Assembly: GCA_016214005.1 (NCBI GenBank)
Contig: JACRPK010000015.1
Location: 1 to 40,633, forward strand
From: Candidatus Wolfebacteria bacterium
GTDB taxonomy: Bacteria; Patescibacteriota; Minisyncoccia; UBA6257; UBA9933
DNA length: 40,633 nt
Reading direction: 5' to 3'
Shown one piece after another: positions 1-40,633 of this stretch (positions within the stretch are counted from its first letter, which is position 1; each line of letters opens with the position of its first letter). A program made the translations under genes and the position numbers. Under the pieces are notes generated by a model. It had not been told where the DNA came from and made no database searches. It saw nothing but the letters and a program-made list of their open reading frames with translations.

Positions 1-61
1 CGTAAGAAATCGCCTGAAACATAAAAAATTCATCCCAAGAAGGCCTTGTAAATTTTTTCAT
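1..61 (-). CDS. N-terminus of a dCMP-deaminase-like protein (partial, runs off left edge)
   Basis: Reverse-strand translation from ATG at 61: MKKFTRPSWDEFFMFQAISY; resembles the RPSWDEYFM start of deoxycytidylate deaminases. Only 20 aa visible. Confidence 0.5.
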   Translation of the reverse strand, partial: MKKFTRPSWDEFFMFQAISY

Positions 62-132
62 TACGCGTTTCCTTTCTGTTCGTCCAATATTTTATTGTCA
101 AAATCTCTTTTTGAAATATAATACATCTCAAT

Positions 133-681
133 TTAATAATCAAATAAAATAGGCGCATCAAAATTTATTTTTGCCGGCTCTTTTTCCCATTGCGGCACCA
201 TCAAATGTCTCTGTTTTAATATCAAATCATATAAATCTTTGGTGATTTTAACGTCATTAAGACAATAATTTTTAAGCTCTTCCATTTTCCCTTCGCGATA
301 TAAATTAACCGCTTCCAAACTTTTTCCATTTTTACCAACCCCCAAATTAGCCTTAGCAAGCAAATCCAAGCTGATTCTTTTTCCGGTTAAATATTCAATT
401 TCGTCTAAAATATCAAAACGCGGCGTTTTGAAAATATCAAAATCAAGATGTTTTTCTAAAACCGGCAAGTCAAATCGGCTGATGCTAAAACCGATAATTT
501 TAGAAGCGTTTTTTAAAAAATCGGCAGCTTTATCAATTTCATTTTCATCAAAAGCAAAATATTTATCACGATCATAAGAATAAAGCCCGATCAAAGAAAC
601 ATTTAAGGCGCCAAAATTATCCCGCCCAACCTCGGAAAAAGTATTGCTTGTTTCAATGTCTAAAACCAAAACCTCCCGCAT
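133..681 (-). CDS. Predicted DEDD/RNase H-like 3'-5' exonuclease-type protein
   Basis: ORF 182 aa; VLDIETSN (exo I motif), GFSISRFDLPVLEKHL and YCLNDVKITKDLYD typical of RNase H-fold exonucleases. Confidence 0.7.
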   Translation of the reverse strand: MREVLVLDIETSNTFSEVGRDNFGALNVSLIGLYSYDRDKYFAFDENEIDKAADFLKNASKIIGFSISRFDLPVLEKHLDFDIFKTPRFDILDEIEYLTGKRISLDLLAKANLGVGKNGKSLEAVNLYREGKMEELKNYCLNDVKITKDLYDLILKQRHLMVPQWEKEPAKINFDAPILFDY

Positions 682-732
682 AACAAAACATTATGCAGGA
701 GGTTTATAATTTATTCAAGAAAAAATCAAATT

Positions 733-1971
733 TTATTCTTCTTCAATGGGAGAAAGCAATTCTTTTTCTTGAGAACTTTCGGCTTCTTGAACATTCTTTA
801 TCGCCATTTTGGCGAAAGAATTAGCTTGAATCGCATGTTCAAAGGCCGCCTGAATTTGATCTGCGCTCAAAGATTCTTCAGCTTTTAAAAGATGAAAATT
901 AGCTTGTTCAATCGCATTATTAGCTTTTGCGACATATTTTTCATCAGTGATTGTCGCAACTGAAATTTGCGCTTCATCAATCAAATCTTTTGCGTCGTTA
1001 ATCATATTCTCAACGCCATCGCGATTAACATTACCGCTTTCAATGTTTTTTTCTAAAATTTTACCCTTAGCTTCTCCGAATTTCTCTTCTAAATCAAAAT
1101 CTTCCAGTCTGTCCTTTATGTCTTCAAAAATTTTCGCGCGATCAATTGGATCGCTCGACAAATTTTCTAAAGATTCGGGACTTAAAAATTTTTCTCTTTC
1201 AGATTTATTGATTTTTCCAAGTTTCTCTTCAAATTTTTTGACGAAATCATCCTTAACAGATTCTAGTTCGTTTTTATCTTGTTCTGCCAATTTGCTTTCA
1301 AATTTATTAATAATTCCAACCGCTTTTAGCTCTCCTATTCCATTTTTAAATTGGCTTTCAATATTTTTTTTCAATCTTTCGCTAAATTCTTTTGAACTTT
1401 CAAATTTTTCAGGAATTTTAGCAATATTTTCGCTTACAGCCTCTTGGTTCTTATCAAGCGTAGCCCTTAAATCAGCATTATCCTGAAAATCTTTTTTAAG
1501 CTCTTCAAAAAGCTGTTGATGCTTGACCGATTTATCAACTAAATTTTCAATCAATTTATCAACATTCGGATTCTGGCTCGTTTCTTTAATGGTTTCTAAA
1601 CGAACTTTTAACTTTTCAACATTATTTTGATAATTTTCAGCCGCTTTTGTAATGGCATCCGCTCTTTCAGGAGAAATTTCTTTCATCTTTTTAATTTCCG
1701 CTGCCTGTTGATTAGTTATATCAAGTTCCAATTCGGCTTTTTTAACCGGATCAAAAGTGAAGAATCTCTGAATTCCCCTTGTAGCGCTTTTAAGAAAATA
1801 AAACGGACTTGTCGGCAAAATTCCCGGATTTTCCACACCTAAATCCTGTAAAGTTATTTCGCTCACTGAAGCCGGAGTTGATGTAGCCGGCGCCGCCTGC
1901 GCAAAGCCCTGATTAACGCTCAAGGTTAAAATTAACGCGACCAATAACGAAAAAATCGATGTTTTTTGCAT
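733..1971 (-). CDS. Secreted DUF5667-like helical protein
   Basis: Signal peptide followed by GILPTSPFYFLKSATRGIQRFFTFDPVKKAELELDITNQQAAEIKKM, typical of DUF5667-type proteins; helical, Lys/Glu rich. Confidence 0.65.
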   Translation of the reverse strand: MQKTSIFSLLVALILTLSVNQGFAQAAPATSTPASVSEITLQDLGVENPGILPTSPFYFLKSATRGIQRFFTFDPVKKAELELDITNQQAAEIKKMKEISPERADAITKAAENYQNNVEKLKVRLETIKETSQNPNVDKLIENLVDKSVKHQQLFEELKKDFQDNADLRATLDKNQEAVSENIAKIPEKFESSKEFSERLKKNIESQFKNGIGELKAVGIINKFESKLAEQDKNELESVKDDFVKKFEEKLGKINKSEREKFLSPESLENLSSDPIDRAKIFEDIKDRLEDFDLEEKFGEAKGKILEKNIESGNVNRDGVENMINDAKDLIDEAQISVATITDEKYVAKANNAIEQANFHLLKAEESLSADQIQAAFEHAIQANSFAKMAIKNVQEAESSQEKELLSPIEEE

Positions 1972-2051
1972 ATTTTTTATATTTAATGCTTATGTTTAAA
2001 GCAATCGACTAAATTGCTTATTTTTAAATATAGCAGATTTATTTAAAATAA

Positions 2052-3323
2052 TCAATATTCCATCAAGGCAGATGATTTCTCGTGTTTTTTAATCTTTTCC
2101 AGGGCTTTTGACTCAATTTGACGAATACGTTCCCTGGTAACCCCGAATTTTTTGCCAACTTCTTCCAGGGTATGGGTAACGCCGTCTTCCAGCCCGAAAC
2201 GAAGCTTTAAAATCTCCTGCTCGCGTTCTGATAAGTCAGCCAAAATAACATTAAGCTTGTCTCTCAACAAAACCCTGGCGACAATTTGTGAAGAAGTCGG
2301 ACTTTTTTCGTCTTTAACGATTTCCGAAAGAGTCGCTTCGTCGTCATCTTCGCCGATTGGCGCTTCCAAGGAAACAACATCCTGAGAAATTTTTTGAATA
2401 TGATGAATTTTATCAACCGTTGTCTCCATTTCAATGGCAATTTCCTCAGCCAGCGGTTCACGGCTCAATTCCTGGCTTAATCGCCTTTTAATTTGAGTAT
2501 ATTTTGAAATTGTCTCAATCATATGCACCGGAATTCTGATGGTGCGCGATTGATCAGCCAAAGCGCGAGTGATTGCTTGCCTTATCCACCAAGTGGCATA
2601 AGTGGAAAATTTGAAACCCTTGCGATAATCAAATTTTTCAACAGCCTTGGAAAGCCCGATATTTCCTTCTTGAATCAAATCCAAAATTCCCAGATTATGA
2701 CTCCTGTAAACATAACGCTTGGCAATTGAAACAACCAATCTCAAATTAGCTTTCATCAATTTTTGACGAGCTTCTTCGTCTCCATTTTCCGCTCTTTTGG
2801 CCAATTTTTTTTCTTCATCGCCGGTTAACAACGCTGTTTTTCCGATTTCTTTAAGATACATCTGGACGGCATCGGGCAGATGAGTCTGTTCTTCTTCTCC
2901 GATTTCCGTGGCTTTTTCAATTTCTTCCTTGCTTATTTCAGTATCATCGGCCAAATCAATTAATTGTTCGCCTTCAATAACTTTAATATTAGCCCTGGCC
3001 AAGCGATCATAAATATCGTCTAAAATATCAATATCTTCTTCAATCATCGGGAAATAAGCAAGAATTTCATTATCCGTTACAAAGCCGCGGACTTTGGCTA
3101 CCTTGATAAGATCCTCCATCTGGGTCTCATTAAATTTCGCCTTTTCTTTTTGAGCCCTCTTCTGATTTTTCCCATTCTTCTTTTTGAAGACTTTTTTACT
3201 GGCTTTTAATTTTGCTGTTTTAATTTTCTTTTTAGAAAATTTTAATTTCTTTATTTTTTTCGCGCTTTTTTTGCCTATTTTTGATTTATTAGCTTTTATT
3301 TTTTTATTTTTTTTCTTTTTCAT
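2052..3323 (-). CDS. rpoD: RNA polymerase primary sigma factor (sigma-70/RpoD)
   Basis: [56 protein letters not shown] and C-terminal [38 protein letters not shown]; downstream of dnaG. Confidence 0.97.
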
Positions 3324-3358
3324 AATAAATTTATATTTAACATTTATACTATTAATTA

Positions 3359-5113
3359 TTAACTATGCATCAGCCGAGAAATCTCGTCAAATTCTTTTAA
3401 AATCTTTGTTGCTTCGTTTTCATCGCCGCTTTCTTCGGCTTGTTTAATCAAATATAGCAATTCTGCCCTTTTGAGTCTTAAATACTCAAGTCGCAAATGG
3501 CGAATAAGCTCTTTAAATTCCAATTCGATTTTTTCCTCGTCAAAATTTTCCCACTCAAGCGGAGCTTTCAAAGAAATAAAATTATAAAGTTCGACCAAAT
3601 TTTTATCTTCCAATTTTTCACCAGCCATAAAACTCTTTATTAAAATTGAATAATTCTCCGGAAAATAATCCAAATGAGCAGAAATCTCCTGTCTGAATTT
3701 TTCTTTGATTATCACCATCCCCGTAAGTTTGTGGGCAATGAGTTCAATTCTTGAATCAGTCGCGAACATTTTAAAATTATCAGCTTTTCTTGAAAAAATT
3801 TCAGCGGCTTTCTTGGCTTTTTCATCGTCAAAACTTTGCAATTTAATATTATCCATCTCATCAATTAAAGCTTCTTCTTTAATTTTTGTTTTAATAGCTA
3901 ATTCGTGCAACCAATAAGAGCGTTCAATCGGACTCGCCAGATTTTTTATTTTCGTTAGAATAATTTTAACGCTGTTTTTTAAATCGCCGATTCCAAGACT
4001 TTTATCAATTTTTGGCAAATATCTTTCAAAATAAAATTCCATTGCCGGCTTTGCTTCTTTGAGCAATTTTTCCATTGCTTTGGGATTTTCTTTAATCGCC
4101 TCGGCCGGATCTTTATAATCTTTAATCACCAGAATTTTCGCGTCAAAATCATTGGCTTTTGCCAAATCAATGCTGCGCTCCGCCGCTTTGAGTCCTGCCT
4201 CATCGCTATCAAAACAAAAAATCAGTTTATCAGTTAAGCGCTTTAAAACCGCCAAATGATCGTTGGTCAAAGCTGTGCCGGAAATTGCCGCGATATTTTT
4301 TATCCCCGCTTGCCAAGACATCAAAAAATCCATCTGCCCCTCCATTAAAACCGCTTCTTTTTTTTCGCGGATAAAACTTTTGCTTTTTGAAAATCCATAA
4401 AGAATTTTTGACTTGTTAAAAATCGGGGTTTCCGGGCTGTTGACGTATTTTCCCATTTCGCCATTATCAAACTTCGGCAAAATCCTTCCCGAAAATCCGA
4501 TAACTTTTCCAAAATGATTGGCAATCGGAAACATTATCCTGTTTCTAAACCTGTCAATATATCCCCCGCGCTCGGTTTTAAAATTCAATCCCGCGCGCTC
4601 AACATCTTTCACATTGTATCCCTGCTTTATTAAATAAAGCGTCAAAGCGTCGAAATTCGCCGGCCCAAAACCGACTTCAAATTCTTCCAATGTTTCTTTA
4701 TTAAGACCGCGCGAATCTAAATATTCAATTGCTTCTTTTGAATTTTTTAATTGCAACTTGAAAAAATCTTTAGCGGAATTGTTAATATCATACAAAACTC
4801 CAAATTGCCTTTGATCAGCCGGAGAAAATTTGCGAAGTTCTATGCCGGCGCGCTCCGCCAAAACTTTCAAAGCTTCATAAAATTCCAGATTCTCATATTT
4901 CATCACAAATTTAAAAATATCGCCGCCTTCTGAACACGCGCCAAAACAATGCCAGGTCTGCCTGTCTGGCGAAACTATAAAAGAAGGAGTTTTTTCTTTG
5001 TGAAACGGACAGCAAGCTTTAAAATTCTTTCCAGCCGGTGTAAGCGCGATATAAGACTTAACCACCTCCGCAATATCCAATTTATTTTTTATTTCTTGAA
5101 GAGGAGAATCCAT
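3359..5113 (-). CDS. dnaG: DNA primase DnaG
   Basis: N-terminal zinc-finger region [68 protein letters not shown] and [13 protein letters not shown]. Confidence 0.97.
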
Positions 5114-5122
5114 AAGTTTAAT

Positions 5123-5686
5123 TTAGAATATTTTATCGAATGCCTCATCCGCAGATTCAAATATATCATATCCATATTTTTTTGCCTCTACTTCGTAACG
5201 CGACCGTTCAATTTCAAAAAATGTCCTTGCTTCTAATTCTTGCAATTCAATCGTCTTCCCCCAACGAGGAGATTTTTTATTTCGTTCTAATATTTCCCCA
5301 TAAGATTTTCCAATAAGAATAATTCCAGGAAAATCCAAATTCTTTTTCGCAATATGAGGAAGAATATTTACGCATTCAAAAATAACTGGCTTTTCTTCAT
5401 CTTTATATTTTTCAATTTCTTGCTGAAATACCGGCCATAATCCTTCGGATTGCGCGACAAGATTATTCCAATATTCATCAGGATTTGTTTTTGTTAAATA
5501 TTCCTTTTCATCTTTATCAAAATAAAAATTTGTCCATTTTTTATATTGATCATCCTTCGAAAGATTTTCTCGTAAGCTATCCAATAAAACAGCAATGCCA
5601 TTAACTTTATCAGCAAGCCGTTTCGCTAAATATGATTTCCCAGATGCCGGGATACCAGTAATAAATAATCTTTTGCCCCTATACAT
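5123..5686 (-). CDS. P-loop kinase/AAA-like protein
   Basis: Walker A GIPASGKSYLAK; 187 aa. Confidence 0.6.
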   Translation of the reverse strand: MYRGKRLFITGIPASGKSYLAKRLADKVNGIAVLLDSLRENLSKDDQYKKWTNFYFDKDEKEYLTKTNPDEYWNNLVAQSEGLWPVFQQEIEKYKDEEKPVIFECVNILPHIAKKNLDFPGIILIGKSYGEILERNKKSPRWGKTIELQELEARTFFEIERSRYEVEAKKYGYDIFESADEAFDKIF

Positions 5687-5698
5687 ATAAATTTTAAA

Positions 5699-6160
5699 TT
5701 AGAATTTTACTGTGCCAAGAAAACGATACTCTGAAAATTTATTTTTAAAATCATCCGCGATTAATGAATGTAGCTCTGTGGGGTACCAATTAGTCATAGA
5801 ACAAAAATCGTTCATAGAAATCCGGTGCACATCTTTTAAAATAATATTCCCATCTTCATGTTCTGGATCAATACCTAAGCTCAACACGCCGCCACTCAAT
5901 CGACAAAGTACATAAAATTCAATACCGTGATTTTTTCCAGTAATAATCTCTCTCGTATATACAATACGCCCTGGAACAACTTCGAGATTTGTTTCCTCTT
6001 TCACTTCGCGAATCGCGCCTTCAAAAATTGTTTCTCCCTCCTCAAGACCACCCCCGGGAAAAACCATAAAACGCTTTTTATCTTTTTCATGTTCAACAAC
6101 AATAAGACAATTTTCAGAAATAATTAATGCGCGAATTCCTATTTGACTTTTAATCGCCAT
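5699..6160 (-). CDS. NUDIX hydrolase
   Basis: Nudix box GGGLEEGETIFEGAIREVKEETNLEV. Confidence 0.9.
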   Translation of the reverse strand: MAIKSQIGIRALIISENCLIVVEHEKDKKRFMVFPGGGLEEGETIFEGAIREVKEETNLEVVPGRIVYTREIITGKNHGIEFYVLCRLSGGVLSLGIDPEHEDGNIILKDVHRISMNDFCSMTNWYPTELHSLIADDFKNKFSEYRFLGTVKF

Positions 6161-6212
6161 ATTAATTTTATAATTTATTTATAACAATAAAATCAAATTA
6201 CCAAATCGCTTG

Positions 6213-6284
6213 TGTCCCCATGAGGAATTGAACCTCAATCTCAGCCTTCGCAGGGCTACACTCTATCCGTTGAGCTATGGGGAC
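6213..6284 (-). tRNA. tRNA-Arg (anticodon GCG)
   Basis: Reverse complement GTCCCCATAGCTCAACGGATAGAGTGTAGCCCTGCGAAGGCTGAGATTGAGGTTCAATTCCTCATGGGGACA folds as cloverleaf; anticodon loop CTGCGAA; CCA not encoded. Confidence 0.93.
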
Positions 6285-6300
6285 AAATTTATTTTACAGA

Positions 6301-6819
6301 TTAAAATCCTATCATCTTTTGAAGCGATTCGGCAAATGACTCCGGATATTCTTCTTTTGGAATAAATTTTGAAAGAAAATTATCAATGTCTTTTTCGTCT
6401 TCCGGATAAATGTTGATTTTCAAAAATGGAGAGATTTTCTCTTTAATTTTCAATACCAATTCTTTAAATTCTTCTTTTTCATTGCCGGCAAAATAATCTG
6501 AGCGAATCCAAAATCCTTCTATTTTTTCAAACGGATAAAATTTTTTAATTTCTCCGGCCGGAGTTTTAAGAGAAACGCCATTTTTATCTATTTGCGCCCT
6601 CCAAATTGGCGGTAATTGATTGGCCATATAATTCATAACAAAAAAAACAATGGCCGCGAAAACCGCGAACAAAAAATTTTTCTGCCAAGCCGCAAAAGCT
6701 ATTAAAAATATCGTGATAATTAAGCTTAACCAGCGCCAAGAAACATCTTTTTGGCGATAAACATATTCCGGAATCTGCCAAATTATTTCATTTTCCGATT
6801 CTTGTTTTTTTAATGGCAT
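6301..6819 (-). CDS. Hypothetical membrane protein
   Basis: ORF 172 aa with two predicted TM segments (LSLIITIFLIAFAAW, FLFAVFAAIVFFVMNYM). Confidence 0.6.
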   Translation of the reverse strand: MPLKKQESENEIIWQIPEYVYRQKDVSWRWLSLIITIFLIAFAAWQKNFLFAVFAAIVFFVMNYMANQLPPIWRAQIDKNGVSLKTPAGEIKKFYPFEKIEGFWIRSDYFAGNEKEEFKELVLKIKEKISPFLKINIYPEDEKDIDNFLSKFIPKEEYPESFAESLQKMIGF

Positions 6820-6821
6820 AT

Positions 6822-6895
6822 TGGCGGGAGCTGAAGGAATCGAACCCTCGATAGCGGTTTTGGAGACCGCAGTTATGCCACTTAACTAAGCTCCC
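6822..6895 (-). tRNA. tRNA-Trp (anticodon CCA)
   Basis: Reverse complement GGGAGCTTAGTTAAGTGGCATAACTGCGGTCTCCAAAACCGCTATCGAGGGTTCGATTCCTTCAGCTCCCGCCA; loop CTCCAAA; G73 discriminator and encoded CCA. Confidence 0.95.
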
Positions 6896-6929
6896 AAAAA
6901 CTCTAAAATCTATCCACAATAAACATTAA

Positions 6930-7097
6930 TTAGCGCTTCGCTTCCTTATGAGAAGTATGTTTTCTGCACCAAGCGCAGAATTTTTTTAAATCCAATTTTC
7001 TTTCAAGAGATTTTTTCTTGCGCGTATAATAATTCGCCCTCTTGCAAGCGGAGCATTTCAATTTTATTATATTTTCGCTGAATTTTGATTTTGCCAT
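6930..7097 (-). CDS. rpmG: 50S ribosomal protein L33 (bL33); absent from supplied ORF track
   Basis: Translation MAKSKFSENIIKLKCSACKRANYYTRKKKSLERKLDLKKFCAWCRKHTSHKEAKR*, with CxxC pairs typical of bL33, next to tRNA genes. Confidence 0.9.
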   Translation of the reverse strand: MAKSKFSENIIKLKCSACKRANYYTRKKKSLERKLDLKKFCAWCRKHTSHKEAKR

Positions 7098-7119
7098 AAT
7101 TTTAATTTTAAAATCTATG

Positions 7120-7191
7120 AGCCGATGGAGAGAATTGAACTCTCGACCTACTCCTTACCATGGAGTTGCTCTGCCGCTGAGCTACATCGGC
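7120..7191 (-). tRNA. tRNA-Thr (anticodon GGT)
   Basis: Reverse complement GCCGATGTAGCTCAGCGGCAGAGCAACTCCATGGTAAGGAGTAGGTCGAGAGTTCAATTCTCTCCATCGGCT; loop ATGGTAA. Confidence 0.94.
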
Positions 7192-7276
7192 AATCCGTCA
7201 ACAAGCATTAAGCTTCGCCCTCCACCACTGAATTACATCTGAAATCATATGCTGCCGCTAAGCGTACATTGGCAAC
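7192..7276 (-). pseudogene. Degenerate tRNA-like remnants (one tRNA-Gly-like, one 5' half resembling tRNA-Thr)
   Basis: Minus strand GCCAATGTACGCTTAGCGGCAGCATATGATTTC then AGATGTAATTCAGTGGTGGAGGGCGAAGCTTAATGCTTGTTGACGG: D-arm-like blocks and a partial anticodon stem without intact T-arm or acceptor. Confidence 0.5.
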
Positions 7277-7315
7277 TAATTAAATTTAATTCTTTAATTA
7301 TTAAAAATCAATACC

Positions 7316-7390
7316 TGGAGCCACCTCCGAGACTTGAACTCGGGACCTTCGCTTTACAAAAGCGTTGCTCTGCCGCTGAGCTAAGGTGGC
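7316..7390 (-). tRNA. tRNA-Thr (anticodon TGT)
   Basis: Reverse complement GCCACCTTAGCTCAGCGGCAGAGCAACGCTTTTGTAAAGCGAAGGTCCCGAGTTCAAGTCTCGGAGGTGGCTCCA; loop TTTGTAA; CCA encoded. Confidence 0.94.
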
Positions 7391-7396
7391 AATGAA

Positions 7397-8545
7397 TTAT
7401 TTACCAATCAACTCCTCCAGCTCTCCCAACATTCTCTTCCCCTCGCCTTTTTCAAAATGTTCCCTTGCCGGCTTTAATAATTCAATCAAATAATCGGCAA
7501 CGAATTTTTTAAGGTCTTCCGGATGGAGCTCTTTATTTTTGAATATTTCCTTGAGTTCGTCAATATTTTTTATTTCCAAATTCCCGCCATGCTCCGGCTT
7601 GCGGCTAATTATAATTTTTTCCGTCTCGCCTGCCTGCCGGTAGGCAGGCGAAAAAATCAAATATTTTGCCCAATCAATAATCGGATTAAATTCAATCTCT
7701 CCTTCCGGACAAAACGCTTTTTTAATTTTTCTTTTTATTTCATCGATGCTGTCATGGATAAAGACCGCGCTATCGGGTTTTGACTTGGACATTTTCATTG
7801 ATGTTTGAAGCTCGCTCTTATCAGTTGATTCTGAAATCGGCCAGACTGCCGGCTTTTCAAGTCCCAAGAGCAAATGAGTATGAACCGCCGCGGGCTTAAC
7901 AATATCTTTGCCGATTTTAAGCGGAGAAAATTTCAATTGTTTAGCAACATCGCGGGCAATCACATTGGCTTTGCGCTGATCCGTGCCGGCATGGGAAAAA
8001 TGAAATCCGCCGCAAAAAATATCAGCCACCTGCATTGCCGGATAAAGCAATTTTGCAAAATCAACATCCCCGCCCTCTTTTCTTCCTAAAATAGAGATAC
8101 TCCTCTGCATCCTGCTCAAACTTGTGTTTTTAGAAATTTCTAAAACCGACTGCCAATATAAATCATTATTATGATAAAATTCCGAGCCCAAAATAAAATT
8201 CAAATCTTTCGGATTGCCGCCCAAACATTTATAAGCCAAAGAAAGGCCATCTTTGAAATAACCGACCGCGGTTTTTTTAATTACATCCAAATCCCCGCCG
8301 AGTTTATCATTTATCCAAGTATGATAATCTGCCAAAAAAATATGCGGCTTTACTCCGGCATCGGCAAAATCTTTCACTTTTTGCATACACACCAAGCCAG
8401 TCCCCAAATGAATTTTTCCGGAAATTTCAAAACCGATATAATGGTTTAATTTTTCTCCACTTTTCAAAAAAAACTCTAAATCTTCGGGAGTGATAATTTC
8501 TTCCGTCTGGCGGGAAATAAGATTGATTTTATCTTGTAAATTCAT
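7397..8545 (-). CDS. tyrS: Tyrosyl-tRNA synthetase, archaeal/eukaryotic type (no C-terminal S4 domain)
   Basis: YIGFEISGKIHLGTGLVCMQKVKDFADAGVKPHIFLADYHTWIN, LLYPAMQVADIFCGGFHFSHAGTDQRKANVIARDVA, MKMSKSKPDSAVFIHDSIDEIKRKIKKAFCPEGEIEFNPIIDWAKY, NKELHPEDLKKFVADYLIELLKPAREHFE; matches the archaeal TyrRS layout. Confidence 0.9.
   Translation of the reverse strand: MNLQDKINLISRQTEEIITPEDLEFFLKSGEKLNHYIGFEISGKIHLGTGLVCMQKVKDFADAGVKPHIFLADYHTWINDKLGGDLDVIKKTAVGYFKDGLSLAYKCLGGNPKDLNFILGSEFYHNNDLYWQSVLEISKNTSLSRMQRSISILGRKEGGDVDFAKLLYPAMQVADIFCGGFHFSHAGTDQRKANVIARDVAKQLKFSPLKIGKDIVKPAAVHTHLLLGLEKPAVWPISESTDKSELQTSMKMSKSKPDSAVFIHDSIDEIKRKIKKAFCPEGEIEFNPIIDWAKYLIFSPAYRQAGETEKIIISRKPEHGGNLEIKNIDELKEIFKNKELHPEDLKKFVADYLIELLKPAREHFEKGEGKRMLGELEELIGK
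7626..7651. repeat. 26-bp palindromic element in frame within tyrS
   Basis: TCGCCTGCCTGCCGGTAGGCAGGCGA: 10-bp perfect arms, 6-nt loop; encodes part of SPAYRQAGE. Confidence 0.85.
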
Positions 8546-8562
8546 TTATTTATATAATTAAT

Positions 8563-8805
8563 TTAAAAACTTTTATAAGTATTTTCATTTCTTCTTTCTA
8601 TCACTAAGAGATAAATTTGTTTTTTATAAATTTTATAAATAATTCTAATATTTCTCCTTCTGATGCGAAAAATATCATTTCTGCCTTTTAATTTTTTAAT
8701 ATCAAACCCCTTTGTCTCTCCTCGATTTAATTTTAATAAAATAAATTTAATTTCCTCGCGTTCTTTGTCTGTTAATTTTTTAAGAGCCTTGCTTATTTTA
8801 TCCAT
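8563..8805 (-). CDS. RelE/ParE-type toxin
   Basis: 80 aa: KALKKLTDKEREEIKFILLKLNRGETKGFDIKKLKGRNDIFRIRRRNIRIIYKI; follows antitoxin ORF. Confidence 0.8.
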   Translation of the reverse strand: MDKISKALKKLTDKEREEIKFILLKLNRGETKGFDIKKLKGRNDIFRIRRRNIRIIYKIYKKQIYLLVIERRNENTYKSF

Positions 8806-8817
8806 AATTCAAGGTTA

Positions 8818-9039
8818 TTATAATCGCGAGAGAATATCTTTCATTTTTATTCCGCCTTTTTTAATTTTTGTAAAATCAATTAAAGGTTCCCATTCTGTCT
8901 CTTCGTCATTGTTCAAAGGAGAAAGTTTAAAAATCGGCTTTGATTTTCTAACAACGATAAAAGATCGGCCTTTATCAATTTGGACTATAAAATTATTAAT
9001 ATTTTCTCTTAATTCTTTTAACCCGACAATATTATTCAT
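8818..9039 (-). CDS. Phd/YefM-type antitoxin
   Basis: 73 aa: IVGLKELRENINNFIVQIDKGRSFIVVRKSKPIFKLSPL; immediately upstream of RelE-like ORF. Confidence 0.8.
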   Translation of the reverse strand: MNNIVGLKELRENINNFIVQIDKGRSFIVVRKSKPIFKLSPLNNDEETEWEPLIDFTKIKKGGIKMKDILSRL

Positions 9040-9060
9040 ATTATAATGAATTTACAATTC

Positions 9061-9092
9061 ATCCCTCACCCTTTTAATAAGGGGTGAGGGAT
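9061..9092. repeat. Hairpin ATCCCTCACCC-N10-GGGTGAGGGAT
   Basis: 11-bp perfect inverted repeat; the arm equals the outer part of the 29.5 kb GIY-YIG cassette termini. Confidence 0.85.
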
Positions 9093-9200
9093 TAGTTCGT
9101 TCAGGAAAAATTAAAAATTCTATTTTTTATTTTTCCTTCACTCCTAATTTTAAGTTTATCTTAAAATCAACTTCATTGTCAATAAAATTTCAACTAATTG

Positions 9201-9284
9201 TCCGGCGGGCAGGATTCGAACCTGCGCAGGGACATGCCCGCTTGATTTACAGTCAAGTGCGATTGGCCACTCCGCCACCGCCGG
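9201..9284 (-). tRNA. tRNA-Tyr (anticodon GTA), class II long variable arm, C1:G72
   Basis: Reverse complement CCGGCGGTGGCGGAGTGGCCAATCGCACTTGACTGTAAATCAAGCGGGCATGTCCCTGCGCAGGTTCGAATCCTGCCCGCCGGA; loop CTGTAAA; 15-nt variable region. Confidence 0.95.
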
Positions 9285-9292
9285 ATTAAAAA

Positions 9293-9703
9293 CTATTCGT
9301 TATTTTCCTCTTTATTTTGAATATCGTCAAATTTAACAGCCGAACTTCCCTTATTTTCCTGATTTTCAATAGTCTCCGAAGAAGCGAAAATATGTGGCCT
9401 TTCCTCTTTTTTCATTATCGGACTTTCATTGGCATGTTTCAATTTTTCCAAATGTTTTGTCAATAAATTATCCCATTTTATCAAAGACAACTTCACTTTC
9501 CTTAAAAATTTTTCAAGATTAACGCTCAAAAAAATATCCATTTTCTCAAAAGGAATTTTCGCTATCAATTTATCAAGCCTAGCGTGAATATCATCGCTCA
9601 AAGAAATTTCAGCGTTTTTAACCCTTGGAGTTCCGCGGCCTATCAAATAAACCATAATCCCAAGGCTCAACATTATGACAATTTGAAGAATAAAATTGTA
9701 CAT
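9293..9703 (-). CDS. Hypothetical single-TM protein
   Basis: ORF 136 aa; N-terminal TM IVIMLSLGIMVYLIG; directly follows tsf. Confidence 0.55.
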   Translation of the reverse strand: MYNFILQIVIMLSLGIMVYLIGRGTPRVKNAEISLSDDIHARLDKLIAKIPFEKMDIFLSVNLEKFLRKVKLSLIKWDNLLTKHLEKLKHANESPIMKKEERPHIFASSETIENQENKGSSAVKFDDIQNKEENNE

Positions 9704-10147
9704 TTAAATTTCGTATCGGCAAAATTTTTCAACCTTAGCGTTTTCGCCAAGTTTGGCAATAGTACTCTTGATAAGATCTTCAATGATCAAAGAATCGTCT
9801 TTAACATAATTTTGTTTCATCAATTCTTCTATATTTTGCGGATTCATTGCGGCAATATGCATCACCAAATTATGGGCAAGCTCTTTAAATAATGGGTTTC
9901 TCGCCACAAAATCAGTCTCGCAGCGAAGTTCAAGCAAAACTCCAACTCTTTCATTATGAACATAAGAATGAAGCAAACCCGCTCCAGTAGCGCGATCGCC
10001 TTTTTTCTCGGCCTTAGCAAGTCCGCGTTCATGAATAATAGCAACAGCCTTGTCCAAATCTCCGTCAGCATCATCAAGCGCTTTTTTGCAATCCATCATT
10101 CCAGCTAAAGTAATTTCGCGAAGTTTTTTAATATTATCAGAACTCAT
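9704..10147 (-). CDS. tsf: Elongation factor Ts (short form)
   Basis: IKKLREITLAGMMDCKKALDDADGDLDKAVAIIHERGLAKAEKKGDRATGAGLLHSYVHNERVGVLLELRCETDFVARN; downstream of rpsB. Confidence 0.96.
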   Translation of the reverse strand: MSSDNIKKLREITLAGMMDCKKALDDADGDLDKAVAIIHERGLAKAEKKGDRATGAGLLHSYVHNERVGVLLELRCETDFVARNPLFKELAHNLVMHIAAMNPQNIEELMKQNYVKDDSLIIEDLIKSTIAKLGENAKVEKFCRYEI

Positions 10148-10159
10148 GATTAATTTAAC

Positions 10160-10915
10160 TTAGCCAATATGTTTTTCAATTTTATTAACTATCAAATTAA
10201 TGCTAGTTTTAGCATGATCGTTTGCCGGAATTGGATAATTGATGATTTCCGGATTATCATCGCTGTCAATAATCGCCACCACCGGAATTTTCATTATTTT
10301 GGCTTCACGAATCGCAGTCATATGCCCTTTAATAGAAGAATCAATTACGAATAAAGCATCTGCCGGTCTGGTCAAATTTTCTAAACCGCCGAAAAGATCT
10401 TCCATTTTTGCAATTTCTTTATTTATCATTGAACGCTCTTTTTTTGTATATTTTTCAAATTCTCCTTTTTCCATACCGGCTTTGGTTTTTTTAAAATGCT
10501 CCAAACGGCCGGACAAAGATTTAAAATTAGTGAGCAATCCGCCAATCCAGCGTCTTTTAACATAGGGCAAATTAAATTTCTTGGCTAAATTTTCCATTGT
10601 TTCCCAAGCAGCCGGCTGAGTCGCGACTAAAACAACCATTTTCTCTCCCTTTACCTGATTTTTCAAAAATTCCGCGGCTTTTTCCAAAAGCGGAAGAGTT
10701 TTAATCAAATCAATTATTTCTATTCCATTTCGACTGGTAAAAATAAAATTCTTGAATTTCGGATTAGTTTTTGTTTTTTTATGACCAAAAATCGCTCCGG
10801 CGTTCATCAACTCTTTGATGGCAGCCATATCTTCCAAACTCACTTTTTCTTCTTCGCCTGATCTGATAATTTCTTCGGCTACCTCGCTATTCAATTTTAC
10901 ATTTTTTTCATCCAT
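10160..10915 (-). CDS. rpsB: 30S ribosomal protein S2
   Basis: AGAIFGHKKTKTNPKFKNFIFTSRNGIEIIDLIKT, KRRWIGGLLTNF, DALFVIDSSIKGHMTAIREAKIMKIPVVAIIDSDDNPEIINYPIPANDHAKTSINLI. Confidence 0.97.
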   Translation of the reverse strand: MDEKNVKLNSEVAEEIIRSGEEEKVSLEDMAAIKELMNAGAIFGHKKTKTNPKFKNFIFTSRNGIEIIDLIKTLPLLEKAAEFLKNQVKGEKMVVLVATQPAAWETMENLAKKFNLPYVKRRWIGGLLTNFKSLSGRLEHFKKTKAGMEKGEFEKYTKKERSMINKEIAKMEDLFGGLENLTRPADALFVIDSSIKGHMTAIREAKIMKIPVVAIIDSDDNPEIINYPIPANDHAKTSINLIVNKIEKHIG

Positions 10916-10984
10916 AAATTTAATTACAACATTTCATTTGTATCATAAAGAAAACATAATTGTCAATTTATTTTTTATTTTAGA

Positions 10985-11707
10985 TTATTTCAAAGCTCCA
11001 TCAATAATAGCCTTAACTTCGGCATAAGGATAAGCGCCGCTGATTTGATATTTTTTTCCGCTTGAGCTTATGACAATGCTATAAGGCGTTCCTCTAGCTC
11101 CGGAATCTATGGCATTTTTTGTCTGCTCGTCAATTTTTGAAATATATTTGTCGCTATTTAAACAATTTTCAAATTGTTTTTTGTTGAGCCCAATAGTCTG
11201 AGCAATTTCTGGCAATTTTGACATATCCATTTGGTCATTTGACGGAGTAATTACAAAATATTGATCAAGAAAATCCCAAAATTTTCCATTGCCGCCAAGT
11301 TCAGCAGCGCATTCTGAAGCTTGGGCTGATTTTTTCGCTTTTGAGTGGAGCTGTTCAAGCGGATAATGACGATAAATTAAAGCCACCCTACCGCTGTATT
11401 CGGCCAAAATCTGCCTCATCGTTTGATGATACACCTTACAAAACGGGCATTCTAAATCAGAGAATTCTATGATTTTAACAGTCGCGTTTGAACTGCCGCG
11501 AATATGATCATCCTGACTTATGGGATTTACATTTTCCAAAACAGCAAGCTCATTATTTATTCCTGTCTCATTTTTTTCATTTTTAACAACATTGTTTATT
11601 TTCGGACCACCAGTGTAAATCCAGGCTCCGGAAATAAGCAAAGCGGCGATAATAATGCTCCCCGGCAAAAAATATTCAGCTTTTTTATCATTTAAAATAT
11701 TGTCCAT
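10985..11707 (-). CDS. DsbA-family thiol-disulfide oxidoreductase (membrane anchored)
   Basis: N-terminal TM; FSDLECPFCKVYHQTM (CxxC), GARGTPYSIVISSSGK cis-Pro region. Confidence 0.9.
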   Translation of the reverse strand: MDNILNDKKAEYFLPGSIIIAALLISGAWIYTGGPKINNVVKNEKNETGINNELAVLENVNPISQDDHIRGSSNATVKIIEFSDLECPFCKVYHQTMRQILAEYSGRVALIYRHYPLEQLHSKAKKSAQASECAAELGGNGKFWDFLDQYFVITPSNDQMDMSKLPEIAQTIGLNKKQFENCLNSDKYISKIDEQTKNAIDSGARGTPYSIVISSSGKKYQISGAYPYAEVKAIIDGALK

Positions 11708-11752
11708 ATTTATAAATAATAATATGCCCTAAATAAAATTACAATGTTTTAA

Positions 11753-11782
11753 ATAAAAATAGGGATGTTGTGCCATCCCTAG
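11753..11782 (-). terminator. Rho-independent terminator downstream of 11794-12438 ORF
   Basis: Minus strand TAGGGATG-GCACAA-CATCCCTA followed by TTTTTATTT. Confidence 0.75.
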
Positions 11783-11793
11783 ATAATAACTTC

Positions 11794-12438
11794 TTAAATA
11801 CCTTTCTGTAAACTTTCGAATTCTTTTATTCGTTGTTCAATATCGCAAACATTAAATCTGTGTTCTTTGCAAAAATCAAAAACAGCCTTTTCCAAAATTT
11901 TCCAAAATAACTTGACTTCCTTGACGTTTTCTCTTGTTTCTTTATATGCCGCTCGACATTTTTTATCAATCGGAAAAATTGGATAAAAATAATAATCAAG
12001 AATATCCGGCAAATAAAGATTATCCTTCCCAATTTTAAATTTCAAAGCATACGCACCGGGATATTCCCTATCTATCTTAACCGTGCCCCTTTCTTCGCGA
12101 AAAATTTTACAACCTTCATCTGAACAAAAAGATGTATAATACCGAACCTCATTTTCAATCTCAAAACTAGCATCTTTGTAAAGCTCAATGACTGCCCGCA
12201 AACGTTTCAATAACTCTTGAATATGATGTTCTCCTGGAAAAACAATTATTCTAAGATGCCCGCTTGAAGACATGGAAATATCCCATCCATTCTCAACATC
12301 AAGATGTCCGGAACAACTGCCGCCAAAAGTAGCGCAAAATGGTATTTGATGGAAAAGTTCCACCAAATTTTTAAATCCGCGATCGATATAATCAAATCCT
12401 CTTCGTCCTTGCAAAAATAAAAATTTATATTTGTTCAT
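11794..12438 (-). CDS. Uncharacterised protein, start re-assigned
   Basis: AAGGAG Shine-Dalgarno-like sequence lies just upstream of ATG at 12438 (MNKYKFLFLQGRR...), favouring this over the track start at 12456. Confidence 0.55.
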   Translation of the reverse strand: MNKYKFLFLQGRRGFDYIDRGFKNLVELFHQIPFCATFGGSCSGHLDVENGWDISMSSSGHLRIIVFPGEHHIQELLKRLRAVIELYKDASFEIENEVRYYTSFCSDEGCKIFREERGTVKIDREYPGAYALKFKIGKDNLYLPDILDYYFYPIFPIDKKCRAAYKETRENVKEVKLFWKILEKAVFDFCKEHRFNVCDIEQRIKEFESLQKGI

Positions 12439-12505
12439 TTTTTTCTCCTTATTCATCTGTCAAAATACCAAATATATAATAAAACTCTAATTTGATTGTG
12501 TCAAT

Positions 12506-13072
12506 CTACAACTCTTCTTTTGATTTTCGCCTAATAAAATATTCAGCTAAAATAAAAATAAAAATTGCCAATAATAAACCAACTTCCGTAAATTTCAGAT
12601 ATTTTTTAATTGCCAAGAAAGAAGCGCCTGACAAATATCCCAAAACGCCGATTGATGAAATCCAAACCGCGCCGGAAACAAAATCATATTTTACAAATTT
12701 TTTAAAATCAAAATTCAGGGCGCCGGCTCGCATTAAAATAAGATGGTGAAGCCCATAAGCGAATTTTGAAATAACCATCGTATGAAACGGTCGCTTAATA
12801 AGATGATCATCGAAAATTTTAATTTTCTTCGCCAGTTTGGCGACTAAGAGAAATTTATTTGCCCAAGAACCAAAATAATACCAAATCATATCGCCAATAA
12901 TTGTCCCTAAAAATAAAACGAAAAATAATTTCCCTACCTTAAAATATTCCTGCGAAGCCAAAAAAAATGAAACGAAAATTAAAATATCGCCCTCTATCAT
13001 AATTCCGAAAAATGCTATCCAATAACCGATATTTTCCCACAAATTTGAATGATTTAATAAAAAAGTTTCCAT
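12506..13072 (-). CDS. DedA/SNARE-associated-family membrane protein
   Basis: Multi-TM; KLFFVLFLGTIIGDMIWYYFGSW and HTMVISKFAYGLHHLILMRAGAL typical of DedA proteins. Confidence 0.75.
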   Translation of the reverse strand: METFLLNHSNLWENIGYWIAFFGIMIEGDILIFVSFFLASQEYFKVGKLFFVLFLGTIIGDMIWYYFGSWANKFLLVAKLAKKIKIFDDHLIKRPFHTMVISKFAYGLHHLILMRAGALNFDFKKFVKYDFVSGAVWISSIGVLGYLSGASFLAIKKYLKFTEVGLLLAIFIFILAEYFIRRKSKEEL

Positions 13073-13108
13073 AATTGCAATTCTATCTTATTTTTTTATA
13101 ATTTAAAA

Positions 13109-13549
13109 ATGGATAAACAAACAGAATTGGTTAAAATAGCAAAAAGTTTTATCGGAACTCCCTATAGGCGCGGAGCGGATTTTTCCGGAAAACCGAATTT
13201 TTTTGATTGTTCAAGTTTTGTCCAATATGTTTTCAAACAAATCGGCATTGAACTTCCCCGCTCTTCTATTTTACAGGCCGCGCTCGGAAAAGAAATTTCA
13301 ATTCTTCAAGACAATAATTTTGAAAATCTTGAAATTGGCGATCTTTTATTTATGAGAAGCAATCAGGGTTATTACAATGATGAAGCTTTTAATAACCGAA
13401 AAATTTATATCGGCCATGTCGCGATTTATATGGGTAACGAAAATATAATTCATTCCCGCAAAAAATTAAACGGCGTCATTGAACAAAATATAAAAGAACT
13501 TATAAAAGAACCTAATTACGAAATCGTTTTAATAAAAAGATTTTTATAA
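13109..13549 (+). CDS. NlpC/P60-family peptidoglycan hydrolase
   Basis: FIGTPYRRGADFSGKPNFFDCSSFVQYVF (catalytic Cys), YIGHVAIYMGNENIIHS (catalytic His). Confidence 0.9.
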   Translation: MDKQTELVKIAKSFIGTPYRRGADFSGKPNFFDCSSFVQYVFKQIGIELPRSSILQAALGKEISILQDNNFENLEIGDLLFMRSNQGYYNDEAFNNRKIYIGHVAIYMGNENIIHSRKKLNGVIEQNIKELIKEPNYEIVLIKRFL

Positions 13550-13550
13550 A

Positions 13551-13585
13551 AAAACAGCCGATTGCAATATGCAAATATAGCTGTT
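13551..13585. terminator. Bidirectional terminator between convergent genes
   Basis: AACAGC...GCTGTT stem with near-palindromic TTGCAATATGCAA inside; A/T tracts on both sides; convergent genes. Confidence 0.6.
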
Positions 13586-13587
13586 TA

Positions 13588-14310
13588 TTAATTTTCTTCA
13601 AAATGCCAATGCCAAGGCTCGTAATCTATACCCTTCTTATTGTTTTTAGGATAAGAAAGGTAAAAACCGAATCGCCTGGCTTTTTTCAGCATCCATTTGT
13701 ATTCTGAAGTTTTGTCAAAATCATTCAAACTAGCAATTCCTTCAACCGGAGCAAAATCAACGCCCTGCTTTTTTATATTGCCATGCTCGCTGCATCCGGA
13801 CAAAGCAACCCTTTTTAAAGTTTTTTCCAAATTCCAGCTATTGGAATGCAAAACATGAAAAAAAGTGAGAGCCTGATAAGCCGGAGAGCGATATCCCGAA
13901 TAAACATTCAAACGCCTGGCGATATCAGTTTCCATCGCCCTATTCATTTCAACAAACTTTTCAAAGACATTTGCCGGTAAAAATTGTGGCTTGATAATTT
14001 TAACTTTCCCATCAAACTCATATTCCTGATTTTCAATTTTAACCAACAAATGCCGACGAACATGACCAATTCCGAAAAACTCATTTCCCAAGCCGAAATC
14101 AACAGGCTGAAAATTCAAAATCTTTTTTAAAAAAGCGACTTCTTTGGCGCTAAAATGGATGCCAAAGTCTTTTGCATCCATTATCGGATAATCGCCGCCA
14201 TCGGCGACAAGGCTATGAACTTTTTTAAAAAGACTTGCTCCGAGTTTTTTATCTTCGGCCGTAAAAATTATTTTCATATTTCCCCTTTCCAGATTAGAAA
14301 TTAAATTCAA
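13588..14310 (-). CDS. VanY-like D,D-carboxypeptidase (M15/LAS family)
   Basis: SGYRSPAYQALTF, SGCSEHGNIKKQGVDFAP, EPWHWHFEEN: LAS zinc-peptidase signature. Confidence 0.8.
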   Translation of the reverse strand: MNLISNLERGNMKIIFTAEDKKLGASLFKKVHSLVADGGDYPIMDAKDFGIHFSAKEVAFLKKILNFQPVDFGLGNEFFGIGHVRRHLLVKIENQEYEFDGKVKIIKPQFLPANVFEKFVEMNRAMETDIARRLNVYSGYRSPAYQALTFFHVLHSNSWNLEKTLKRVALSGCSEHGNIKKQGVDFAPVEGIASLNDFDKTSEYKWMLKKARRFGFYLSYPKNNKKGIDYEPWHWHFEEN

Positions 14311-14391
14311 GGCTAAATTAAAGAGCTAAAATAGAATATCATCTAAGTAATTTTTTGTCAAAATCAAAATTTGAGAAATCAACTAAATTAA

Positions 14392-14775
14392 TTATTGACA
14401 AAATGAACTCACTGAACCCCATTGCCATGGAACAAAACTGCCGCCGCTAACAACTTGAATAATTTCACTGATGATAAGCCAGGCGCCAAAAGCCACCAAA
14501 AGCCCGATCACCGCCGCTTGAATAATTCCTTTCCCATCGCTCACTTTTTTGCTGTCATCGCCGGCGGTCATTATCGTAAAACCTCCGTAAATTATCATTA
14601 TTACCACCGCAGGCACAGCAATATAGTAAAGAGCAAAATTTATCAAATTTTCAACAAGCCTTAGAAGATCGCAAAAAGTACAATCAATACCGCTACAAGG
14701 AATTAACCCCTGCGCCTGAACCAATCGTGTAAAACTTAAAAACGCAAAAATTAAAATAAAAATTTTAAGTCTCAT
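14392..14775 (-). CDS. VirB2/TrbC-like pilin-type small membrane protein
   Basis: Signal peptide; IAVPAVVIMIIYGGFTIMTAGDDSKKVSDGKGIIQAAVIGLLVAFGAWLII. Confidence 0.7.
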   Translation of the reverse strand: MRLKIFILIFAFLSFTRLVQAQGLIPCSGIDCTFCDLLRLVENLINFALYYIAVPAVVIMIIYGGFTIMTAGDDSKKVSDGKGIIQAAVIGLLVAFGAWLIISEIIQVVSGGSFVPWQWGSVSSFCQ

Positions 14776-14779
14776 AAAT

Positions 14780-16054
14780 TTACAAACTATTTATCTCATT
14801 TTCCGCTTGTTGCAAAGCTTTTTGAGAATCAATCCCTCCACTTAAAACTGATTCTATCATATTGGAAAAAATTTTTCTAATTGATTCATTATCTTTTTGT
14901 TTCCAGCTTTTAGCGGTTAAAGCCTGGTTGCTAAAAACTCCGGAATCTGAATCATTTGAATATTTTTGAATCAAAGAACGAAGCGCTGGCGGCCTTTTCG
15001 AAGCCTTTAAATATTGTTCGGCAACCAACTGATTAGAACTTAAATAAAGAATAAAATTCCAAGCTGCCGCCTGTTGTTTACTTTGATTTGAAACAGCCAA
15101 TCCCCAATAATTAGCGTAATTAACGCTGTCTTTTGAAATTTGCGGCATTGGCGCCACGCCAATATTTAAAAACGGATTTTTTGATTTTATCTGGGAAATT
15201 GCCGAAGAATAATTAAAAATCGCCGCCACCGTACCCTGAGAAAAATTATCCAAAGAATAACGCAAATTATCGTTCCATGCATAAGCCTGGTTTGAAGAAT
15301 CGGCGAATTGAAGATAAAAATTCAAAGCCTGAATTGATTTTTTATCTTTTGAAAAAGCAACTTTTTCGGAATTTTCAACGTTTAAATTAATACTAAATTG
15401 AAACATCAATAAAGTTAATAAATCACTTGCTCTATCAATGCTTTTTTCCGAACCGCCTATCGCGGCCGCGGCTTTTGTAATCCTGCCTAAAGCGTCTGTT
15501 TCTTTTAACGCGGGAATAACACTCTGAAATTCCGCCCAGCTTTTCGGCACCACCGCCACGCCCTTGGCATCAAAAAAATCTCTGTTATAAATTAAAGCCA
15601 AAGTATCAATATAAACCGGCAAAGCGTAAATTTTATTGTCTTTGACAAAATCATTTTCAATAATTTGCGGATATAGATTTCTAATTTGAGTAATTGAAAA
15701 ATTTGCAGCTGTCGGCGCTGGCGCGATTTTTCCAATATGTTTCGGCAACCAGCTGCTATGAAACGCCAGGATATCCGGACCTTTGCCGGAAGCCAAAGCG
15801 TCAATCAAATTCTTCTCAAAATTATTTTCGCTAAATTTAGTATAATTTATTCTAACGCCATTGGCGCTTTGATAAGAATCAAAAATCGGACGTAAAGCGG
15901 TTTCTTCTTCCACTCCCCAAAAATTAAGCTGAAGTTGCTGCCCGCCTTGCTGCGTTTTTTTTAATCCCGGGATAACACCGAGAAAAATTAAAATAAAAAA
16001 CAAAGCAATAAAACCAATAACACCTATGATAATTATTTGATTACGAGTTAACAT
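14780..16054 (-). CDS. Extracellular solute-binding protein (family 1, ABC type), membrane anchored
   Basis: LNFWGVEEETALRPIFDSYQSANGVRINYTKFSENNFEKNLIDALASGKGPDILAFHSSWL; N-terminal TM. Confidence 0.85.
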   Translation of the reverse strand: MLTRNQIIIIGVIGFIALFFILIFLGVIPGLKKTQQGGQQLQLNFWGVEEETALRPIFDSYQSANGVRINYTKFSENNFEKNLIDALASGKGPDILAFHSSWLPKHIGKIAPAPTAANFSITQIRNLYPQIIENDFVKDNKIYALPVYIDTLALIYNRDFFDAKGVAVVPKSWAEFQSVIPALKETDALGRITKAAAAIGGSEKSIDRASDLLTLLMFQFSINLNVENSEKVAFSKDKKSIQALNFYLQFADSSNQAYAWNDNLRYSLDNFSQGTVAAIFNYSSAISQIKSKNPFLNIGVAPMPQISKDSVNYANYWGLAVSNQSKQQAAAWNFILYLSSNQLVAEQYLKASKRPPALRSLIQKYSNDSDSGVFSNQALTAKSWKQKDNESIRKIFSNMIESVLSGGIDSQKALQQAENEINSL

Positions 16055-16057
16055 AAT

Positions 16058-19000
16058 TTATAATTCTATCGCGCTTTGAACAACAATTTTTGGCTCAACA
16101 TCGCGCTGGGATAATTTCCCCTCAACAATTAAAACATTATTTTCCTCCCAAAGGGCAGGATTTTTCTTTAAAATATCCTCGAAAACAACTACTTCCATAT
16201 TATCGCTTAAATCTTCGATCTTTGCAAAGATCATCGGCTTGCCTGTTTTGGTGGTAATTTTTTTAATATTGCCAATAACGCCTGCTATCCTCAAAAAACC
16301 GCTACTCGCGCTCGGGTTCATTTCCTTAACGCTTTTAATCGACTTTACTTTATTTTGTTGCAATTTCATTGAATGAACTGAAAGCGGATGTTCGGAGATA
16401 TAAAGCCCGACAAGCTCTTTTTCCCATTGGAGCTTTTCTTTTGAAGTTGCCGTTGGAACTGGTTTTAACTGCAAAGAGTTAGTTTGATAACTCGCCCCAA
16501 AAAGACTGTCTTGCGAAGAAATTTTTGATTTTTTTACATCCTGGCTAAAAGCTAAAATATTTTCCATATTGCCTAAAAGAAGCCCGCGTTCAATTTCTAA
16601 CGAATCAAACGCACCGGCTTTAATAAGGCTTTCCAAAGATTTTTTATTTAAATCTTTATGAAGGACGCGGCTTAAAAAATCATTGAAATTTTCAAACGGC
16701 CCGCCGCGAAATCTTTCATCAATTATCGCCTCAACAATCGCGGCGCCGACATTTTTAACCGCCAAAAGCCCGAAACGGATATTCACGTCTTCCGGCGCAA
16801 AATCAACAAAACTTTTATTGATGTCCGGCGGCAAGACTTCAATTTTATTTTTTTTCGCTTCATTGATTAAAAAAGCAATGCGCTCAACGTCGCCGGCATC
16901 GGCATTAAATAATGAAGTCATAAATTCAATCGGATAATGAGCTTTTAAATAAGCCGTGCGATAACCGATAAGCGCGTAGCAAGCGGCATGAGATCTGTTG
17001 AACCCGTATTTGGCAAACGGCGGAAACAATTCCCAAATTGCTCTGGCTGTTTTTTGGTCAATTTCATTTTTCATCATCCCGTTGATAATCTTTTCTTTCT
17101 GAACATCTAAAAGATCTTTGATTTTTTTTCCGATTGCTTTTCTTAAAGTATCAGCTTCGGCCAAAGTAAAACCCGCCAAATCTCTGGCAATGCGCATCAT
17201 TTGTTCCTGATAAACTCCAATGCCATAAGTATTTTTTAAAATCGGCTCGAGCATCGGGTTGAGATAACTTACTTTTTCTATTCCATGTTTTCTTTTAATG
17301 TAAGATGGGATAAGTTCCATCGGACCAGGACGATAAAGCGCCACCATGGCAATAATGTCTTCAAATTCAGTTGGCTTTAATTCTTTCAAATATCTGCGCA
17401 TGCCGTCGGATTCAAGCTGAAAAACTGAAATTGTTTCGGCTTTTTGCAAAAGTTCAAAAGTTTGTTTGTCATCAAGCGGAATTTTTGAAATATCAAGACT
17501 TTCGCCGCGGATTTCTTTTATTAAGCGGATTGTTTCTTCAATAATAGTCAAATTTTTTAAACCCAAAAAATCCATTTTAAGAAGCCCCAAATCCTCAATG
17601 CTCCCCATTTCAAACTGAGTAATAATTGTATTGGTATCCTGCGGAGCATATTGAAGCGGAACATGGTTAATAAGCGGATCGCGACTTATCACCAATCCGC
17701 AAGCATGAACCGAAGCATGGCGCGCCACGCCTTCAAGATGAAGGCTCACATCGATGACTTTTTTGGCATCAGGATTATTTTTATAAAGTTCTTTTAATTC
17801 CTCAACCGATTCCAAAGCATCCGTCAAATTGCTTCCGACAAAAATAGGAATAAGTTTGGCAATCTGATCTCCTAAAGAATACGGCAAGCCCAATGCCCTG
17901 GTGGAGTCACGCACTGCGCCGCGGGCCGCCATTGTTCCAAACGTGATAATTTGCGCCACCCGATCGTTGCCGTATTTTTCTCTCGCGTAAGCGAAAACTT
18001 CATCGCGGCGTTTATCCGCAAAATCAATGTCAATATCGGGCATAGCAATACGCTCGGGATTTAAAAATCTTTCAAAAAGCAAATCATATTTTAATGGATC
18101 AATGTCGGTAATTCCCAAAATATAAGCCACAATGCTTCCGGCCGATGATCCCCTGCCGGGCCCAACGGCAATGCCATGGTCTTTTGCCCAATTGATGATA
18201 TCTTGAACAATCAAGAAATAATCCGCGAATTTCGTTTTCTCAATAACGCCAAGCTCGTAAGCCATGCGCTCTTTCACTTTTTCATCGGGATTCGGATACC
18301 TTTGCCCTAAGCGCTCGTTAATTAATTTTTCCAGATATTCATTGGCGCTTTTTGCCAATCCCTCCAAAGGAAATTCCGGCAAAAGAATCTGCCCCAAAAC
18401 CAATTTCACATTGCAGCGCTCGGCGATTTTTGCCGTATTCTCAATAGCCTCGGGAAAATCCTTAAAAAATTCTTCCGCTTCTTCTTGCGAAAACATTGAA
18501 AAATTATCCGATTTCAAAGTAAGGCGGTCGTCATCGCTTAATTTGTTTCCCGTTTGAACCGCCAAAAGAACATCTTGATATTGCGCATCTTCCGGCTTGA
18601 CATAATGAATATCTTGCGTCGCCACTAAAGGAATGTCTGTTTCCTGATGAATTTTTACCAATCCATTTTTAGCCTTAACAACATCAGGAATTCCCGGATG
18701 ATGACCGATTTCAAGAAAAAAATTCCCTTTGCCAAAAATTTCTTGATACTCCAGCGCAACTTTTTTTGCCGCTTCAAAATTATTATTAATGACAAGCTGG
18801 GGAATTTCTCCCATCGGACAGCCGCTCATCGCGATAATTCCTTTTGAATATTGCCTCAGCAATTCTTTGTCCACCCGCGGCTTATAATAAAAACCTTCAA
18901 GATTAGCCCTGGTAACAAGTTGAATCAAATTTTGCCAGCCATCATTATTTTCCGCCAAAAGCGTCAAATGAAAATATTTATCATCATTCTTCCCGGCGTT

Positions 19001-19231
19001 TTTTTCAAAACGGCTTTTTGGCGCCACATAAATTTCGCATCCCAAAATCGGCTTAATGCCTTTTTTATTGGCTTCCTTATAAAATTCAACAGCCGCGTAA
19101 AGCGTACCGTGATCAGTAACTGCCAAAGCGTCCATTTTCAATTCTTTGGCGCGATTTACTAAATCGCCAATTTTGGCAAGACCGTCAAGCAAAGAATAAT
19201 GAGAATGCGTATGGAGGTGAATAAATTTCAT
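16058..19231 (-). CDS. dnaE: DNA polymerase III subunit alpha
   Basis: PHP [123 protein letters not shown]. Confidence 0.98.
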   Translation of the reverse strand: [1057 protein letters not shown]

Positions 19232-19314
19232 AATTTATAATTTGATTATAAGTTAAGAAATTTTTTAAAACAAGAAAATTGAGTTTTTATTATCCAATGT
19301 GCTAAAATCCAAAA

Positions 19315-20010
19315 ATGAATCCTCAAAAATCTTTAATTTTTATCCATGGCTGGGGAGCGTCATGCGAAACTTTTAAGCCATTTTATCCGCATCTTAAAAG
19401 CGAATTTATAATTTATGATCTTGATTTGCCCGGCTTTGGAAAAGAAAAAATAAATAAAGCTATGTCGCTTAAAGATTATGCTGATTTTGTCCGCGATTTT
19501 TTGGGAAAAAACCAAATTCAAAATCCGATAATTTTAGGGCATTCTTTAGGCGGCGCGATTGCCGCTAAATTCGCCCTGCTTTATTCTGAAAGAATTTCCA
19601 AATTGATTTTGATTAACGCGGCTGTCATCAGAAAACCAAATTTAAAAACAAAAATTATAAGAAAATCAGCTAATCTCGCCAATTTATTTTTGTCTCAAAA
19701 AATAAAAAATATTATTTTAAAAATTTTAAAACTTGAAAATTCCGATTATGCGGAAATTAACAACCCAATCCTGAAAGAAACTTTTAAAAAAATCATTGAT
19801 GAAAATCTGGAAAGCAATCTGCCGAAAATCAAAACGCCGACGCTTATTATTTGGGGAGACCAAGACAAAGAAACCCCGCTTGAACACGGCCGGCTAACCG
19901 CCAAGCTCATCCACAATTCACAATTTCATATTTTAAAAGGCGGACATTTTATTTTCTTCGACCAACCCAAAAAATTTATTGAATTGATAAAAAATTTTAT
20001 AAACGAATAA
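19315..20010 (+). CDS. Alpha/beta hydrolase
   Basis: FIHGWGASCETF, ILGHSLGGAIAAKFAL, LIIWGDQDKETPLEHG, GGHFIFFDQP. Confidence 0.92.
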   Translation: MNPQKSLIFIHGWGASCETFKPFYPHLKSEFIIYDLDLPGFGKEKINKAMSLKDYADFVRDFLGKNQIQNPIILGHSLGGAIAAKFALLYSERISKLILINAAVIRKPNLKTKIIRKSANLANLFLSQKIKNIILKILKLENSDYAEINNPILKETFKKIIDENLESNLPKIKTPTLIIWGDQDKETPLEHGRLTAKLIHNSQFHILKGGHFIFFDQPKKFIELIKNFINE

Positions 20011-20062
20011 TTTCCAGTAAAACAAATTATCTCTCATAACTAGAATAATTTAAACTAATTTT

Positions 20063-21295
20063 ATGAAACTCCACAATTTGCTCTATCTTTTACAGCTTGA
20101 AGAATATGACATCAAATGTTTTAATGAATGGCTGAAAAACAATCCCGGCCGCATTGTTTTAGAAATCAAAAAACAAATTGATTGGACAATGAAAGCCAAA
20201 TTGATTTTTATATTAGCCAGTTTTTTTGATATTTTAACATTTAAAGCAATTCCCAAAATATCATTGATAATCGCTTTTTATGCCATAAAACCAATTGATT
20301 TTTTGGGCAAAAAAATCATCGTTTGGCGAGCTAAAAATAAAATCAAAAAAATAAAAAATCTTGTTGTAATCGGCATCACCGGCTCTTACGGTAAAACCAC
20401 AACCAAAGACGCGCTTTTTCACATTCTTAACCAAAAATATAAAACTTTAAAAACCGAAGGAAACTACAATACGCTTTTGGGCATTTCAAAAACCATCATT
20501 AAAAATTTGAATAAAGACCATCAAATTTTTATTTGCGAAATCGGAGCTTATCAAATCAACGACATCAAAGCTGTTTGTGATTTAATAAAACCAAAAATAG
20601 GCATCATTACTGCTATCTCCCAAATGCATCTTGAACGCTTCAAATCGCTTGAAAATATTTTCAAAGCCAAAATGGAGCTCATTGAATCACTTTCCCAAGG
20701 CGGTTTTGGATTTATTCCGCAAGAAATGGAAAGAAAATTAAAAGAAAAAAAAGAATGGGCTGAATTAAAAATTAAAGCGCCGATTGATTATTTTTCATCA
20801 AAAGAAGAATTGGCGATTAAAATCGGAAAAATTTTTGAAATCAACAAAGAAAAAACAAAAGAATTTTTAAAAACATTGCCCCCGACTCCCCACCGCCAGC
20901 AAATCATAAAAACTCCTTTGGGCATTACTATTATTGACGATGCCTATAATTCCAATCCAATCGGTTTTAAATCAGCTCTTCAGGCTTTAAAAAATTATCC
21001 GGCAAAAATAAAAATTTTGGCTACTCCGGGCATGATTGAATTAGGCGATTGCCAATTTGAACTCAATAGGCAAGCAGCTATTGAAGCCGCTGATATAATA
21101 AATTTCGCCATTATCATCGGAGAAACCAATAAAGAAGCGCTTTGCTCCGGCTTAAAAGAAAAATTCGGCGATCAATACGGTCAAAAAGTTTTTGAAGTAA
21201 AAAATTTGGAAGAAGCAAAAACAAAACTTTCGCAAATTGCTGTTCCAAATTCAATAGTACTTTTAGAAAATGACTTGCCAGATCATTATTTTTAA
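20063..21295 (+). CDS. MurF-like Mur ligase with N-terminal hydrophobic region
   Basis: VIGITGSYGKTTTKDAL, TEGNYNTLLGISKTI, CEIGAYQINDIKAVCDLIKPKIGIITAI, IDDAYNSNPIGFKSALQAL. Confidence 0.88.
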   Translation: MKLHNLLYLLQLEEYDIKCFNEWLKNNPGRIVLEIKKQIDWTMKAKLIFILASFFDILTFKAIPKISLIIAFYAIKPIDFLGKKIIVWRAKNKIKKIKNLVVIGITGSYGKTTTKDALFHILNQKYKTLKTEGNYNTLLGISKTIIKNLNKDHQIFICEIGAYQINDIKAVCDLIKPKIGIITAISQMHLERFKSLENIFKAKMELIESLSQGGFGFIPQEMERKLKEKKEWAELKIKAPIDYFSSKEELAIKIGKIFEINKEKTKEFLKTLPPTPHRQQIIKTPLGITIIDDAYNSNPIGFKSALQALKNYPAKIKILATPGMIELGDCQFELNRQAAIEAADIINFAIIIGETNKEALCSGLKEKFGDQYGQKVFEVKNLEEAKTKLSQIAVPNSIVLLENDLPDHYF

Positions 21296-21305
21296 TTTTA
21301 AAAAT

Positions 21306-22496
21306 TTATCTTTTCGATCCGCCGGAGGTTTTTAAAATTAAATCTGTTTCGTAGCTGAAAGTAATTTCCTTTTTTTCTTTATATTTCTCAAATCCCAAAT
21401 CAATCAATTTATCAATCAATGTTTTAAAATCAATGCCGCTTTTTTCCCAAAGATAAAATGACACAGATCCCGGCAGGGTGTTTATTTCGTTTATCCAGAT
21501 ATTATTTTTTTCAACATCAACCAAAAAATCTATTCTCGCGATCCCTGACGCGTCAACAGCCCCAAAAGCTATTTTGGCGGTTTCCTGAATTTTTTTTGCC
21601 AATTCATCGCTAATCGGCGCTGGCACCAAACGCGAAAGTCCGGCCATTCCCTTGGTTTTGCCGCCCTTTAAATATTTATCTTCGTAAGTGAGCATTTTTT
21701 CGCTTTGATTTATCGGCTGTTCGCAAACCGATGCCTGCAAATCGCCGCTATTCCCCAAAACCGAACAATTAATTTCAATGATATTCTCTTTACCCTCTTC
21801 AATTAAAATCCTCCTGTCAAAATGACTGGCAATTTCAATGGCATTTTCAAGCTCCTTTAAATTTGATGCCCTGTTTATCCCAACACTGCTTCCCAAATTG
21901 GCAGGTTTGACAAAAAGCGGATACATCAAATTTTTTTCAATATTGTCTAAAATTTCTTTTTTATCTTTTTGTCCATTTCGCCACTGACTTTTTAAAAACC
22001 AAACATATTTTACCGTATTGATGCCGGCATCTTTAAAAACCGCTTTTTGGATGATTTTATCCATACCAACGGCTGAACCGACAACGCCGCTACCGGTATA
22101 AGGCATATCCGCCATTTCCAAAAGTCCCTGTAATGTGCCGTCTTCTCCGTATGTGCCATGGATAAGCGGCATAAATATATCAACGGGAATTTGCTTAAAA
22201 AATCCGAAAGAAGATTTTGAAATTAATTTATTATTCGGCGAACCAACTAAAAGACATTCTTTAGCCGAAATATTTTTTAATTTCAAATCTTTAAAATTTT
22301 CTATTTTTTGAAGCTTATCGCTTACAAGCCAACGACCGGATTTATCAATATAAACCGGAATAACTTCGTATTTTTGACGGTCAATATTTTCAAAAATCTG
22401 CATTGCCGTAACAATGGAAACTTCATGTTCCACCGAACGACTTCCAAAAACAACCGCAACTTTTATTTTTTTATTAAGCATATATTTATTATACAC
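21306..22496 (-). CDS. ddl: D-alanine--D-alanine ligase
   Basis: VVFGSRSVEHEVSIVTAMQI, PLIHGTYGEDGTLQGLLEMADMPYTGSGVVGSAVGMDK, YEDKYLKGG, INEINTLPGSVSF. Confidence 0.95.
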   Translation of the reverse strand: MYNKYMLNKKIKVAVVFGSRSVEHEVSIVTAMQIFENIDRQKYEVIPVYIDKSGRWLVSDKLQKIENFKDLKLKNISAKECLLVGSPNNKLISKSSFGFFKQIPVDIFMPLIHGTYGEDGTLQGLLEMADMPYTGSGVVGSAVGMDKIIQKAVFKDAGINTVKYVWFLKSQWRNGQKDKKEILDNIEKNLMYPLFVKPANLGSSVGINRASNLKELENAIEIASHFDRRILIEEGKENIIEINCSVLGNSGDLQASVCEQPINQSEKMLTYEDKYLKGGKTKGMAGLSRLVPAPISDELAKKIQETAKIAFGAVDASGIARIDFLVDVEKNNIWINEINTLPGSVSFYLWEKSGIDFKTLIDKLIDLGFEKYKEKKEITFSYETDLILKTSGGSKR

Positions 22497-22531
22497 CGCA
22501 AAAAAATATTTTCAAAAATATAATTATCTAT

Positions 22532-22634
22532 CAATAAAATCTTTTTTCGCCAGCCAAAGTCTCCGCTCAGATAAATTAATTTCAATAATTTATAACTTTA
22601 ATCCAATAGACTGGCTATAGAAAAGATTTTATTG
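22532..22634. repeat. Imperfect long hairpin (14-bp perfect outer stem)
   Basis: CAATAAAATCTTTT (22532-22545) pairs with AAAAGATTTTATTG (22621-22634); inner AGCC/GGCT and AGTCT/AGACT pairings. Confidence 0.8.
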
Positions 22635-22639
22635 GAATA

Positions 22640-22663
22640 CTTGCTATAACTTGCGGCAGCAAG
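22640..22663. repeat. TTGCTAC-palindrome family copy
   Basis: CTTGCTATAACTTGCGGCAGCAAG. Confidence 0.8.
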
Positions 22664-22734
22664 ATATTAAATCACATTCCAGCAAAACAAATCATCTTGA
22701 AGAACATCCCGCAGGGATAACAAACTTATCTAAA

Positions 22735-22834
22735 TAAGCGAGAAAAAAGGATGTTTTTGAAACCTTAACGAAAGCGCAGCCGAGTTAAAGACGAGGCGTG
22801 AGCGGGTTGAAAAAACATCCTTTTTTCTCGCTTA
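22735..22834. repeat. 24-bp perfect inverted repeat with structured 52-nt loop (candidate structured RNA or strong terminator)
   Basis: TAAGCGAGAAAAAAGGATGTTTTT (22735-22758) / AAAAACATCCTTTTTTCTCGCTTA (22811-22834); GA/GA internal loop then AACC/GGTT; GAAA tetraloop candidate in the loop. Confidence 0.85.
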
Positions 22835-22839
22835 TGCCA

Positions 22840-23169
22840 TTAAATTTGATAAATAATATAAAATGGAATAATCAGCCAAATCAAATAACTTAAAACCGCC
22901 AAAAAAAATAACGGCAGATAAACCAAAATTCCCAGAATTAATCTTCCTGATCTGAAAATAAAGCCCAGAAAATATCCCAAAAAAGTCCTGTCCTGATAAA
23001 GCGGCTCAAAAAAATGCCGCCAAGTTATTTTTAAAGCGAAAGCTTTATCCAGTTTTTCAAAAATTGAAATAATAAAATGGCTCCAAACAAAAAAACTATT
23101 GATATACCAATGCCGCAAAAATTCTTTAACACGAAAAACAAAACGTTTTAAAAGGTAAATAATAATCAT
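22840..23169 (-). CDS. Hypothetical membrane protein
   Basis: 109 aa; hydrophobic C-terminal half (LGILVYLPLFFLAVLSYLIWLIIPFYIIY); start overlaps the D-2-hydroxyacid dehydrogenase stop. Confidence 0.65.
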   Translation of the reverse strand: MIIIYLLKRFVFRVKEFLRHWYINSFFVWSHFIISIFEKLDKAFALKITWRHFFEPLYQDRTFLGYFLGFIFRSGRLILGILVYLPLFFLAVLSYLIWLIIPFYIIYQI

Positions 23170-24176
23170 TATGGTATCGGATTTTTTGTTTCGCCTTTTC
23201 CAATAAAAGATTTTATATTTTCAATATCTGTGTCTAAAATCCGCGTAATCGCCTCTTTGGTATTGAAAGCGTTATGCGGCGTAATGATAACATTGGGCAT
23301 ATCAATTAAAACATGATTTGCCAGGGCTAATTTCAAATTATGCTCCTGCGGATGACCATAAAGCAAAAATGCTTTTTCATCTTTTATAATTCCCTCTTCT
23401 TCCAAAACATCCGCTCCATAGCCCCCTAAAATTCCATCATTTAAAGCTTTAACAATCGCCTCGGTTTCAACAATCGGTCCGCGAGCGGTATTAATAAGCA
23501 AAGCGCCTTTTTTAATTTTGCCGATATTTTGAAAATTTATTAAATGATGAGTGGATTGCAAATAAGGCACATGCAAACTTATAACATCGGACATCGCCAA
23601 CAATTCATCAATGCTAACATATTTAAAATCCATTTCTTTTGCCAAATTTTCATTGGGAAACGCGTCAAAGGCCACAACATTCATCCCGAATCCCTTGGCG
23701 ATTTTTACCATAAACCGTCCTATTCTGCCTGTTCCGACAATGCCGATTGTTTTTCCATTTAAATCAAAACCCTGCAATCCTTCAAAATCAAACCGGCCGC
23801 TTTCTTTGATTCTGTCATAAGCGTCAAAAATTTTCCGAGATAAATTTAAAATCAAAGCAAAAGCGAATTCCGCCACGGTATTGTCGCCGTAGCCCGGCAC
23901 ATATCCCGTCTTAATTCCCCTATCTTTTATTTCAGTCAAATCAATATGGTCAAAACCAGTTGAACGAGTGGTAAGAAGTTTTAAATTTGAAAAAGCGCTG
24001 ATAACTTCTTTGCCGACTTCCGAGCCAACAAAAACGGAAATCGCGTCAAAATCTTTTTCTGGCGGCAAATTATCTTTGTTTAATTTTCCAGCGCTAAAAA
24101 AAAGCTCGGCATTGGACAATTTTTCTTTAACATAATCCGCTTCCCATTGTTCAATTTCAAAAAATGCGATTTTCAT
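23169..24176 (-). CDS. D-2-hydroxyacid dehydrogenase (D-lactate dehydrogenase-like)
   Basis: GKTIGIVGTGRIGRFMVKIAKGFGMNVVAFD, LINTARGPIVETEAIVKAL, NVIITPHNAFNTKEA. Confidence 0.92.
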   Translation of the reverse strand: MKIAFFEIEQWEADYVKEKLSNAELFFSAGKLNKDNLPPEKDFDAISVFVGSEVGKEVISAFSNLKLLTTRSTGFDHIDLTEIKDRGIKTGYVPGYGDNTVAEFAFALILNLSRKIFDAYDRIKESGRFDFEGLQGFDLNGKTIGIVGTGRIGRFMVKIAKGFGMNVVAFDAFPNENLAKEMDFKYVSIDELLAMSDVISLHVPYLQSTHHLINFQNIGKIKKGALLINTARGPIVETEAIVKALNDGILGGYGADVLEEEGIIKDEKAFLLYGHPQEHNLKLALANHVLIDMPNVIITPHNAFNTKEAITRILDTDIENIKSFIGKGETKNPIP

Positions 24177-24190
24177 AATTTTATATAAAA

Positions 24191-24769
24191 TTATTTAGCG
24201 CTTGCGCAACAAACAGCGCCCGAAGGCTGTGGCTTATCAGCGCAAATTTGATTTTTAACAAGATTCCAGCCAGTCCCCTTATAAGCGCATGTCGCACCGC
24301 TTGGTAAAAAAACCCATTGATGAGCTAACCCAGATGAAGATGAAGTTGACGTTGGAATTAGCGGAGATGGTTGTTCTAATCGAGTAATTTTCGGCTCCGG
24401 CAAAGCCGCAATCTGCGGATTTATCGTATTGAAAAGCAAAGCAGCGGAAGCAAGAAGAATGATGCCATAGATAGCGCCGGTGATATATTCTTTGGCTTCT
24501 TCTATCTTGCCGGGACTTCCGGCTGAAGTTATCCATAATATTCCTCCGTAGATTATAACTGCCAAAGCAGCTACTCCGGCAGCGGCTAAAGAATAATTGT
24601 AAATAGTGTTGATAAGACCAGTCGAACCTCCTAGGGCTGTTGCTGTTTGGCACCATGGGTATTTGAAAGTTTCGCAGCTTATGCTTACCTGTGAAGCGTC
24701 ACTAATAGCCTGAACGCTAAATCCGGCTGTTAACCCGATTATTAAAATTATTTTAGAAAAAAAATTCAT
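24191..24769 (-). CDS. VirB2-like pilin module with Cys-containing C-terminal tail, start re-assigned
   Basis: ATG at 24769 gives signal peptide MNFFSKIILIIGLTAGFSVQA; the upstream residues in the track overlap the next gene. Core CETFKYPWCQTATALGGSTGLINTIYNYSLAAAGVAALAVIIYGGILWITSAGSPGKIEEAKEYITGAIYGIILLASAALLFNTINPQIA. Confidence 0.8.
   Translation of the reverse strand: MNFFSKIILIIGLTAGFSVQAISDASQVSISCETFKYPWCQTATALGGSTGLINTIYNYSLAAAGVAALAVIIYGGILWITSAGSPGKIEEAKEYITGAIYGIILLASAALLFNTINPQIAALPEPKITRLEQPSPLIPTSTSSSSGLAHQWVFLPSGATCAYKGTGWNLVKNQICADKPQPSGAVCCASAK
24406..24677. repeat. Copy 1 of 272-bp duplicated pilin module
   Basis: About 5 mismatches to 25292-25563 in manual alignment, no gaps. 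Confidence 0.9.
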
Positions 24770-24770
24770 A

Positions 24771-25592
24771 TTATACGCTTGTATAAAAACTAATATGGCC
24801 ACCTGTCGCATGCGCCGGACAAATATCAGAAGTTGAGACACATTCTCTTACAACATTAAAATTTTTAGCTTGCAAATATTGATATAAAGATTCTGAATAT
24901 TTTACATCAATTGACCCATAGCCAAATCCCTGGGCTTTATGCTGATTTTCCGTTCCGCCTGTCACTACAATTTGGCCTTCGCAAGCCACGCCGCAAGCAT
25001 TTTTAACAGCAATCAAATTATTTATCGTTTTTTTAGGAATGCCATTAAGACTCGTGCAATTTTTTGAAATTTGATTAGCGCACAATCCTCCGCTTCCAAC
25101 AACATCTATGCCATTTTTGTTTAACAAAGCAAAAGATTCATCGTGCGAATAAAGAGTCGCAATCTCCTGCGCTGTCCAATTGGATTTATCCGCTTTTTTA
25201 GTTAATAAATCTCCATGCTGACTATAATATCCCGACTCCAAAGCTTGTGTTGCCTGGGCTTGTAATCTATCAAAACCCGGCTCTTTTAACTCCGCAATCT
25301 GCGGATTTATCGTATTGAAAAGCAAAGCAGCGGAAGCAAGAAGAATGATGCCATAGATAGCGCCGGTGATATATTCTTTGGCTTCTTCTATTTTACCGGG
25401 ACTTCCGGCTGAAGTTATCCATAATATTCCTCCGTAGATTATTACCGCCAAAGCAGCTACTCCGGCAGCGGCTAAAGAATAATTGTAAATGGTGTTGATA
25501 AGACCAGTCGAACCTCCTAGGGCTGTTGCTGTTTGGCACCATGGGTATTTGAAAGTTTCGCAGGAAAGGCTTAATGTTGAAATAAATATCAT
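24771..25592 (-). CDS. VirB2-like pilin module fused to putative cell-wall-active C-terminal domain
   Basis: Identical pilin core, then ...VVTGGTENQHKAQGFGYGSIDVKYSESLYQYL...CPAHATGGHISFYTSV. Confidence 0.8.
   Translation of the reverse strand: MIFISTLSLSCETFKYPWCQTATALGGSTGLINTIYNYSLAAAGVAALAVIIYGGILWITSAGSPGKIEEAKEYITGAIYGIILLASAALLFNTINPQIAELKEPGFDRLQAQATQALESGYYSQHGDLLTKKADKSNWTAQEIATLYSHDESFALLNKNGIDVVGSGGLCANQISKNCTSLNGIPKKTINNLIAVKNACGVACEGQIVVTGGTENQHKAQGFGYGSIDVKYSESLYQYLQAKNFNVVRECVSTSDICPAHATGGHISFYTSV
25292..25563. repeat. Copy 2 of 272-bp duplicated pilin module
   Basis: See copy 1; direct repeat, offset 886 bp. Confidence 0.9.
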
Positions 25593-25594
25593 GA

Positions 25595-26308
25595 TTATTT
25601 AACTTTAAATTTCATTTCATTGTCGGAAAAATCTATATCATCTGATAAATTATTAATTTTAAGCCGCAAATTAATTTCAAAATCTTTTGGAACTTTTTTG
25701 TCTATGTTCAAATCAAGTTTTTGAGGCCTATCAACATCGCCTTGGGACACCTGACTATTCGCAAACCACTGGAAAGACAATTTGCTTAAATCTGAAATAT
25801 TAAAGAAAAAAGGATAAGCAAAAAATGAATTATTGCCAACGCCAATTTTCCTTGAAGCATAAGGCGCGTCAATCACGGCTTCCGAATGAACAACCGGTAT
25901 GATAATTAAATCATCAAGCTGATCACCTCCCTTATAACCCAAAACAGAAATTCTCGCTTCAATATCTTGTCCAGGAAAATCAAACACCCTGAAAGAATAT
26001 GTTTTTAATCCCAACCCCTGCTTTTCATTCAAAACTAATTTATCATTAATATACCAACGCACCCTTAATTTTGAAATATCGGCGATTTTCCCATTGTCAA
26101 TCAATTCAAAGGCAACTTCTATCCGGCTGCCGCGATTAGGAAAAATTTTCCCGCCATACCAATTCGGCGCGTAACTTTGGGCTTTCCAAGAAATTAAAAA
26201 TTGCGGAACCGTTGCCACCTGGGCATTGGCCGAAGAAGCAAAAAATAAAGAATAAAAAGCGAAAAACAGAAAAATCAAGATTTTAAATTTGAAATTTGAA
26301 ATTTTCAT
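25595..26308 (-). CDS. Hypothetical secreted protein of T4SS-like locus
   Basis: Signal peptide; beta-rich 237 aa ORF; start overlaps adjacent gene. Confidence 0.6.
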   Translation of the reverse strand: MKISNFKFKILIFLFFAFYSLFFASSANAQVATVPQFLISWKAQSYAPNWYGGKIFPNRGSRIEVAFELIDNGKIADISKLRVRWYINDKLVLNEKQGLGLKTYSFRVFDFPGQDIEARISVLGYKGGDQLDDLIIIPVVHSEAVIDAPYASRKIGVGNNSFFAYPFFFNISDLSKLSFQWFANSQVSQGDVDRPQKLDLNIDKKVPKDFEINLRLKINNLSDDIDFSDNEMKFKVK

Positions 26309-26622
26309 TTTGAAATTTTACCGGATATTTTTGTCGGCATTATTTCGGAAATTTTCGGATGGTTAATCAAATAAATCGTAATTATCAGAGCCACAATGCG
26401 AATCGGCAGCCAATCTAAAACAGGAATAAGCTCAATAAGATTGCCAGCCAAAAGCGTTGCTTGATTTTTAAAACCAATTCCTCCTTTCATTATAAGCCAA
26501 AATTGCAATGGAAATCCAATGAGCCAGCCAAAATCAATAATATCAAATAATTCAGCCAACAATCCAAGCCCGATTATAAAAATGATTTCCGGCAATGAAA
26601 TTTTTTTCTCTTCTTCGTTCAT
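26305..26622 (-). CDS. Hypothetical small membrane protein
   Basis: 105 aa, hydrophobic; lies between VirB4 and secreted protein genes. Confidence 0.55.
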   Translation of the reverse strand: MNEEEKKISLPEIIFIIGLGLLAELFDIIDFGWLIGFPLQFWLIMKGGIGFKNQATLLAGNLIELIPVLDWLPIRIVALIITIYLINHPKISEIMPTKISGKISK

Positions 26623-26623
26623 T

Positions 26624-28348
26624 TTATTTATTTAACAATTCTTCCGGATTAGTGGTAATGATTTGATGTTCAAAATATGAAGCCTTTACCGCAATCGCCA
26701 CATGTTTTAAACCGGCAAAAAACAATCCTTCGCCAATGCCCGCTTCAATGAGCAGACTTTTTTCCGCTTCGGACAAATTGAAAGTTTTTGCCAAAATATC
26801 AATTGAAACTGGCGCCTGTTTTAACAAAAGCTGAAGAGATGAATTTGTAATAATCGGCTTCCCGTAAGAAGATTCTAAAAAATCTTCAACATTTTGGGTG
26901 ATAGTTGTCACGCCCAAAAAATATTTGCGGCAGCGTTTTACTAAGCTGAATAAAAAAGACGCGCTGTCAGCATATTTCATCAGCCACCATGCCTCGTCAA
27001 TCACCATAATGCGCTTTTTTAATTCCGCTCTTATTAAATTCCAAATAAAATTCAAAACAATGTAAATTGCTATCGGCCGAAGCTCTTCTTCTAAATCCCT
27101 TACTGAAAAAACTATCAAACGGTTTTTAATGTCAATATTTGTTTTGCGATTGGTAAAACCGGCATAAGTGCCTTTTATATATTTATAAAGCCGTTCAGCC
27201 AATCCCCTGCCGCCTTCCATATTTCGTAAAATAATTTCCAAATCTTCTAAAAGCGGAGCTTCTATTCCGGTAAAATCCGCTATTTCCGCGGTAATGCCGC
27301 GGCTGGCGTAAGTTTCAGTTATCGCCCTGTCCAAAATCGCGTCTTCTTCCGGAGTAATTTTACCAAGCATCAATTTTAAAAGTCCGACAAGATTCAAAAT
27401 ATGAGATTTGAAAACATCTCCAGGTTCTTCTCCCTTGGGAATTATCGGAATTTCAAATGGATTGATAGCATTATCCGATGTTAAAGATATTTTGAAAACA
27501 CTGCCACCGACGGTATTAGCAAGAGTTTCATATTCATTTTCCGGATCAATCACCAAAACATCCGTGCCCATCATTAACGACCTAAAAATCTCAAGCTTGG
27601 AAGCAAAAGATTTTCCGCTGCCGGATTTGGCAAAAACCACCATATTGGCGTTTTCAAGAGAAAATCTGTCAAAAATCACTAAGCCATTATTATGCCGATT
27701 GATGCCATATAAAACTCCGTTATCAGAAGTTAAATCCATTGAAACAAATGGGAACATTGAAGAAGCCGGTCCGGAATTAAGCGGCGTCCAAACGTCAAGC
27801 TTATCCGAACATATCGGCAAGGTTGAAACAAATCCTTCAATTTGCTGAAACGACGCTGGCTTGGCATAAACCAACTGGGTCTCAAACATTGAATTAATCG
27901 CGTCTTCAATTCTCGCTAAATTATCAAGCGAATCAGACTGCAAAACAATATAAATTCCGACATTGAACATTTTTTCCCTGCCCTGCTGAAGAGAATCTCT
28001 AAGCGATTCAATATCCTGATAAGCGGTTTCAAGCATCGGATCTCTTACCAGACCTTTTTCCTGGCGTTCCAAAAGCTGGGCTTCAACCTGGGTGATTTTT
28101 TTTCTTAAATTTTTTAAAGATGTTGCCGTATCAACCGGATGATAAAATATTGAGATATCCATCACTTCCGGAAAATTGATAATTCTATTAAACCAGCCGC
28201 TTGAAAGAAATCTCGGATAAGTAAAAAGAAAAATAGTTTTGACGAATTTTTCGCCAAGCTTTAAATAATTCGGCTCGCTGCTTATCGCCGAAGGAGCTAT
28301 GATGTTTTTAATATCTTTGATTTGTTCCATTCTATTGGCTTGTTCCAT
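26624..28348 (-). CDS. VirB4/TraC-family ATPase (motor part)
   Basis: Walker A VVFAKSGSGKSFASKLEIFR, VLVIDPENEYETL, RIMVIDEAWWLM, VTTITQNVEDFL. Confidence 0.93.
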   Translation of the reverse strand: MEQANRMEQIKDIKNIIAPSAISSEPNYLKLGEKFVKTIFLFTYPRFLSSGWFNRIINFPEVMDISIFYHPVDTATSLKNLRKKITQVEAQLLERQEKGLVRDPMLETAYQDIESLRDSLQQGREKMFNVGIYIVLQSDSLDNLARIEDAINSMFETQLVYAKPASFQQIEGFVSTLPICSDKLDVWTPLNSGPASSMFPFVSMDLTSDNGVLYGINRHNNGLVIFDRFSLENANMVVFAKSGSGKSFASKLEIFRSLMMGTDVLVIDPENEYETLANTVGGSVFKISLTSDNAINPFEIPIIPKGEEPGDVFKSHILNLVGLLKLMLGKITPEEDAILDRAITETYASRGITAEIADFTGIEAPLLEDLEIILRNMEGGRGLAERLYKYIKGTYAGFTNRKTNIDIKNRLIVFSVRDLEEELRPIAIYIVLNFIWNLIRAELKKRIMVIDEAWWLMKYADSASFLFSLVKRCRKYFLGVTTITQNVEDFLESSYGKPIITNSSLQLLLKQAPVSIDILAKTFNLSEAEKSLLIEAGIGEGLFFAGLKHVAIAVKASYFEHQIITTNPEELLNK

Positions 28349-28349
28349 A

Positions 28350-28988
28350 TTATTTTTCCAATTTTAATTCTTTTTTTTCTATTTCCGCCGGATTATATAA
28401 ATTATAAAATAATTCAAGCAATTCTTCGTCATTGAGCGCCACTGCCCGAAGACCGATTTGATTTAATCCGTTAATTATCTGATCAACTCTTTGATTAAGC
28501 TGAATTATATTATGTTCAAAGCCTTCATCTTTGCCTGCTTCTTTTTTTGAAGATTTTCCAAAAATGCCCGAAAAAATACCGCTAACCTGAGGAATAGCAA
28601 TCGGCGTGTATGGCACCACTGCAAAAAAACTTTTTGCCATCACCGCATTTTGCGACACAAAAGATCTGATAAATTCCATATATTCCGCAATTTGATTTTT
28701 TAACATTTCATTTTCTTCCTGGTCTTCGCGTTTTTTTAAGTTATCAAGATAAGCGTCTATATTCATTTTACGGGAATGAATGATAATTTGAAGAGAAAAA
28801 TCAAGAGCATTTAAAAAATTTTGGAAAGCATAAAGAGTTATATTTTGTTCTTCTTCTGATTTAAGATCAAAATTAATTCCAGAAACCATCAAAACGCGGC
28901 GCAATCCGCCTCCTTTTAAAATAACCGTATTATTTTTTATATCAGCAATATCCACGAATTGCTGAGTTGCTTGAGTTTCTTTGGGCAT
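28350..28988 (-). CDS. TraC/VirB4 N-terminal-domain-like protein
   Basis: VDIADIKNNTVILKGGGLRRVLMVSGINFDLKSEEEQ...YAFQNFLNALDFSLQIIIHSRKMNIDAYL; directly upstream of ATPase part. Confidence 0.8.
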   Translation of the reverse strand: MPKETQATQQFVDIADIKNNTVILKGGGLRRVLMVSGINFDLKSEEEQNITLYAFQNFLNALDFSLQIIIHSRKMNIDAYLDNLKKREDQEENEMLKNQIAEYMEFIRSFVSQNAVMAKSFFAVVPYTPIAIPQVSGIFSGIFGKSSKKEAGKDEGFEHNIIQLNQRVDQIINGLNQIGLRAVALNDEELLELFYNLYNPAEIEKKELKLEK

Positions 28989-29000
28989 TTTTAAATTATA

Positions 29001-29504
29001 CTAATAATTAACCTGTTTCGCGACTTTTTTTTCTCCGGTTGTTTTTTTCAAAACCGCATAACCTTCTTTCATTTTTTCTCCGACTATCGGTGAAACTACT
29101 TTTTCTCTTTGAGAAATAGGTTGTTTGCTGATCATCAAATCCTGCATTAATTTTTTCATACTCGGCATTTGAAAAAGATTTTTTCTTTTTATTTCCGGAG
29201 TTTCGGGAAGCCCAGCCGCTTTCTCCGCCTCCCTTTTCCAGATATATAATTTCGGTTTCCATAAAAAAGAAAAAGCGTAGAAAATAATTTTCGGCAGCGG
29301 TTGGCCGTTATATTTATAAAAAGCCAAAGCTATCCCAAACGTGAAAGAAATCGCGCTTATCAAAAACCAAAGCCATGTTTTAAAAACAAAAAATGCTAAA
29401 AAACTTGCGCCGCCAGCCGCCGCCAAATATAAAAATTGCCTTAAAGTCAAAGGCCCGACAAGTTTGCTTTCAACTTCAATAAATTGGGGAACCTGAAATT
29501 GCAT
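29001..29504 (-). CDS. PrgI-family protein
   Basis: QFQVPQFIEVESKLVGPLTLRQFLYLAAAGGASFLAFFVF; upstream of VirB4-like genes. Confidence 0.9.
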   Translation of the reverse strand: MQFQVPQFIEVESKLVGPLTLRQFLYLAAAGGASFLAFFVFKTWLWFLISAISFTFGIALAFYKYNGQPLPKIIFYAFSFLWKPKLYIWKREAEKAAGLPETPEIKRKNLFQMPSMKKLMQDLMISKQPISQREKVVSPIVGEKMKEGYAVLKKTTGEKKVAKQVNY

Positions 29505-29796
29505 CCCTCACCCTTCAAGCATTAAAGAATCGAAAAGGCGGCTCTTCAAAGAAGAGAAGCCCTTAGCAAATTGCTTTAATCTCTTTTCTCTAATCAATGC
29601 GTCCCTTTTTGATTTGTATGATTCAAAATATATTAATTCCATTGGTCTTAAATTTTTTGTTGATTGCACCATTCCCTTATTATGTTTTTCCATTCTTTCT
29701 TTTAGATCCTCGGCAAAGCCTATATAAAAGCTATTATCTAATTTTGATCTTAATAAATAAACATGAAAAAACATAGATGCTTGAAGGGTGAGGGAT
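29503..29796. mobile_element. Putative GIY-YIG cassette bounded by 20-bp perfect inverted repeats
   Basis: ATCCCTCACCCTTCAAGCAT (29503-29522) and ATGCTTGAAGGGTGAGGGAT (29777-29796) flank a single ORF. Confidence 0.7.
29508..29774 (-). CDS. GIY-YIG nuclease-family protein
   Basis: VYLLRSKLDNSFYIGFAEDLKERMEKHNKGMVQSTKNLRPMELIYFESYKSKRDALIREKRLKQF. Confidence 0.95.
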   Translation of the reverse strand: MFFHVYLLRSKLDNSFYIGFAEDLKERMEKHNKGMVQSTKNLRPMELIYFESYKSKRDALIREKRLKQFAKGFSSLKSRLFDSLMLEG

Positions 29797-31142
29797 TATT
29801 TATTAAAAAGCGATTTGATAAAGCCTTTTATGTCTATTTTCCTTTTTGTTTTTTCAATCTGCCCTACTTCTTCAATCTGTTTTGATTCTTCAATTGGATT
29901 TGTTTCTTCAGTTACCTTTGTTTCTTCTTTTACCGCCCCTGCATTTTCTATCTTTTCTCTGTTGCTATCACTAGTGATAGCAACAGATTCTTTAATTTCT
30001 TCTTTTTTTATCGGCGCAATTTCCGGCATAATCGCTGATTCAGCCATTGGCGCAACGGCAATTTCTTGCTTATTAACAACTTCTTTATTTTTATTTTTAA
30101 ATAAATTTTTAACAAATCCAAAAATATTTTTCTTAGCTGGCGCAATAAGTTTTTCTTCCGGCTTATTTTCTTCAACTTTAAAATTAACAACTTTTGCTTT
30201 AGCTTTTTCTTCTTCAGATAATTGCTTTTCTTTGACAACCTCAGCAATCGGCTCTGATTTTTTTTCTTCAACAACAGCGGGTTTAATTTGCTGCTCAACA
30301 GGCGAAAGACTAACTGGCATAGGCTCGCCGGCTTGGGTAATCGGAGTTCTCAAAACATTTTCATAATGGACCTCTCTTACTTTTTCTTGTTCGGCAATTA
30401 ATGCAGGCTGAGATTCTTTTATTTCAACTTGTTTAGGAATTTCCATTTGAGCCGCCACAGAAACAACATCCTTTTTTTCAATGCCCTCAAAAGGCTTTTT
30501 GCCGAGCAAATGACCAAATAAATCTCCCAATGATTTTTTCTCGCCGAAAATCGGCTTAACAGCCTCTTCTTCTTTGTGAAGCACAACCGGCCCCTCGGCA
30601 ACAGAAACTGGCGCAGGCGCAACTTGAGGAACTTCTTCTATTCCAGCTTTTGGCAAAATTATTTTTTCTCCTTCTTCGGTGGTGATAATTTTCAGCGGTT
30701 CAGCGGATGAAGGCTTTGGTCTGGTGATTTTAATTTCTTGCTTAATAATATCTGAAACAATCGGCTTACCAGCTTCAATACCAACTTCCAAATTTTCTTC
30801 AATTTCTTCAGAGGGCCAAGCCAAAGCAAAAGCTTTTTCTATTTCACTTTTAATAAGACTAAAAATTTTTCTATCCATTTCATCAACTATCAAACTGACA
30901 ATTTCTGAATTTATGCCTGTTTCATTTCTAATTTCTTTTGCCAAATCATCCTGATGAGTAAGGCCCATAATCACGTCTCCGGCTAAAATTGAAATTTTGC
31001 GGATTTTTTCTTTTGATAAATGCTGGGCTTCGCAAATACCCCATAAAATATCGGCATTGCGTTCGGAAAAAATCGCTTCGCGCAAAATCATTGGCAAATC
31101 ATCCCATCTTTTTAAAACTTGCTGCTTAGTAATAGTCAACAT
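29796..31142 (-). CDS. Hypothetical T4SS-locus protein with long low-complexity charged tail
   Basis: Globular N-terminus (MLTITKQQVLKRWDDLPMILREAIFSE...), then E/K/P-rich linker. Confidence 0.65.
   Translation of the reverse strand: MLTITKQQVLKRWDDLPMILREAIFSERNADILWGICEAQHLSKEKIRKISILAGDVIMGLTHQDDLAKEIRNETGINSEIVSLIVDEMDRKIFSLIKSEIEKAFALAWPSEEIEENLEVGIEAGKPIVSDIIKQEIKITRPKPSSAEPLKIITTEEGEKIILPKAGIEEVPQVAPAPVSVAEGPVVLHKEEEAVKPIFGEKKSLGDLFGHLLGKKPFEGIEKKDVVSVAAQMEIPKQVEIKESQPALIAEQEKVREVHYENVLRTPITQAGEPMPVSLSPVEQQIKPAVVEEKKSEPIAEVVKEKQLSEEEKAKAKVVNFKVEENKPEEKLIAPAKKNIFGFVKNLFKNKNKEVVNKQEIAVAPMAESAIMPEIAPIKKEEIKESVAITSDSNREKIENAGAVKEETKVTEETNPIEESKQIEEVGQIEKTKRKIDIKGFIKSLFNK
29958..29987. repeat. 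30-bp perfect palindrome inside coding sequence
   Basis: TCTGTTGCTATCACTAGTGATAGCAACAGA is self-reverse-complementary; encodes SVAITSDSN on the minus strand. Confidence 0.9.
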
Positions 31143-31148
31143 AAAATT

Positions 31149-33128
31149 TTATTTTCTCTCTTCCTTTTTCTCTTCCTTTTTCTCTTCCCCGCCGGCTTTT
31201 TTTTCTTCTTTTTCTTCCGGACCCCAACCCGTAAAACGACCTCCCAAATTTTTCTCAATTGATTTTCCTATTTTATCTCCTATATCAGAAGGAACTTCAA
31301 TTTTAATTTTCTCAAAAGTTGTATTAATTTGATTAGTAAATTTATCCCAATCAGCTTTTTTAATCTTAGGCGCAATTTTTCCAAGCGCAGCCGGATAATC
31401 TTTTAACATATTTTTGGTTATAGTATCTCCATATTTTTTATCTGTAAAAACTCCCGGACTAACGCCCTGCCAATCGGCCAAATTATAGTTTTCATAATGC
31501 TTTTCAACCGCTTCTTCAAAAGATATTTCTTTATTGTCACTATTTTTTCCAGTAACCATTTCCACACTCCTTCCCAATTTTTTCTCCAATTTTTCAAATT
31601 CTTTTCCTTGTCCCAAGGCTTGCCAATTAGCGCGTTCGCCATGAGTAAGATAATTATCAACATTCGGAATTTTATTTAATGAATCTTTATCTCTTAATTC
31701 TTGTAAAATAGCCGCTTTTTTTGCCCTGTCAAAAGTCGTTGTTCCAAGCATAGCAGTCAATTCATTAACACTTTTTCCTTTAATGCTGTCTTTGGCTTGC
31801 TTCATCTGATTTTCTCCTCCGGCCGCGGCTAATTTAGTTATTCCCTGAGCCGCATATCCCAAACCAGACCATTTGGCTAATTTTGAAGTAGCTGACCATT
31901 GAGCAGCCTTATCAGCAAAAGATTTCCCTTCTTTTCCCGGCCTGTTCATCCAACCAAGTCCGCGCTGCAAAGTTTGTTTTTTGGCAAAATTTCCAGCCGC
32001 GCTTCCAGCTCCTTTAATAACAGACTCGCCCATGCCATAAGCCGCGCCCGCTCCGATAATGCTCAACTTATTCGCAGCCATAAGTCCGATCATTGACATA
32101 AATATGGCAATCACCATATCGCCAATTACTTCAATGCCAAAAGTGAGATTCACAGAAGCGCTGGCAGGATCATTGTTAAAAATATTTTTAGCCATATCCG
32201 ACTGCCCTTTTATTGAAAATATCGCCAAATATAAAAAAAATAACATTAATGGAGTAAAGAATGTCCAGCGCAAAAAATCATCCCACCATTTTGACCAATG
32301 TTTTGAGGTGCCTGGGAAAATCCACAAAAGCCAGACAATCGGAGAAAGAATCAAAAGAAACCCAAGATAAACATAGCGAATCAAAAGCATAATCGCTGCC
32401 GCTAAAACGGTTAAACAAACCAAAAATGTAAAAAGGGCTATAAAAAATAGTGAAGCGATATTTATTAAAACAGCGCTGCCAACAACATTAAGCGCTTCTG
32501 TTGTAGTTCCAAGAACTCCTTCGGCTTTTGAATTTTCATTCATTTTTAAAAGTTCTTGAGCCCTAAACATTCCAGCAAAAGTATCTCCCCACCCGGTTAT
32601 ATTATGAGCGCCGGGTGTTGAGCCAGCGGTTGTCGCGTCAATTAAATAATATGAAAGCGAATCAGAGAGGCTTATAAACGCTCCGGCAATTACCAAACTA
32701 AAATTTACCAAAAGCGCGGCTACAATTAATTTCCAAAGAGTCTGTTTCATTGCGTAGCTTTCCATCCGAAAAATTGTGGCAAAAGCGATTACAATAATCG
32801 CCAAAACAAATCCCAAATTCGCAAAATTAAGAGTTATTTGCCAGCCAGTTTTAACAATCAAACTGTTCAAAATTTCAAAATTAATATTTAATGCCAATTT
32901 AAGCAAAAGAGTTGAAATCCAAAATAAAATTCCGGCAATAAATCCAAAAATATAAGAAAATACCTGGGCAACGATAGTAAGAGCTCCTGCAGTAAAATCT
33001 GAAATACCAAAAAGATTAACCGCCTTCGCTTCACTCGGCGTAAAAATCACCAATAAAACAAAAATTCCAGTTAAGGCTACAAAAAATATTTTTTTTATTT
33101 TTCCCCTAAAAAATCTAATCATGGACAT
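31149..33128 (-). CDS. VirB6/TrbL-like polytopic membrane protein
   Basis: 659 aa, multiple TM segments (GFIAGILFWISTLLLKL, ALLVNFSLVIAGAFISLSDSLSYYL, YVYLGFLLILSPIVWLLWIFPGTSKHWSKWWDDFLRWTFFTPLMLFFLYLA), hydrophilic tail. Confidence 0.8.
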   Translation of the reverse strand: MSMIRFFRGKIKKIFFVALTGIFVLLVIFTPSEAKAVNLFGISDFTAGALTIVAQVFSYIFGFIAGILFWISTLLLKLALNINFEILNSLIVKTGWQITLNFANLGFVLAIIVIAFATIFRMESYAMKQTLWKLIVAALLVNFSLVIAGAFISLSDSLSYYLIDATTAGSTPGAHNITGWGDTFAGMFRAQELLKMNENSKAEGVLGTTTEALNVVGSAVLINIASLFFIALFTFLVCLTVLAAAIMLLIRYVYLGFLLILSPIVWLLWIFPGTSKHWSKWWDDFLRWTFFTPLMLFFLYLAIFSIKGQSDMAKNIFNNDPASASVNLTFGIEVIGDMVIAIFMSMIGLMAANKLSIIGAGAAYGMGESVIKGAGSAAGNFAKKQTLQRGLGWMNRPGKEGKSFADKAAQWSATSKLAKWSGLGYAAQGITKLAAAGGENQMKQAKDSIKGKSVNELTAMLGTTTFDRAKKAAILQELRDKDSLNKIPNVDNYLTHGERANWQALGQGKEFEKLEKKLGRSVEMVTGKNSDNKEISFEEAVEKHYENYNLADWQGVSPGVFTDKKYGDTITKNMLKDYPAALGKIAPKIKKADWDKFTNQINTTFEKIKIEVPSDIGDKIGKSIEKNLGGRFTGWGPEEKEEKKAGGEEKKEEKKEERK

Positions 33129-34924
33129 TGACTAACTTGCGCCGTTGATGAAGCGTTAATCGCTTCTAATTTAATATTCTCATTTGTTGCAATATTTAAA
33201 GCATCTCTTCTTGTTAAGGCATAATTAGCAGTGGGATAATTTACCATATCCAAATTAAAGCCATTAATAAGTTCCTGTATCGCCTGCATTTTAGCCTCAC
33301 TTGTCATTGTCGCAGAAGAATTAATAAGAGTTGAAGAGGCAATAAAATTACCGGCAGACGTCTGAATAATTTGTATGCCGTTAACTTCATCTGTCAGATT
33401 ATTGGATGTTGTGCTGGCACTAGCAACATCAAACGCGGTTATTGCCGGCGTTAAGCATGAAGACTTAGTTGATGATTTCTGATAAAAATTAATAAGCTCA
33501 TATTTATAAAGAGTATCTTTGGCAAACAATAAAGAATCTTGCTTAACTGCCAAAATTTGCGTTGAAGTGGCGCTAATTAATTTCTCGGCGTTTGCTGTGC
33601 CTTGTTGACTTGCTATATCATATCCGCTCGGGAAGCTTGGCGCCGGAGTTTGCCCGCTCTTTTTCATCATACCAATGCCTTCCTTCATCAATCTGTTTGT
33701 CGCGGCGTCAGCAATGGCCGTAATCCATTTTCCCCAATCTTCAGAATCGCCAAGAGCGGATAAAGCAGTATCGCTGCTATCAACCATATATTTTTGAACC
33801 ATATCGCCGGCAACTCGACCAGGAGTGGCATTTTTAAGATTCGCTTCAAAACAATATTGACCGGCATTGTCTTTCACAATTTTTTCGGTAGCGCTAAAAT
33901 AATTAATTCTTTCACGAATATCCGCTAAATTGGCATTTTTTGTTTGAGCATCCGCAAAAGTTGTGGCAGATGTTGAACCGCTTCCGCCAACAGTATAAGA
34001 ACCTCCTGTGCTTATTAAAATAGCATCACCGGCAGTTAAAGAAATTGGACTGCCTCCCCATGGATCGTCAATTGAATCTCCCGATTTCAGCGCAACCTTG
34101 CAAGATTTCAAAGACTTAAATCCTGCGCCGGCATTTAAATCATTAATAGCCGCTTCTGCCTTGTTTGAACCGCGAGCCGCTGCTTCATCATGAATCATTA
34201 AATTTACGCCAAAATAATTATTTTGCGGCTGCCACATCGTATTATAAGCCAGCCATCCGCCATTATTAAAATCATTGGAAAAATCGCTTATATTTGCCTG
34301 AACTTTATCCAAAGTACATTCCAGGCGCTTATGGAACTTTTGAACCGGCATATAAGAAAGCTGAACTTTTGCCCTAAAATCAGAACACAAAAACGGAGCA
34401 ACTTCATTTATAACCGCTCCGGCGCCAGCATTCCAAGCGCTTTGTTTGTCTTTTTCCCAATCAATCGTAAATCTTGAGCCAAGATCGCCGCCATTTTGAA
34501 TCCAATCAACAACTTGATCAACCGTCCAATCCATAAGCTGTTTTCGCAAAACATCTTTAATGCATTTTTTGGTGTCATCCCAACCGTTTTGTAAAGTAAC
34601 ATTATATTTTGCTTTTACTGGCTCTGCCGAAGCGCCAATATTTGTTATATATACAGGTATGCCGCCTCCCCCAGCCGCTTTCGCAGTTGCTTCAGGAGTT
34701 GACTGAGCTTCCGCTATAAATTGTTGCGCATATCTTACTGCAGCAGAAGCAGCAGCGCAAACAGCGGTCTGCGCAGTCGCCTGGCCCAAAACACTTGCCA
34801 AATCATTTCCGCCTTGCGCTTGCTGAGCCTGGGCTTTATTTATAAAAACTCCGCCAAAAGAACCAAAAAATAAAAAAACAATAACAAGACCGATAATAAT
34901 TTTTTTAAATTTATTTAACTTCAT
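33119..34924 (-). CDS. Hypothetical secreted T4SS-locus protein
   Basis: Signal sequence, 601 aa, Ala/Ser/Thr rich; overlaps start of VirB6-like gene. Confidence 0.65.
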   Translation of the reverse strand: MKLNKFKKIIIGLVIVFLFFGSFGGVFINKAQAQQAQGGNDLASVLGQATAQTAVCAAASAAVRYAQQFIAEAQSTPEATAKAAGGGGIPVYITNIGASAEPVKAKYNVTLQNGWDDTKKCIKDVLRKQLMDWTVDQVVDWIQNGGDLGSRFTIDWEKDKQSAWNAGAGAVINEVAPFLCSDFRAKVQLSYMPVQKFHKRLECTLDKVQANISDFSNDFNNGGWLAYNTMWQPQNNYFGVNLMIHDEAAARGSNKAEAAINDLNAGAGFKSLKSCKVALKSGDSIDDPWGGSPISLTAGDAILISTGGSYTVGGSGSTSATTFADAQTKNANLADIRERINYFSATEKIVKDNAGQYCFEANLKNATPGRVAGDMVQKYMVDSSDTALSALGDSEDWGKWITAIADAATNRLMKEGIGMMKKSGQTPAPSFPSGYDIASQQGTANAEKLISATSTQILAVKQDSLLFAKDTLYKYELINFYQKSSTKSSCLTPAITAFDVASASTTSNNLTDEVNGIQIIQTSAGNFIASSTLINSSATMTSEAKMQAIQELINGFNLDMVNYPTANYALTRRDALNIATNENIKLEAINASSTAQVSQCP

Positions 34925-35726
34925 TATATTTTTCCTGCCAATCAGAATTTATTCCAATGCCTTTTTGGACTAAAACATCTTGGGCTTTTTCAATTGCCGC
35001 ATATCCTTTTAGGGGATCTTTATGATATTGAGCCATTGCTTCATAAATAACCGCCCCATTTTTAAAATATATTACTAAATCTTTATGAAAATTTTTCCAA
35101 GTGCTCGGGGCTTCAATATTTAAAAAATCTTTGGCTGTGTTTTTATAAATTTCCGCAGCTTCTTTGGCTGACAAGGGATTTAAATCTTTTACAACATCAA
35201 TTGTAATCTCTAATGGATCTTTTTTAAAATCGCCATAATCTTTTTTAGCCGACTCGCTTAAAGAATCAAGATATTTTATTTTCGCTTCTTTAGAATTGTC
35301 AAAAGAAATTTTTATTTCGCTGTCTTTTAAAAATTCAACTAGCCCAAGATCAAATTTTCCATTTATTTCTTTATCGCCTGGAAAGCTCGGATTGACTCCG
35401 CCCTGAGCCAAATTGCCGGCTTGGACCCTGTTAAAAACCGTATTTACAAAATTTTCCGTAAAATTATTCTCCTGATTTTTTTTAGAATCAAGTTTATTCG
35501 CGTATTGAGCAAGCGATAAATCGCTGCTATTTTTATTTTCAATTCTATTTCCAACCCATTGAAGAGGATTTTTCCCGAATAAGGGATTAAAAATATTATT
35601 GTCTGATTTTTTTTCTGCAATATTAAAAGATGGCAAAGAGCTAAATATCGCCAAATATGAATAAACCAAGGCAACACCTAAAATTAAAACCGAAGTGACG
35701 ATTTTTGCGCGGCTAATATTGCTCAT
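34911..35726 (-). CDS. Hypothetical membrane-anchored protein
   Basis: N-terminal TM; overlaps next gene. Confidence 0.6.
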   Translation of the reverse strand: MSNISRAKIVTSVLILGVALVYSYLAIFSSLPSFNIAEKKSDNNIFNPLFGKNPLQWVGNRIENKNSSDLSLAQYANKLDSKKNQENNFTENFVNTVFNRVQAGNLAQGGVNPSFPGDKEINGKFDLGLVEFLKDSEIKISFDNSKEAKIKYLDSLSESAKKDYGDFKKDPLEITIDVVKDLNPLSAKEAAEIYKNTAKDFLNIEAPSTWKNFHKDLVIYFKNGAVIYEAMAQYHKDPLKGYAAIEKAQDVLVQKGIGINSDWQEKYNEVK

Positions 35727-35794
35727 TCACAATAATTATAAACGATTTTTCAATGATTAAACAAGAGGAAAACTAAAAATTTATGGCAAACCGA

Positions 35795-36934
35795 TTATGG
35801 CAAACCACTTGTGCCAAAAAATAAAACTTCAGCTTCATAGGGAATAGGCTCGGCCGGCAAACAAGCCGCTACCCAAGGAGCCACCAATGCCTTCCCTAAA
35901 ACAACAGAACTGATTATCGGTTTTTTATATAAATATGGATTAGCCGCCAAAACAGGATAGGAAAACATTAAAGATCCGCCGCAAGGCGGGAGTATTATTT
36001 CAACCACGCCATGATCGCAAGCATCCTGAACCGATACTCGGCCACCAAAATTATAAAAACCAGGCAGGGAAAAAGCAGCGCAAGTAAAAGCCTGGGCGGT
36101 TTGAATTAACGAAAATTTTGGAGATTTTTCCAAAACCGCTACGCTTTTTTTAAAATTTTCATTATGAATCGCTCCTTTTGCCTTAAACTCAGAAGCTAAT
36201 GATTCAATTTCATTTTTATTTAAATTATTTTTGCTAAATTTCCCAGCCAAATCAGCATTATATTTAAACCAATTAGCTAACTCTTTGTTAAAATAAAATT
36301 GATTATTTAATTTATTTAGTTCATTAACCATTTTGTAATCCAATCTCTCCCATTCGCCGAAAGAAAATCTCAATTCTTCCAAATTTGTTCCAGAAGCCGC
36401 TATTTCTATTAAATTTTCCAGAGTCATCGGCGCATTGCTCATTTGCGGATCTTCCACCATTTTTTCGATGCTGTTTTTTTCAAAGCTAATTTGCCGGGAA
36501 ATTTCTAAAAAATTTTTATAATAATCAACGGCTAATTCCTGGTTATTGTTGCTATTATTATCTCCGATTATAGTTTTGAACAATCGATTTGCTGGCAAAA
36601 CGTCTTCGTTTGATTGCGGCTTAATAGAATTATTTTCAACAATAGGTTGTTCTTTGATAATCAAAGGCTGAACAATTTGCTCCTTTGCAATAAATTTTTC
36701 AATTGGCTTGACTAAATTTCCAACCCAATCAATAGGATTATCAGCCAAAATATTTTTTTGCAAAATAATATTATTTTGTTGATAGCCAACCTTAAATTTT
36801 CCAACATTTTCCTGATTTTTCCATTGATCTTTTAAAAAAACTAAATTCAAGCTGATTATTCCAGCTACTAACGTCAAACCCAATGCCAAAATTTTTACAT
36901 TCATAAAATGATTATGCCATTTATAAAATTTCAA
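35795..36934 (-). CDS. Hypothetical membrane-anchored protein with C-terminal Cys-containing domain
   Basis: N-terminal TM; FTCAAFSLPGFYNFGGRVSVQDACDHGVVEIILPPCGG. Confidence 0.6.
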   Translation of the reverse strand: MKFYKWHNHFMNVKILALGLTLVAGIISLNLVFLKDQWKNQENVGKFKVGYQQNNIILQKNILADNPIDWVGNLVKPIEKFIAKEQIVQPLIIKEQPIVENNSIKPQSNEDVLPANRLFKTIIGDNNSNNNQELAVDYYKNFLEISRQISFEKNSIEKMVEDPQMSNAPMTLENLIEIAASGTNLEELRFSFGEWERLDYKMVNELNKLNNQFYFNKELANWFKYNADLAGKFSKNNLNKNEIESLASEFKAKGAIHNENFKKSVAVLEKSPKFSLIQTAQAFTCAAFSLPGFYNFGGRVSVQDACDHGVVEIILPPCGGSLMFSYPVLAANPYLYKKPIISSVVLGKALVAPWVAACLPAEPIPYEAEVLFFGTSGLP

Positions 36935-37890
36935 AACAATATTTCTGAAATTTTTTTAATTTGCCCAATTCCCAAATTTTGCGGCCGATCTTGCGAATTT
37001 ATGCCGATTTTTTCTAATTTTTCAATAATTTCTTCTTTCTTTTTACCAGAAATTCCTGATGATAAATTATTCAATATCGTTTTTCTCGGCTGTTTAAAAA
37101 GAATTTTAAGTAATTTATAATAATTTTCGTCTCCTATACTTTCTCTTGTTCTCTCTCTTGTTCTCTCTCTTGTTTTCTCTCCTATTCTCTCTCTTATCTT
37201 GCTACAACTTGCGGTAGCAGCCATTATTTTTCTTCTGCCTATTTTATTTATTTTATTATTATCATTTTTATTTTTATTTTTATTTTTATTGTTATTAAAA
37301 TTCTTGCTACAACTTGCGGTAGCAAAAGGTTCTAATTTTATTATCGCGCTTTCCACTTTCGGCGGCGGTAAAAAATCTTTTCGCGAAACATAGCTGATAA
37401 TTTCCGGTTTTGCCCAAAACTGGACGCTGGCTGCTAATAAATTCATTTCCGGAGGCTTGGCGCAAACACGCTCTGCCACTTCTCTTTGAATAAGCAAAAC
37501 TATTTTTGACGGCTTATTTTTCAACTCTCCCAAAATCCTAAATAAATATCCGGTAATATAATACGGAATATTGCCAACAAGTTTGTAGTTTATAGTTTGT
37601 AGTTTGTAGTTTTGAATTATTTGAGGTAAGACTTTCAACGCATCACCTTCAATAATTTCAACCCCGCTAGAAATCCGATTTCTTAAATCTTGCGCCAGGC
37701 GCGAATCTTTTTCAATGGCGATTATTTTGCAATTTAATTCTTTGTATTTTTCAAAAAGCGGGATTGTTAAAGCTCCCTTGCCCGGTCCGATTTCAATTAT
37801 AAAATCTCCCTTTTCAAGATCTATGGCCTCGACAATTTTTTGAAGCTTTTGCTTATTTTTTAAAAAATGCTGTCCTAAATAATTCCCCAT
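36931..37890 (-). CDS. ksgA: 16S rRNA (adenine1518-N6/adenine1519-N6)-dimethyltransferase with repeat-derived insertion
   Basis: MGNYLGQHFLKNKQKLQKIVEAIDLEKGDFIIEIGPGKGALTIPLFEK, VGNIPYYITGYLFRIL, FLPPPKVESAIIKLEP, KQPRKTILNNL. Confidence 0.95.
   Translation of the reverse strand: MGNYLGQHFLKNKQKLQKIVEAIDLEKGDFIIEIGPGKGALTIPLFEKYKELNCKIIAIEKDSRLAQDLRNRISSGVEIIEGDALKVLPQIIQNYKLQTINYKLVGNIPYYITGYLFRILGELKNKPSKIVLLIQREVAERVCAKPPEMNLLAASVQFWAKPEIISYVSRKDFLPPPKVESAIIKLEPFATASCSKNFNNNKNKNKNKNDNNKINKIGRRKIMAATASCSKIRERIGEKTRERTRERTRESIGDENYYKLLKILFKQPRKTILNNLSSGISGKKKEEIIEKLEKIGINSQDRPQNLGIGQIKKISEILF
37138..37197. repeat. About 12-bp tandem repeat (TTGTTCTCTCTC) within ksgA
   Basis: Successive TTGTTCTCTCTC / TTGTTTTCTCTC / CTATTCTCTCTC units; encodes RERTRERTRESIG. 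Confidence 0.8.
37198..37220. repeat. TTGCTAC-palindrome copy in frame in ksgA
   Basis: CTTGCTACAACTTGCGGTAGCAG; encodes ATASCSK. Confidence 0.9.
37303..37325. repeat. TTGCTAC-palindrome second copy in frame in ksgA
   Basis: CTTGCTACAACTTGCGGTAGCAA; encodes ATASCSK. Confidence 0.9.
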
Positions 37891-37965
37891 TTTATTTTTA
37901 TCCCGTTTCTTCTTTTTTCTTTTTTATTTCTTATTTTCTCTATTCTTTTATTTTTATCCGCAATT

Positions 37966-37989
37966 CTTGCTACAACTTGCGGTAGCAAG
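37966..37989. repeat. TTGCTAC-palindrome copy
   Basis: CTTGCTACAACTTGCGGTAGCAAG. Confidence 0.9.
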
Positions 37990-38075
37990 ATAGATAATTG
38001 AAAATAACAATATATTATTGTAATTTTTACTTTCCTATTTATCAATAAATAATAAAATAACAATAAAAAATTATC

Positions 38076-38525
38076 TTATAAATTATTCAAAAAATTCCAT
38101 CGTCCCTTGCCTTTTATCGACGAAATACGTTTATCCATCCACAAAGATAAAGAAATTATCATTTTCCATGCCGAATCAGACAAATATTCAAATTTAATAT
38201 TATTATTTTTAATTTTCTTGAATTTATTTAAAGGATCTCTCGCTTGATAATTTATTTTCCCTAAAACAGCTTTTTTAATGGCGCTGATTGTTGAAGGTGA
38301 AATCCATAAATAATCTCCTATTTCTCTATATTTTTTGCCTTTGCTGATGAAATAAACAGCCAGCAATCTTTTTATTATAAATTGTTTTTCTTTTTTACTT
38401 ATTACAATCTCTAAATTTTCTTTTAATTCCTTGGCAGATTTAATTTTTAAAATATCTTCTAAAAAATTAACCCAAATAAACTCTTCCCACTCTTTTCTTG
38501 ATTTAAATTCATCTAAATTTTTCAT
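38076..38525 (-). CDS. TrpR/YerC-like helix-turn-helix protein
   Basis: KRLLAVYFISKGKKYREIGDYLWISPSTISAIKKAVL resembles the TrpR/YerC HTH. Confidence 0.65.
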   Translation of the reverse strand: MKNLDEFKSRKEWEEFIWVNFLEDILKIKSAKELKENLEIVISKKEKQFIIKRLLAVYFISKGKKYREIGDYLWISPSTISAIKKAVLGKINYQARDPLNKFKKIKNNNIKFEYLSDSAWKMIISLSLWMDKRISSIKGKGRWNFLNNL

Positions 38526-38575
38526 AATTTTATTTATAGTTTAATAAATTTTTAATTTAAAATATCATAAATTTT

Positions 38576-38598
38576 TTGCTACCGCAAGTTATAGCAAG
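38576..38598. repeat. TTGCTAC-palindrome copy, opposite orientation
   Basis: TTGCTACCGCAAGTTATAGCAAG. Confidence 0.9.
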
Positions 38599-38675
38599 AG
38601 AAATTAAACAAAAATATTGCAAAATAAAATTATCTGCCAAACTCGCCCACTGTCATAGCTAACAAATAAATTTAT

Positions 38676-40451
38676 TTAATCATAAATATATCTTTCTTCG
38701 TCATCCAAAGATTTATTTCCGGAAAATTCAACAAGCTCCGGCGGCAATTCGTAAAGAAATCTTGATGGAATATTGTAAAAATTCAAATAAAGCCTGTGGC
38801 GCGCCCGTGTCATCGCCACATACATCAGTCGCCTTTCTTCTTCAATTTCTTCTTCGCTGTGATAAGACATCTGATGAGGCAAAATTCCCTCATTGCAACC
38901 AATAATAAAAACATCATCAAATTCAAGCCCTTTGGCCATATGAATGGTCATTAAATTGACAGATATCTTAGATTCTCCCATCCCAATTTCTTCTTTAACA
39001 TTGTCAGCTGATTGCAGAAGAGAAACTCTTTCCAAAAATTCTCCCAAATTTTCAAAACTTGTTGCAAAATAAATCAACTCGTTGATATTTTCAATGCGCT
39101 CTTCAAAATTCGGATAATGCTTTTTAAGATATTCAAAATAATCAGCTGTTTTTAAAACATAACCGATAAGTTCAACCGGCTTAAGGCTCAAAGCCATCTG
39201 AGCCGCGTTTTCTTTAATTTCCAAAAATGGCTTTTTTAAAAAATTCGCTTTCAAGCGCCCCAAGCTCACGGTATCCCGAGGGTTAAAAGCAAAGCGCAAA
39301 GCCGCCACAATATCTTTAATTTCTTTTCTTTCATAAAATTTAACTCCGCCAAAAATTTTATAAGTAATGCCGTTTTCCATCAAAGCGGTTTCTATGGCGC
39401 GCGATTGGGCATTGGTGCGATATAAAATTCCGATTGTATTTTTCTCATTTAATTGCAAGCCTCGCAAACCATAAGAGATTTGATCCGCCACAAAACGCGC
39501 TTCCTCGTCTTCGCTTTGATGTTCAACAATTTTTACCGGCTCACCTTCGGGATTTTCCGTCCAAAGACTTTTTGATTTCTGAAATTTATTTTTAGAAATC
39601 AAGACCGAGGCGGATTTGATAATATTCCCGCTTGAACGATAATTCTGCTCAAGCATCACTACTTTTGTTTTCGGCCAATCAGTTTCAAAATTCAAGAAAA
39701 TCCTGAAATCCGAACCCCTGAATTTATAAATTGACTGCTGGTCGTCTCCGACTACGCTTAAATTTTTATGTTTTCCGGCTAAAAGTTTTATAAAATCATA
39801 TTGAGATTGATTGGTATCCTGAAATTCATCAACCAAAATATATCGAAAGCGATTTTGATATTTTTCCAAAATCTCGGAATTATTTTGAAAAATTTTGACC
39901 GGTTTTTCTATTAAATCATCAAAATCAAAAGCGTTATTTTTCGCCAAAATTGCTTCGTATTCCTCAAAAAGCCGCCAAATTAAATCATTTTCTTCATCCG
40001 GCCCGCAATTCCCGTTTTTTATTCGGGAAAACGATTTTTTCAAATAAAAATAATTGATATTTCTATTCTTAACGCTTAAATTAAAACTTTTAATAATTTC
40101 TTTAATTAATTTTGTTGAATCATCATCGTCAAAAATCGTAAAATTTGATTTTCTATTCGCTAAATTCGCTTCTTTTTTTAAAATCCCGGCGCCCAATGAA
40201 TGAAAAGTTCCGATAAAAAGCTTTTTGCTGTTATTTTTAACCCGATTTTTCATTTCATTGGCAGCCTTATTGGTAAAGGTAATGGCAATTATATTGTCTT
40301 CCGGAACTCCGGAAGCCAAGATAGCTGCCAAACGGCTTGTTAAAACGCGAGTCTTCCCGCTGCCGGCTCCGGCAACTATTAAAAGCGGACCATTAAGGTT
40401 GTCTACAGCTTCTTGTTGGCTTTTATTTAAATCTTTATGCGATAAATTCAT
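38676..40451 (-). CDS. UvrD/PcrA-type superfamily 1 DNA helicase
   Basis: LNKSQQEAVDNLNGPLLIVAGAGSGKTRVLTSRLA, VDEFQDTNQSQYDFIKLLAG, VVGDDQQSIYKFRGSD, LMTIHMAKGLEFDDVFIIG, EERRLMYVAMTRARHRLYL. Confidence 0.97.
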   Translation of the reverse strand: MNLSHKDLNKSQQEAVDNLNGPLLIVAGAGSGKTRVLTSRLAAILASGVPEDNIIAITFTNKAANEMKNRVKNNSKKLFIGTFHSLGAGILKKEANLANRKSNFTIFDDDDSTKLIKEIIKSFNLSVKNRNINYFYLKKSFSRIKNGNCGPDEENDLIWRLFEEYEAILAKNNAFDFDDLIEKPVKIFQNNSEILEKYQNRFRYILVDEFQDTNQSQYDFIKLLAGKHKNLSVVGDDQQSIYKFRGSDFRIFLNFETDWPKTKVVMLEQNYRSSGNIIKSASVLISKNKFQKSKSLWTENPEGEPVKIVEHQSEDEEARFVADQISYGLRGLQLNEKNTIGILYRTNAQSRAIETALMENGITYKIFGGVKFYERKEIKDIVAALRFAFNPRDTVSLGRLKANFLKKPFLEIKENAAQMALSLKPVELIGYVLKTADYFEYLKKHYPNFEERIENINELIYFATSFENLGEFLERVSLLQSADNVKEEIGMGESKISVNLMTIHMAKGLEFDDVFIIGCNEGILPHQMSYHSEEEIEEERRLMYVAMTRARHRLYLNFYNIPSRFLYELPPELVEFSGNKSLDDEERYIYD

Positions 40452-40498
40452 ATAATTTAAGCCCTAAAAGTTATCCACAGGCAGATAGTTTCTTATTA

Positions 40499-40633
40499 TG
40501 TCCAGGTCCATATAGATATTGACCACTTAGGTTTGTAGACTAATAACATCTTTTGTCGGCAATCGACCAGTTTGCCATTTGCGATAATAGGCTTCGGGAG
40601 TCAAATAATTCAGCGACTCATGAGGCCTTATTT
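40499..40633 (-). mobile_element. End of an insertion sequence (transposase 3' end plus probable terminal repeat), truncated by window edge
   Basis: Transposase tail ends at 40527; TGTCCAGGTCCATATAGATATTGACCAC at 40499 resembles an IS terminus. Family call is by motif only. Confidence 0.65.
40527..40633 (-). CDS. Transposase C-terminus (IS481/IS3-like integrase core), partial
   Basis: Reverse-strand frame: IRPHESLNYLTPEAYYRKWQTGRLPTKDVISLQT*; RPHESLNYLTPxxYY is typical of rve-type transposases. Confidence 0.8.
   Translation of the reverse strand, partial: IRPHESLNYLTPEAYYRKWQTGRLPTKDVISLQT

Follow-up and report, generated by a model that had tools for sequence, protein, structure and literature searches.

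DNA transposons fall into classes according to the chemistry of their enzymes, namely DDE, HUH, tyrosine, serine and Cas1. REP/RAYT (TnpA-REP) systems consist of a small nuclease gene flanked by palindromes, together with dispersed gene-less palindromes of the same sequence. Rickettsia palindromic elements are short palindromes whose insertion into genes is tolerated in reduced genomes, and we know of no enzyme that they encode. Among GIY-YIG nucleases, Slx1 is a larger, partner-dependent repair enzyme.

Insertions that encode GIY-YIG proteins have been reported from the rRNA genes of CPR bacteria (PMC11270868, J Bacteriol 2024). According to that report, they are not introns and their GIY-YIG proteins seemingly lie outside spread by homing; its main text, searched by terms, contains neither inverted repeat nor palindrome. 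The units described below include some of the same kind, two in 16S rRNA genes (L160 and L234) and one in a 23S rRNA gene (L217), and differ from the insertions of that report in not being confined to rRNA genes, since they also lie in the structured-RNA genes for tRNA and RNase P RNA.

The locus studied here belongs to an apparently undescribed family of mobile elements of about 290 bp in Patescibacteria, whose sole gene encodes a GIY-YIG protein of 80–90 residues and which is accompanied by shorter gene-less copies. No description of TIR-bounded GIY-YIG units, of their ORF-less derivatives or of start-codon targeting was found among the open-licence papers that were searched. The relevant features of the window (the whole 40,633-nucleotide stretch of DNA that was analysed) are as follows.

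29504–29795, minus strand: complete GIY-YIG unit bounded by inverted repeats, TCCC..GGGA, 292 bp.
29503–29522, no strand: inverted repeat on the 3' side of the GIY-YIG gene, in which lie the stop of that gene, a G-rich end resembling a ribosome-binding site and the first base of the prgI ATG; the same core occurs at start codons in other genomes.
29777–29796, no strand: the other inverted repeat, 5' of the GIY-YIG gene and directly adjacent to the stop codon (TAA) of the upstream gene.
29508–29774, minus strand: gene for an 88-aa single-domain GIY-YIG nuclease (Pfam PF01541, alignment, AlphaFold model and fold matches).
29001–29504, minus strand: prgI, whose start codon is the insertion point (Pfam PF12666; relatives without the unit).
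29796–31142, minus strand: upstream ORF of 448 aa, without Pfam hit, ending with its stop codon at the border of the unit.
9062–9091, no strand: bare hairpin of 30 bp, TCCCTCACCCTTTTAATAAGGGGTGAGGGA, sharing the repeat core and located at TAA/TGAATT.

The left repeat reads ATCCCTCACCCTTCAAGCAT, and its exact reverse complement lies at the other end of the unit. When 40 windows were simulated with the dinucleotide composition of the real one, exact inverted repeats within 300 bp reached a maximum of 12–16 nt per window, against 20 here. Between the repeats there is only one ORF of at least 60 aa, the GIY-YIG gene, whose stop falls inside the left repeat (..MLEG*); base 29504 of this repeat is the A of the prgI ATG, and the TAA stop of the upstream ORF (29796–29798) touches the right repeat. 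A sequence-only reading of this DNA had proposed a GIY-YIG cassette between perfect 20-bp repeats, with the ORF stop in a left repeat that reaches the prgI ATG and a right repeat that touches the upstream stop, and the cassette is real in all these points. The same reading had drawn the unit as 294 bp (29503–29796); the repeats are indeed perfect, but copies share the terminal T and A almost without exception, and the boundaries are therefore better written as 29504–29795. The flanks of this unit carry no direct repeat beyond AT. Elsewhere in the window, an unrelated exact inverted repeat of 25 nt around a 52-nt loop (22734–22835) is longer than that of the unit, and three CTTGCTACAACTTGCGGTAGCA copies plus one inverted relative (37194–38602) represent another short palindromic repeat family.

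The 88-aa protein has GIY-YIG (PF01541, E 8.8e-15) as its sole Pfam hit. Alignment identifies Y6, G19, R27, H31 and E63 as conserved residues, Y6, R27 and E63 being invariant in six homologues, and the protein qualifies for the superfamily by having a GIY-YIG domain in which the catalytic Tyr, Arg and Glu are all present. For its AlphaFold model (pLDDT 91.8), the nearest folds found by Foldseek were Slx1, a UPF0213 protein and I-TevI, with a TM of 0.66 by query length and an rmsd of 2.1 for the Slx1 match 6seh_C. The Slx1-like fold of this predicted structure points to branched or hairpin DNA as a possible substrate. The catalytic fold and motifs are shared with I-TevI and with free-standing GIY-YIG homing endonucleases; in contrast to them, the protein is a single domain with no separate DNA-binding module, and its gene is bounded by TIRs and has ORF-less relatives at other sites.

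Pattern searches with the 11-base core CCCTCACCCTT revealed ten units in the genome to which the window belongs, the GIY-YIG unit of the window included. All ten are inverted pairs, one of them with a single mismatch in the second arm, and they comprise one GIY-YIG unit, two ORF-less 149-bp units, three bare hairpins and four tRNA-holding units. The full repeat, with at most three mismatches, is paired at two further places in this genome, both of them the 149-bp ORF-less units, which occupy stop/start junctions between infC and rpmI on contig 14 and before a DksA-like-looking gene on contig 21. The core of the three bare hairpins is 26–28 bp long, and one of them is the hairpin at 9062–9091, a minimal cargo-less copy. 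The remaining four units, of about 105–109 bp, each contain a tRNA gene and themselves interrupt a second tRNA gene, an arrangement that also occurs in a relative.

C3:24795–24901, C4:22997–23103, C4:67082–67186 and C17:9966–10074: tRNA-in-tRNA units in the genome of the window, G000 (loci L011, L015, L017 and L024).
C11:41188–41293: tRNA-in-tRNA unit in the relative G078 (locus L110).

In this arrangement, a CCCTCACCC-bounded unit with an intact tRNA (ARAGORN) splits a tRNA that is often of related type (e.g., Pro in Pro). Degenerate cases lie at C12:11852 and C18:31384, and in the interrupted tRNAs of L017, L024 and L031 a second palindrome, CCTGCCTGCCGGCAGGCAGG, is found in the arms of the same tRNA relics.

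The genomes compared here are mostly metagenome assemblies. Among 120 relatives, the pattern search found the core to be patchy and missing from 21 family members, while a reversed control pattern gave almost no matches. Paired units were present in G022 and G056 (about five each), in G078 (two pairs and three GIY-YIG ends at contig breaks), in G112 and in G092; the rest had none or unpaired matches. Two ORF-less copies in G022 (L103 and L105) are nearly identical and have different flanks. In the same way, two GIY-YIG copies in G078 (L115 and L118) have unrelated flanks and differ at 10 of 216 coding bases, the differences being 7 synonymous (39 sites) and 3 nonsynonymous (177 sites). With a dN/dS of about 0.1, the ORF is, judging by this comparison, under purifying selection between the two copies. 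The inner part of the repeat varies between units yet stays complementary, and most ORF-less units match GIY units from their own genome only in the outer 11–12 bases. In G056, ORF-less units at L099, L100 and L102 lie directly before pilin-like reading frames, where translation of the repeat end would give KGEG immediately ahead of the pilin glycine.

When 84,980 species were scanned for TCCCTCACCC..GGGTGAGGGA at a spacing of 255–285, 30 hits were obtained. A GIY-YIG reading frame, in some cases broken, is present in every one of the seven hits that combine an inverted repeat of at least 17 with a G+C below 0.41; their sources are Parcubacteria, Liptonbacteria, Berkelbacteria, other MAGs and one MAG labelled Nanoarchaeota, which may be misbinned. 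Many other hits were unrelated high-G+C matches or other palindromes, such as the CTCTCCC types. A phylum-wide pattern search used a gap range that left out the window unit and carries no weight as negative evidence. In a viral collection, neither of the TIR spacing patterns tried occurs, and a viral origin of the unit was rejected on this ground.

An HMM built from six of these proteins detected GIY-YIG genes in 131 of 192 Patescibacteria genomes. Inverted repeats (score at least 11) lie just outside the ORF at 44 of the 113 loci with flanks, compared with 0.7% for mismatched flanks taken as the null. This survey takes in loci chosen for their repeats or genomes; in the unselected subset, inverted repeats bound 29 of 87 related genes, against a null of about 0.7%. 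The arms differ between loci, and many have CCCNCACC in common. When the two largest TIR classes were placed on the GIY protein tree, which rests on 87 columns and has few well-supported forks, CCCNCAC required 9 changes versus 18.7 after shuffling and GTAGNGAA 1 change versus 5.9, no shuffle among 500 being as low in either case. On this tree, repeat type tracks the nuclease clade.

Inverted repeats are not needed for all related GIY-YIG genes, since 49 of the 113 have none and adjoin tRNAs. Where a tRNA lies directly downstream, an inverted repeat occurs in only 4 of 35 cases, and 21 of the 35 show upstream of the ORF a direct repeat (score at least 11, up to 64 nt) that mostly copies the 5' part of the tRNA. 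At L223, L252, L258, L277, L282 and others, an 11–64 nt copy of part of the downstream tRNA precedes the ORF. These tRNA-linked insertions with partial tRNA duplication may represent a sister strategy.

The prgI gene lacks the unit in 28 readable relatives. A distant genome (L146) has its own GIY-YIG unit exactly at the prgI ATG, with a different inner repeat; its PrgI is 38% and its GIY-YIG protein 57% identical to those of the window. The infC and rpmI genes overlap or are closely spaced in many relatives, and at the same exact point between them G000, G014 and G027 carry ORF-less units of three repeat families; no GIY-YIG match was found in the G027 genome. In G214, a single RNase P RNA gene (L214) has two inserts that share the TIR CCCCGCACCTGAAAATG, a GIY-YIG unit and an ORF-less one of 128 bp, and they sit in different helices.

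Such repeated occupation of the same sites (prgI twice, infC–rpmI three times, RNase P RNA twice) is what recommends the reading of the unit as a free-standing homing endonuclease gene, which would cut the empty allele and be copied by homologous repair, while the inverted repeats would only preserve the function of the interrupted RNA or mRNA. GIY-YIG proteins are classic homing enzymes, and the tRNA-linked relatives do duplicate the 5' part of the tRNA. This reading is nevertheless unlikely, as copies of one element lie at unrelated sites within a genome, ORF-less and hairpin-only copies have spread as well, and TIR type tracks the enzyme; PMC11270868 also places the CPR rRNA insertions outside homing. 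A homing endonuclease gene lies in its own recognition site and spreads only to homologous empty sites, which the near-identical copies at unrelated sites of one genome contradict. A homing endonuclease of a group I or II intron was rejected too, an Rfam scan of the window having returned only tRNAs, with no intron family or other RNA element at the unit. Homing via homologous repair may still contribute at hot spots.

It is less plausible still, and indeed improbable, that the palindromes are moved by another enzyme, either of the host or a Y1 or DDE transposase, with the GIY-YIG gene as a passenger. The existence of bare hairpins and ORF-less units, and of a unit in G027 without a GIY-YIG match, would fit such an arrangement, whereas a mere passenger would not be expected from a GIY-YIG gene that is the sole gene found in units of 280–300 bp across many genomes, is under selection and belongs to clades with which TIR type clusters.

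In the repeat family of the window (35 units), 10 units are immediately preceded by a stop codon and immediately followed by TG, compared with 0.5% of random positions, and 15 lie at A/TG, compared with about 2.4%. The last A of the repeat completes the ATG of prgI, of rpmI and of genes resembling ssb, ribosomal protein L13 and pilC. Across all repeat families, 16 of the 44 GIY-YIG genes bounded by inverted repeats end at a co-directional start codon (null 4.6%), compared with 2 of 44 for the other side. The proposal that the unit was inserted at the prgI start codon was thus right and understated, because start codons are a preferred landing site of the whole class. A possible ribosome-binding role of the repeat end, also proposed from the sequence alone, fits the finding that in those 10 units the repeat end, which in the window reads GAAGGGTGAGGGATG, abuts the TG after a stop; the G-rich end GAAGGGTGAGGG resembles a ribosome-binding site and is a candidate for one.

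Direct repeats of at least 5 bp flank 14 of the 44 units (null 4.4%), and those of at least 6 bp flank 9 (1.1%); several are ATGA, ATGAA or TATG, i.e., a duplicated start codon. They are enriched yet variable in length (1–10 bp), and a criterion of constant length is not met. At most units with the TIR of the window, target duplication beyond AT is absent; a constant duplication of AT or of 5 bp was rejected, as it fits some sites and not most of this family. An immobile regulatory hairpin (a terminator, an RNase III site or a translational coupling device) kept by vertical descent, which the operon-junction position and the ribosome-binding-site-like G-rich end might suggest, can be practically dismissed given the 28 readable relatives with prgI and no unit, the patchy distribution across genomes, the near-identical copies at unrelated loci, the flanking direct repeats and the occurrence within rRNA and RNase P RNA genes.

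The best explanation, to which a probability of about 0.7 is assigned in the absence of biochemistry, is a minimal transposable element with the TIRs as its ends and the 88-aa GIY-YIG nuclease as its enzyme. Sequence comparison makes the mobility of the unit well supported, through copies at nonhomologous sites, presence and absence in relatives, and flanking direct repeats at a subset. That the GIY-YIG protein performs the movement is inferred, and for movement itself the presence/absence pattern and the repeated copies are indirect evidence. The sequence-only reading had inferred a palindrome-bounded, nuclease-encoding mobile element, and the multiple copies, presence/absence, target duplications in a subset and ORF-less relatives bear this out; neither of the two outcomes that it had named as refuting, a GIY-YIG gene without inverted repeats at all orthologous loci of distant relatives or a lack of other repeat-bounded copies in related genomes, was observed, as prgI is free of the unit in the 28 readable relatives and many other such copies exist. 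Its analogy with REP/TnpA-REP survives for the anatomy of a nuclease with dispersed palindromes, the bare hairpins and ORF-less units matching the gene-less palindromes of that system, and fails for the enzyme, which is GIY-YIG and not Y1/HUH; unlike REP/RAYT, the units also land on start codons and in RNA genes. With MITEs and TIR insertion sequences they share TIRs, autonomous(-like) and nonautonomous copies and a patchy distribution, and so satisfy the criterion of TIRs and copies. They differ in that a DDE transposase is absent, GIY-YIG being the only ORF, that the whole unit measures about 290 bp, and that the duplications are short and inconsistent. In contrast to Rickettsia palindromic elements, an enzyme gene lies inside the same repeats.

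In the proposed mechanism, the nuclease would act on its own TIR ends and on the target, recognizing the core CCCNCACC/GGTGNGGG, perhaps in the form of an extruded hairpin or cruciform. Nicking is inferred at the outer T and A, the joining chemistry being unexplained, and insertion would occur at stop/start junctions such as TAATG or ATGA. ORF-less copies would be nonautonomous derivatives moved in trans by the same nuclease. Insertions at start sites are proposed to be tolerated for two reasons. The G-rich end would bring along both a sequence resembling a ribosome-binding site and the initial base of the start codon, and duplicated or flanking bases would preserve the upstream stop.

On balance, the units probably constitute a new enzymatic class of DNA transposon, in which TIR units are mobilized by a stand-alone GIY-YIG protein of 80–90 residues and target translation-start junctions and structured-RNA genes, their ends serving as portable ribosome-binding sites that make insertion between overlapping genes harmless. 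If this is true, a transposon class driven by GIY-YIG with so small a protein would be new, and a self-contained element of less than 300 bp would be a candidate genetic tool for lineages with few. It would also offer possible answers to three questions: how non-intron GIY-YIG insertions spread in CPR rRNA genes, why genes of this kind abound in such reduced genomes, and how insertions between overlapping genes can be tolerated in a compact genome.
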